From NCBI GenBank assembly GCA_037176845.1, contig JAYKXP010000052.1:186001-250000 (forward strand): DNA of 64,000 nucleotides, written 5' to 3'. Made by a program: the position numbers and the translations under genes. Numbering within the stretch: the stretch's first letter is position 1; every line of letters starts with the position of its first letter. The notes beneath the pieces were generated by a model. The model did no database searches and was not told where the DNA came from. It saw only the letters and a program-made list of their open reading frames with translations. Below are positions 1 through 64,000 of the stretch, in pieces. The DNA comes from Paramarasmius palmivorus. Lineage: Eukaryota > Basidiomycota > Agaricomycetes > Agaricales > Marasmiaceae.

Positions 1-86
1 TTAGTAGCCCACAAGTTTCTCTTTGATATTGATACCAACTCGCATGGATGATTGATTTACTGATCTGATCTCTACACGTTCTCCAG

Positions 87-659
87 TTCCTCTGATTTCC
101 TGTCGAACCTTCTCGTTTTGCTCCTGCGGATCCAGAATTGTGGCCTGTCGGACAGTGGCCTTCTTGCGCATCTATCAGAGGTAACAGCCGGTTCGCTTAA
201 TGGTATTGGCCACTCCACTGCTTACGAGGAGTTATCGACTTATGCGTGAGTCTACGTTGCAACCATTGAGTACATCCTGTCGCTCAAAGTGAGAATAGGC
301 TCGCTGTAAACTATCTCTTCCTCACCGACGAGGGATTAGAGGAGCATCCGGACTTGCAAGTCGAGTCGTTTAATGCTACTGCTGAGCAAAATGATTACGA
401 AGTGGGTGATTTGTTACTCTCTTGATTAAGTCGGCGACTAAAAAGCTGATTTTAGATTCCGTGGGCACTGCGCGATCTGATTGCTGATGAACGAGTGGCT
501 CACTTCTTTTCTCACGAAATTACACAACTGAGGGACGCATTCCGTGAATGGAATCCCAAGACTGCGATTTTACGCGACATCAAGCGAAAACTGCAACCTA
601 TCCAGCGACTGCCATCAAACTTTGCTTCCGGTGTTTCGAGTTCAATCAGCAAGCTGTGA
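87..659 (+). CDS. C-terminal exons of an unidentified protein (partial)
   Basis: Three exons can be joined on the plus strand: about 87-245, 299-401 and 456-659. They are separated by 53- and 54-nt introns with GTGAG/GTGGG donors and AG acceptors, and they keep one reading frame to a TGA at 657-659. The roughly 155 residues are mostly helical-looking and charged. The last exon begins IPWALRDLIADERVAHFF and ends in a Ser-rich tail (SSISKL). I do not recognise the family. The consistent splicing over 570 bp is the main support. The upstream part lies outside the window or in an exon I could not place. A competing 56-codon open frame runs on the opposite strand at 1-171; it starts with ATG and ends TAA, so the strand of the first 170 bp is not certain. 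Confidence 0.45.
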
Positions 660-991
660 ATCCTGAGCTTCTGGCTGTTTTTTTGGGGGACTATCTGCAT
701 ACTATAATTTATCCATTCATCACTAATTTACTCTAGACATAGTTATCTCACACACGATTTTATTCTTCGGCTCTCCATTGCATCTCATTACGTACCTGTA
801 GAAACATAGTTGTATAAGTAGTGAAAAGACGACGAACACGGAACGGAATACAACGTAAATCACTTCTTGGACCGGTTGACACGGTTCTCTCACTGTAAAG
901 GTAGATAAAATAGCCATTGCATTGATTCTCGGTATCCTTGATGTTTGATGTGATTCCGATACTGTTACACACATTTGCCCACCGAGCCCGA

Positions 992-2517
992 TTACCTGTA
1001 TTCTGCCCCGCAATCTCCAATTGAAGTGATCATTCGTCGACCATTTGAGCGGTCCAGCACCGCTTCAATGTCCTGTTTGTCTTGGTTGCTTAGAGTGAAA
1101 TTGTAGACCCGGTTGTTGTCTTCAATGTGCTCTGTGAGTCCGAGCCGAGCACCTTTGCCATCAGGGATGAGTTTCTCCGTTAGCGCGCCGATGATCGATC
1201 TGCTCACCAACAATCACTGCTCCAACGAAGTGATGATCGAGAACCCAGCGAGTTGCAATGTTTGCTATGCTGAGGCCGCCGTGTCTATCTCCGATATTAC
1301 GAAGAACAGATAGCAATGCTTGAAAAAGCTCCCAATTTCCCCAAGCGTTCAAAATCATATCCAGATACTGTCAAGCGGACATGAGAAGACACGATATGAC
1401 AGCAGAGCGAGGACAATCACCTTTCGTTGCGAAGGAGTAAGTTGCCCAGAATATAGATCTGGTACAGGCCTGTTCAGCCAAATATCGGAGAGAAAACCTC
1501 CGCACTGCGATTGAACATTAACTCGAACTGCGTTTGTTCTCCGACGAGTACGTACGAGGGTTCCATATGTGAGTAGCTTGATGCCGTGCTTTTCACATAC
1601 ATCCGACATTCCATGGAGTGGACGTGTGTCGATAACCGAGAACTAGAGGAAACATCGGTGGGCGGTTAAAAGAGAACCAAACATCAAGTTTACCTGAACC
1701 TGATTAGAAACAATTACACCTGGTCCAAGCTGGGTGCATATTTCGTCTGTTCTGATAGCGTCAAAATTGCACAACCCAAGCTCCGTAATGAGGCCTTCAT
1801 TGCGAAGGTGAAGCAAAGATTTCCAGGGCCTTCATGTAGTCTTTATTAGCATAGTTCTGCCAGTGAAACTGTCCGCAGAGCGACGTCAGCTTGTTTTCCC
1901 AAGCAAAGAATATATCTTACCTGGAGGAGGTCGACGTGATCCGTTTGCATGCGCTCCAAGCGGTCCAGAATTGCGCTCCTGACAATTGTACTATCTATGT
2001 GCGAATCCTTGAAGACGCACCACTTTGTAGCGCCCACAACGCGTGTACCGTCTGACAGGTTATTGCGAAATTGGCCCTGGCGCAATAAAGGTCTGTCAAA
2101 AACCAGCTACCAGGAAGAACCCCATCAACTTACAAAGATGATTTCAGCGCTCCCATAGTGATCAGCTGTCAAGAATCTCAGTTGGGTTTCGACTACGAGA
2201 TTTGATCCTTACCCTGAATTCAGTTGAAAGGGGTATGATTCACTTAGTGATCATTATTAGATATGTGGTTTGTTCACTTGCCATATCTACAGAATCATTG
2301 TTAATGATGGAATTCCGGTGAATACACGATTCTGCTCACCAAACGCAGTGTATCCCATGTCAATGTAGGATATCATAGCCTGTCGAATCTTAGCGACTGG
2401 TGCACTCCCCCAAGAGTTGCCAGAAAGTTGCCATAGTCCAGTCCAGAGACGGGGGACAGAAAGGGTTCCCAGGTGTACGATTTCTCGGGGGCAAGTTGAT
2501 CGAGTAGACTGCGACAT
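992..2517 (-). CDS. Aldo/keto reductase, nine exons, one apparent frameshift
   Basis: NAD(P)H-dependent oxidoreductase of the aldo/keto reductase fold, of the fungal type that ends GDCGAEYR. Exons by eye: 2340-2517, 2278-2286, 2134-2165, 1921-2076, 1694-1868, 1556-1642, 1421-1504, 1208-1367 and 992-1152. Family landmarks: an N-terminal strand (LWTGLWQLSG), FDMATDHYGSAE holding the catalytic Asp and Tyr, VGATKW, HVDLLQ and FHWQNY, LLTYGTLCGG across the exon 6/7 splice, and VIVGARLG across the exon 8/9 splice. Exon 2 is only 9 nt but is needed to supply DMA. Exon 5 reads ALEIF and then loses frame. Removing one base from the AAA run near 1815 restores ALEILLHLRNEGLITELGLCNF, so this is either a one-base error or a young pseudogene. 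It is divergent from the gene at 2922. Confidence 0.85.
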
Positions 2518-2921
2518 TGTGAGCGTGTGTTCTTTCGAGCAACCCACCACCCATACCTTTATAAGCATATCTTGCGATGATCCGAGTCGAAAGATCGCAC
2601 GAGTGCGCTCATCCGTATCATTCAAGTGAGACGAGGTGAACACCTAGAGGGCATAGGGTAGGAGTTTGATCAAGTCGAACTGAACGGCTGTAGTTCATCT
2701 AAGCTCGCCACTGTCTGATCCGAGAAAATCAGACCGAAACGACAACTAAGGCCCCGTCATAATCGTCGAACCAGTGCACCCCACACCTTTACTGATCGAA
2801 CCTGAAAGATCCTTCTGGGAAATCATGATGCGAGGATTTCCTGCACCAATAGTATAAATGAGAGCCCAATGATATGCAGAAATGCAAACCTGCTCACTGT
2901 TGTAATCCCTCCTCTATTGCC
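2518..2921. promoter_or_regulatory. Divergent intergenic region
   Basis: About 400 bp lie between the start of the aldo/keto reductase (-) and the first ATG of the following plus-strand gene. I see no gene in it. Its position makes it the shared 5' region of both genes. An in-frame extension of the reductase towards 2643 is possible but not needed for the fold. Confidence 0.4.
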
Positions 2922-3746
2922 ATGCCCGCCCCGAATGTTTCCATCTCCGCCCATGAAACTCGCCCAGTTGTAGGGCACGTGTAAGTGATGCATACGTATA
3001 GGGCTAAGTTAGGCACTAACACCGCACCCAAGCAATCTCATGGTGGACACATTCCTCGCCAATGTAAAGATCGAAGAGCGAGTCATTATCCACCTGCAGA
3101 TAGGATAGGTAACTGATCATGTTAAAATCCAGCTTGCGATCTATCGTGCGCGGCGTGTTATCTTCTGGATTGCCGGGGGTTGCGCCAACATTCACCAACG
3201 TTGCACGGACCTATCTCGACAGAAACCCTCTGATAGTGCATGATCAGTCGCTGTTAAGGGATGATGCCAGGGGGAATGCAGTACCTACCTCGCAATTCGC
3301 AGAGGCACTGACACGAGCCCGCTCTTTGTATGGCGTCGGGATGGGTTTTGCTGGACTTGATATCTTATCGTCGGTTGTAAAGGCCACGGTCGGAAGAAGA
3401 TGGGATATAAACGGGGATTTTGCGCAAACCCTGGTCGATATCGATAGTGATATTACCCAAGTGAGGTCTATTTGGTTGTGAACGTCATCCACGGCTGATT
3501 GCGATTCTCGTACAGGCGATTCAAGTGAGCCTCCGCTTTCAGAGACGATGTTCGCTAATTGTCACCCATTAACAGAGTTGCAAGGAGGAAATTGATGCTG
3601 GAAGGGTCCCCGAGTTCGACCAGGCTCGGAGGGTTGTCAACAATCTCAGGTTTTGGTTGGATCAGAGCGTCCAAGACGCCCAATCATGGAGTGGAGAGTT
3701 TCCATTCGAACGCGCTTTATGTAGCGCACGTTTTTGGAAAATATGA
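2922..3746 (+). CDS. Small conserved-looking protein, function unknown
   Basis: The core model has three exons: 3119-3460, 3516-3524 and 3576-3746. It gives 173 residues from the ATG at 3119 to a TGA at 3744-3746. The middle exon is 9 nt (codes AIQ), flanked by 55- and 51-nt introns with GTGAG donors and YAG acceptors. An upstream ATG at 2922 followed by a GTAAGT donor (about 2981) gives MPAPNVSISAHETRPVVGHV, then NLMVDTFLANVKIEERV. This looks like a real 5' part, but I could not find a clean splice joining it to the exon at 3119, so the start is open. The protein is basic at the N-terminus and ends in a helical stretch (FWLDQSVQDAQSW). No family is recognised. Confidence 0.5.
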
Positions 3747-4108
3747 GTTATCGCAGTGTGAATTACTGATAATCAGGTACAGCTGGGGAAGAGCAGTCTG
3801 TATTATTATACATGCTTGAAACTCTGCGGCTGGATTCAGCAAGATTGCACTCAGCTCGTGTTTCACGCAATTAGAACCCAAGAAGACGTACCTTTCTTGT
3901 TATTACCACTCGAGTTCCTTCGCTTGAGATATTTAGAATGAGTTCGACAAAAGTAAGTGTACCAGTAGCCTCGTGTGTAGCCGTGGTGAGAGCCCAGAGG
4001 TTCAAGAATTGAATTTTGCCTGCCGGTGGTTGACGTTATAACAATTTTAAACAAACGCGTCTCTCGCTGCTTTCTCCATTACCCAGCTTGGCTGGTACAA
4101 TCGAAGAA
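3747..4108. other. Intergenic, 5' region of the MGS1 gene
   Basis: No coding sequence is visible in these 360 bp. They separate two plus-strand genes and probably hold the 3' end of the first and the promoter and leader of MGS1. Confidence 0.4.
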
Positions 4109-6375
4109 ATGGCACCGGCTCAAATGGGTAAATCTGTTATTTCAATGACTCGGAAGGAAATGGCTAACTCTGACCACTTTAGTCGTCTGGTAGGCAGTGG
4201 CTCAATATAGGTGTATCGGCCAAGTTTTAACTGGAGTGTTCAGCCCAATATGCAACAAGAACGTTCCGGAAAAGAATATCAATCATCATTTGGACAGCCA
4301 GTGTAACGATTCTTTGGTACCCGCGGCTCCAGGCTCCGCAGATGCCTCAGTAACTGCGACGTTAACGCAATCTAAAAGCTCAAAGGCTGTTTCTGGTTCA
4401 CAGAAGCTCATTCACCCCATCTTTCAGCCACAAACCCACAAAGAACCTAAGAATACACATTCGATATCTATGTCCAAAAAACGACCCAATCCCCCTACAC
4501 CCGGTAACTTGAATCCCTTGCCGGCCAAAAGAAACAAAATATCCGCCAACCTCGAACAAGCTAGCCCTCTCGCGGAACGACTTCGTCCGTCTTCTCTATC
4601 AGAATTTGTTGGTCAGAAACACATATCAGATCCGGATGGCCTGTTCATGGCTTGTTTTGCTTCCCGGTCTACGGGGCTGATACTCTGGGGGCCACCGGGG
4701 TGCGTCCTTTCCTTCTATTGTCTTGTTGATGACTGTAGTTTTGTCTAGTTGTGGAAAGACAACGTTGGCACGATTGATTGCTAAACAGACAGGTTCAATC
4801 TTCAAAGAGCTGAGTGCCACCGTGGTGGGCATAAACGATGTACGTTCTGTCTTTGATGAAGCGAAGCAAACGTTATCACTAAGCGGACGGTAAGTAATTG
4901 TCTCTGCGCACAGACCTATCTTACAATCTATATCTTGGTAGGAGAACAATACTATTTCTGGATGAAATCCATCGTTTCAACAGAGCTCAGCAGGTGTGAT
5001 TACCTCCTGTTCCGAATCAGTCCTTCTGAAACAACCTTTAGGATATTTTTCTTCCATACGTCGAGCAAGGGCATATACAGGTGAACCGTATTATCTAGAA
5101 GGCAGAAAGAACGATCTAACTATTCTCAGCTCGTTGGTGCAACAACAGGTCAGACCATATCTTGCCGCACGACATTTGATATTTGTTTAAGGCTTTTGAA
5201 CAGAAAATCCATCTTTCAAGTTGAACGGTGCTCTACTGAGCCGATGTAGGCAAGTTATCGCTTTTGAGATAGAATCTTATTCTCATGATGACCTTGTGGC
5301 AGAGTTTTCGTACTTGAGCGCCTCTCCGATACTGAGATCGATACGATAATCAGAAATGCCATCTTACGCGTCTCATCCAAAGAGAAGGAGGCACAAAGCG
5401 TTGGTACTGACCCTTCCTCTCAGGGTAATCCAACTCCCCCCTCAACACCGTCTACGTCTCAACCAATTGATACCAGCAGCTCCCACGCCCACTTTCCATG
5501 CTACCCCCACATAACTCAAAGGGTAGTCTCATCTATCGTATCCTTGTCGGCTGGAGATGCTCGAACCGCACTTTCCCTTCTCGAACTCACCTTACTGGCT
5601 CCTCGGTCTGTGTCCGAGCAAGATCTGATGGAATCGTTAAGACGCTCGGTATCTACATCTTATGATCGTACAGGAGATTCGCGATACGACATGATCTCTG
5701 CTCTACATAAGAGTGTTCGAGGGAGCGATGCAGACGCGGCTTTATATTGGCTAGCCCGGATGTTGGTGTCAGGAGAAGACCCTCTCTATATCGCGAGGCG
5801 GATGGTTGTGTGTGCAAGTGAAGATATCGGTTTGGCTGATAGACATGCTTTGCCACTAGTAAGTGCCACTCTCAGCTTCGTGAACGTGAACTGACGGTTT
5901 CACATATAGGCAATGGCAGCTCTACAGGCCTGCCAAACCATTGGGATGCCTGAATGCCGTATCAATCTTGCACATATTGTCACTTACCTCTCCGAGGCAT
6001 CGAAATCGACCCGGGCCTACGAAGCATATAGTCGTGCGGAATTAGCCGCAAAAGCTGATCTCACGCTTCCAGTACCATTGCAGGTGCGCAACGCACCGAC
6101 GAAGCTAATGGAGGAATTAGGGTATTCTGAGGGTTATCGGTACAATCCAGACTACGCGTACGTTCTTTCACGTCCGGATGTGGACCTAGGAATTGACAGA
6201 ACATTCTAGGCACCCTGTACACAACTCATATGTACCACCGGAGATTGAAGGTCAGATATTTTTGAGGAAGGAGGATGACCTGTCTGGAAAGAAATGGGAC
6301 GAGGAGGCACTTAAGCAATGGGAAGGCGTACACAACAATGGATTGAGCTGGGAAGGAAGAGGTCAGAGACCATGA
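4109..6375 (+). CDS. MGS1: AAA+ ATPase Mgs1/WRNIP1 (maintenance of genome stability)
   Basis: Ubiquitin-binding, RarA-like AAA+ ATPase acting at stalled replication forks. Eleven exons by eye: 4109-4127, 4183-4189, 4244-4699, 4749-4889, 4942-4993, 5042-5080, 5130-5148, 5204-5249, 5303-5858, 5910-6157 and 6210-6375. The 7-nt second exon is required: it joins MAPAQ to VVCPICNKNVPEKNINHHL, an Rad18-type UBZ finger (CPIC...H...C). Further on come LAERLRPSSLSEFVGQKH, Walker A GPPGCGKTTL (split by intron 3), Walker B ILFLDEIHRFNR, sensor LVGATTENPSF, SEDIGLAD and the C-terminal MgsA-type oligomerisation region (YNPDYAHPVHNSYVPPEI). The intron at 5250-5302 starts GCAAGT, a GC-AG intron that restores LSRCRVFVLERLSDTEI. 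The length fits the family. The gene looks intact. Confidence 0.95.
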
Positions 6376-6781
6376 GCCGAGCAACCATATCGTTTCGGTA
6401 CTTTCTTGGGAGAGTTATAGCTGATCCTATTCAGCTCCCCACGTTATGTGGCACAGAGGTTGATTTTTTGATCCTATGTAACTGCAGTATGTCTAGCTTG
6501 GCGTCATGATATACCATCACAACTAATACGTAGATAAAGGTAAACATCGCGGGTGAAAACATTGTAAACAACAAAACGGTGATGCGCCGTTCTCTGGATT
6601 ATCAAGGTTCTCACAACTCAGGCAACGCTGTCCGCAACGCTGTCCGCCAGGGGCGTCTGTATCTTGGCCGCTCCACAACTGAATTACAACACGTCTACAT
6701 AGATACCTAAGGTCCTAACATACTTTTGGTTCTCGATACGGCACGATAGATATGAATTTCCGTGTGTCAATGGATACTGTT
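6376..6781. other. Convergent intergenic region
   Basis: About 400 bp between the stops of MGS1 (+) and the Kre33/NAT10 gene (-). It is A/T-richer than the coding flanks and has no credible reading frame. It should hold the two 3' ends and polyadenylation sites. Confidence 0.5.
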
Positions 6782-9700
6782 TTACCGCTTGACTTTCTTC
6801 CCGCCTCTTCTCGTTCCTTTCTTCCCTTCTGCACCCTGTTGCGTACCTTCATCCCCCTCTGCCTTCCTCTTCTTAGTCATGTCGTTAGATTTAACACTTA
6901 TGACCCCTTTTGCCTTCCCACTAGCCACTGCCGCCTCGGCTGCCGTCCAATCCATCGACGAATCGTCAATTGCGTACCTATTTGCTTTATTCGTCAATTC
7001 AGTCGATCTTGACAAACAGGCATGAAATAGGACAAACTTTCGAAGGTCTAAAGCTCCAATCATTTCTCGCTGCCTCTCCCGCTTCTCTCTTTCTTCCTTC
7101 CCCGCCTCATCTAATTCCTCCTCGAGCGCCTGTGTTTGCTTTCCTTCCGAACCCATTAGAACTACACGAGCTTCTGCTGATCGTGGCGGAAGCGGTAACG
7201 CTTTCTCTAGATCAGACCGCACGACATCGCCAAGTCGATTAGAGATCTTCCGAACCACCTTAACGAGTAACGCAAGAACTTGACTGACAGGTAGGTTCAG
7301 TTCGCCCTCTACGTCCTCGACAGTCTTACGCTGGAGCCCCATTCCAAGTAGAATCGCGGATTGAACTGCAGATAACGATATCCCTGAGCCCTTGCCCTCT
7401 TTTTCATCCAGTTCTCCGCCTTTGTTTGAGCTAGAGAACCGTCTGGAGAAGAAGAGCTGAGAAATGATTGGCATTAGATCCAAGATGACATGATAGTCAA
7501 GTTGGTTGTTTCCGTATGATTCCAGCCGTTTGAGGTCAAATGGAGTCAATAGGGTGTTGAGCAAAGCAGGCGTGAGAGTCTTGGAATTCGTAGTGCCATC
7601 CAGACGTTTCACAGCGGCACAGCTGTTGATGGCTTCAAGGACGCTCAGTCCTAACACTGAGGAGAATTCGCGGAATTTTGGGAAGGAGAGTAGTGTGAGG
7701 AAACGAGTTCGGAAGTCGATACCGAATTCGCCCAACCATGCATCGTCATCCTGGTTTGTATCTTCCTCTTCTGACTTAGCGTTGTGCAATGTGCGTACCA
7801 TTACGCAGGTATGTTCCCCGGTCAAATCACTCGCCGTGTGCCGGATGTAAAGTGGTGTATACCCTAGACGTTTCCAGAATCTATGACCTTTCTCTTAGTC
7901 TCTTCCATTTATATCCAAGAGAAGACTGACCGAAGGAGTTGCCCTGTCAGCCCAAAACTAACACCCAGCCAATCCAAAGACTCGGGTTTGATTTCCGACA
8001 ACCGTTCCAGTAGAGGAGGCATCCGGTCCGCACGTCGAATAGAGATCTCGTCGGTGAGGAGGTCTGTATTCTGTCCATTTCATTTAGCCAAAGACTTGAT
8101 TTACACTGAATAAAAGAAAGATACCTTTGCCACATCTCCTGGTCTGTCATACTTCGCCTTCGGCTTAGGTGCATCCGGCTCATCAAGGGAGATATGCTCT
8201 CCTAGATAGAACTCCCGTAACGCTTCTAAAGCCCTCGATCCGTATCCCATCTAGTCAACATTAGTAACACAAAAGGGCAAACCAAATAATGATACTAACG
8301 CTAACCACCTCTGGATCCACAGCAACTCTGACCACCCTTGCACCGCTCATCTCTGCAAACCTGCTCTCCTGGTACTGCATGCTCACCAACCAAGGAATCA
8401 TGTCCCCACCCGCTCTTAGACCTCTACTCAAACCCTCGAGAATCGCGTCTCTCGATATTCGGCCTTCCAGGGCAACTTGTACGACAGCCAAAGGCATAGG
8501 TAGCTCGCCCTCTTTGCCTTCGAGGGGAGGAAGTAAAACATACAAATCGTGGGCCGGTGCATCTGACATGAGCTGTAGATCGTTGGGTTGGTTCTTGTAG
8601 TGCGAAGCAACGTACAACGCCATCATGCGCTGTAAGAAAACTTCGGAGGCTGGGTGGAAGCTAAACAATGTATCCCGGTTGACTCTATAGAGTTGGCATG
8701 TACTTGGGTGAGGGGTACCATGAAGAGGTGAAGGCGGTGGCGGGGTTAAGCATAAAACGGTGTTGAGCCACGACTCAATTGCATCGTTGGGGGCGTATCG
8801 GATAGGTGTAGTGAGCGTGATTTCGTGGAGTATTCGATTGGTACGCTTTTTACCGCCGGAACCGGACGCTTTCTTGCTCCCCTCATCAGACTCTGAGGTA
8901 GCAAGAGAGGCGGAGGCTGCGCTTTCTTCACGGAGTCCCTTGATTAATTTGAGGCTGAGACTTCTTCCTGTACCCTCGTATCCATTGATAGTGGAACCCA
9001 TCCAGACCAGGTAAGGGCCTAGAAGTTCGCGAACGAGCGGAAGAGGAATAGCTGCTGCTTCGTCTATAACGACGAGCTCAGCCTGACCGAGGACATGTGC
9101 ATCGGCTGGCTGAATATATTGGATGGTTTGGCGATGACCAACACCACCTGGGCCTTCTTTAAGGATGTTGACCCTAACGATAGCTTTACCCCATTCTGGG
9201 TTCGTCGTTTGTAGGATGTCATAATCTAGGTGTTCAGTGTACCCTAAGGCGTCAAAACCTTTGAATACGAACTCGAAGGTGGTCTGAAGATTTTCAGGGG
9301 TAGGTGAAGTGACAAATACGTTGGCGTAGCCATGTGCGATGGCAGCAGCAATACCTAGACCCAGGGCGGCAGATTTGCCACGACCTCGCGCAGAAGTGAG
9401 TGTGCATGTACTAGAGAGTGTTCTGGCTGTGACGGAGTCGATGAAGGTGAGGAGAGCGCGCGCTTGTGAAGTCGTTTTGGTCAACTCTACGAGCTGCCCA
9501 GCGATGGGTGTATCTGATAAACTCTGCTTCAGCTCTTTCAACTCCTTTGCCTCGGGTGACGTAGCAGAAGGGGGCTGATACGGAGTGATGTCTTTCCCTC
9601 TTGAGATAGGCAAGACGTTCAGCTCGTCGTCCAGGAAAAGACAATCCGGACATGCGCCAAGTGAAAGGATGAAACGCTCGTTGAAGCGTGCTACTACATC

Positions 9701-10275
9701 ATTTCGCGCATTCGTCCGATAACGGGAATGAACATCCATAGTCATGGTGTAGAGCTGCTTCAAGCTGGTCATGGTTTTCAGAAGCAGAACGATTAGGCCG
9801 CCACCTTGTACCGTCTCTATCGTCCTGGCGAGAAGGTTGGGGGTGATGGCTTCGAAATCCTGAAGAATGAGCATGCCATATGTGTGACCCAATATCTTGT
9901 GCGACTCCTTGTAATAGGTATAGCGAATGTCCGTAACGGTGACGAAAATTTCGAATGGATTTTGTTCATTGGGTTCACGGATACCGCGTTTAACGTCTCG
10001 TTTGATTTTTGCTTCGCGTTTTTTACGATGCCTACGGAAGTATAAGTTGATATAAAGACAAAATAGCACGACACTCACGTTGTGAAACCGAGATCCTTCT
10101 TATAACACCAAAGCACATTTGGCCTGGCACTGACCCTAGCTTGGGAAAGCAAGTAATGGAGATTGACGATTTGATCCCTTCCCTTGTCCCCGACCAAAAC
10201 TATGAATGACCTGTGATTCTTTGCGACATTGTTGGATATGAGATGAGATATTCGAGGATCCAACTGTTTCCTCAT
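6782..10275 (-). CDS. KRE33: RNA cytidine acetyltransferase Kre33/NAT10
   Basis: Nucleolar ATP-dependent enzyme making N4-acetylcytidine in 18S rRNA and, with an adaptor, in tRNA; also needed for small-subunit assembly. Five exons: 10079-10275, about 8306-10031, 8125-8250, 7931-8070 and 6782-7880, giving about 1095 residues (yeast Kre33 1056, human NAT10 1025). It begins MRKQLDPRISHLISNNVAK. The order is DUF1726 N-domain, Walker A ARGRGKSAALG near residue 280, VVIDEAAAIPLPLV, the GNAT domain ending with VRVAVDPEV/MGYGSRALEAL across intron 2, then the tRNA-binding C-domain and a Lys/Arg-rich tail (nucleolar signal). The donor of intron 2 can be GTGGTT or GTTAGC; both keep frame. The gene is divergent from the F-box/ankyrin gene with only 85 bp between starts. 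Confidence 0.96.
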
Positions 10276-10360
10276 AGTGGTCTGGGAAAGAAGTGGTAAA
10301 TTTTGTTGTGACAAAAATGTGACATGAACACCCCAGCTCGAGTATGAATCAGAACAAGTT
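10276..10360. promoter_or_regulatory. 85-bp bidirectional promoter gap
   Basis: Only 85 bp separate the start codons of KRE33 (-) and the following F-box/ankyrin-like gene (+). Core promoter elements must lie here or inside the 5' parts of the genes. I see no clear TATA box. Confidence 0.4.
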
Positions 10361-11020
10361 ATGAACACTCTTCCTGTCGAGCTATTGTACGAAATCCAGC
10401 TCTGGGCTCGTTCTCCTGCTCTTCCTCAAGTAAATCGTCGATTTCACCAAATTTTTTCTTCTTCACCACCGTCGTACAAAGCCCAGTATCTCTACCATGT
10501 CGACGACCCACTGCGATACCCGATAGCATGCGACGAAAAAGTCTTACCGTTGCTTCCAGCCCCAGATCGCTCACCCGACTTACCTCGCCATCTCTTCCGC
10601 CATCTTTCTCCCGGAAAAAAATACGACAAGAGCCATCACCCGCTTCCTCTTCTCAATTTCTTATACAATAACTCTTCATATCCGCCAAATGCAAACGCCC
10701 ATTCAGGGTATGCATTGACAAAGGCCGTCCATGCTGGATTCCTTCCTCTCGTCCAATTCCTTCTTTTCCATGGTGCTTCCCCGGCTCATAAAAATGGATT
10801 GGTAGTCACCATTGCCATCCGTCAACGGAATCTACACATGGTAAAGATTCTGGTCGAACCTCAGCAGAAAGGGAACAAGAAGAGGAAGGTTGAGGATAGG
10901 GTCAAAATATCGCCTGAAATGCTTCGAACGGCAGTCAAGTGCAAAGCAAAGGACATCGTAGATTATTTCACGCAAGAAAAAGGTTGTGTGCCCGACATGC
11001 AAACATTGTACGCGTTATGA
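10361..11020 (+). CDS. F-box / ankyrin-repeat-like protein
   Basis: Uninterrupted frame of 219 residues from ATG 10361 to TGA 11018-11020. The N-terminus MNTLPVELLYEIQLWARSP followed by LPQVNRRFHQI is a short F-box (Skp1-binding in SCF ligases). From about residue 110 come ankyrin-like helices: GYALTKAVHAGFLPLVQFLL, NGLVVTIAIRQRNLHMVKIL and MLRTAVKCKAKDIVDYF. Such small F-box/ankyrin proteins are common in Agaricomycetes. A substrate cannot be inferred. Confidence 0.7.
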   Translation: MNTLPVELLYEIQLWARSPALPQVNRRFHQIFSSSPPSYKAQYLYHVDDPLRYPIACDEKVLPLLPAPDRSPDLPRHLFRHLSPGKKYDKSHHPLPLLNFLYNNSSYPPNANAHSGYALTKAVHAGFLPLVQFLLFHGASPAHKNGLVVTIAIRQRNLHMVKILVEPQQKGNKKRKVEDRVKISPEMLRTAVKCKAKDIVDYFTQEKGCVPDMQTLYAL

Positions 11021-11061
11021 TGTGAGTGATCATTTTTATCCTTGATACTCTTGCTGTACAT

Positions 11062-11953
11062 TTATTCTGGCACAGGAACAGGAACATCCATCTTTCCATC
11101 TACGTTCAACGCCACAACAAACCTACTCACAAAGTTATATCCTCCTGCTGTCGCAGTCGCTTCCACCATTTGTTGGTCGTTCAAAAACTGCGCAAGCCGG
11201 TCAAACACTTCGTCGGGGACATGGACGGATTTGGTGATCCAGTCGGCGAACAATATTGCCGCAGTGAGGGGCCCGCCGAGGATACTGGTGTAGTTTGCTT
11301 CATTTCCCTTTAGGAATGGCGGGGCAAAGCGTATTGCAAGAAGTTGGTCAAGGGTGAGACCTTCAGATCGACCAACAGATTCGTGTTGAATCCTGTGGGG
11401 CGTCAGGCTGTATCAAATCCAAAAATTTTTCAATAGGAATTCGTGTACCATTCATAGGCAGCGTTGTTCACGACCGCAATCCGAAGAATCTAGGACGCTC
11501 TGTTAGCCTGCGATGTGATGAACGATATAGCAAAACTAACAAATAATTCTCGCATATCTCCAGGTAATGTGCTATTATCTCTGATCGCACTAAACAACGC
11601 ATCCCATCCGGAAGCAATGAGTGGTGCATTAAGCCTATTTATGATTCAGTTTATACTACGACCACATATCAACGAGTCAAGAGAACGAGATCTCACAGCG
11701 CACCGTCCAAATCCAAAAGAGTACCATTAGTACGTCTGGAGCGAATCTTATCGGCAATCTAGAGCTTGGTAAGGTTAGTGAAAGGCTTCGGGATGGCAAT
11801 CCTCACCGGGTCTGTCCCTGGGGCAGGGAAGACATAAGGTACTCTCGCAGGTAGATTGTCATCTCTACTCTTCAATAAGGAAGAGATGGATACGCCAAGG
11901 GCAGCGCTGAAAAGACATCCCACCAGCAGGACTGGGGCGAGTAGTCTGACCAT
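11062..11953 (-). CDS. Secreted carboxymuconolactone decarboxylase/AhpD-like protein
   Basis: Five exons by eye; the first is 11807-11953 and the rest follow 48-62-nt introns. The start MVRLLAPVLLVGCLFSAALG is a clear signal peptide. The mature part reads PYVFPAPGTDPIADKIRSRR, then APLIASGWDALFSAIRD, MRELFILRIAVVNNAAYEW and HESVGRSEGLTLDQLLAIR. This order of helices (ELFILR...EW.QH) is that of the CMD/AhpD-like fold. The usual AhpD redox pair CxxC is not present, so a peroxidase role is unlikely. Related fungal proteins are mostly uncharacterised, secreted or organelle-directed. About 210 residues, ending VDGKMDVPVPVPE. The neighbouring GH16 gene is also secreted. Confidence 0.75.
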
Positions 11954-12121
11954 GTTGGGCCTACGTTGTGGAACGATTTCTCATCCTTTACACGATTGGC
12001 GCAGCCTTTATATGAACAGAACACGGACACGCGGTGATTCCGGTAAAGAATTTGCCAGTCCGGTAATACAGGTCAGACGATCGTGTTCGTGAGAGTAGTA
12101 CAAATGTAATGGTCGCTACGT

Positions 12122-13396
12122 TTAGTAACGCCCAACGTTTCCCTGGGCAGTGAAGCCTAACATGTCAACATTCGAATCCTTCGTGTAAATCTGAAGCCGG
12201 TTGATTTCCCAATAAGCATCTCTGAATGCTTGTGGATTGTTGTCAACGACTGAAATATATGTCAGATGGCAGAATGTGCGAATGGGTGCAATAACTCACA
12301 GTCAGAACAAGAAGAGCCACAGCCAGCTTTTGTAAAAGCGCTGCCAGCCCAGTCACCCTATAAAGCTTGTCAGTATCGGTTCAAGAGACCTTGGATAACC
12401 AGACCAACGCAGAGAGTAATATCGAACACTATGTTATGAGCATCGAAATGGTCCGAATAACGGCAGTTATCTTGAGTTGGGAAAGAGGCATCGGGGACTT
12501 TGAATCGGCTAAGATCAAGCTTTCCTGTGCAATTTCCTTGATGCAAGAGTTCTTGAGGAGTATCGGGAGAGTTTCTCGGAAAGAACCAGACGCGAATCGG
12601 AGACGTTTTTGCAAGTACGTAGATTCCACCTTTGTTTTCGTTGAAAGAAACGCCATACGAATGCGGTTGGGTAAATTCGACGCCGCAGCCTTGATTGAAA
12701 TTCACGCTCGAGTCGCAATTGCTGGAAACAGGTACTCTGGAGCAAAGGTAAGTAGCTAGAAACATGATGATGGGAAGTGACGTTCACCCTGTCATTACAC
12801 GCCCTGGATCACCACTATCAGGCATAGCGCAATTCGGTGTCGTGTGCAGAGATGCCACATTTCGTGTGTTCATGTTGACACCTAAGGCATGGTTAGGAGC
12901 ATATTAGCGAATGAATTTGCTTACCTTCAATGAGATCCAGCTCTCCTCCGTTTGGCCACGGTCCTTTCGCGCTGAGAGTCCAAAACGCCGGCCAGGTGCC
13001 GCAACCGATAGGCATGTGTTCAACATCGAGTACTATGACTGCTTCTTCGTAGCCAGCTCTTGAGGTTATCCGCACGCTATCCCGGCCTCGTTGGTAGGGA
13101 AGAACGTATTGTGTAGGGTCTACTCGCAAGACGAATTTGGAGTTGTCAGCAGAAGCTGGTTTGCATTAGGACTAGGGATATATCAAATGGCGAGGAAATG
13201 CACCGAAGGAGAGGTTCTTGCTGATTGCAGTCTGTAGGTCGACATAGTTGACTCGCCCATGAGTGGGATCGTCGTTGTTGAACCATGTAAAGCCTTCAAA
13301 GAAATCAAAGCCGGAGTAGTTGTCTTGAAGAGTGTAGAGTTCGTTTGCGGTAGATAACGCGAAGGTCGCATAGAGAAAGGATAGGAAGAGTAGCAT
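12122..13396 (-). CDS. Secreted GH16 endo-beta-1,3(4)-glucanase-type hydrolase
   Basis: Glycoside hydrolase family 16, a beta-jelly-roll enzyme acting on beta-glucans of fungal wall or plant matter. Signal peptide MLLFLSFLYATFALSTANEL. Then YSGFDFFEGFTWFNNDDPTH, GRVNYVDLQTAISKNLSFA, VLRVDPTQYV, SVRITSRAGY and HMPIGCGTWPAFW. The catalytic stretch GGELDLIEGVNMNTRN (nucleophile and acid/base Glu with the bridging Asp) is split by an intron. Downstream Cys-rich stretches (NQGCGVEFTQPHSYG, VWFFPRN) and the end RLQIYTKDSNVDMLG fit the fungal subgroup. At least six exons; the last coding exon ends TAC TAA at 12122. No C-terminal anchor is seen, so the enzyme is probably soluble. Confidence 0.88.
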
Positions 13397-13568
13397 AGTC
13401 CTAAGGCTAGAGTGTAACGGTGAGGGTTTGAAGGGAAGCCCTTCAAACCCTGAAAAGGCAACGACCGCCTGACCTCCGGCTATTTGACATCATGTTTACT
13501 ATGGGATATCACAGGCATGGATCCATTCAGCTTATATCTCTCGATTTCTGAGCAGTACTGTTCTCTTC

Positions 13569-15286
13569 ATGCCTTCTCATAGCCTCAGAATACCTTCCTC
13601 GACGGGTGCTTTGCGCATCGACCCCAGCAAACCTGTGAAATACATCAACCATTCGTCCGATACTCGTTCTCTCGCCCATGGTGATGTGATACGATATCTC
13701 GGCCATATTTTCGTTTGGGATGAACATAGTGTCCCAGAAGACGTTGTCGTGAAGTATGTCCTTATGTTCAAATGTACCATGCAGCGATTCTGACCCCCAA
13801 AGTCAGGTGGAGAATGGAAGGCGATCCTCTTTGCGATGCGGCAGTGATTCATCTCTTGTCTGGCAACTCTGCGGCCGGGCTCGACATGTTTCATAGGTTG
13901 CATACCTTCGTAACCAAACTTGATGCTCACGACAATGCGTCACCTGTCAGCACATTCTGGAAAGCAATCACAGAAGTTCCACCGACAGACATTCGAGTGA
14001 CAGACGAGCAATTCGACCAGGGCAGAGCTTTGTTTTTGGACAACAGTGTACAAATTGCTCAGTCATTGTTATACTACAGCCTTGCAGGAGGCTTCGCAAG
14101 GTATCGTGAAACATTGAGTATCTCCATTCCTTGCTCATGAATATGTTTAGCCCTCGAATCGTGCGAACTCTCGAAGCAATCTCTTATCTTGTCCCTTCAA
14201 AAGCAGGCGAAGTCTCCTCGGCTTCAAGTGACAGAACCTTCCGCAGACTCTTGGAGACATTTCAGTTCGTGCTCGATGTCATGAGATGCTGCTCTCCGGC
14301 ATCTGATTTTCGTGGCACCGCTCACATTTTACCCGGAGGTGAAGGTTGGAAGTCAATTGTTCGAGTCCGGATGCTCCATGGTGTGGCTAGAGAGAAAGTC
14401 CGAGCAAAGATCAAACGAAGCTCAGATGACCCTCATGTCAACGATGTTCCTATTTCTCAGGAAGATATGAGCGCTACGTAGGTTTACACATGTTTCATGG
14501 TCGTAACATCACTAAATTTTTCATGTATCTAGGCTTGCATCCTTCTCCACCGTCACTTTATGGACGCTAACCACTTTGGGGTTGACGCCACGCCGGGAAG
14601 ATGCCGAAGCATTCCTGGCTATCTGGAGGCACGTAGGATTCTATCTGGGCGTTTCGCCCACTATATTGCGGAGATACTTTTCCAACATAGACGTTTCGGA
14701 CCAGTTCTTGACATCGATGGTCATCCACCTATTCTCGCCCGACGACGAGAGCGATCCGAGCGCCTTCAATGCCCCCACGATGCCCATTTTAATGGCAACA
14801 ACAGGACGACCACCGCTGTATAACACGCTGGAGTGGAACTGCGCCGTCACACATCGTTTGCTAGGCTACGAACTTGCTACTCATCTTAAAGTTCCCGAGC
14901 CTAGTTGGACAATGAATGTGAAGCTCCGGTTCATCCTTGCGATTCAAGCTCTACCTGTGGTCTTTTCCAGGTACTATGGAGAAAGGATCCGGAGAGGTTG
15001 GCTAGAGAAGAGACGTCATATATATGGCGTTGGAATGGCTATGACGCTACGAGGCAACTTAGGAATGAGAAGGACAAAGTTTCGGCCAGGTGGCGAAGAT
15101 CATTCTCACTGGGACGATGAAAAGGTGAATCCTGACTTGGAAGGAGCGGCAAGGGCAACGCGACAGTTCCGCGAAGTACTCGCAGAAATGTTTTCCGTCT
15201 TGGTGGTATCCGGCATCCTAATCATCTACGCTTTTTGGAAATTTCAGGCATACGTTATATCCATGAACTTTGACTATAACTCCTGA
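13569..15286 (+). CDS. mpaB/Lcp-type oxygenase (DUF2236 family)
   Basis: Member of the 'ER-bound oxygenase mpaB / latex-clearing protein' family, haem-dependent oxygenases. Four exons: 13569-13753, 13807-14100, 14151-14477 and 14533-15286, 519 residues. Landmarks are VWDEHSVPEDVVVKWRMEGD (spliced), GGFASPRIVRTLEAISYLV, the family motif RVRMLHGVAREKV (RxxxLHxxVR type, haem-ligand region), SQEDMSATLASFSTVTLW and AFLAIWRHVGFYLGVS. A hydrophobic helix near the C-terminus (FSVLVVSGILIIYAFWKF) suggests membrane attachment. Agaricomycetes often carry several paralogues. The substrate is unknown. Confidence 0.85.
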
Positions 15287-15505
15287 TTCGCTCGGTTCAC
15301 TTCATCACCTTAAAACAATGTACTATCGACCTTGTCTTTCCTTCAGGACCCCTTTTTTTATCAGACTCTTGGACTCGACCGTAGATCATCGATGATGCAT
15401 CGATAATGTCTCGAACGCATAGAACTGTTCTTTGCAGACAGTGTCTTGGAATTCTATATAAAAGCACAGGCTTCTCGATGTTCAGTGCTACGCTCCGTCG
15501 AAAAT

Positions 15506-16015
15506 ATGTTCACAGCCCTCGTCGTATTCGCCACACTGTTCCATTTTGTATTGGGAATAGTCATCCTACCCGACGAATCATGGCAAACTCCAACATCAGG
15601 CTCTAGTGGCGGGGCAATCACATCTTGGCATCTGCGAACAGCAGTGCGAACCATCGATCCCTTTACACCGTTGACGACGACTTTCACGGTCTCCACTCAG
15701 GTCAACTCCGACACAACCATCTACGAGGTGCAGACTATTACCATGCATCCAGCAATCATGACGGATCTCGGGAAACCACATTCAACGCAATCGAGCCATC
15801 TATCTTCAGAAACTAGTCATCAGCGCACAGTCATTATCGTGGTATCTGTCGTCGGCGCAGCTATTGTGTTGATCTCCGTGTTTGTTATGATTGCTCGCTG
15901 GAGGGCGAGATGGCACGTCCGCCATTGGAGTAACTGGACTGCTGAGGGATGGCAGAACTTGGAAGGGGGAAAAACTAGGAGCAACGCTAGGGTAGAACAG
16001 GGAGCCGCTCACTAG
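15506..16015 (+). CDS. Single-pass (type I) membrane protein, function unknown
   Basis: Intron-free frame from the ATG at 15506, chosen because MFTALVVFATLFHFVLGIV is a good signal peptide, to TAG at 16013. About 170 residues. A Ser/Thr-rich extracellular stretch (about residues 25-105, candidates for O-mannosylation) is followed by one transmembrane helix (VIIVVSVVGAAIVLISVFVM) and a basic juxtamembrane tail (ARWRARWHVRHW). This layout is that of fungal wall-sensor-like or adhesin-like small membrane proteins, but no named domain is visible. Confidence 0.6.
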   Translation: MFTALVVFATLFHFVLGIVILPDESWQTPTSGSSGGAITSWHLRTAVRTIDPFTPLTTTFTVSTQVNSDTTIYEVQTITMHPAIMTDLGKPHSTQSSHLSSETSHQRTVIIVVSVVGAAIVLISVFVMIARWRARWHVRHWSNWTAEGWQNLEGGKTRSNARVEQGAAH

Positions 16016-16183
16016 ATTGAAGTAGAGGTGTGTAGAGATGATGTCTCCTGAGACCAGGAGTTTTTTTTGCCGGATTCTTATGGTGTAAATTCTTTAAATT
16101 GTAATCGTGAAACATACGTAACAACACTTATAACAGGGACGCGTCGGAAGCGCCTCTGTTCGCGCCTTTTGAGATTGTTCCTC

Positions 16184-18162
16184 ATGTTCAAATTGCTCGC
16201 TCTTTTCGTATTCTTTCATTTATTATCACCATCCTACGCGACAACTGGTTACATTCTTCCTATCACCCGTCGTTCGTTCAGCAACTCCGCCGATCCATCT
16301 ACTAAAAGAGGTTTTGATGTTGAAATCGCTGTGCGTGTCCTTGGATATTCTCGCATTGCCATTGTTCTAACGCCTTTGGCAGAATGGCGAATTGAAGGCC
16401 CTGTTGAGAAAATACGAGTCACTTGTTCGCCAAGATGGTTTCCTCAATCACTTCAATCCGGCAAACGACATCTCGGAAATTGTCAACGAAAAGTACCCCG
16501 ATGTCGACGATACCCTTTTGAACGCGATGTTCCGATATGGCCCATTCGACGATGACCCAAACGGCGACCTGGAAGATATCACCCATGTCTTCGACACAGT
16601 ACTATCGCCCCCTGGCATAATGCCTCTTCGCGACGATATACAGAATGGACTGGATTTGGTCTATTATGGGGGTTGTGGGATCGGAACACCACCGCAGAAA
16701 CTGACCGTGGACTTTGACACAGGTTCGGCAGACCTATGGGTGCCTAGCAACTGTCGCAATTGCGAGTCAATGCAGTACGAACCGGAGCGAAGCTCCACTT
16801 ATCAGAATCAGGGTTCACCATTCCACCTATTCTATGTTAGTCCGGCCAGTGGGCAGTCTTTGTATGCATAGTTGATCGATTATCTAGGGCACAGGTTCGG
16901 TTCGTGGCAAAACGGCGAAGGATACGGTAACAATAGCCGACATTCGTGTCGAAAATCAAACGTTCGCCTCAGTCACTCATCAGAGTTCTGAATTTACAGA
17001 ACAACCTTTTGACGGTATTTTGGGTGCTGCGTTCTCGACGATCGCCCAGTCCGGGGATTACACCTTTGTGGAAAATGCGATTTTGAAGGGAAAGGTACAA
17101 TTACCAATCTTCTCCGTACACCTGGAACGAGGGCGAGTTGATGGGTCACAAGTAAGTTATGTTCTGCAACTTGAGATGAGCGCCAGCGGCCGACTCTAAA
17201 CCGTTTATATTCAGGTCTGTTTGGGTTGCGTTGATCCATCGAAGGCCATGTCTCCACCTAAATGGATTCCTATCCTTCGCCGTGTAAGCCAAACGTCGAT
17301 GAGCGACTGTATCTTTTTGACGGGCTGGCTAGGCATACTGGTCCATCCCGTTGAATGCCTTAGGTGTTCAAGGCACTCAAGCCATCTTTGTCGATAACAT
17401 GATATCTGCGGTAGGTGATCGTAACGTCTTCACTTGCTCTGGCTAACATGTGTCCAGGCTATTGATACCGGGACAACCTTTATCTACTTGCCTGGCTATG
17501 CTGCTGATCAGCTGTATAGAATGGTGAGCAACGTTCCCAGAACGAACCCTTGGACGTCCTCAATTCGATACTATATATCGACAGATTCCAGGTGCACAAA
17601 ATGCAACAGAGTATGGCGCTACCGGTGGTAAGTTCGAGTGTTTGGCGGACTGTCCGGTTGTTCGACGCACTCTAGGATTCTACACGTACCCATGCAACCT
17701 AGTGCCCAAGATCAGTCTCACCTTTGCCGAACATTCCTTTCTCCTACACCCGGACGACTTTAATCTAGGTATGAAGGTGACTTTTCTTGGGTTCTTAATA
17801 CTAAATGTCGCAGGTACATCCGCTTCGGACCCATCGTAAGTCCAGGATGATATACCTATTCAAAAATTAAGCCCTTTGCCAGACGATGTGTAGGAGGAAT
17901 AATCGCGATTCGGGACAACTTGTGGCCAGCCACATTGGCTATCATAGGTGTGCTTAAGAAAAAACTTTCTATCACGGGAAAACGCTGATGGGTGTTAGGG
18001 GATGAATTTCTGAAGTCGTGTAAGTCGCAGAGAAAAGCATCCCTTCGCGTTGGTAACGCTTACAGGCATCCACTAGGGTACACAACGTTTGATTATTCTT
18101 CTGGAGGGAGAGTAGGTTTTGCCCCGAGCATCAACAATAAGTTCATCTCGCCTGTTGAATAG
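16184..18162 (+). CDS. Secreted pepsin-like aspartic protease (A1 family)
   Basis: Multi-exon gene with about 50-nt introns. Start at 16184: [19 protein letters not shown] is a signal peptide. After a propeptide ([20 protein letters not shown] region) the mature enzyme carries the first active-site motif [16 protein letters not shown], the flap-side [31 protein letters not shown], and the second motif [20 protein letters not shown]. It ends [20 protein letters not shown] with TAG at 18160-18162. Both catalytic Asp are present, so an active secreted endoprotease is likely. The final exons are short and their borders are less certain. The gene is convergent with the GCFC gene, with stops about 50 bp apart. 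Confidence 0.88.
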
Positions 18163-18213
18163 CACAATTGACGACAACCCAATGCCATCCTCCTCGTCGT
18201 AGTGTACATATTG

Positions 18214-20966
18214 TCAACTGTTCAACCTTGTCCTGATGTCTCTGGTCATAAGCTCTGGAGGTAACATGCTTGCTACCTGTCGGATCCAGGTAAGCATTTC
18301 ATCTAACATAAGCTAACATGTGCTCACTGTCTGAATAACATCGGCACCACCAACTTCCCATCCACCTTCTGCGATCCCAAGGATAAGTCCATCTACAATT
18401 CGTGCGGCCAATTGTCCCAGTCCAAATCGTTCTCCGGTCAGTTTTCGCCATTGCAGTAAGTTGGCCAACAGCTTCAATCGGCGCGTCAAGAAGCGCTGCC
18501 TTGATGGTACAGACTCTGGGTCAAAAGCCGGAGCTGGGCGTGTTGCCACCGTACTTGTGAATTTAGCTATTAGTTTTTCGGTTTCATGAATAGCTTTTTC
18601 AAAGCAGATTACGACCGATTTAGATAACACCTGACAGAACTTACGAGTTAGAAAGATTCGACAACATGAAGAAGTGCGATTACCTGGAGCTTGGGACTGC
18701 CCGGTTCAATAGTCGCTTCTAATTCTTCCATGATATCAATCACTCTCCGAATGTGCGAGTGTGAATAGACATCTAGAGCGCCCCCTTCGATGATCTTGGA
18801 CATTCTCGGGATTATGGCTGTTGTTATCATGGAAGACACGAGATCACCATCGGGGCCTAATTCCCTCGCTGTATCGGAGGGATCCCCAGGCCGAGAGTAG
18901 TCGTAGAGCCCTTGGTACCATCGGAAGCTTTCTAATCCTTTCTTGTCCTGTAAGGCAGTCAAACCGGTGCTCAACTCCCAAGTCAATCAAACGCAAACCT
19001 CAATACAATCCCAGCCAATGCATTCCAGTCTTGCCCAAAACTCCCATACACTGACCACACCTAGGCCACCCCAAGCACCAACATAACTGTCTGCGTACTT
19101 TTCTCTCCAAACACCCCACTGTCCTTGGCCCGGATCCAGAAACTCTTTCGCCTTCACATCAGACAAGACGTCTTGCGTTTGCGTGATAACCGATCGCAAT
19201 GCCGAACGATAAGCGTCTTCGTCTGCGGGTGGTATTTCAGAATCCGTTGAATATCCCTCTTCCTCCGCAGGTCTTGCTTTCTGACGCAATTGCCTTTGTT
19301 GGCGACGAGAGACTCGGGCGATTCGGCGCTGGCGTCTTGTAGCCTGAGGATCGGCCTCTCTCGTGGTTTCAGTATCTTCCAGTAACGGTAGGGGTCCGAG
19401 GAAGACCGAAAGGTCATCTTCATCATCTTGCTGTCTCCGGCTGCTTACCATGTCGTAGCGTTCTTTTAATAGCGATAGATGTCCTTCTTCAAGCTGTTCT
19501 AGAAGGGGGTACTGTGAAAGGGGTTAGTATATAACTCGTATTACACATAAAGAACGGGGTGATTATACCTTTTCATCTAAAAAGCCTGCGACACCTTCTA
19601 CCCACTCCCGGAAGGAACCAAACCAAGCACGTTTCTCCTCGGCTTTCCCAACAAGCTCTCGCATTTCTCTCTCTCTCTCATCGACTTGTTCGCGCTCCTG
19701 TGCAAGCGTGTTGAGGGCAGCTGTGTTACCTGCGTGTGACGTCGTCAACTGTGCCATCTGCTGTGTCAAACGGGCGAGAGAAGCACTGAGTGTTGGGATC
19801 GGCGTCGAAAGAGGTACTAATCCGAAAACGTTAGCAATATGATTGCACATTACAGAATGAATTGGCTGACTTGGTGCCGGTTTGTAGGGACGCTTGGATG
19901 GCTTTGATGCCGGTGCCGGTGACCGACTTGGGAGGTGGCCTCCTCGTCTGAGCTGCGCCTGTTCCCATTCGGTAGTTTCTTCATCTTCTTCGTCACTAGT
20001 GATGTATTTGATCTCATGGGCGAACACGGAAAGAGAAAGCTACTTACGCGTCAGCAATCATCTCTTTCATGGCTTCGCGGCGTTTGCTGGCCTCTAATTT
20101 GCGCGATTTTTTACTTAGAGCTATTCGTTCCTGCGCACTAGTATATTCGGCGTACTCTGAAGTATAGTCGTGAAAATATGTTCTTTTGTGGTACGACCGC
20201 GACTCACCATCGTCTGCTTCACCCAATTCGTCTTCTTCTCGCACAAGCCTACTTTCGGGATGCGGTCCTTGGTACTCAGGTGCCTTGGTGACCGAAAGAG
20301 AAATGAAGTCTTCGTTCCCGGAAGCTTTGGCTGCTCGCAGACGTTCTCTTCTTTCTTTCGCCTGTTTGACGGAAGATTCGGATGGTATAATCGTCTCTGA
20401 GGATTCTGGCAGGTTTTCAGACGCTGTGCCGAGAGGATGTATCATAGAACGACTTACCAGTGACTTCGTTGCCTTGAACGTTGTCTGCATCGAGGGACAT
20501 CATGGACATGTCTGCATCATATGGATCTGAGAGTGGAACGGGTGCCCTTGTTGATGTTGTACTTGCTTTGAGTTCATTTAGGTATGCCTGGTCATAAGTA
20601 GGTCGACTGGGACTTATGGTAGCTTGATCGAGGTTTGTCGGTACATTTCTAAAGGTCAAGGGTCAGGCAATCGAAATGATATGTTCTTGACACGTACGCA
20701 GAGCTCTGTCCCAAAGCCAGCTTGCGGCTTAATTTGGATTTCTTGAGCTGAAAAGCGTCTCCTCCCTCTTCAACCTCTTCATCTTCTCCGCCGAAACTGA
20801 GCCTAGATTTCGGCTTATTACGCTTTGCCTTGTCCTTGAATTTTTTGACTATGGTGGAAGGCGACTCTTCGGCAGTGGCAGTAACAGAATCATCGTCGAT
20901 TGAATCTTCTGGCGACGAGGGCCTCGTACGTTGAGTTGGCTTGGATTTTACGCGTTGCTTGAACAT
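18214..20966 (-). CDS. GCFC/PAXBP1-type spliceosome-associated protein
   Basis: Nuclear protein of the GC-rich-sequence DNA-binding-factor (GCFC2/PAXBP1, Ntr2-related) family, which works with Prp43/Ntr1-type factors in spliceosome turnover. The start MFKQRVKSKPTQRTRPSSPE matches the short basic start of the family. A disordered acidic/basic N-half follows, then a coiled coil (QMAQLTTSHAGNTAALNTLA), the signature GYSTDSEIPPADEDAYRSAL, and DPGQGQWGVWREKYADSYVG with ECIGWDCIE, the GCFC domain hallmark. The C-terminal helical part ends MLPPELMTRDIRTRL. At least eight exons with 50-60-nt introns. No break is seen. Confidence 0.88.
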
Positions 20967-21410
20967 GAAAATGATGACTGCATAGAACCAAAACCAAAGA
21001 ACCAAGGTACGGAACCGGGCGCCAGTCATCCAGCGCTTATGTCGAGCATAGCACATTTCGAACCACCATGCGAGTACCTCTCATCCAAGCCTTCAATGCT
21101 TCAGCGCTTCAGCTTCAGCTAGCTTACTCAAGTTACAGGAGTCTATAGGCTGTTAAAAGTACAGGTACGTATAGTAGGCTAGAGTAGGATCACATCGCCG
21201 ATGTCATTGATCCCGAAAATTATCCAGGTCAAGCGGTGTCCGCACGATTGGCCCCCGTTGGGCGTCTTGGAAGCGGTGGGCCAGGCAAGCAATCTTAGAA
21301 TCATTCTATTGAAACCAGAGAAAGGGCCGATGGGAAAACTGTTTCCACGCAATGCTCGATAGCAGCAGAAAGCGTAGAGTGAAAATGGCGTTCAATCGAA
21401 CTCCTATTTG
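20967..21410. other. Divergent intergenic region
   Basis: About 440 bp between the start of the GCFC gene (-) and the first convincing codons of the P-loop family gene (+). I see no RNA gene or repeat. A missing first exon of the plus-strand gene could lie here. An antisense open frame (21306-21656, -) overlaps the edge and is treated as a shadow. Confidence 0.35.
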
Positions 21411-23503
21411 ATGCCTTTTAACGTGGTGTGCGACTTGCTGGAATGTCCCTGCATTCCGATCATACACCCCATGGCATACCTCCCCTGCGAACATGCTCTG
21501 TACGGTCAAGATATTCAGCCTCCAGATATGCTCCATATCAAAACCTTTGGAAAGGCCCGTATAGCTCACGAATTGGGCTCCCATGCGTTTGTTATCCCAT
21601 TCATTCTTGGTCGAGATGGCAGCGATTGTTCGTCTATGATCAATATCGTTCGCCACTATGGCTGACCAGTCTTGTTCACAGGTCGTCCCGGTCCCGACGT
21701 GTCAATCCTGGAACTACTCAGAGTCGACTATAATTCAGAGAATATCCCAGAGTCTGCCGAAAGTCATTCAATGCGTTGTGCCTGGTTTCTTGTAGCGCTA
21801 TTCTCCAAGATTCGCGACGAAATATCGACGTGGGAGCATCATCAAAACTATCTTGAACTATCTCGAACTTGGAAGCAATACTTCTGGGTGCATAAGACTC
21901 GGATTCTCGAGGACGTGAGAGCCCGAACGGTGTGTTCGAGAGTTGTTCGCGGATAGTGATTCGAGTTGACTTTGCTTTGGCAGATTGACCTTATAAGTAT
22001 CGACCCTTGGCCGACAGATGGTCTCAGATCCCAATGCAAAAGTGAGGGTCGGAACCTATTTGTAGCTTTGTAACGACTAACAATTGACAGAACAAGCGAG
22101 GCTCGCAGCGGAGTCCCTAGTTGCCCTAATCAGTCGACTGGCCGGCGGGGAACCCTCAACCCTTCAGACCATTCGACTCATCATCTCTTTCGACCACGCA
22201 GAAGTTCTTGCAGAGGCCGAATACAGCATGATAATCCTTTCTCACTTGTTCACCCATCTTCCAATCATGTTCCTCCATATCACCACCCGCCCCATGCACG
22301 GCACTATTTCATTCACCCGAACTGCACTGCCTACCGTCAATTACCCTTTCGCGGCACTTCACGAAGACTCCATGTTTGTTCCGTTACCACTCGATCTTCC
22401 CTCAGGATGTTTGCGAAGATCGATCCAGGAATTCCTTAGCGGACGAAGATTGTATGCTAATATTCTCTGCCAGCAGGGACGTAGACTGATACCATTGCCA
22501 TAGGTGGAAAGCAATCTTCTGTACCCCCACCAAATACCACGATAACGTCCCAATCGCGGAGTCTGCACCCTTATACTTACAGGACTGGGCAACCACCATT
22601 GACGATAGGCAGAAGGATGTTAACAATCTCTCCCGTCTCTTGGGTCTGACTCTGGTCCGTCCAACACCAGACTACGCAGTCGCGGACGAATTAGCAATGG
22701 TCGAAGACTCTTTTCCTCATATAGTTTCCCTGACTCAGGAAGCTCCGGACAGTGAAGAAACGAATTCCAGAACTTCACGCAGTCGACGGACGCTGCTTCT
22801 CCAAGAATGTGTCGCACACGGGATGGTGCTGGAATCCGCTCCCGAAATCGCTCTACGTCTATTACTTCTCAACACCCAAGACCATACATCAGCGCGGCTT
22901 CTTGCAGATTCCTCCAATTGCACTAGCATACCTGTCCGAGTGCTGGAGTTTCTAACAATCCTGTTTGGGGAACGAAGCCTCTCGACTATCAGCAGCGAAT
23001 TGGTGACCGAATTACCGACAATAGGCCATGTCTTTCCCAATGCTTGGATCCATTTTAACCATTTCATCGATTCGGCCCCACTCAAGTCCAAGGGCAACAC
23101 AATTGGGGCTGTCGTCGAGTCGGCTTTGGTTCAACGCGCGGCGGTCATCGATGATCATCGTATATTTATCCCAGTTTTTTCAGCATCCTCTCCAGAGCGA
23201 GCTATCAGCTCGTCTGTTCTCACCACTTCGGCCATTATCGTCAGTCTCGGGAACGATGATCGCTTGACGGACGATTTGTACTTGGAGTCCTTACCAGAAC
23301 TTTTCCCGCATATCCTCGTCAATATAACGCTGACCAATGAAGCGGATGCTGCTGTGAGGCTAGGAACACGTAGAACGGGGGCAAGTGGGGCCTTTTCGTA
23401 TGAGATTGTCGCACGCGGAAGTTGTTCTGGGATCTTCCATGCTTTGGGAATGGAAGGTGAAACAGTGGCGCCGATCTATCAAAGACTTTTTGGAACTACA
23501 TGA
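21411..23503 (+). CDS. Agaricomycete-expanded P-loop family protein, Walker A degenerate
   Basis: Spliced model of about five exons. IAHELGSHAFVIPFILGRDG joins (intron about 21627-21680) to RPGPDVSILELLRVDY. The following exons give IDLISIDPWPTDG, then LIISFDHAEVLAEAEYSMI (Walker-B-like strand), LPIMFLHITTRP, and RRLWKAIFCTPTKYHDNVP across an intron with donor GTATGC. This order (hydrophobic strand, 'FDHAE', 'LFLSTT'-type strand, 'GRxLW') is that of a large, poorly characterised Agaricomycete family often described as putative P-loop or Crinkler-like ATPases. The expected GxGKS loop is reduced to TFGKARIAHELG, so either ATP binding is lost or a first exon is missing. Start uncertain. No in-frame stop. 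Confidence 0.6.
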
Positions 23504-23710
23504 TGGACTCTCCCATGTATCGACATAAGTTCCAATTCCATAGGGGTTGGTATACTTATTCCGTCTTACAATGTATTTCATTCGATAGCAATACACGAAC
23601 ATTTTACTCAGTGTTGATCGAGTGGCAAGTTGAAGTCAGTCAAAATCACAAGGTATCAGTATACTAACTAGCTAGATAGGATAGATAGATACGACTCTTC
23701 CTTAACGACC

Positions 23711-24781
23711 ATGGGCAAGGCCAAAGACGCTGCAGTAACTGGTCCTCCTGTACCACAAAAGACAGCAAAGACAGAAAAAATCAAGCCATTTCAGAAAGGT
23801 TTGAACTTCAGCCATCACCTGCGCCATTTTCAAAGTAACCTTGACAGCTTACTAGGCACGCACTTCGTCAAGTACTACCTCACATTCTATAATATTCTCT
23901 CGGCCATTGGTTGGACATATATCCTCATCCTCATCCTTATTCATGTGTTCAACCTGGATGGGAGCGCTTCTTCGACTCCTTTAACGACTGCCACCGCCTC
24001 ATCGATTCTTTCTCGATTCCTACCCAAATTTCTCTTACCCTCGACCAAACCGCCACTCAGCGTTTCCAGGGTAGAGGTACTGTTGCCAACATGGTTTCTA
24101 CCGATCTATCGCAGATCCTCTTCAACATACACACGCGTTGGAACCAGTACCGCGATCGTGCAAAGTTTTGCTGTTCTGGAAGTGGTTCATGTACTCCTCA
24201 AGTGGGTGCGCAGCCCCTTGCAAACAACTGTCATGCAGGTCGCTAGTCGGCTTTTCATAGTGTGGGGAGTAGTAGAACAGTTTTCTAACGTGCGTGCCAA
24301 CTTCTCGTCTGATAGCATCCAATTACTGATGGTTTTTGTTATTTGATAGGCTCGGACGAATCCTCTTTTCACCTCGATGGTTTTCGCATGGTCATTGACG
24401 GAAGTGATAAGATACTCTTTTTATGCGTCTGCACTGCTGGAATATGACTCGCCAATCTTGACACTCCTCCGTTATACAACATTCTATGTTCTGTATCCGT
24501 TAGGTGCTGGGTCGGAGGCCTTCTTGAACTATTCGACATTGCCTCGCTCCAACCCGCTTTCGAGGAGCTGGATCACTGGAACGTGGAATGCTTATGATTA
24601 TCTGCGAGGGATCTTGTTTGTTTTATGGTGGCCTGGTGAGCTCGTCATGCATTGTTGCATTGATTATTCTTGCTGAAGCATTAGCGTTTGTTCAGGCTTG
24701 TTCGTGATGTACACTCATATGCTGAAGCAAAGACGGAAAGTGTTTGGTGGTCAGAGATTGGGTATTAAGAAAACGAACTAA
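23711..24781 (+). CDS. PHS1: Very-long-chain 3-hydroxyacyl-CoA dehydratase (HACD/PTPLA)
   Basis: Third step of the ER very-long-chain fatty-acid elongation cycle, removing water from 3-hydroxyacyl-CoA. Exons 23711-24289, 24350-24635 and 24696-24781, about 316 residues. A Lys-rich cytosolic start (MGKAKDAAVTGPPVPQKTAK) precedes KYYLTFYNILSAIGWTYIL. Family motifs: VVHVLLKWVRSPLQTTVMQV, SRLFIVWGVVE, SLTEVIRYSFYA and YVLYPLGAGSE, the last holding the catalytic Tyr and Glu. Six hydrophobic segments. It ends with a short basic tail (KVFGGQRLGIKKTN). The first luminal loop is longer than usual. The gene looks intact. Confidence 0.95.
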
Positions 24782-25363
24782 AGTCTAATGCTTGTCGAGA
24801 TATGATGTTTATTGAATATCTATAATGTACCGATTGCCAATGCTTAGTATATGGAATCGCAAGTCCTTTGAATTCGTTAAGTCTGGATCGCAGAGATGAC
24901 TGAGGCCCTGTGCATGGTATGGATCATGTGTTTTACAGTCGTAGCCGTCTCTAGCATTCGTGAATAAGACCTGAAGCGAGCTAAATGAAAAGATACTAAC
25001 GAGCAGTTTCTCTTCACCCCTCAAAGAAAAAGCAAGTCTGACCCAAGTACATCTTAGAGGAATGGTGATGGATACCTTTCTTCTTCTTGTCCAATAACCA
25101 AAGATGTAGGTTCTCCTTAAACAGTAGAAGCAAGTACGGGTCGCAGAACCAGTCGCAGACGCTAGCAGCTTGTAATATGCAGTCGCTTGATAGGATTTCC
25201 TTGACAACGGAGTTTGTACATGCTCTTTTCCCATTCAAGTTTTTCGGTCAGTAAGTTTCTCACTGAGATTCAATTTGAGTAGAATGAGTAGAATTGGAAT
25301 GTTGCTTGACGAAAATATACAATTTGTACGGTTCAGACAATCATATGCCATCAAAGACGATTG
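24782..25363. other. Intergenic region, no supported gene
   Basis: Nothing convincing in these 580 bp. Two overlapping minus-strand frames (24809-25234 and 25014-25238) have atypical composition, no splice support and no recognised motif. Confidence 0.4.
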
Positions 25364-25870
25364 TCAGACGGAGGTAAGCTTGGAATGAAAATCACAGACT
25401 GATTGAGTTTTACAACCGGTAGGTCTCTGGCAGTGGCAACCTACAGGAGAGGTTAAATTCCGGCTCTAGACGAAATGACTATTTGATTCAACGCTTACAG
25501 GGATTATCCTCAGGTGCAGGTGGAGATACTTCGTCGGAATAATAGAATCTCCCAGGGAATAAGTGGCTAAAGAGCATGATGCAGTATAAAGCGCAGTTAA
25601 ATCGCGATGATTCGTCGTATGTCAATTGCTCTCAAGTTTGTGATTCTTGTGTCTGGGATACCATGTGTCCGTCTTGACTCTTGAGCTCATTGCACAAAAT
25701 AAAGTGAACGTGATACACACCTAGAACTTGACAATGAGAAATCCTCCAGTTCCTGGCCATGGACTGTACGCGCCGCATCCGCAATTCTGGGTATCTTCTC
25801 AGCAGTGGTGTCCGCCTTGACACGTACCAGTTCCGACTCGTTATTCTCTGTTGATTAGCGCAGGTACCGC
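25364..25870 (-). CDS. Possible small Cys-rich protein gene (weak)
   Basis: Three stretches can be spliced on the minus strand. One exon reads NNESELVRVKADTTAEKIPR, then ADAARTVHGQELEDFS. The next contains LTYDESSRFNCALYCIMLFS and DEVSPPAPEDNP. After a 55-60-nt intron (GTAAGC donor, CTGTAG acceptor) a last exon gives CCHCQRPTGCKTQSVCDFHS and stops at 25364. The coding-like composition and the clean last intron are the only support. The start and the junction of the first two exons are not resolved. It could be a small Cys-rich protein or chance. Confidence 0.2.
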
Positions 25871-26662
25871 GGCGGAGCAGGGCCAGTCACATTGCAGGCT
25901 ACAGCCCGTAGAACGGACTTTGAGTAGAATATAAAGACATTGTTGAACAGTCTGGCTGCGAGGACTGTTGCATGGAGAGTAGAAAGGTCAGGTAGAGAGA
26001 CGAGAATATGGTGATGATGGGGGAAGCTAGCTGCTATTGAAAGCCCGCATCGACAGACTATAGATCGTACTTTGCTGCGAATGGGTCCTTGTTATGATAA
26101 TGGTACAAGTCGTGTAGCAAGCAAGTCCAAGAGCCTAATCGAACTTGGTTATCTTGACGAGTGGTGGTACCGTACGGGTGTATGTAGCTTGAGTGAGGCG
26201 TTGAAATGTCAAGACAGGCGTCAGTAATCTGGCACATCCTCAAGCAAAGTGCATACACACACCTCTCTAGTTCTCTGAACTCTTTCTCTGTCTTGATAGG
26301 ACCATACTACAAGCGGTATAAGTATTCCATCGATGACAAAGACGTTGACAAAGACAACTACAGGAGGTTACATAAAATTTGAACGCTTTTCCTTCTGTTC
26401 TCATCATTTCCCGCTCATGACGATGTTGTGGACCACTTTTCTCTCCTCGCGAAGAGGAGTTGAACCGAAGACAAAGACGACGACTGGATTAATGATACAC
26501 ACAAGTTGGATGACTACCGCTATTTGCATAAAAGTACGACGAAAAGGGGACCCCGACGAAGAATCTACAGAAAGGACGGTTGAGACCGGGAAGAAGAGTA
26601 GAACAGGGAATAACGACAACGATTCAAAAAAAAAAGTCTGTGCTCAATCCACATTGTCTATA
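25871..26662. other. Intergenic, 3' of the bZIP gene
   Basis: About 800 bp without a supported gene. Near 26330-26560 the plus strand repeats a purine-rich pattern (GACAAAGAC-type words), and a short A run sits at 26628. No element ends are seen. Confidence 0.35.
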
Positions 26663-27480
26663 TTAACCCGACTTGACGCCTTCACCTGATTCAGGCTTGT
26701 TCTCGCCCTCGCCCTTCGGTGCCTGATGTTCTTGGCCTGGTATAACGGGAGGAATAGGCAAGACTTGAACGTGCTGGCTCAGTGCAGCTCGAAGGGTAGC
26801 ATTTTCTACCCTAAGCTGATCGACGAGCGCACGACATTCTTCCCAACGACGATTAGCTTCGTCTGCCGATGCCAGTGCAGCATCGAGCAACTGGGAGCGA
26901 GATTCGAGAGCTTTGACGTGTCTAGGTAATGGGTTGAAGTGAGTGGCATTAATGGACAATAAAGAAAGACTGACTGGTCTCGACGTTCTCTAAACGCTCG
27001 CTGTGCTTTCCTGTTCTGCTCCGCTCTCTTACTATTACTCAACGCCCTTCCTCCTGCTGCCGCTGCTGATGTCTGTTGTGTGGGTGATTGCTGTTGTTGG
27101 GGTGGCTGCTGCTGCTGAGCCTCTGGAGGAGGACCTGGTTGGCCTGGCTGTGGAGGAATACCGGCGGGAGTGTAGTCTGTGCCTGGAGCAGGGCCTGCAA
27201 AGGGAAAAGGATGTGCCATAAGATGAGCTGGTAGTACGTGTTGAAGATTGTGAGGGGCAGTGGATTGAGGTGGTGGCTGTTGTTGTTGTGGCTGAGGGGG
27301 AGGAGGGGGTTGAGGAGTTTCAGGATTTGTGGGAGGAGACTTTCGTTTACGACCGTTACGCTGAGCTGGCTGATTTATTTGAGGAATTTCGTCGCGAAGA
27401 CGCATCTGAGGTTGAGACTGAGACTGTTGAGGTGAGTCATGAGCAGAAGAGTTTTGGTTTTGTTGCTCAAAGCTCAGCAT
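26663..27480 (-). CDS. Yap/AP-1-like bZIP transcription factor
   Basis: Nuclear bZIP factor of the fungal Yap/Pap1 type. Two exons: 26975-27480 and 26663-26921, joined by a 53-nt intron inside the basic region. The N-terminal half is low-complexity, rich in Gln and Pro (activation-domain-like). The basic region SKRAEQNRKAQRAFRERRDQ carries the N-x-x-A-Q-x-x-F-R signature of Yap-type factors, which recognise TTACGTAA-like sites. A leucine-zipper stretch follows (HVKALESRSQLLDAALASAD, LVDQLRVENATLRAALSQHV). The C-terminal Cys-rich domain of oxidative-stress Yap1 is absent, since the protein ends KPESGEGVKSG. A role in a different stress or metabolic response is therefore more likely. Confidence 0.88.
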
Positions 27481-28240
27481 TTTGGCAGGGGCGGGCCTCG
27501 CGCGTTTTTCATCAATTGGTAAGCCAGAGCAGCTTTATAAGCCATTCTCTTTTTTTTTCTCACACACAACACGTCAGCCATAAAGTGTAAGCGTAATCTA
27601 CGGTTCTTGACCGAGAAGCTCTATGCGGCTCAAAGCGGGCTCACAGTAACAGATTCCATGTAACAACCATGTAACCAACAGGCTGTGATAGCTGTGTTCT
27701 GTATAACTATATCAGATTCACTGAAACATCAATTGTCCTTGACAACACATGAGCCAACCAATGAACCGGAACCGGATTCCGAAGGTGAGGTGAGTCAGGT
27801 GTTGGTTGAGATTCAAAGCAATCGACAAGGAATACATACAGATATCGATTATAGAGAGTAGAGATACCCTATAGGAGATTTCCCAGAGATTACCTGAATA
27901 TACGTCGTGAGCAGCAGTGAGTACAGCTGTAGCCTGTTAGTGATAGTGAGCACAGGTGGGCAGTGTCGGGTTCACTGTGACATTCCGTGACATATCTGTC
28001 ACAGCACCTGGATTTGGTTTCTGACCACAGCGCTAGGTTTTGGCAGTTTTACTGCTTCTTGCCGCTTCTTGCTGCTCGTCTTCTCTTTCTCTCTCACCAT
28101 CATCATATCGGCTGAGGTCGCTTCTATCGAGCGGCCCAGTTGCAAATCTGTCTGCTCAATCTCTCTCTGGCAGCCCCATTGCCAACCCAGGCCATTCAAG
28201 CAGCCTTCACAATTCTCGGAGGGACTCTCTTTTTCTTCTC
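27481..28240. promoter_or_regulatory. Divergent intergenic region (760 bp)
   Basis: Lies between the starts of the bZIP gene (-) and the coiled-coil membrane-protein gene (+). It contains pyrimidine-rich tracts just upstream of both ATGs (around 27545-27560 and 28060-28100), as is common in basidiomycete promoters, plus the short repeated words TGTGACATTCCGTGACATATCTG near 27975-28000 (written here as a region, not a defined site). No gene is seen. Confidence 0.35.
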
Positions 28241-31194
28241 ATGAGCATCTCTTTCGGTGGCCTGGGCATCATGTCCCTTCGTAGACCTTTTGCGGAGTTG
28301 GTCGGCACTTTATTGGGCAAGGGCGACATTCAATCCATATTTTGCATCGTCGTCTTTTCTATCGTTTTTCTTGTACTTGGTCAGTCTACTCGTGTCTTTC
28401 CTCCTTTCATACATGTCTCGCTTACGCCTCTGTTCTCTTTCTCTTTTTCTCATCGCAGCTTACCTCACAAACCCTTCCGAAACCTCTTTTCGTGCATACC
28501 TTACAGAGCTGTCTTTTCGTCAGCATCTCAGTCGTCTCGATAACATCGATGATGATCATGACGTTCAGGACCAGGCCAGCTCGAATCATATCTCTTTCAG
28601 ACACAGTGCTACAACCACTCTCCCTTTCGACAACCGCTCCCCATTTCATTTCGCAAATAGAGCCTCGGTTTCCCTCCGCACCCCAAAACACGTCTTTCAC
28701 AGTTTTGGCATTTTCACCATAGCTGCGATTATTCCAGCAGCAAAATCGGATCGTTCTATCAACGAGCATCGCGATATGTCCATGATATCTGATTCTTGGT
28801 TCATTGGTGCCTTTGGCAAGTGGTGGCGAGGCGGTGTTCTTGAAGCTTGGTATCAAGATGTCATCGCACGGTCTGGTACCGGCAACGAGGATGGCTGGAG
28901 TTCTGGGATTTTGGGAATGAAAACATTGGATAGACTCAACGAGTATAATGGTATGTATATCTTTTATCTAATCCCCCTCGTGCCATCCCCATTGACATCA
29001 ATTCATATGCTTAGCTCTACCTGGTCTCCCCTTCTCCACCAAGAACCTACCTCCTCATGGACTCTCCAGGGGATCTCCACCTCGTTTACGAAATCGTGAA
29101 AAGTCGTCACAACGTTCTGGCTTGATAAACTCCCGTAGTTCCAGTCCGCCACCTCTCCCTAAATCGGCCAGCTTACCGTTACACACACCTCGCAATTCGC
29201 AGACCCATGTAGAGCGTAATACGGCACAGTCGAGTCCTCGTTCACCTTCGTCGCAGCCTGTAGTCACGCCAGATGACCCGCATGCCCTTTCGTCGTCCGT
29301 AACTGCTCAAACCACGTCGTCTTTCGATCAATCACCACGCGTAGCCGAGTTGCTTCATCAGATATCACTCTCGAAAAGCTCCGTCCTTGATTTACGCAAC
29401 CAACTGACAGAATATCAAGCTTCCGCTGCCCAGTCTCACAGTTTACTCCAACACGAGTTGGAGGCCTGTAGGGAGCGTAAGAAGCAGGACGACACTGCGA
29501 GGAATGATTTGAAGTCACGGACCAAGATATTGGATGATTCAAAGCGAGCTGCCGAAGGTACCAAGCGGGACGCAGAGAAACGGTTGCGTGCCGCTGAAAG
29601 CGCCCGGGACGATGCCATGCGACGAATGGAACATCTGGACAAGGAAATCGCTGCACTGCAACAACGCTTAAAGGACGACGAAACAGCTCTACGCGAAAGC
29701 AAGGAGACGGCGTCTGAAGCGGAGCTGGAAATTACCGATGCCATTGAGCGGAAGAAACGAGAAATAAAGGTTACGGAGGACGTGATAATGGCGCTTAATG
29801 TTCGTGCTCGCGACTTGGAGGAAAGGTTCACCCAGCGGACGGAACGGCTGCGTCTGTTGCGTGAACAAGTAGAGTTGCGAAAGCGAGAACAGGGTTCACT
29901 CGACATGCCTTCAGGCATTGACCTCGTACCCAGCATATGGCAATCCGTGTCTACTGGCATTCCTCTAGGGCCCAGTCACTCGCCGACAATTTCTTCCCTT
30001 ATACCCTCAGACACCACGGACAACCTGCAGCATCCAGATATCATAGGCAATGGGCATGTACTTCTGGACCGTATCCGGCGCACCTCGGATCCTCGTGATC
30101 GACATTCTGCTTCCCATCCTACGAAACTCATGCTGGGAAATTTGTCCAATTATAATGGTGACCCCATCGCCTCGACAAATATCCTTGGTAGCGGTTATTT
30201 TGATCAGCCTCTCAAGTCTCATAGTTCTCGACCACAACAAATTATTGGATCGTTCTCACCATTTGGGGACGTCGATGGATTGCCCCAGACACCGGCGCTG
30301 GTGCTGTCCCCCGGCACTAGTTCGAATCTGATTTCAAGTTCACTCATTTCGTCATTGGACAACGTTGATGGTGTATCGCGCTCCTTCCAGTCAGACAGCG
30401 ATGCCTTCTTGGACAGAGATTGGAGGGAGAAAGGTTTAAACAGCAACGGGGATAGTATCTTACGACAGGACAATGGCCTTTTGACCACGTCTCCCGTAAC
30501 AGATGAGCATCACGATCCTTTCGAAGTGCGAGTATATACTCCACAGGAACGTGATCGCTATAGTCTTCCTTCCAGAAGCGTCGACCTTAACACGCCTGGG
30601 CAACCTCATCGCAATAATTCGGATCCTACATCGCCCGGCCATGAGGTCGAAAGCATTGCACAGTCCGTAGAAAAACCCAAACGCTGGTTGTTCTCAATGA
30701 AAGATAAACCGAAGAAGGGTCTGAATCCAGATGCAAAGGTGTTCAACTTGTTTGGAAAATCTCAGCCTGTTTCGCCTCCCCAATCATCATTGACCGGTTC
30801 CAACAATGTCTACGATGCGCTGAACCCTACTGGTCTTGGCTCCAACCTCATGTCTTCCACAACGTCCGATAGCAGTACTCTCCTTCGTGCTTTTGCGCCT
30901 TCGCCTGCAGAGCGTGAGGCACTCCAGCGCGCATTAGGAGGATCAACCAACGCGAGCCTAGAACGTCTCCCGAGCTTGAGCGACGTGGGTGGTAGTATTC
31001 CTCCTTCCCCAAACCACGTTCACACACAAGCTGTTGGCATTACTCATACCCCCCAGCGAGACCATGCAAAAATACCATCGTGGCTCCAGTCGATCCCTCT
31101 CATCAAGCCCAACTTCAGTCCTTGGGATGATGAGGAACCAGTGCCATCATCCAAGGCCAACGTAAACGGTATCATTGGTGGGGGCAGGATTTGA
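28241..31194 (+). CDS. Large coiled-coil protein with N-terminal membrane segment
   Basis: Three exons: 28241-28379, 28459-28950 and 29015-31194, 936 residues, all phases agreeing. The N-terminus has a transmembrane stretch (IFCIVVFSIVFLVLAYLTNP) followed by SETSFRAYLTELSFRQHLSR, a segment I associate with a conserved but uncharacterised basidiomycete membrane-protein family. A second hydrophobic segment is FHSFGIFTIAAIIPAA. Residues about 270-470 form a long coiled coil (RVAELLHQISLSKSSVLDLR to RLRLLREQVELRKREQG). The remainder is Ser/Pro-rich and disordered (SPPPLPKSASLPLHTPRNSQ and similar), with likely phosphosites. A tethering or scaffold role is only inference. Confidence 0.75.
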
Positions 31195-32120
31195 AGGCAG
31201 ACGCGCTCTTGGGTGTGTTTGTGGTTACGAACATTTATGATCTAGAAGAGACAAAAATTCTAATAACCTGGTGTGTATCAAAGTAGTGGTAGTCGGTGCG
31301 AATCGGTGTTTGATCAGTCCTTGTTAAATACATGTCTTGTGTTGCAATATACATATTATCTATTTCCGAGTGTGCTGCATATCAAGTTATATAAGGTCGT
31401 GAATGTTGCTGATGTATCATGCGACGTCGTATAAAGATTCCCTTGCGTTTCGTTCATGAGTAATCATGACTGTTCATACTATGTTCGTAGACAATCAAAG
31501 TGAGAAACGACAACGGTGCAGCACAAAGGAGTGGATAACAAAGGAAGGTTTGATGCATCACGATTACGTCCACCTGAAAAGACGATACATCAACCAAACC
31601 CAAAGCGATAAAAGCGAGTGCTAACGGCGATAACATTGTTGAAAAGGTGATCAGTCCAGAAGAATGCACAGACAGAGGAAAATTGTGAAAGAGTCGAGTA
31701 AGGTATGAAACGGAACAGGTGGATTTTAGGGGTCAATGAATGTGAAGAAAGTTGGATGGATGACTCGAGGTGGTATCCAGGGCGTGTGTGAGTGACAGGA
31801 GAAACGGAAGACGGAGATATCTACAGCATGGGTCATGAACCGTGGAGCAACTGGAAGAGGAAATGGCTCACGGAGGGTATAGGTTCAGTTGTATGAATAT
31901 AAACCCACAGCACCAGTAAAAAGAGAGATGTGAATGACAGCAGTCAGCCTTTCGGGCAGTAGTTGCATAACAGGCGGGGAGAAGACCTCGCATCCCACCT
32001 GCGCTTCGGAGCCTGCAAAGTCGCCCTGCACAAGACGTAGAGGGCTCAGATGCAGTGGCGGGCAGCAAATAATCTTATACATTCCCTTGAGCACGCAAGG
32101 AAACTTTACATCCTGGGAAA
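31195..32120. other. Convergent intergenic region (about 930 bp)
   Basis: Between the stops of the coiled-coil gene (+) and the Psr1-like phosphatase gene (-). The region is AT-richer and has several short open frames without splice support or recognisable products. It probably holds long 3' UTRs. Confidence 0.4.
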
Positions 32121-33717
32121 CTACCGTGCGCCATCGAGTACACCCCTGACATCGTCCACCGTGCCTAGATCGGCGAGGAACGGCACGAGGTCAGTCAATT
32201 CTGTATCGTGTGGGTCGTTGAACCATGACGAGACAGGAACTGCATTGTTTGGGTGGAAGATGTACGATGCCGGGGAATTGTCCAATATGATGGTGTCACC
32301 TATCGGCCTGCCCAGTTGAGAAAGGTCCTGCAAGCAACACATTAAGACTAGAGCGCAGGAAGCGGAAAGCTAGAGCCTAACCTTGACGTAGTTTCCTTTG
32401 TGATTGTAGCAGCTTTCTCTGAACAAACGATGAGTAATCGTATGGCCAATATCCAGTCTATCCAGGACGGGGTCGGCATACTAGAGATTGTGAGTTCGAT
32501 GTACAATATTCAGGTACCGAGCAACCTACTTTGCTCAAGCTAGCGGTGAAAACAACAATTTCATAGAGTTCTCCCATTTTTTTCAAGAAGTTGTCGACAC
32601 CTGGCCTCTTGATCACATACACGTTGTGCCAGTGATATTCTATCTCCACTGGCACGACAAAGTCGGCGTGTTGTATTGACTGTGGGCAGAGTATATTGTC
32701 ATTGCACGCTCTTACATATCGTCAACAATGGCCTCACCTTGAAACTACTGTGTACGAGTGTTTCATCCAAGTCAAGGACAAGACATTTCCTGCCAGCATG
32801 TTGGGGCGCAATGGGGGGCAGTAAGGGTTTGGGAACGCCATCCTATGGTAATAGAGAACTTAGAAAACTTCGTGAGAATGAGACAGACAAATACATACAG
32901 GGCCAATAGGTATGCCAGCACCCCCGTTCATAATTAACCTGTCTTCTTCGTCTTCCACGTCGTTTAGACTGCGGTCATCTATGTCTTCGTCTTCCGTGAA
33001 GCTGGAGCCTTCTGACTCCTCAGCTTCAGCTCCAGTAGCATTCGTTGAATGGTGTGAGTGACGTTTGTTCACGGTACCACTGGACCCAGGAGGAACGACG
33101 GCTCCGGATGTAACACCCTCCGTCACTGACTGAGGAAGAAGCTGGGAGGTAGGAGTCGGTGGAACGATCACCTCAGCATCTGAAGATGGCTGAGGCGTGA
33201 CCGTCAGCGGAGGAGGATGGCCGGGAGTGGTGGCTTGCGAGGGCTCTCCTGTCGGCGCTGCATCCTTGGTTGCTACATCAGACTGTTCTGCAGACTGTAC
33301 GCTCTTTTCTGTTGGCTTCTGGGGCGCAGAAGACTTTTCCTTTTCCAATAACGGCGGAGCTAATGCCGCTGGCTGGTCGATTTCGATGGGTTGCGACTGG
33401 GGATTGGAGGGTATGCAAGGAATAAGTTTTCGAATGACTCTAGAAAAGAGCGAAGACTTTGGCTGCTTCTGCTGCTGTTGCTGCTGCTGCTGTTTTTGCT
33501 GGGTCTCCTTGGACTCTTCGCCATTGGCGGTGGGGGGTATCGTTGGGTGGGACTCTGAGGTGGATTCCATGTTGGTAGGACGACGTGAATGATTCTGGGA
33601 GCTGTTGAGGGTATTGGAAGCAGAAGGATCCTCTTCTTTGCTAGGCTCCTTGCTGGGCTCTTTGGACGCGTCCTTGTTGTCGTCGTGGTCGTCGGCGACG
33701 TTAGTAGAGTTGTCCAT
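32121..33717 (-). CDS. Psr1/SCP-type plasma-membrane phosphatase (HAD, FCP1-like)
   Basis: Ser/Thr phosphatase of the FCP1/SCP haloacid-dehalogenase group, like yeast Psr1/Psr2. Five exons with 50-60-nt introns. The first codes a 270-residue disordered region with an 8-Gln run ([11 protein letters not shown]) and acidic clusters. The catalytic domain has [17 protein letters not shown] (DxDxT), then [71 protein letters not shown] and [20 protein letters not shown]. It ends [20 protein letters not shown]. Psr proteins help activate stress responses and sodium-extrusion gene expression. The N-terminal palmitoylation Cys of yeast Psr1 is not evident at the start chosen (33717), so membrane anchoring is open. 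Confidence 0.92.
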
Positions 33718-33863
33718 AACGCCGTCCAGCAAACCACTTGCCGGTTCTTGTCAACCTTGACCTGCTGATGATATAAGCCTCGCACGCATGCGTAAACCAA
33801 ACCCGAGTAAATTCATTAAGGGTAGATCTACAATCTCCTTCTACCATGCATTTACATCGTGTT

Positions 33864-35277
33864 CTACTCCAGTACAATATATTTTTGTAGGTGTGTAGGT
33901 ATCGCATCCAACAGTCCTTTTGACTCCAACCATTTCTTTGAGAACAGTCGGCTTTGGTATCTGTATGCACCATCGCAAAGTATTGTCACTACTTTCGAAC
34001 CTAATCACATCCATTCACATTAGCATTTGACCAGTCACGAATGCAGTAATGGTTTCACCCTTTCCGAGCTTCACCGCAAGCTCCGTTGCAGCAACAACGT
34101 TCAGCGCCGAGCTAGCACCCAGATACAGACCTTCAGTGTCCAAGAGATCGTATAAAGCGGTGATAGACTTGGTATCGGGGACAGTGAATGCTCCAGAGAT
34201 GTCGTTGATGAATGTTCCCAAGTTGTTTGTTATGCGGCCTTGACCAATGCCTAGAGACTCGCTTTAGCCATTACCGGGACTTGCTGTGTGTAAAGTGTGC
34301 TCTAACCTTCGGTTATCGAACTCCCGCTCCTTTCAATCAGTCTTCCTCCGCTAGTGACATAACCTATACAGAAGGTATCCGCTAGCTATTACCCACCCTC
34401 AGGCAATAACAATGAGGGACACGTACTGGTCAAGACGCTGCCCGGGGGGTCAGCGAGCCAAACTTGGCTTTTGCCACCGCTCTTTTCCTTCAAGTATCTC
34501 CCGACACCAGCGAGTGTACCTCCAGTTCCAGTAGCACAGATAAAGCCATCAAGTTCACCTTTGGTCTGTTCCCAGATCTCAGGGCCCGTGGAATTGTAGT
34601 GTGCTTCGGCATTGGCAGTGTTATCGAATTGGTCCGTCCATATCGCATTTGGGGTACTCTTGGCAAAGTCTCTCGCTTGGTGATTATAGTTTGCAGGGTT
34701 TTCATAAGCAACAGCGGGAACAGGATAAACTTCTGCTCCCAGCATACGAAGAAGGTCGATTTTCTCTTGACTCTGCGACAATTGGTTAACAAATAAACAC
34801 GTCGAAAGCTAAAAGCGTGCATACTTGTGTGTTGGGCATGAAGATAACGCATCTGTAACCCCTTGCTCTGCAGACGTGGGCGAGACCAATTCCGGTGTTT
34901 CCAGCTGTCCCTTCGACGACGGTACCGCCTGGCTTCAGCCTGAAAGTGAAATGACCATCAGGATGTATCATATCGAAATGAATGGTCCCCGTAAAACTGA
35001 CAATCCAAGCTTTTCTGCGTTGGTAACAACACCCAGTGCAGCTCGGTCTTTCACGCTTCCGCCAGGATTTTGAAACTCGGCCTTGCCATAAATATGAGAA
35101 CCGGTTCTCTCAGAAGGACCACGCAAGTAAATCTGTCGCATAGAGGTAATCAAGTGGGTCGGTTCAATTAGACAAACAAGGACTAACTAGAGGCGTGTTT
35201 CCAATAGCTCCGGTGAAGCCATCTACAGCCGAGGTAGTGAATGTGCGTCGTAAAGAGGCTTGGATAGAGGACAACAT
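33864..35277 (-). CDS. Cysteine-synthase-type PLP enzyme, probably mitochondrial
   Basis: Fold-type II PLP enzyme making cysteine from O-acetylserine (or a related beta-replacement). Several exons. Start 35277: [20 protein letters not shown] is an amphipathic, Arg/Ser-rich presequence. Core motifs: [28 protein letters not shown] with the PLP lysine, [20 protein letters not shown] (phosphate loop), [40 protein letters not shown] and [14 protein letters not shown]. The frame seems to stop at 34015 (FVTGQMLM), but a GTGAAA donor after GKG and an ATTAG acceptor add the last exon [20 protein letters not shown], ending VLE at 33864. This long C-terminus fits the fungal mitochondrial CysB/Cys-12 group. 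The gene is 147 bp upstream of the phosphatase gene on the same strand. Confidence 0.92.
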
Positions 35278-35697
35278 GGAGAACAGGGGAAAAGAGTGTG
35301 CATCACTACGCTCGGTGCAGGCGCTCAGAAAAGGTTCAACTTCTTTGCAAGGATTGCTACGAAGCACGACATTCTCTCACGTTGTTTAACAACACTGACT
35401 CTTCCTCTTGCCCATCACGAGCACACATATCATCGAAAGCATTCCCGACTTTCGGGACATAGGAATTTCTTGTTTCGGCTAGTGTACGAGCTACGTAAGT
35501 CAATTCTTGGGCTGAGGATCGTTCAATGTTTGTTTACATGCGTGTAGTCATACTTGGAGTTCCCTGAAAGCGATATATTAGGTAGCACAGGGCAAGTGCA
35601 GCATCAAGGGGTGCAACAAAGCAACTAGAGGGTAACGCAGATAGTAAGATGAAACTGGTGTAGGTGCTCAGTTACCGATACTTAAAGCTTGAACGCA
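35278..35697. other. Intergenic region
   Basis: 420 bp between the start of the cysteine-synthase-type gene and the stop of the RPA43 gene, both on the minus strand. No gene is recognised. It probably contains the promoter of the former and the 3' end of the latter. Confidence 0.4.
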
Positions 35698-36894
35698 CTA
35701 TGGCAACTGCTTATTGCCCTTCTTCTTTTTGGGCCGTGTTCCTCCAGATTCTGCACCGTCTCTTTCTTTTCTTTTCTTCTTCTTCCCGTTCTCTTTCTCT
35801 TTCTCTTTCCGTTCCTTATCCTTCGCTTCCTCAGCCCTTTTCTTCGCTTCGTCCGCTTTCTTGCCCAGTGCCTTAAATGTGTCCTCTTCATCACTATCGT
35901 CTTCCTCCTTCTCTTGCTCGACAGGTGTTAAAGCTCGCAGTTCCAAATCGACCTTTTCAGCGTTCTCTGCATCAGACGTCTCCGATAGCTTTGCAGTGGG
36001 CACATGAAGCGGAGAGAAAGGGTCTTTCTGCAATGACCCAAGTAGCGAAAGCATTTCGTTTGCAACCGTAAGACTACGAATCGCGCTGTGGATTAGCTAT
36101 CTCAACATAAGTCTTGGTAGTCACTCACCCTATCACAGTGAACTCCAATACACCATCTGGATCTCCTAAAGCTGTGCCAGTTATGTGGTGCACCCATCTA
36201 CCACCATTATGTCCTGTTTTCCCTGCATCGTCTTCCTCTTCATTTTGAGCTCCTGCGCCATATTCGGGGTCGTTTTCAGCTGGTCCATACTCAAATATAT
36301 ACGATTCGGTGGGTATATGGTGACGAGGTACCGAAACGTTGAAAGTCTTGTGGACTAATAAAGATATATGGTCGGGGGAGCAGAGGTTAATGTTGCCCTC
36401 TATCGATTTATGGATGTCAGATTACGACGGCTCGACGACTTGGGACCAACCTAGTTTCATCCCGACTCTTGGCCGCCATACTGTTGCATCAAACGATACA
36501 TTGCAGACCATAAACGGGCAATCAGCTTTTATGGTTGCATTTTTATCCAAGAAGAATAGATTTGAGTGGGATAATACCACGCCTTCAAACGCCGGTATAT
36601 AGCTATCCAGGCAAACTGTCAGGTCTTAGATACACCATGGGATGTTTTGGAAGCTCACCGCATGATCATAGAATCCAGCATCTCTCCTACGCCATCCGCT
36701 GGTGCAATACTGAATACCGGCGGTATAGATACGACTAGAGACGCTTTCACAACTTGAAATTCGGTTTCTTTTCCTTTTCCCTTTTTCTCCTTCTTATCCC
36801 TTTTCGGCGAGATCGAATGCTTTGCCTTTTTAGCTGGCGCATCGGGTACTGCATGTTCTGAATGCTTGCGTTTTCGATGTGTGGTGTGCGACAT
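35698..36894 (-). CDS. RPA43: RNA polymerase I subunit RPA43
   Basis: Subunit of the Pol I stalk (A14/A43 in yeast) that contacts Rrn3. Start at 36894: MSHTTHRKRKHSEHAV, then a basic region. The S1/OB-containing core reads FQVVKASLVVSIPPVFS, a middle exon with NATIKADCPFMVCNVSFD and WRPRVGMKLVGSQVVESSQS, then HISLLVHKTFNVSVPRHHIP, TESYIFEYGPAENDPEYG, GRWVHHITGTALGDPDGVLE and the final exon LTVANEMLSLLGSLQKDPFS. It ends in a long acidic, then Lys-rich coiled tail (EEAKDKERKEKEKENGKKKK) typical of nucleolar fungal RPA43. About four exons; the gene looks intact. Divergent from PAM16. Confidence 0.9.
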
Positions 36895-36991
36895 GGAGGA
36901 GTCTCGGTTCAAGGAAATTTTGGGCGCGCACGTGCCAATTCCTGATATTTTCTTCGAATTCTCCCTTACGGACCACCTCATTCGTCTCTCC
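36895..36991. promoter_or_regulatory. 97-bp bidirectional promoter gap RPA43/PAM16
   Basis: Only 97 bp separate the start codons of RPA43 (-) and PAM16 (+). Both are growth-related housekeeping genes, and a shared bidirectional promoter is the simplest reading. No TATA box is evident. Confidence 0.45.
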
Positions 36992-37666
36992 ATGGTCTGT
37001 CATTTCCCTGTCTCTATATACGTTTCATAGTGACCGCATATTACAGTCTTCTCCTCGTGTTTTGGTCCAGATTGTCTTGACCGGAACGAAAATCTTAGGC
37101 AAAGCATTCCTTGAGGCCGGTAGACAAGCGGTAAAAAGTACGGTTTCTCTCTTCTTCCATACCTTTAATTCATTCATTCCTTCACCCAGATGCAAAACAT
37201 AGTCCACAGGGTGCGATAGCAGGTGGTGACGTGGCTGGTGTTGCCAATGCAACTACGGGTTCAATGACCGACCAATTAACGCGACAACACCGAATGACAC
37301 TTGACGAAGCACATTTAATCCTCAATGTCAAACGTGGAGAAGAGATGGAAAAGATACTTGCAGTGCGTCTCGACCTCGTTCATACTTTGGCCTTAAACTG
37401 ACATGAGAAAAACGCGACAGAATTATGAACATTTGTTCAAGGCCAACAGTCCACCACCACCTCCCGAGAAACCGGCCACAGGAGCAAAAGCTAAAGCGCA
37501 ACCGGCTCACTCTCACTATCTTCAATCAAAAGTTGTGCGTGCAAGAGAACGAATAGAGGCCGAACTTGAAATTGCTAGTGAGAATCCCGATGCGCAGGCT
37601 ACGAAATCTGCCGATGCCCAGCAAACACCCACGAGTGGTCCAAGTGGTGGAAGTAGCTCAAGTTGA
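36992..37666 (+). CDS. PAM16: TIM23 import-motor subunit Pam16/Tim16
   Basis: J-like protein of the mitochondrial inner-membrane import motor, which pairs with and restrains Pam18. The first coding exon is just the ATG (36992-36994), followed by a 52-nt intron (GTCTGT...TTACAG). Exon 2 from 37047 continues SSPRVLVQIVLTGTKILGKA, FLEAGRQAVK. After an intron with a GTACGG donor comes NAKHSPQGAIAGGDVAGVAN, then the degenerate J-domain MTLDEAHLILNVKRGEEMEK (no HPD), and after a further intron NYEHLFKANSPPPPPEKP and SHYLQSKVVRARERIEAELE. The Ser/Thr-rich tail is normal for fungi. About 150 residues. Intact. Confidence 0.92.
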
Positions 37667-39087
37667 ACGCTTAGTTTGACTAGATGTTTGGTATAGATGT
37701 ATTGTATTGTATACACGACATAATGGAAACACAGCGGAAACCCCCTCATTCACAATTTCTTGCTTTCGCACGACGGAAAGGACGACCTTAAGCTATTGTT
37801 GTAGCGTAGTCGGTCAATTTATATTGTTTCTTGTTTCCTCACAGTAATACCCACAACGACTAAGGGCTCTTACGGTTGCACGCGCGACCGCCAGAATTTT
37901 TCGATTATTCCCAAATTAGGCAAGTCGGAATGTTTCGATTATTGCAGCTTCGACTCGTCGATTACCTGCTTGAATGAGCCTATAGAACCAGAAATCGACT
38001 TCGGTTAGACCTACTAAGCGTTCATGAAGTGCTAAAGTCAAAATTCTACGACGATAGATGACCGAATCCCTGCCAATTCTGCAGGGTTGCAGCTATGTCC
38101 ATAGAACTAGCTTGAGTGGGTCGGCGTATGTCGGAGAAATCAAATCCGGCTTATAAGGGCCGGCCGGTTATAAGGCCGTTATCAGGCGAGATAAGACAGG
38201 GCTAGCTCTGATAACGTCATGATCAGCACGCCTACCAACGCAACACCAACGATCACTTTTTGTACACCTCAAAAGTTGCGTCCTAGATGTGCTCACATCT
38301 TTAAATTATGTCCTCGAGGTTGGATAAGCATATTGAACCTTGCTGCAAAGGAAATATGCAGCAAACCCGATGTCTCAATTTTGGCTCTGTACTTGTAATA
38401 TATGTTTCAAGTTGAATAATTACAGGTACATTTGACTCTGGGGCCGCTACTTCACTGTAAAGGATAGTGAAGCTGTTCATGACACTTTGGGAGAGAAATG
38501 AAAGCACAAATTACAGTATCAAAGGCAACATACCTGCTTGGCAAGGCAAAGAGGTGCCCCAGCATGGTTCAAGAAATACATAAGGCAGAATAATGGCAGG
38601 GTGTGTTAAAGCAGGGTTGTATAATATTTAAGGATTGGTAGTGCAGCTGGACTGTGCCGTCGTATAAGAAAAAAAAAAAAAAAAAACTGGCTCTTACAAA
38701 GGCGCCTTATAAGGCCTGTGGTTTGAGTCCAGATAGTAGCAGAATAATGTGAGATATCTTTTTGAGATACCCTGTCCAAGCGCTTATAAGGGGCGCTTAT
38801 CATAGTTTGACTAATATTATCATTGGTTATGAGACCCGTTTCTCTTATGGGCCTTATCAGCCCTTATCGCCCCTTATCGGCAAGATTAAAAAGTTCTGAC
38901 ATAAGCCGCCGACTGGAACGAGTTCAAGGGATGAGTATATGAATTTCAGTCCCTCATTAGTTTTGTTAGCATCACGATACAGCTTGGACAGTGACAGAGA
39001 TGCAATAGTCTTTTTAGTATACTAATCCACACACTTTCTTGGTTATATGTCACTAGATACCAGAAGTCCGTTCATTTCTACAGCGAA
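37667..39087. other. Gene-poor region with short palindromic repeats
   Basis: No gene is supported. The sequence becomes AT-rich and carries many copies of TTATAAGG / CCTTATAAGG-like words (38148-38190, 38706-38720, 38786-38803, 38845-38890) and an 18-A run near 38670. This marks the border between the conserved gene block and the repeat-rich region. Confidence 0.45.
38140..38890. repeat. Possible MITE-like repeat with TTATAAGG/CTTATC ends
   Basis: The left part (38148-38200) has GGCCGGTTATAAGGCCGTTA-type words. The right part (38845-38885) has GGGCCTTATCAGCCCTTATC, which is their complement in style. Internal palindromes such as GCGCCTTATAAGGC also occur. This resembles a decayed short inverted-repeat element, but I cannot align precise ends or a target duplication. 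Confidence 0.3.
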
Positions 39088-40028
39088 CTATAGGTCCAAT
39101 GGACGGAGACTCATTACATGGTCTATATCAAAGGGTAGGAATAGAGCAGTATTGTCTCTCCTAGAGAGGACATATTGCTTTGCTTTCCGCCAAAACCTCT
39201 TGGAACCCAGTGGGTACGGTGACGAGAATATGAGGTTGTCAATTAATTCCGACGTATTGCCTTCAGGTGGGTTGTCGCGAATCAAGTTTGTTGATGTTGG
39301 TATGACAATCCTTGGATTGAAAAGCATTGAGTGGCCTTCAATAAGGAAAGGTGGAGTTGCTGAAGGCAATACGAGGGCGATAACATCCGCGTCCAAGGGA
39401 GGCTGGAGATAAATGAGGAATTGTTTTACGTTAAAGTCCCAATTTTTGAATCTCCAGGGTCGGATGATAAACTCCTTCACCGAGATCATTGACTGCAGAT
39501 CGATGGAAGAACAGGAGAAAGTCGGTGTGGATCCATCAAATCTGACAGTAAATCGATGCAAGACTGGCCAGGCTCTGGTGGGTATTTGTGACTCTGTCAA
39601 AGGTGGTTGGTCAGGCCAAAAGTTCGCATCAGATTCATAATGGGTTTGATACCAGTCTGAGAGTTGGTTGTAGAACCAGATGGTACTGCAAACGTCAAGG
39701 AGAAATGGATGGAAAGTGTCGAGTGACTGAAGTTCTGGAAAGCTAGATGTTCAGAAGGCGTGGATAAGCCACAGGTGAATGGGAACTTTCAGGCAAAATG
39801 CCCTTAAAGTAGGCACCATGGCTGCAATGACTGCTGCTATGTGCTCTGGAATTTCCCGATAACTTTGTTCATTGTACACAGGTTGAAGAACAGTGAACGG
39901 CACTACTGGTGTCAAAATTGAGAGTGCTCTTACGCATTCTGCAAGCATAGAATTGGAGACTAGCATGTTGCAGAGGAGCGACAGTGTCTGGGCATCTGTG
40001 ACATAGATAGACTTATAGACAATTGTCA

Positions 40029-40036
40029 ACAGGCTG
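40029..40036. repeat. Left 8-bp target-site duplication (ACAGGCTG)
   Basis: Identical to 48332-48339. On the minus strand it reads CAGCCTGT and contains the 3' splice acceptor (CAG) plus the first five bases of exon 2 of the split F-box-like gene. Confidence 0.85.
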
Positions 40037-40317
40037 TAGGGATGTTAACAGCTGGCTATGCTATGCTATGGCTATGCTATGAGCAGCTAAGACTTATGTG
40101 CTAGTCATAGCTGGTAAGCTTACTGACTATGGCTATGCTATTCCAGCTAGCAGCTTGAGCTAGTTAAAGCTTGATAAATTAGTCAAATAATATAGTGTAG
40201 AGTGTTAGTAGACAACATAGAATGTAAAAAAAAATGGAGTTCAAGCTTGAGGCACCATTGGGCACCATAAGCACCTTTATAGCCATATGACACTCAATAT
40301 GGAATTTGAACAAGTGT

Positions 40318-41492
40318 TTGGGTGCTTTTTTCAGCGCTTTTTTAACAGGAAAATTATTCCCACACCTCCTGACATCATTTGGGTGCCTCCCTACTCCACC
40401 TTTGGCTTCCCAAAATGGAAGGTGGCCTTACCTCAATATTTTCCACCTGGATTCAATGCACTGGGGGGCTATAAAAATCGCATTTTTGAGGGAATATGTT
40501 CCAATATGTTCCAAAAGCATGCCCCTGCAATTGGGGGGCAGGGGAATGCAAAAAAGCGGTCCAAATATGGTAATTCAGGAAAATGGCCTATTGGATCTTG
40601 GGCTACAGGCCAGATGTTGGCATGGGGTAAGTTGGAGGACATAGATACATTGAATACAAGCCTGGGAACACTAAATAGTACATATATTGGTGGGATAATG
40701 GTGCACAAATATCTAAAATACTGAAAATCTCTGAAATTGGGGAAATAAAATTACAGGATAGGATGTAATGCAGCTGGGGCTTAGATATTGTGGATGGGGG
40801 ATGATATATATGTCCCCTAGATTGAAATACAATCCTGGAGGGCTGCCTATTTTTCCAGATTTATTACAACTAAATTTGCTTTTTTTTGACATTAATAATG
40901 CTACACCACAGGAAATGAATGGGATGAGCTAATTCTTGTTTATAACCCACTCTATGGTGTATAGATGAATATATACTTGCCCAAGCACTCCTGTATGTGC
41001 AACACCTTGTTTAATCCAATGTATTGTACAGTTATGTAACACAGGCAGTAGTACATGAATAGCACCTCAGGGAAGCGTTCCAGCACAAAGGGGAGTTCAG
41101 AATCGAGTTCAGGCACCCAAAATACACTTTCCTATTATAAAAGAACATTTTTTGAATACATCTATATGTTGCTATACAAAAAATCACATTTTTAGGGGTT
41201 TTTTTTTGTACTGGAGCATGGGGATTGCTCTAAAAATCACCAAAAATGAATCAGAGGCTGTTCACTGTGCATAGAACAGAAATATTAATTGCCTCCATGA
41301 ATCCCATGACAGGAATCCCTATGCCAGATGCATCATTTCTTTCACAATTACAGAAAACAGGTAATATGAATGTAGTATTGCAGGGAGCAATCTGGGGGCT
41401 TGGGAAACCTCAAAATCGAATTCAGGATGAAGAACTACTTAAGAAATGACCCAGGTTTGAAAGGAATCCAATCACTGTAGCTTGAGATATGT
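40318..41492. repeat. Dispersed repeat, copy A
   Basis: Two segments (about 40318-40500 and 40842-41492) are closely similar to 58461-58640 and 58665-59324. The first segment is in the same orientation and the second is inverted. Shared words include ATTATTCCCACACCTCCTGA and TTGGCTTCCCAAAATGGAAG. The second segment keeps an open frame in both copies (MNPMTGIPMPDASF / MNPMTGILMPDASI), but no protein family is recognised. Confidence 0.7.
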
Positions 41493-41745
41493 AATTTCTT
41501 CCTTTGTAATGACTTTTGGATGAGCACCTGTACTACCACATAGACTCTGAGCTACTCAATCTTTTTTTTTTTTGACCTTGTACTTCATACATTCTCTGTT
41601 ATCAATCTTGTTTTCTGTATTGCATGTCCCACAGTCATGATAAAAGGTGTAAACTCACATTGGTAACAATGGTTATATATTTATCTAGTTGTGATAGACT
41701 TGTAACCACTCACTGCAGGTGTTTGATGACAGTCGATCAAACACT

Positions 41746-41866
41746 CAGCGCAGCGACTGGTACAAAATCTCACGATTTTGGTGGGTCGCGGATTTGTCAC
41801 GTGAGTTTATTTAACTTAGTCGCAAAAACCGACCATCGACAACCCACTTGCTTCTCAAACCTCTCC
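41746..41866 (+). repeat. Left terminal inverted repeat, 121 bp
   Basis: Pairs with 47921-48041 over its whole length. Mismatches cluster around TCGCA/CCATG near the middle-inner part; the outer 60 bases are nearly identical. Contains CACGTG (E-box-like palindrome) at about 41798-41803. Confidence 0.8.
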
Positions 41867-42024
41867 ACTTTGCTCAAGAAGTAGCTAGATCTACTGTAGT
41901 AATCAAGGTGATTAACGAGTTTTTATCCACTAGTGAAAATATGAGATATTCGTCGAGATATAAGCTGAAAACTGACTGGAATTACAAGCTCAGGAATTGA
42001 TGCGTACACATTCATTTTATCCAT

Positions 42025-45000
42025 ATGCCTGCTGTCCCAAGCAAATGAAGATGTTCAGAAAGTAATTATAGGCCCCCAGGATCATATTACAAGAAGGCAC
42101 GGTCCGAAGCACCTTCTCTCGCACGCACCAGACCACTGCCTGAGACCCCCACACCTGCTTCCAATCTCGTCAAATCAGATGACGATCTTGTTCCTGAAAT
42201 CCCTACTAGCAGTGCGCCAGGGTCTCCATCTTTCTTCGATGACCAGCCAATGGAACCTCCTGATGCCAATCAGCTGACATTACCTCAACCGACCATTCCA
42301 ACACGACGCAGCCGCGTTGCAGAACCTACTCAAAACTCCTCCCCCATATCTATCTTTGCACCCAGCCCCAAAAAATCTGCGATTGGTGGACGCCCTCGTG
42401 TGAAGAAAGCTCACCATAACCCGTGCGCGAGTATGGAGGAAAGGGGTAACAAGGAGTGGCAGGATAGGCGTGCTGCACAGCTATTAGCAGAGGAGGCTGC
42501 GAGAGCATTGGCAGCAGAGGAAGAGAAGCGAGCTCGGGTAGCAGAGATAAAGAGGCAGGGGGTGAATCGAGCGCAAGATGTTTGGGGTTGAATCACAAAG
42601 TCAGAAGCAGATGGAGGATTCGGTTTCTCTTCATTGATGGAATTCTTCGACTATGCGCTTGATATAGAGAAGGATGGTGACAATGTACAAGCACATCGTA
42701 ACATGACCCGTTTCCTTAACACCAATGGAGCTTCTTTGGCTGAAAAGATATTCGAGCGTGCGCCGGATGAATTCGACAAGTTTTTGCAAAGTCCATTTAT
42801 GCAGAAGAAACTACGTGAAGAGGGGGAGGCTATCCAGAAGCTCCTGACTCGGGAGAAGGGGACCACAATGCAGAGCCTGCTGGACACGTTTGACCTGGAG
42901 GCTCTAGAGAAGGATGTACAGCGGGTAGCTCCAACAATGTGGAGTGTTTTGACGGATGTCACTGAACTTGAGGAAGACTCGAGGCGGAATAAAGAACTGG
43001 TGCGTCCGCATCGTTATCTGGTGTATGTTTTGTATCTAATTATCTGTGTGTAGGTTCTTACAACAATCTGTGTGATGATCAGCCTTGTTCGTTCTCAAAA
43101 AGCGAACAATTTCCAGGTTGTCATGGGCCTATTCTTACTTGGCTCAGGTGCATCAAAGCGAGAAATTGACGTGTTCGCACATGCAGGGCTATCTGTTTCA
43201 TATCCAACAGTCATGAATCACATCAAACGCGTCTCAAAAGAGAACATTGATGTTCTCGTGGGAGCAATCAGGAGCTTCATGTGTGCTCTCGTATGGGACA
43301 ACATCAATTTCGCGTTCTGTGTCAATTCACAGCAACTCAACTCCAAGGATCACTTTGATAGTGGGACTGCCGCTACACTTGTAGTCCAATGGGATCCCTT
43401 TACCAGACAGAATGCCACACATGGCACCCTTCCTCTGTTGATGAAGGAGTCTCGAGAGACAACACATACACCAATCAAAGACCTCTCTTCTCTCCTTCTT
43501 CCTTCTGCTGAAGACACGGTGGCGCTGCAGCAATGCCTGATTTGGCAGATGAAGCAATGCCTGATTTGGCAGATGAAGCAAATCATTCTCAACCACTGTC
43601 CACACCTTGGCCACCTGAAGGAGAACTTTCCAGAAGTGCTGCCCGTTGCCACAGAGCAGATCGAACCTCACATTACCCAACAATACCCACTCCCTGCTAT
43701 GCACACAGACGAATCTACACTTGATGGAACAATCAAGATTTACGAGTCGCTTCTGCACGCATTAGGGATGACCAAACAAGATCTTGAGCATCACGGTATT
43801 CTCTTTGCCGACGGAGACCTTCTGACGTGTTCATTAATAGACAAGGTAAGTGTTCAATTTAAATCATTCTCGCCTTTATCTGTCACAGTTGTTCTGACGT
43901 GAATACAGGCCCAGTCTGCACACCGCAACAGTGAGGAGATTCTTGCTTCAATGTGTGCTCTCACCCCACAGTTTGGGTTGTTTCATTGCAAGATGGCCGG
44001 CTGTCAAATGGTGATCAATGAACATTGGGGAAAGCCGAATTCATTCTTTCCAGGTAGCCTCTGGTGGGAAAGCAACACCCTATTGAAATGAAAAGCCATG
44101 TCCGCGGGTTGGCAGTCAAAGAAGGCTATGCCATGGAAACCATCACATGAGCTTATCCAGATTTCACTCGCAGGCCATATACTTGATGCTTTCTGAATCC
44201 ATTGCGGGAGTGACAACTTTGAAGGCTGGGCAAGGAACTCAACGATGGCGGATTTCAACGTGGTAGCGACTCGGGTCTATGAGCGTCTATTTACCAGTAA
44301 AGCCTATCAAGCGGAGAAGCGCCGGAGTGAACCTGACACAGTTCTATGTAACAATATCCTCTACAATCGCGACACACTAATGTATTGGCTTTTCGTCACG
44401 TCGATCAAAGCCGGCAACATAGGGCGAATCGTTCTTGTTTTACGTGTATGGATGATCATGATGAGGGCACCAAAGACAATGCCTCGTTACGCTGATGCCA
44501 TCTTCGAAACTCTTGGGCGATTACAGGAGTGTCCGGAATATGTACGGTATGTTGTGATGACTCTATTATTGATGCCATCATGTCTAACACAGTTTAGAAA
44601 ATTCTTCCTTCACAATTGGCTTGTCAATCTTACTGGAAAGCCTTATGGTTTCAAGGAAGTTGACTTGCTACAAGAGCATCAAAATTTCTGGCTCAAAGCA
44701 GTCTATGCTGCAAAGGGGGCGAATGCAAGCTGGGAATGGCTATCAATGATCTCAGTGTGTATCTATACACTGCGAGAGGCATTGCGAACAGTTTCAAAGG
44801 CTTTTAAGACGCCTATGCATGGCTTGAAACACACTGTTCCAGACATGTCAAACGAGATCCAACAACTTGCAAATGCTCTCCGAGATGAGCAAGTTCAGGA
44901 ATACATCCCTGATCGCCCAGCTAATCAATCAGTAGACCCTGTGCGGGACCTGTTTCATGAGGGAATGAGATATGGGAACAAGCGATCGGCATTTGCTAAG

Positions 45001-45189
45001 TACCGGGAAGATGAAGTGGTATGGATAAATGAAGGGCACGTTGGACAGGCTGATGCTGATGATGAAAATAGTGGTGATGATGCAGTTTATATGCCCTTGA
45101 GAGAAGACCTAGAGGTTGACAATGAGGAGCCATATGAATTACAAGATTATCTCATATCATTAGCAGTACAGGCTTGTAGTGAGACTTAG
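42025..45189 (+). pseudogene. DUF6589-type putative transposase, broken by four TGA codons
   Basis: About 930 codons with introns near 43007-43056, 43843-43908 and 44547-44594. From ATG 42025 (MPAVPSK) the frame runs through a disordered region, EERGNKEWQDRRAAQLLAEE and LDIEKDGDNVQAHRNMTRFL, to the DUF6589 core: SGASKREIDVFAHAGLSVSY, FMCALVWDNINFAF, HGTLPLL, MTKQDLEHHGILFADGDLLT, RNSEEILASMCALTPQFGLF and NWLVNLTGKPYGFKEVDLLQ. In-frame TGA lies at 42046, 42589, 44089 and 44194; in each case the frame simply continues, and Arg (CGA) would fit. A 24-bp tandem duplication (QCLIWQMK twice) is present near 43530-43580. DUF6589 proteins are widespread and multicopy in Agaricomycetes. A transposase role is inferred from the terminal repeats. 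Confidence 0.75.
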
Positions 45190-45195
45190 AATACA

Positions 45196-47780
45196 TTAAT
45201 CTTCATCACACCATCCAGGTGGGAATCGGCGTGGAGGAAGTAAGTCGAATGAGACGTCATGCTCCTCCAGACTCTGCTGTAGCTGTGCATCCAGAACGTC
45301 CTCCAACATATCTGCATGTTGTACAATAAGAGATCCCTTCTGATTGAATGTTTGACAGTTGAAGAAAAGCAGTCTCCATGCATCGACAAATTCTTTGACT
45401 GTGCTATAACCATGCAGTGGACCAGCATGCATTAATTTCTTGATCTTTGACATAGAGATCGGCTGTTCAATGACCTCATAATAGATGGGCCAAGCCTGTC
45501 CAACAAACTTCAGTGATATCTAGTGATATGTAATGGGGTTTCGTACCGTTTTACAAGGCAAAGCTAAAAAAGGTTGACACATACGTTCTTCCTCATCATG
45601 TTTCTTCTTCCCCCGACCCTGCTGCACTTGGTTTCCAGTCCGGACATTATATACCGCTTGATATACCTCTTCAAATAACTCTGTTAGGATACGTCTCCGA
45701 TCCTTTTCTGCCATGGCTAGGAACTGATTGAGGTGGCGTTCCTGGGCAGCTTCTTCACGGGCAAGCTGATTGGGATCAGGATGTAGCTGAACCTGTTCCG
45801 CAACAATCTTGACCACTTCCTCGCCGAACCTTTCTACTCCCAAAGCCCAAGGTATAACGTTGCGAAATATGTCAATGGATGTTACGGCCCGGGGACGTGT
45901 TGATATCTTCTCAATAACATCGTCATCAAGAATGTAGTCCTCAACAATGATGTCCTGGTTAGGATAGTGAGTCGACAGAGCCTCTCCTCGCCATCTCTGT
46001 AACGCAGAGGAAACAGCATTTTGGAGTTCCTCCGAGACCTTGGCAGCACGCTTAGCTCGAGTTGGAAAGGGGTATTTGACCTTGAGGACTTCGATCGGAA
46101 ACAACTCGGGCTGGCAGTTATCACAGCACCGAAAGTTTGGTGGTGGCACAAACAGCGAGGGTGCTGTATATAGCAATCAACGACTTGAATGTGGCAATCA
46201 CAGATGAAACTTACACTTCTCTACATTGCCAAAATACTCATCCCAAACTCGGCGACGACATTTCTGTGTGGCGATAAATGTACTGAGAAAGCGGCAGTCT
46301 CGTACCTCAAATTGAGACTTAGGTGCCTTCCTCTTCCCTCGACGCGACACTGTCAACTGTGTATCTGCTTCATTTTCTGGCGCTGGATCCTCTGTATCAA
46401 TCGCAGCGATTCGTGCCTGGTCTGGAGCAAGTGTTGCCTCTGCATCTTCCTCATCAGATGAATGTTGATCTGCAGGCTGCGAAGCTCCATTGGATTCATC
46501 GCCTTCTTCTTCGTCATCAAGGTCCATGAAATGTTGACTATACGCAGTCTTCGTAACGAATAGAAACACTTCACCGATATCATTGGGATTCTGAGCACAA
46601 CGCCCGACCTTCTGTACAAAAGACGAGAAGCTTTGCGGTGCATGCCATAAGACTACTCGCCGGACCCCTCGGAAATCCATTCCCTGTACTAAGTGTCAAT
46701 GAGTGATGACACACATACAAAGGATGTACAAACCATGCCCAAGGCGTCAGTTGCTGGTACACCAAGATGACTCCCGTCGGTAAGTCCCTCCTGTATTATC
46801 TTCTTCCGGTGTTCGTCAACAAAACGATGATAGAACTCGAATGTGGTCTTTGGTATGTATTCGGGTCGATGCTTGCGCAAGAAATCTTGAATGTTCTCTG
46901 CTTCCATGCGGCTGTTGACATATATGAGCGTCTGGGGAAAGTCTTCAGCTGAAGCAGAAGCTTTGTTAGGGAAGAGGAAGAGGAGGTCGCCATATGTGTC
47001 TTGCGGGTGTTGCATAATACGGACCGAGAGCGCCACATTGGGTTTGGAATTGGAGACAGCGACATGAGGGCAGTCATTGGCCAACCCTAGCTTCAGTCGT
47101 ATGTCGGTAATGATGTCGACGGGCATGGTGGCGCTAGCCGCAAGAACCGGGATAGCACTGTGCAATCGGGCACGTAACTTCCCAAGTACAGCGTATTCTG
47201 GACGGAACTCGCCGCCCCATTCGCTGATGCAGTGGGCCTCGTCGACGACAACTGCTTTGCAGTTTGATTTGAATGCCTTCCTCTTGAGAACCTTCTCGTG
47301 AAATGTATTGTCCAAGGCCCTTTCGGGGGACACAAAAATCACCCTGTATTTGATCCTGGTTGTGTTCTGGTGCTTCTGTAGGGAATATTAGCATGTTATA
47401 TAAAGTTGATATAGCACCTCAAACAAGTCCTCCGCCTTAATACTCTTCGAGTGCAGAGCTACTGCAGCTATGACCCTATCTTCCAGATCCTTCACTTGAG
47501 CATCCATTAGCGCATTCAACGGGCTGACAACAAGGATTACTGGATCATTAGAGCGAACTGGTGATCCAATCTTCCAATGGTAGAACAGAGGATAGTAGAA
47601 AGTGAGTGTCTTGCCGCCTCCAGTGGGAACATTGTATATGACACTTTGACCACGGATGATGTGTTGTGCTGCCTCTTCCTGATAGTCTCTCAGGGTAGAA
47701 ACACCAAAAACCTCACATAGATGTGTTCTTGCGTCCTTTAGACGGTCTTCGTCCAGCCTGGTCGCTCTACAGGGAGGCAT
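45196..47780 (-). CDS. RecQ-like SF2 helicase with C-terminal bromodomain
   Basis: At least five exons with about 40-50-nt introns. Start at 47780 (MPPCRATRLDEDRLKD). Helicase motifs in order: LRDYQEEAAQHIIRG (motif 0), YNVPTGGGKTL (Walker A, residues about 50-59), VVSPLNALMDAQV (Ia), VVVDEAHCISEWGGEFRPEY (DEAH), VLAASATM (III), TLIYVNSRMEAENIQDFL (IV), PATDALGMGMDFRGVRRVVL (V) and FVQKVGRCAQNP (VI, Arg replaced by Gln). Then comes a Cys-containing RQC-like part, FRCCDNCQPELFP. After an acidic and coiled-coil linker and a short intron (about 45510-45550) the C-terminus reads AWPIYYEVIEQPISMSKIKK, YSTVKEFVDAWRLLFFNCQ and TFNQKGSLIVQHADMLEDVL: a bromodomain with the acetyl-lysine-reading Asn. 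No stop interrupts it. Confidence 0.85.
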
Positions 47781-47920
47781 GAAGGACAGAGAGGAGCTGA
47801 GGGGCGGATGTGATCGAGGCAGGCCATAGCGACGGAACGGGGGCAGATTTCAAAAAACAGAAAAAAACTTGTTGCTCGGGAGGTGAAGGCTAATAATTCT
47901 AGATACATTCGGCGATGATA

Positions 47921-48041
47921 GGAGAGGTTTGAGAAGCAAGTGGGTCGTCAATGGTCGGTTTTCATGGCTAAGTTAAATAAACTCACGTGACAAATCCGCG
48001 ACCCACCAAAATCGTGAGATTTTGTTCCAGTCGCTGCGCTG
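47921..48041 (-). repeat. Right terminal inverted repeat, 121 bp
   Basis: Complement of 41746-41866. Just outside it, at 48065-48082, lies a further degenerate inverted copy of the first 18 bases (CATCAGCACAGCGGCTGG), which makes a small palindrome with the element end. Confidence 0.8.
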
Positions 48042-48331
48042 ATGTGTAGGGTAGGGCCCCAACTCATCAGCACAGCGGCTGGTTCGAGTCTATAGTTGTG
48101 AGTGCTTGTGCAGTTGTCTCAATCCTCTGTCTCTCTCTCTACTACATCATATATCATTGCCCTATTGAAATGACACTTAGGTATACCAGCTAAGCTGCTA
48201 TTAAGCCTGTTTAAGCACATAAAAGCAGCTAACACTAAATGCTGCAACATAGCATTTAGTGTTAGCTGCTAAGGTGCTAAATGCTATGCTATGCTAATAA
48301 GCAGCTTTTAGCCTGGCAGTTAACATCCCTA

Positions 48332-48339
48332 ACAGGCTG
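48332..48339. repeat. Right 8-bp target-site duplication (ACAGGCTG)
   Basis: Second copy of the hAT target-site duplication, on the exon-1 side of the split gene. It keeps the original intron sequence (CTGACAG) intact up to the insertion. Confidence 0.85.
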
Positions 48340-48623
48340 TCAGAAAGTGGTCAGAGCTTGTCAACACAGTGGACAGGTCATGCTCACCGGTCCAGATACG
48401 TGCGAGATACTAGCAGATAGCTTGTAATACCTTCTTTGTTTACCCTCGCATCCTGCACTATCTTTCCTAGCAGTATATCCATCACGTCTCCCACTAGCTT
48501 TGGTTGAGAGTCTGCTGTGTTGGTTTCTTTGCTCTGCCACTCTGACGTCAAAGATATGCCGAGATCCCTAAAACCAGACAAAAGGTCCTCTAGAGTATGA
48601 AGTGGTGATGCATCTTCTGTCAT

Positions 48624-50408
48624 GATAGAGTGTACCTGCTATGGGGACGATGCAGAGATAGACTTGTGAGAAGGGAGTCGTTGTTACCGCAGCAAGTCTT
48701 GTATATATAGCACCAAAGAGTGTTTATCTTTGCAGTCAATTTAAGGCAGGTGTTTAGAAGGAGTTTATTTGATAGATGGAGCGATCTGGTGCTGCTCGCC
48801 ACTGGAAAACCATGTGATTAGCCAAGCAGCGCTACATTAGAAACTGTATGTCCAATCTCGAACATATACAGCTACTTTCTCCCACACTGGATCCATTGGT
48901 AGTTTTCCCTTGTGAGTGACCCAACTCAAGCAAAAGTCATGCTAAATTTAGTGTCTTCCTTGGACAGAAAAGGCTCGGGATCTGCAGACGCGATTCCTAC
49001 GTTTCACGGCTGATGCCAACCAGTGTTGTACACTGAGATATCACAAAATTATTTGTTGCATGAGGCAGAGCTATGTTGGAAGTAGTAGTGTACTCAGACG
49101 CAACACAGAACAGATAAAACCGATATTGGTGGTATTCGGGACGCTGGATGTGATATTATTGCATGTCTTGAACTAACTGAACATGTGGAGGATGTCGAGT
49201 GGACTGGTTGTCCCAGGCTACGGCTACAATATGGTGTCAAAAGTTTCGCATTCCGGATGATTTACAGTTCCTTGTGCATACAGATAGGCCATGCACATTC
49301 CCTGACCTTATCTGCAATAGCAACCACTTTAAGAGTTGCTAATAGAGCTATTCATAAAAGAGCATTTGACTGGGAATGTACACATACCTTCACCATTCGA
49401 ACTTGAACACAATCCATTTGTGAAATGTGGTCCGCTAGTGCCCGTATCCAGATTCCCGTCGAAAAGTCTGAAACGGAAGTGCAAGAATCGATGCTGTCAA
49501 CAAAACTGAGACGACACTTCGAAGTCCCCATATGTCTCCTGCATGCTGGTTATGCACAAAGGGGACCAAGCATAACATCGTGAGGGAATACAGTAGCTAG
49601 AAAGGCAACACAGGAAAGTGCACGCGCAGTGTCAGAGTAATTGATGACAGCGTAGATGTCCAGTAAATAGATGGATTTACAAGGAGACAGGAGTCAGACG
49701 TTGCTGATAGGAATATAGTGAGGAGTATGCACTGGATATGTTCTTATGCTCTTCTGCAATGGGACTGGAGCCAGGGTTTCAGGAATTTGTCCAAGGTTTG
49801 GAGGAAGGGGAGACGAAAAGGAAAGGCGAGAGAAGATCATCACATGAGGTGATCACGTGAATATAAGACACTGTGAGCCTGCATTTCACCTAGCTTCCGT
49901 TTCCTGTAACCCCTATCTAAGTTTGTAGGCTGTAGTTAACACTCGTCCCAGGACGTAGTGGTATTCAGCTTGATAAGAAGTGTCTCATCCCAAGCGATCG
50001 TCCAATGTCAGTCAATTGATTGCTATACTTAGTGATTCCAATACCTTTGCACAGGTGGATCGATGAATTATTTGTGTATGTATTCGCTATCTACTAGATA
50101 ATCACTATAGCTGGCTGTATAGTGGGAATACAAGCCATTCATGGATACATAGTCTTTCTTCGTATTGGCAGGACTTGAACAAAACCAGTGACCCAGTCAA
50201 GGTCCCGAAATCAGATACACTGGAGCCTCCTTTCATCATATGCCTCATTTTAGCACTAACGGAAACTAGTCAAGAGAAAATCACATATTCTGCGACTACT
50301 AGTATATGACACATCAGAATGCGTGTGCTAAAACCGACCCCAACTGAGAAACATGTAAGCGAGACTGAACATATGCCTTGTGTTCTTCGGGGAACATATC
50401 TCTGGGTT
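48624..50408. other. Gene-poor region (1.8 kb)
   Basis: Contains the 5' region of the split F-box-like gene (just right of 48623) and otherwise no frame with splice support. Short frames such as 49185-49406 (+) have no recognisable motif. No tRNA was found. Confidence 0.4.
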
Positions 50409-51491
50409 CTAAACAAATGTAAAACAGGGATTGTCGCTTGGAACTGAAGAAAGAAGGTTCAGAAAGAAGAAGCCAGTGGAACACCTCAGAAACTTGCTAA
50501 TCTCGACCTTGAGGGAAACGAAATCTAGATTGTATAGATGTTCTTGAAAGTTGTTTCCATTGGAAGAGGCCTCCTCTTCAGGTATGGAAATCATTACATA
50601 TGTGGACACCTTGCTGGAAAAGTCGTCCGCTGGGAGTGTATACTGGAAGTGATACTATGGAATGTAACAGTTAGCAGTGAAGGATAGACCTAAATCAAGA
50701 CATGGCTTACCCAAGCAGACCTGGTTTGACAGGACTCCAGATCCAAGAAGATTGAAAAAAGAGTGGTAGCCACTGCAGGGGACAGGAGAAGGTATGTGGG
50801 AATGTTAGGCCTTTGTTGCTTCAGGAACGAGAAGTTCTGCTGGAGCGTGTGGAGAAGATGTGAAGGGGCCGAAATAGGAAGACAAAAACAGGTGTAAACC
50901 TCACTGAGGAGATCGACAAATTTGGAGTCGTTTTCAAAGGTATCTGATGTACCATTTTGGTGCCAGGACAAGGGGAGTGAGTCATAAACTTCCCAGTTAA
51001 CGTCAGGGGTGAGAAAGTATACATGCCAAAGATGGGCAGCATGTAAGAAGACGGTGTGGATGGTCAGCGTAGTGAGATGGTTGAATTCAAGCTTCCACGA
51101 ATGACTATAAAGAATGGTCTGATGGGTTGGGCTTTCTAAAGTCCAAGGAGCGGGCATATTGGACAGCGGGACAATGAGGCATAGTAAGTCGCCCACTCGA
51201 CGGGTAAATATGGTAATGTCGCGATCTTTGCTGACCACATCACAAGTGGAGAGCATGGGATTGACTATGATGGGCTCATTGCTGAAATGGATTGAATTGA
51301 CCTCCATGGTTCGGCCCATATAATCGGTACTGTCCAAGGATATGCGATCTTCCAGCATAGCTTGAGGGTATAGCATTACAGCCTCGCTTGAGGTAACAAA
51401 GTTCATATTCATAGCTGTCGTTGAAGCTTATGTTAGCGTAATTGACCGAAACAGAGTTCATAGACATCGACTCACTGCCTTTCAACTCCAT
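50409..51491 (-). CDS. Hypothetical protein, F-box-family-like, three exons
   Basis: Start ATG 51491 (MELKGT); a GTGAGT intron joins it to MNMNFVTSSEAVMLYPQAML from about 51415. The main exon runs to about 50700 (SAW), and a GTAAGC intron leads to YHFQYTLPADDFSSKVSTYV and the stop at 50409. The frame is open throughout. The protein contains LKSFNHLTTLTIHT-like and LTTLTIHTVFLHAAHLWHVY stretches, which recall the leucine-rich middle of Agaricomycete F-box-like proteins (as in the neighbour at 39088), but no F-box is seen. It may be the C-terminal part of such a gene with the N-terminus lost. Confidence 0.45.
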
Positions 51492-53374
51492 CGCGGCCAA
51501 TTTGGCAGTCTCCAGATGTATGACACGTCCTCATGGATCTTCAAGAACGTAGGTGTTTGCAACATAGGTGTTATTGTCTGTGGTGGACGTATGGGGTACC
51601 CTGTTCGACAACAGACCATCCGAGACTACACTGTGAGGGTACCAGAATGAAATTGCTGAAAAACAGTCATTTTGACACTAATTGTTGTGTTCAGAATCGC
51701 ACTAGTACATCATACTAAGTACTATATGGACCTGGTATCACTACTAGGAACCTAGTAGTGCACATATGACGAAGAATAAGATAGGCATGCACTGCGTAGT
51801 GAATACTAGCTATGCGTGCATAGACGTTGATGTCATCATTAGCCCTATATGATTGCGCTAGGATACACGTTGAAACCTGTAGACCATATCTATACTCTAT
51901 TACCAGGCTGGAACCTTACGAGGACATGCTACTATACATGGTAGACTTCCTAGTAGGTCATATGGCTACACCACACTCGCGCTATGGGACATATGAGATG
52001 GGATAGTGAACGAGGACCAACTACCACAGCGTAGAAGGGACCCTAGGGGACGAATCAGAGCTATATACCAAATACGGTAGAAGCTGGAGGTGCGGGTCAC
52101 CTTCGAGAGCAGAGTTGCCTGGATTAGAAATGTCTGAGTAACCGGGTCATCAATACGAGGACCATATGGGGCTTAACAGCTTTCCCATATCGATCGGAAT
52201 ATCCCTCGAGCTTCGAGTTGGGATTCCTACTGCTAGTACAGACACTAGCGAGGGACATATAGTCCTATAACAAGGAAACAGATAGGATTCTGTGCCAGGG
52301 CTGTCCTAGGACATAGAAAATATAATATAGAACTACAAGGGCACAGAGCCTACCTTCCTGGAATATGAATCTGAAGTGTTTTGGTTGAGATTGGACTCCT
52401 AGCAAGTTCTGAGCAGAATAACTATGTCCTAGCACTGATATCCGAAACGTACCATGTGGAACAGCGCCTCCGCGCGCCACTTCCTAGCAACCAAAAAGTA
52501 ATATGACTAGCAGTCCTGCAAAATAATGTCGAATTCTGACCAATATATACCCAAACCTTCCTTTTCTGGTAGATACTTACTTCATATGGACAGAATCCTC
52601 TCCTCATTCTCATTTCTTGCATAGTTACTATTACTTTATCATGTCCACTTTCACTTATATGTAAAATATGTACGCTTGCGGGTATATAAGCAGCAGGGTT
52701 TCCCATAGGAAGCTCCCAAGCAATTACCCCACTATATACATAGCCCTAGTGCACCAATAGCAGAGTTCTTGTCTTCTATCGTTGACCATAGAGGCGACGT
52801 GTGCTTAGAAAATAACTTAGAAAATAAAACCTTTGAAAAGCCCTTCTCTATATTGAACTAGAGTCGTGAAATAAGAACTTTGAGATACCCATAGGACAGA
52901 GCTAGTTCATCTAGTCTCTTTGAATATGATTGATTGTTTCAGGACTAGTGTGGAGCCCCACTAGATCCCTTTTTCACTTGGTGTGGAGCCCCACCAGTGA
53001 TTGTTAAAGCTTAGTGTGGAGCCCCACTAGCTTATAGGTGGCCTGGTTGTCGTGCTAGTTCGACTAGTGTAACCAGTGCCTTTCATAGGAACAATAGGTC
53101 TTTACCCTTGTTGGGTTCGATAGGTTATTTTGCATCATAGGAATGTATAGGAATAGTTATAGATAGGTTTAGAGTTTGGCTCGTGTTGTCTTGATCATAT
53201 CGAGACCATATTATCATATTACATTGTTTCATTCATCACTCGTATACTTCCCTTGTGTCCTAGTGATTTGTAGACGTTCAACTAGTGTGCTAGTTGATTT
53301 CTTGTGTCGATTGTACAGATCCTTTGACAACGTCGAACCCCGCTCGCACAACTTGGCATATATATTTCGCTTGT
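51492..53374. repeat. Repeat-derived region with short palindromes, LTR-like right end
   Basis: No gene is supported. A perfect hairpin lies at 51739-51760 (10-bp arms, 2-nt loop). Three copies of the near-palindromic GTGTGGAGCCCCAC occur at about 52945-52964, 52981-52994 and 53012-53030. The right end (53320-53350, CGAACCCCGCTCGCACA) resembles the ends at 56038 and 59795. Together this looks like a decayed LTR or other non-coding repeat inserted beside the gene fragment at 53375. Confidence 0.4.
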
Positions 53375-53786
53375 TCACAAGCGTTTTATAAGCCTCACAA
53401 CGCTGTCACTAAAGTCGAAGTCGGCCTGGGGAGAAAAGAATCCACCAAGCTCGTTTCCGACCTTTAGTATGTAACCACAACGCTGGAAAAACTCCAATAG
53501 TACATCGACTCCTGCCTTGTCAACACTGATCTCCAATGGTGCGCTGAAGTCCACAGTTGTGAAAGTACCCAATGCAGCACTTCCACAGATCAAACCTCCA
53601 ACTGCTCGCAACAACCGTCTGAGTTCCGTGAAACCCAAAGTACCAACGAAATGTTCTCCAATCGACATGAGTCTACCAGTGCATGCTGACTGGATGGCGA
53701 GTGAGAGTTTGTTGGGCTGCGCCTGCAATGACGTCAGGGTCGACTGAGGGATATCACTGAGCAGCGCGCTCAAAGATCGTTCACTG
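53375..53786 (-). pseudogene. Fragment of a multicopy Agaricomycete family gene
   Basis: An exon begins after CTTTAG at 53786 and reads SERSLSALLSDIPQSTLTSL, ACTGRLMSIGEHFVGTLGFT, LRAVGGLICGSAALGTF and LEISVDKAGVDVLLEFFQRC-GYILK. 'GSAAL...LEISV.K...LL.FF...GY' is the pattern of nucleotidyltransferase-fold-like proteins that are multicopy and uncharacterised in Agaricomycetes. The frame then runs out (RLIKRL) exactly where the LTR-like sequence begins, so the remainder was probably cut off by that insertion. The upstream exon was not found. Confidence 0.4.
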
Positions 53787-56628
53787 CTAAAGAGAATCCA
53801 TGAGTGATCGGGGAAAAGAAGATAAGAATAGAATATAAAACAAAGGTCAGGGAAACACAAATTTGGCAAGGACTGTATGCCTCAATCAAAGCCGGTGAAC
53901 GAGCTAACGATACCATAGTGAACTCAAAAGAGAAAAGAACACGCACAGTGGGAGGCCCAAAACGTTTGGCATGGTTGATGTTATCAAAAAAAGTCGTGTT
54001 CAGAGTAAGGAGGAGAGGCCTATTGGAGAGTAAGAAAGTGGCTGTTTTAATAACTGCTTAGAGCAGCGAAATACGACAAATACACCACCAATTTTCAAGG
54101 ACAAGGGCATGTGGTTGTAGATCATCTTAAGCGAGACGAAAGGCGGGTCAACGGGTGTGGATACCCTACAGAAGATCTGTCCAATAATTTTTGAATACAA
54201 GTACCTCGTTTGTTTAGTAACGGCACCTACTTGTAACAGGGTTGAGATTATGATTTGTTTCTGTTGAACAGTAACGTACTGTTGATCATTGAGACACATT
54301 AAGAAGGCTGCAGTAGGCTACAGTTGTTCCTCCAGGCTGGTAAAAGATCCCTATGTTCGATAACTTGAAAAGGTCACAGGAAACTGGATGTCGGGCATGC
54401 ATTGATTGACCGAAGGCGCGTTCCTAGCGGCGCGTTGATGTGGGATTCTTCCAGCGTTCGGGTGGTGCCACCAGACAAAATCAGGGTACTGGTGAACAGA
54501 GAAACAGGACAACACATCCTCATGAACTTTAGATTAGGTACCCCATCTATCAGAACTCTTTCAAAAAAACACTTTTAACTGTATCCTCACTCTGAGTTGT
54601 CCCCTTATTCTTAGACCTCTTCTACTGTTGGCTGAATTCCATTGAGATCCTAGAAACTTTATTTCAACATTTATTCAAAAACTTTGGAAAGGGTATAGCC
54701 GGTTCGTCGAAGTAGATCGCTACGTATGGATTAATAAGGACACCTTTCAACTAAGCAAATAACAAATGTCAGTTCAAACTGGCTAAACGATCCCAGAAGG
54801 AATATTCCGCAAACTGAGTTCCTGGTTACCTGCATTGTGCCTTGGATCCCTGTGGCTTCAACCTCCTCTACGCCAACCATAGTCCAAACAAATTATACAA
54901 TACTCTGACACCAGCGAAATTGGAATAGTTGAACTGTATCTTGAAGATCTGAGAGCCAAAAAGGCATAGGAATGATTGCTTGGACCTGGTATGAGCAAAT
55001 GTTAGGGTGTCCAAGGATAATTTCGTTGTTACTTACTAGACACAGTCCTCAGGGAACTTCCACTGTAAAGCTAGTAGCAAATCTGTTGTCCATGCACGAC
55101 AAAACAGTTGGACGTTGTCTGACGTTGTTGTGGAGGATCGGCTCAGAACATCTCGGAAGATGCCCTGTAAAATGTGGGCGCTTAAGCAAAGAAAGGCAGT
55201 CACGGTGATATGGTCCAAAATATAAATTGCATATCTAGACGAATATTCTTGCCTTCAACAAGTTTTAATACACTTGATAAGGGAAACAAGAGCACTAGTG
55301 TGAGCCCGAGCAGCTAGTGAAAGCGGACTTAGGCTCTAACAAAGAGTAACTAGCTGTCTATATGCTTGTTCATGGATTGTATGATCAGGCTATGATAGCT
55401 GGGGACTTAGCCATGCATGCTAGACGTGTCTGAAAACTGTAGGACTGTCTATACTAGAAGGACAGTTTTCGTGTCATCTATAGAAACGCTATGGAATTGG
55501 CTATAGACTTCTTATGAGGCTATACAACTGATCTGGAAGAGTTGTTGCGACTAGAGACCTTGAATAACGTCTGTGACCAAGGGGATTTGAACTTGGCACA
55601 GAATAGACGCATAGGTGTAGAGACACATTGTTGACTGACCAGTCTAGACGCTGGCAGGATATGATGGAAAGAGGATCTTCCACTCTAGGAGGATATTGTA
55701 ACTGAAGTATTGTGGACAGAGGGCCACCTTACTTATTGTTTTGGCACTGAGGACTGAGGGCCTCCCATTGCCACATATTGGTCATTGTTGAACTTGTTTG
55801 GAATTGATCCAGTTTGGATATTGAAGAGGCTAGCTGCACTTGGGCACTATCCTGTTGCATTTTGTTGATTTCTTTGTTCGTTGGATACGAATATACACCT
55901 TATACCTTTCTCTATACCATGCACCTTTGTTGTTCATTGGTCTAGATCGAGTACTAGAGTGTCTATAGCGATAATACATCGTTTTCTTAATCTTACTACT
56001 GTGCGGAACCTTTGCCAACGCCGAGCCATCCTCGCACAAAAGAGGTTGAGTTGTGTTTTGTTGTCTCTAGACGGCCTTACACCAATTGAACCCATTCAAC
56101 AGGGTTTGCTACCTTTCCGCTTCTTTGTTTCTCTTGCCTATTTCCCAATGGCTCGATCCTTTATAAAAATCCAGAGCAAAGCAAGGAAAGGAAGCAAGAA
56201 TGTACTCCAGCAATGTCTATCAGGCAGATTTGGCTTCTCCTTCTACCACCAGCTTCTTCGCTCCTACAATCCTATTGGTGACTTCGCATCCAATTCACAT
56301 CTCACCTTGAAATCTCCATGCACAGTGGCCCGTCTATGGCTACCTACATTGTTCAGGAATGCAAGCGGAGTCTGTTAAGGGTATTTCTTTAAACAGGAAT
56401 GCTGTATTAGGACAACGTAAGTGTTGATAAAATTGGAGTACAGTGATATACACCCTGAAAGCTTACTTGTTGTGGAAGGAATGTATACAATGCTGAAATC
56501 CGATGGTTTCCTTCACCAATCTTTCCTCTGCTGCAGAATGTTGTCCTACTGCTTGAAATCTTGCCAGTGAGCAGCGCTCTCCGGCCTCTTTTGACAAGTT
56601 ACTGACCATTGTTAATTGCAGATTACAA
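53787..56628. other. Gene-poor, repeat-derived region (2.8 kb)
   Basis: No convincing gene. From about 55280 to 56038 the sequence is similar in style to 52945-53350: a GTGTGAGCCCGAGCAGCTAG word at 55300 and an end reading GAACC...CCTCGCACA at 56038. It may be a second solo-LTR-like copy. The rest has only short frames without splice support. Confidence 0.35.
55290..56038. repeat. Solo-LTR-like sequence 2
   Basis: Its right end (GCGGAACC...CCTCGCACA) matches in pattern those at 53350 and 59795. No matching internal retrotransposon genes are in the window. The left boundary and target duplication could not be set. Confidence 0.3.
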
Positions 56629-58223
56629 ATGTCTTCCATCCCTGCAGATCGTCTCCAAATGGCCCTACAATCCAATCCACGCATTCTCCGATTCATTCAA
56701 GCCGCACTTGCTGCTTCCCCACCCACATCCCACAATTCCTTTGACGAAATTGTTGACCGGTGCAACAACGCTCTCGAAGCTTTGGAACTCTACATGACAT
56801 ACCTTCATCCTCGTCCATGTGCAGTTTCTACTATATCGTTTGCCGGCAAAACAGAGGCTGACACCTGGACTATGCTTCGAAAGTGGTTTGTCAATCTCAA
56901 CCTCTGGACACCTGCCTTTGTTACCAATGAGAGTAGGCTGGACATGCTACTGCAAACCAGAGCTTTCGATCATATTGTCCGAGCGATCTTCAATCTCATT
57001 CATGTCTTCATATACTACTACCCATATTCCATCATCACCCGGCGCATTTTTGAGGACCAGCTGCTTCCAAAAATGTGCATTCTTACTCTGTACACTGCCC
57101 TCACCTTAGAGAATGTATCCTTGCACCCCGTTGCAAGCGTCATGGCACACGAAAGATGGGGTAGAGACGTCTTCAAAGGTGAGCACAACAAGACCTTACT
57201 GGAGGAGATATTCAGTCGATATTGCGATATAGATTTTGTGACCATAACAGTAAATCAATTCATCCATACTGTTGAGAGGAAGGCAGCTGTTCAAAGGGCT
57301 GCCGCCCTTCATGCCCTAGTAACCATCATCATCCAGCTCATTCCTCTGAAAGTCAACGTGATCATGGCCCAAAACACAGCTTGGTGGTTTGGTCGATACA
57401 TTGCTTGTTTTATGCAGCAGATATGCAGCTACGCTAGGCGTCTTCCGAACAAACGGAGCGGTGTGGATATTGCATCAGTTGGAAGGCTGTTGACTGTCTG
57501 CTTTTGGTACCTAAACACCGTCACCCAGAAGACATATAGCAGTGGATGGGTCCTGAATGCACTGGATGCCAGTATGCTTTGAGCAGTGCTGGACATTCCG
57601 AAGTTCATAGAGGTGGAAGATGCTTATACCTTACGCAGTGCCTATGTAAAATATGGGCTTGATCTTGCAGAGGACTGTGGACACCTGCTCTCTTCCCTGA
57701 TTCTCCATCTTCTTACTCCTTCCGTTCTTCGTTCTGTGAAAGGAACACTGCATAAATGGACACCCCTAGATATGTCCGCTATACTGGGATGGGATGACTG
57801 ATCGGAAGAAGTTACTCAGGTCTACAAAGTGTACTTCGCGTACAAGTTCAAGGATTACAGGGGCGTGTGTCAAAGGATGTGTTGTTACGAAGAGGTGAGG
57901 GATTGCTGTATTCTGTAGTGTTTCTGTTTAACCCATATACTCAGTGCACGATCCAACATACCGGAAGTGTCACTGGTGAACTTGCTTCAAGTGAACAAGC
58001 CCTCTCTCTACCTGTGACTCAGGATCAGCAAACTTCTATGCTTGGCAGTCTAGCTCAACAGTCTTCTTCGTCACAAGCTGTTTCTGCAGAAGCCACATTA
58101 ACACAGAATGTGATTCCACAGCAATGCCGAGAATGTTCCAGGTGTTGTTCAATGGTCTATTGCTCTAAGGACTGTCAACGAGCACACTGGAAACCACTAG
58201 ATGTGGTGATACATTTACAATAG
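56629..58223 (+). pseudogene. MYND-finger family protein with two in-frame TGA codons
   Basis: Reads MSSIPADRLQMALQSNPRIL, DEIVDRCNNALEALELYMTY, MLLQTRAFDHIVRAIFNLIH, ALHALVTIIIQLIPLKVNV and SGWVLNALDASML, then TGA (57580), AVLDIPKFIEVEDAYTLRSA to GWDD, TGA (57799), SEEVTQVYKVYFAYKFKDYR. After an intron (GTGAGG...ACTCAG, ending at 57951) the frame ends in a MYND zinc finger: QQCRECSRCCSMVYCSKDCQ, RAHWK. The finger lacks its last His/Cys pair: the frame reads LDVVIHLQ and stops at 58223, shortly before dispersed-repeat sequence. Agaricomycetes carry dozens of such MYND proteins. This copy looks inactivated by two stops and a truncated finger. Confidence 0.65.
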
Positions 58224-58460
58224 TGGTGGACAGTTATCAGCACAGGATTTGCAAAGCTACAGGATAAGCACCTTTGCAAATGTAGAGGATAAGTTATCAA
58301 GGTAAACAAGAGGTACTGTCCGCTTTGGGTGTTTCTAAATAGGGAAGTGGATTCCCACCCCTTCTGGAAAGGAAACAGGCCGCTTTTTTGAGATCTGGAG
58401 ATATTCCCACACCGCTTTTGGCATCCCAAAATGGAAGGTACTCTTTCCATGATGTAACAG

Positions 58461-59324
58461 TGCGCTTTTTGGGCGCTTTTTTGGCGGAAAAATTATTCCC
58501 ACACCTCCTGACATCATCTGGGTGCCTCCCTACTCCGCTTTTGGCTTCCCAAAATGGAAGGTGGCCTTACCTCATCATTTTTCACCTGGAATCAATGCAT
58601 TGGGGGGCTATAAAAATCGCATTTTTGAGGGAATATGTTAACTATGAGCATAAAACTTGTCAGATACATATCTCAAGCTACAGTGATTGGATTCCTTTCA
58701 ACACTGGACATATTCTTAACTGATTTTTTACCCTGAATTCGATTTTGAGGTTCCCCAAGTCCCCAGATCACTCCTTGCAATACTACATCCATATTACATG
58801 TTTTCTGTAATTGTCCAAGAATTGATGCATCTGGCATAAGGATTCCTGTCATGGGGTTCATGGAGGCAATTGACATTCCTGTTCTATGCATAGTGAACGG
58901 TCTCTCATTCACTTTTGGTGATTTTAGGAGCATTCCCCATGCTCCAGTACAAAAAAACCCCTAAAAATGCGATTTTTTATGTATTTTTTATGTAGCAACA
59001 TACAGATGTATTCAAAAAATGTCCTTTCATGGTAGGAAAGTGTATTTTGGGTGCCTGAACTCGATTCTGAACTCCCCTTGGTGCTGGGATGCTTCCCTGA
59101 GGTGCTATTCATGTACTACTGCCTGTGTTACATAACTGTACAATACATTGGATTAAACAAGGTGTTGCACATACAGGAGTGCTTGGGCAAGTATATATTC
59201 ATCTATACACCATAGAGTGGGTTATAAACAAGAATTAGCCCATCCCATTCATTCCCTGTGGTGTAGCATTATTAATGTCCAAAAAAAGCGAATTTAGCTG
59301 TAATAAATCTAGAAAAATAGGCAG
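58461..59324. repeat. Dispersed repeat, copy B
   Basis: 58461-58640 matches 40318-40500 in direct orientation; 58665-59324 matches 40842-41492 in inverted orientation. A related shorter motif (CGCTTTTTTGAGATCTGGAG, then CCACACCGCTTTTGGC) precedes it at 58380-58440. The outer end reads TAGGCAG, mirrored by CTGCCTA at 40842 in copy A, which suggests a true element end. Confidence 0.7.
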
Positions 59325-59329
59325 ACAAG

Positions 59330-59795
59330 AGCTTGAGTCGAGTTTGATAGAGACCAAGTGTATTGGCTTGTAATCTGTTGCATTTGGCATTGGTTGCGTT
59401 GCATCTTTTATTAGAGATTGAACCTCGTACTAGATCGTCAGTTAAAGACCTTCTAGAAGCTTTTGACTATTTGTGTTAAGAGCTTTGTGACGTAGAGAGG
59501 CCCAGATCGACCATTGGAGAGTCGGTTGGATTCCTGCTTGCGCACACGTCGTTGATTCAGTTCTAGTAAGGACAATCCACTCAAGGCAGTATTAGGTCGC
59601 ACCCAAGAAAGCTAGTATTAGCCCTTGGCGTTGTTCATATAGCTTGTATAAGCCCAAACCCACACATACATACCCTATTAAAAGGTGTATCATAACCTGC
59701 TCTAGTCTACTAGAAGCGTATTATCACTTGAACTATTAGTTTTGTGTGCGATTCTAAGCACGGCAACTCTGATCACGTCGAACCACACTTGCACA
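59330..59795. repeat. Solo-LTR-like sequence 3
   Basis: Ends CGAACCACACTTGCACA at 59795, like 53350 and 56038. It starts immediately beside copy B of the dispersed repeat. The target duplication is not resolved. Confidence 0.3.
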
Positions 59796-60268
59796 CACTG
59801 TCCACAGTAGTGCTAGACCTACTATTAGCATCTATTACCTGGTTACTTTCGTACCAGGTTTAGTGGTCATTACCGGTACCCATTGCGACTTGGAATGAAT
59901 AAGATTGGCGTGCTTGAAGTTGATACATGAATCACAGGTTACGAGGTACTCAATACAGACTGCACCTGATTTCCCGTCTCCTTCTCGAAAACACTCCTCG
60001 CTCGCTGACTACTCCATGCCAATACCATACGAGCCACAGTGAGAGATTGAAAATAGTGAAGAGCATATTCACTGGAGGAGATTGATGAGAGGAATTTCAA
60101 AGTAATCATTGGCAAAAATACTCACAGGCAACGATGGTGTCGATGACCTTGGTCATGGACGACATAAAGACTCCATCCTTCCATCTCTGGTCGGTTGGAA
60201 ATCTCACCTCTCGCACTGCTGTTGGTGGAAATGGTAGTTGAGGGGCCAACAGAGATGGAACCATTGTC
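59796..60268. other. Intergenic, nothing recognised
   Basis: About 470 bp with no supported gene and no clear repeat. Confidence 0.35.
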
Positions 60269-60852
60269 TCAAACAGAGAAGTGATTAGGCGCAGGACAAT
60301 GATGCCGAGGTCGAAACCGTGGATAGGCTGTCAGGATTTCGCTGTGCACTAGAGCTGCTTTGGCCAGTGACACGGCTGAATACATGTGGGCATCAAGCAC
60401 CTCTTGTCCCGTTTGGTGCTGCAAGTCTTGCCCTATGATGCTTGATGCACAATTTGCACCAAATTTTCCACGTGTCCTCAAGGGTGTTGGCATACTGCAG
60501 CTTGCAGTTGTCATCTGGAACTGTTCCTTTGGGGAACTGTGATTGAATGGCCCTAGATAAAAGAATTTCAGTGTTGCATTTGTCAGAGAGAAGTATACAG
60601 AAATTCAACATACCGGCTGTCATGATATATGCCTGGTGTGAGGTGAGGATTCTCTGTCTCAATGGTGAAGAGAAGGTACCTTTGATGTTCGGCCTGGTAC
60701 AACAGGATCGGTTGGTGGATTTCGGAAAAAATGTTGGGTTCACAGGTATAGGTGCTATATTCTGGAGCTATACATAGATGATTAGCAGCCTCACATAGCT
60801 TGGTGATGTTCCATCCGAAAGGAACATTGTCGTCATCGTCGTCGTTGGACAT
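60269..60852 (-). CDS. Hypothetical protein, possibly broken
   Basis: Starts MSNDDDDDNVPFGWNITKLC at 60852 and reads EANHLCIAPEYSTYTCEPNI, EIHQPILLYQAEHQRYLLFT and PHLTPGIYHDSR. A 60-nt intron with a GTATGT donor near 60615 leads to AIQSQFPKGTVPDDNCKLQY, ANTLEDTWKIWCKLC. After that, coding-like sequence continues in another frame (SIIGQDLQHQTGQEVLDAHM, YSAVSLAKAALVHSEILTAY) to 60269. Either a frameshift or an unseen intron lies near 60430-60460. No family is recognised. Multicopy proteins of this length are frequent in such repeat-rich regions. Confidence 0.35.
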
Positions 60853-61407
60853 AGAAAAGTGATGGTTGTGACGCTATGTAATAGGTGTGACATCCCGTAA
60901 CTTATTTCCGAACCACCATCAGGTGTATCTTTCAGAGGTATCCCTGGCTTGGAATCCATCCTTCGTCTCATATTTCTGCATGATCCAGTCATGAGTACAT
61001 TCTAATGACTGGGAATAGAGGGAATTTGACCAGGGGGAAGAGACTGAACAGCTGTAGGTGGGTGGTTTTCCCCTGTCTTGGCGATGAGACTGTCAATGGA
61101 TCTGAAGCGGAATTTCAAAATGCCGTTGAAGTGAGATCTGAAGACACAAACTGGCGTTCAAGGTGCTTGAGTTTAGGATTCAAAGCAGGCATATTTGACT
61201 GGGCATGTTGGAGATCATAGGTACACTCATTCCACGCATATGGGTCCCATAACAATTGCTGAAGACGCGTTTCCTAGCCAGTAGCAGGTCAATATTTGAA
61301 ATGCCAATCTGTATCCGAATGGGTACACGACCCCAGTCCTTGTGGAGGGCTGGCTCACGATCCAAAATTGTTAAACTGTGAATTGGATCCTGTCTTCCGG
61401 TACTACC

Positions 61408-63040
61408 ATGTCTGCTCCAGCACCATCTCTACTGCCCACACCAGCTCCTGTCATGGATGCACTGCCGTCTCTTACCAATGACCATAATGGTCAGTCAGCA
61501 CTTCCACCTCCTGCAACGTCGTCGGCCTCCAATAATCAGTCAACGCCAACAACACCAGGAGCGACACCAACATCCATTCCTCCTCAGCCAACAGTGACCA
61601 CATCCACCTCGTTGACCCCTGCGACGTCAGTCCCTGATCCAGCGTCTAGTGTTGATCAAGAGTCTGCTGGAGTACCCAACGAACTCCCAGGAACTGATGG
61701 TGAGGACGACGAAGATGGCGACACAAAAAAAACACGCGGCAAACCGAGCCATTTTTCAGGTGCATGTCTGGCTGCTATGAAGAAAGGCCTCACGTGTTAT
61801 ATGGAGCTGCCATCTAAATGAGAAAAGACTCAGTTTTGGGCAGAGATCTTGGCAGAGTTTCCTTTGTCTCAGTACCCCATTCCTTGTTCGTGTTTGGCCA
61901 GAAGGGAAGAGTTCGTGGAAAAGACACCTGCACAGGTAAAGGCCTTGACGCAGCGGCAGAAAAACACATACATGCGCTCAATGAGGACCGCTTCCGCAAC
62001 CAACAAGGAATTGTATTTGCAGGTATGACTTTTGTTTTGTTTGGACCATGCCTGGCAGACTGAGAGCTTTTCTTTCTAGATGGTTAAGGACTGGATTTTG
62101 TGGCAGCAGAATGTTGCGAGGAAGTCTGAGGGAGGAACGACTGCTGCTCTCTTCAAGGTGGAGTTGGAGAAAAAGAAGAAACAGATCAAACCACAGTTCA
62201 ACCATTTCGTTATGAAGCATCCGGAATATCGAGATGCTGTGGTCGGCCGTTCATCTGAGACCGGTAGACTTGACTGTTTACCTTCAAGAGCACAGGCAGT
62301 CAAGGATCTGTTGGAGGAACTGCTGGCTGAGGATGTTGACTCTTTGAAAGGAGAGTACAATGAGTTTTTGGAGGCCTTGGATGAAGGTGATAATGAGGAC
62401 AAGGGAGAAATCCCTGCCGACATTTCAGCACAACAGGGGTAAGATTATATCCTCCAGATTTTTGTGTTCATTGCTGACATTCCTCAAAATAATAGTCAAC
62501 ATAAAAACTTCGGAAGCATGGCTCAAGACATACTGAATATCTGGCGAAAGTTGACTGGTTTGAATTTGGTCTTGCTAGCAGGGGAATGTATCGACGGTGA
62601 TGCAGATTACGACTCTTGCGTGTAAGTGGTCTTGAGTTTGGAATGCAGATCTTGACTGATTGTTGTGTGACAGCATATTTTCAAAGCTGGATGGCTGCCC
62701 TGACATGGATGCTGGGGCCGGTGTCGACTTCAATCGCTTTTCCAACATGTTCCTCCATTGGCTGAAAGATATCTATACGAAGACACATCCAGACGCGAAA
62801 AAGCCAGACCGTGAAGCCTCTAATGCCCCTTCCTTATCCTCCACTACAACGCCTACGTCAACCCCTGCACTTAGCCACAGACCCATGACCTCAATCAACA
62901 AATCAAATGCAGCCCCGGAGAAGAGTGCATCATGCCAAGTGCCTGCTCCTCTGGGCAACCAGAGTAAACAAAGGTCTAGAACGACCAAGAAGGCCGTGAG
63001 AAGGGATAATTGGACCTCCAGTGAGGATACCTCAGAGTAG
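61408..63040 (+). pseudogene. Transposon-associated Agaricomycete family protein with one TGA
   Basis: Start 61408 (MSAPAPSLLPTPAPVMDALP), a Pro/Thr/Ser-rich N-terminus, then GKPSHFSGACLAAMKKG, an in-frame TGA at 61819, EKTQFWAEILAEFPLSQYPI, FVEKTPAQVKALTQRQKNTY, and after an intron MVKDWILWQQNVARKSEGGT, GSMAQDILNIWRKLTGLNLV and GAGVDFNRFSNMFLHWLKDI. 'GKPSHF...FW...F...W' is the pattern of a family seen many times in mushroom genomes next to transposons; its function is unknown. The final SSEDTSE is followed by a TAG that is also the first three bases of the putative hAT end at 63038, so the native C-terminus may be missing. Confidence 0.55.
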
Positions 63041-64000
63041 GGCTGAGTCAAAAATTCCTCTCAAATATTTTACCTGGTAATTTACCGCAGCCGCCAAAAG
63101 CCCCAGTATTTTTACGGGTAATTTACAGTAAATTACATGTCGTAATACACGTGATAGCTAAAATTGGCAGGGACAGCTGTCCCCGCCGTACTTTTTCAGT
63201 GCGAGTGCGAGTGGGATGAGCAAGACATAGAACTGAATTAGCAAATACTCTAATGTAGGTTAACATGAGGAATTAGTCTACCATTGTAAATTAGCCATAG
63301 CTTTAGCATAATCAGTATCTGGGACACCGTAAAGATTACTTGCTTGCGAGCTCAAGGCTGCGGACGGAATGTTGGATCCTGCCATCTCGGTCAACTGGAC
63401 AAGCTCTGCGTCAGACAGGAGCGACGCTATTTCGAACGCGTCAACGTTGATGAATCGGGATGCTGAGAGAATGGGCCGCGTCGGAGGGGATATGATGTCG
63501 TCTTCATCTTCATCAAGCCAGCCGTCGTCGTTGTTGTCATTTTCATCCTCAGCTTGTTTTCGAGCCTCTTCTTTTTGCATGTGCCAAAAGTGTTTATACT
63601 TCTCCGCTTTAGCGTCTGGTTTTGAACGAGATTCCTAACAACCAGACAAGAAAATGGTTCACATGAAGACAGGACATTAGGACCGGCGAGATGCACCATG
63701 ATTTCCTGAGTTCTGTAGTATTGGTTGACCATAGCCTTGGAACTCATGGCACCAACACTGAGTTTAGAGGCGAGGGGGCCTGTCATCTGAGTGAAAACAG
63801 AGGCTGTGTGCTCTTCTGCCATCGAATTGACCCGAATTGAGAACAGCTTGATGGCGAGATACTAGAAGAGAGATAAGTTCCGTGCTTTGCGTAATAGAAG
63901 CGAGATTACTTACAGGAAGAATCTGAGAGTCCTCCGGTAGTGCGCACTCCCTTGCTGTTTTATCCCACCATGCAATGAGGTTACGTGTTGAAGGATCCTT
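63038..64000. mobile_element. Left part of a hAT-type element, runs off the window
   Basis: TAGGGCTGAG at 63038 resembles the TAGGGATG end of the hAT insertion at 40037. The next 150 bp are rich in ATTTTACC/TTTACGGG/AATTTAC words (63060-63140), like subterminal binding repeats. The transposase gene on the minus strand ends 240 bp inside. The candidate left duplication is CCTCAGAG (63030-63037). The right end lies beyond 64000. Confidence 0.5.
63278..64000 (-). CDS. hAT-family transposase, C-terminal part (5' truncated by window)
   Basis: Three exons in the window: 63914-64000 (KDPSTRNLIAWWDKTAREC, then ALPEDSQILP), 63697-63861 (YLAIKLFSIRVNSMAEEHTA, SVFTQMTGPLASKLSVGAMS) and 63278-63634 (ESRSKPDAKAEKYKHFWHMQ, acidic DDGWLDEDEDDI, end AKAMANLQW). 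'WW...LP.LA.KLFSI..NSM.EE..AS.F' is the hAT dimerisation region as found in mushroom genomes. The DDE catalytic part and the BED finger would lie beyond 64000. Introns have normal GTAAGT/GTGCAT donors and no stop is seen, so the element could be recent. Confidence 0.65.

Follow-up and report, generated by a model that had tools for sequence, protein, structure and literature searches.

A transposon-borne RecQ-like helicase with a C-terminal bromodomain, probably captured from a host SNF2 gene

Introduction

Much is still to be learned about how DNA transposons reach their targets and persist in chromatin, and the locus described here raises this question in a specific form: from where did a transposon-borne helicase obtain a bromodomain, and what may the element gain by keeping it? 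The locus lies in a stretch of 64,000 nucleotides of the Paramarasmius palmivorus genome (hereafter the window). Histone readers are known to guide mobile elements: chromovirus integrases bear a chromodomain, which reads methylation, and retroviral integrase is guided by host BET proteins. The element in the window resembles these systems in joining a histone reader to a mobile element, but they are retroelements, and their reader either recognizes methylation or is encoded by the host. A limited literature search, which does not establish absence from print, found no transposon with a bromodomain of its own.

Results

Structure of the helicase-bromodomain gene

The gene runs from an ATG at 47780 to a stop codon that ends at 45196, on the strand and between the outer coordinates given by the original prediction (Table 1). 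Placing its splice sites with the help of other copies gave four introns of 42, 50, 51 and 51 bp; a single intron at about 45510-45550 had been predicted, and the last of the four lies near that place. A Pfam search of the spliced product detected DEAD (94.6 bits), Helicase_C (39.0 bits) and ResIII (33.1 bits) together with the bromodomain PF00439 at residues 683-758, whose 45.8 bits against a cut-off of 21.7 confirmed the claimed bromodomain. RecQ_Zn_bind (PF16124) scored 23.7 bits, slightly below its cut-off of 25. The last exon by itself gave a bromodomain match of 41.1 bits (E = 1.8e-10), indicating that the match is not due to chance.

Table 1 Positions of the element, its genes and their parts in the window
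Feature	Position	Strand	Description
Left target-site duplication	41686..41694	.	9 bp, TAGTTGTGA; repeated at 48093-48101; single in related C13 empty site
Left terminal inverted repeat	41695..41927	+	first bases TAGACT
DUF6589 gene, presumed transposase	42049..45189	+	PF20231; several exons, limits approximate
Helicase-bromodomain gene	45196..47780	-	5 exons, 796 aa, no internal stops; spliced and searched with Pfam
Exons of helicase-bromodomain gene	47780-47418, 47375-46734, 46683-46215, 46163-45547, 45495-45196	-	
RecQ-like helicase core, DEAD + Helicase_C	46594..47687	-	best solved relative 1oyw, E 7.6e-33
RecQ-like zinc-binding motifs	46114..46260	-	CRRRVWDEYFGN ... CCDNC; PF16124 23.7 bits, cut-off 25
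Probable first bromodomain helix	45687-45646	-	aa 651-664, upstream of PF00439 match
Bromodomain, intron-split	45313..45591	-	aa 683-758; PF00439 45.8 bits
Last intron, in bromodomain ZA loop	45496..45546	-	51 bp, phase 0; position and phase as in host SNF2 gene
Putative acetyl-lysine-binding Asn	45345-45343	-	residue 748, in bromodomain
Right terminal inverted repeat	47860..48092	-	
Right target-site duplication	48093..48101	.	9 bp, TAGTTGTGA

The helicase is called RecQ-like here because the NCBI RecQ family model TIGR00614 scored 185.6 bits, below its cut-off of 219.8 bits; 1oyw, its best solved relative, is presumably E. coli RecQ. The earlier description of a full SF2 motif set was slightly overstated, as DEAD and Helicase_C were found but motif VI of the window copy is altered (QKVGRCAQN). 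The residue Q of this motif (GRCAQ) is R in the copies on contigs C202, C15 and C101, and C in the copy on C94.

The coding sequence reads MCQPFLALPCKT, intron, AWPIYYEVI at the last intron of the window copy, MCQPFLALPRRN, intron, RKDRYYEVI in C202 and MCAPFINLPRRN, intron, DWSEYYEVI in C15, and all three have the aligned intron in phase 0. In the copies on C94 and C101 an in-frame stop comes immediately 5' of the expected donor. Because the last intron lies inside the bromodomain, and the C-terminal region of the helicase and the start of the bromodomain are in a common exon, helicase and bromodomain are one gene as judged from the exon structure, in line with the predicted fusion. The possibility of two separate genes was rejected on the position of the last intron. 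The Asn and the two tyrosines (YY) of the ZA loop are kept in all four aligned transposon bromodomains. In bromodomains this Asn binds acetyl-lysine, and the transposon domain likely does so too. Structure models from single sequences were too poor to use, both for the bromodomain region (174 aa including in-frame intron residues; pLDDT 40.4), where a four-helix fold would be expected, and for the DUF6589 ORF (330 aa; pLDDT 37.1).

Boundaries of the transposon and state of the window copy

The DNA surrounding the gene served as the query in a search of the genome to which the window belongs (68.3 Mb). Homology with other copies stops at position 48092, and on C13, C33 and C40 the flanking DNA runs on without the element, as expected of related empty sites. 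In the alignments the overlap between the flanks is exactly 9 bp at C13 and C33 and 18 bp at C40; TAGTTGTGA occurs once at the C13 empty site, and a related word is found at C33. The end of the shared DNA and these overlaps place the limits of the element at 41695-48092 (6398 bp). Its terminal inverted repeats are identical in 181 of 239 aligned columns, with core arms of 145 nt at 88%. Perfect 9-bp duplications also surround insertions on C202 (gggtagagc), C88 (atagttaat) and C13 (tcaggaaaa), so that all four insertions with both ends on one contig, including that of the window, have one. C94 and C101, which are near-identical, have one end each and the same flanking 9 bp after correction for orientation; on this ground they are probably one insertion present twice, as alleles or by duplication. 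A single end was found for C15.

The mobile setting that had been proposed for the helicase-bromodomain gene was thus borne out, including its DUF6589 partner, which lies convergently on the plus strand. PF20231 matched this partner with 77.2 bits (43054-43902) and 189.1 bits (44197-45189) in two reading frames. Two in-frame TGA codons, at 44089 and 44194, interrupt the frame in the window, where C202 and C15 are open; for this reason the DUF6589 gene of the window looks inactive, and a full transposase is probably absent from this copy. With the altered motif VI of the helicase in addition, the window copy looks worn. A literature search on DUF6589 found no paper.

Copies and relatives in the genome

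The bromodomain exon matches eight places in the genome, and in five of them (the window on C52, C202, C15, C94 and C101) the helicase adjoins it. These five loci represent about four insertions, that is, four loci and about three insertions besides the window. The C202 element (~11106-24007; L039, L044) has its helicase split by ~6.3 kb of other DNA and its 9-bp duplication intact. Pieces of DUF6589 adjoin the gene on C202, C15 and C94, but the 10 kb examined at C101 yielded none. The elements on C88 (1867 bp) and C13 (1448 bp) have matching ends but are internally deleted, having lost the bromodomain and most of the helicase.

PF00439 has at least 19 matches in the genome, namely the five transposon loci and at least 14 others. 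DUF6589 is more widespread, with at least 62 matching stretches on at least 28 contigs, and at least 13 contigs carry a RecQ-like helicase within 5 kb of DUF6589 (C157, C21, C20, C214, C36, C53, C163, C115, C22, C91, C171, C146 and C311). These other elements resemble that of the window in this pairing but differ in that PF00439 is not found on the 13 contigs among the matches listed. They form a diverse set within one genome.

A helicase tree was built from 20 rows, consisting of the window copy plus 19 of the 30 other helicase matches; it omits C94 as a near-copy, further hits to a locus already represented and several of the weaker matches. The four bromodomain copies and the deleted copies C88 and C13 formed one clade (100/100), with the two deleted copies nested within it and the other 14 rows outside, although the program warned of long branches, C21 among them. 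Among the matches listed, PF00439 was not found on the contigs of these 14 rows either. One helicase clade with the bromodomain-less rows outside it fits a single gain of the bromodomain, as far as the tree of these sequences tells. A protein search with residues 500-796 returned none of 2350 candidates at E <= 0.001, and no relative was found in the viral contigs searched.

Origin of the bromodomain

For four of the transposon bromodomains, all but that of C94, matches were sought among 13 of the 14 other stretches in the genome, with C5:1019246 omitted. In phmmer the best host match of all four was a gene on C4 (L006), the SNF2/STH1 orthologue, with 48.4, 37.8, 58.5 and 50.6 bits, and the next best host stretch reached 34.1, 28.1, 34.2 and 37.0 bits, respectively. 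A SnAC domain (60.6 bits) lies upstream of the bromodomain in this gene, identifying it as a gene for an SNF2/STH1-type ATPase. Its bromodomain is split by a 52-bp phase-0 intron (VPDRR, intron, DYPDYY), which coincides in aligned position and phase with the last intron of the transposon gene. Inspected by eye, the bromodomains of the C5:514 pair, C201, C10, C3 and C191 read through the intron site, as do those of C81 and C52:30 and the first domain at C5:60789; in the second domain at C5:60789 and in two at C5:1017 the introns lie elsewhere. In the alignment of bromodomains a tryptophan before LLF/LMF is seen only in the transposon rows and SNF2, and in the tree the transposon bromodomains form one group (99/99) inside an SNF2/RSC-type group (96/99).

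On these sequence comparisons the bromodomain is very likely of SNF2 type in origin. Since every transposon bromodomain compared matches the SNF2 orthologue best among host stretches, and the intron is common to both in position and phase, the simplest reading is that the domain was probably captured from the host SNF2 gene. The parent and the presumed offspring differ in context, as the bromodomains of SNF2, STH1 and BRG1 follow an SNF2-type ATPase with SnAC and not a RecQ-like helicase. Some observations count against an SNF2 origin. In a comparison with the PDB, the top totals belonged to polybromo-1, RSC4 and BRD4, chains with several bromodomains, and yeast STH1 gave only 33.4 bits; moreover, the bromodomain tree did not resolve SNF2 as sister to the transposon bromodomains. 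Taken one by one, the best domains listed for polybromo-1 and RSC4 scored 29.3 and 37.6 bits, and the best chain with a single bromodomain was SNF2L4 (43.9 bits).

Constraint on the bromodomain

Six pairs of copies were used to estimate dN. The part of the bromodomain encoded by exon 5 had 48-58% identity and a dN of 0.33-0.53, and the upstream part (residues ~640-697) a dN of 0.43-0.71, with synonymous change saturated in five of six pairs for each; the helicase stretch had a dN of 0.23-0.33 with saturation in all six. The helicase stretch thus changes more slowly than the bromodomain, in which the first part evolves fastest. The dN values of the exon-5 part, reached with synonymous saturation in five of six pairs, indicate that the bromodomain is long kept by selection, less strictly than the helicase.

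Discussion

Our preferred reading, which we hold with moderate confidence, is that a transposon of the AcademH kind carries a selected bromodomain captured from SNF2, which tethers its helicase to acetylated chromatin. The element would encode the DUF6589 protein, presumed to be the transposase, and a convergent RecQ-like helicase. An ancestor of one sublineage would have captured host SNF2/STH1 genomic DNA, intron included, so that the bromodomain came to lie at the C-terminus of the transposon helicase, and the fusion would then have spread into several divergent families and been retained by selection. By binding acetylated nucleosomes, the bromodomain would tether the helicase there along with the rest of the transposition complex, and excision or target capture would thereby happen in accessible chromatin.

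SNF2/STH1 is the ATPase of the SWI/SNF and RSC remodellers. We tentatively suggest that the transposon took the acetyl-histone reader of these remodellers together with its intron, fused it to the helicase and lets it guide where or when transposition occurs. That the bromodomain serves in choosing donor or target chromatin is likewise conceivable but short of probable, and the insertion in the window, a single site, lies in repeated DNA and does not favour targeting. What is new here is the SNF2 orthologue as best host match throughout and the common intron, hence the probable capture. The common intron would be a clear trace of a host chromatin domain taken up by a transposon from genomic DNA; the helicase-fused SNF2-type bromodomain might let the element sense the chromatin state of the host, and it offers a defined feature that can be mutated to study target finding and survival of DNA transposons, for which the relatives without a bromodomain in this genome are natural controls.

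The main alternative is that, with the same origin, the bromodomain instead serves expression, by holding the helicase on acetylated donor chromatin so that the element stays open and transcribed or escapes silencing. We consider this rather unlikely, although the sequence offers nothing to separate such a role from targeting. It would suit the presence of the bromodomain on the helicase and not on the DUF6589 protein, and also an insertion within repeated DNA. A precedent is found in fungal transposons with captured TET/JBP dioxygenases, which are thought to counteract silencing (PMC12730594). These are, like the element in the window, fungal DNA transposons with a captured epigenetic function, but theirs is a DNA-methylation enzyme, in contrast to the helicase-fused histone reader here.

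The transposon may also belong to another helicase-bearing superfamily, such as KolobokH, which appears distinctly unlikely. Kolobok target duplications are TTAA, and those found here are of 9 bp. AcademH DNA transposons were reportedly described by Kojima in 2020. They are a helicase-bearing Academ lineage said to make 9- or 10-bp duplications (PMC10045372), and the element in the window, also a fungal DNA transposon, likewise encodes a helicase and makes duplications of 9 bp. It differs in that its helicase ends in an SNF2-type bromodomain, a domain not mentioned for AcademH in the parts of the literature available. Both KolobokH and AcademH are given as sources of helicases, and helicases are the commonest transposon-derived domains in fungal fusions, with bromodomains unmentioned in the portion of the main text available (PMC10799480). 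The putative assignment to AcademH is based on the helicase and the length of the duplications, and for these two features the earlier term Academ-like fits.

It is very unlikely, in our view, that the bromodomain is a passenger, acquired in one capture event and since inherited by the element without contributing to transposition. Its faster evolution relative to the helicase would agree with this, as would the 14 other helicase rows that lack it and its loss from the deleted C88 and C13 elements with matching ends, though these lost most of the helicase too. A passenger should have decayed, however, and here the frame, the intron and the Asn were kept despite synonymous saturation in five of six pairs.

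It is extremely improbable that the gene is a host gene, domesticated or never mobile, beside transposon debris: its frame is open where that of DUF6589 is broken, but matched inverted repeats and the 9-bp duplication surround it, the element on C202 is arranged alike and has a duplication of its own, the altered motif VI does not suggest a kept enzyme, and the empty sites elsewhere speak against a plain host gene.

Some minor observations concern the ends and flanks of the element. A 111-bp miniature on C6 (L059:1450-1560) consists of both element ends, with 98% identity in the matched parts and without a 9-bp duplication. The left flank contains a high-copy repeat of ~1.2 kb (~40327-41493) that has dozens of matches at 85-89%, many of them paired in inverted orientation, and the right flank, outside the element at 48224-48270, contains a perfect inverted repeat of 20 bp whose arms are 7 bp apart.
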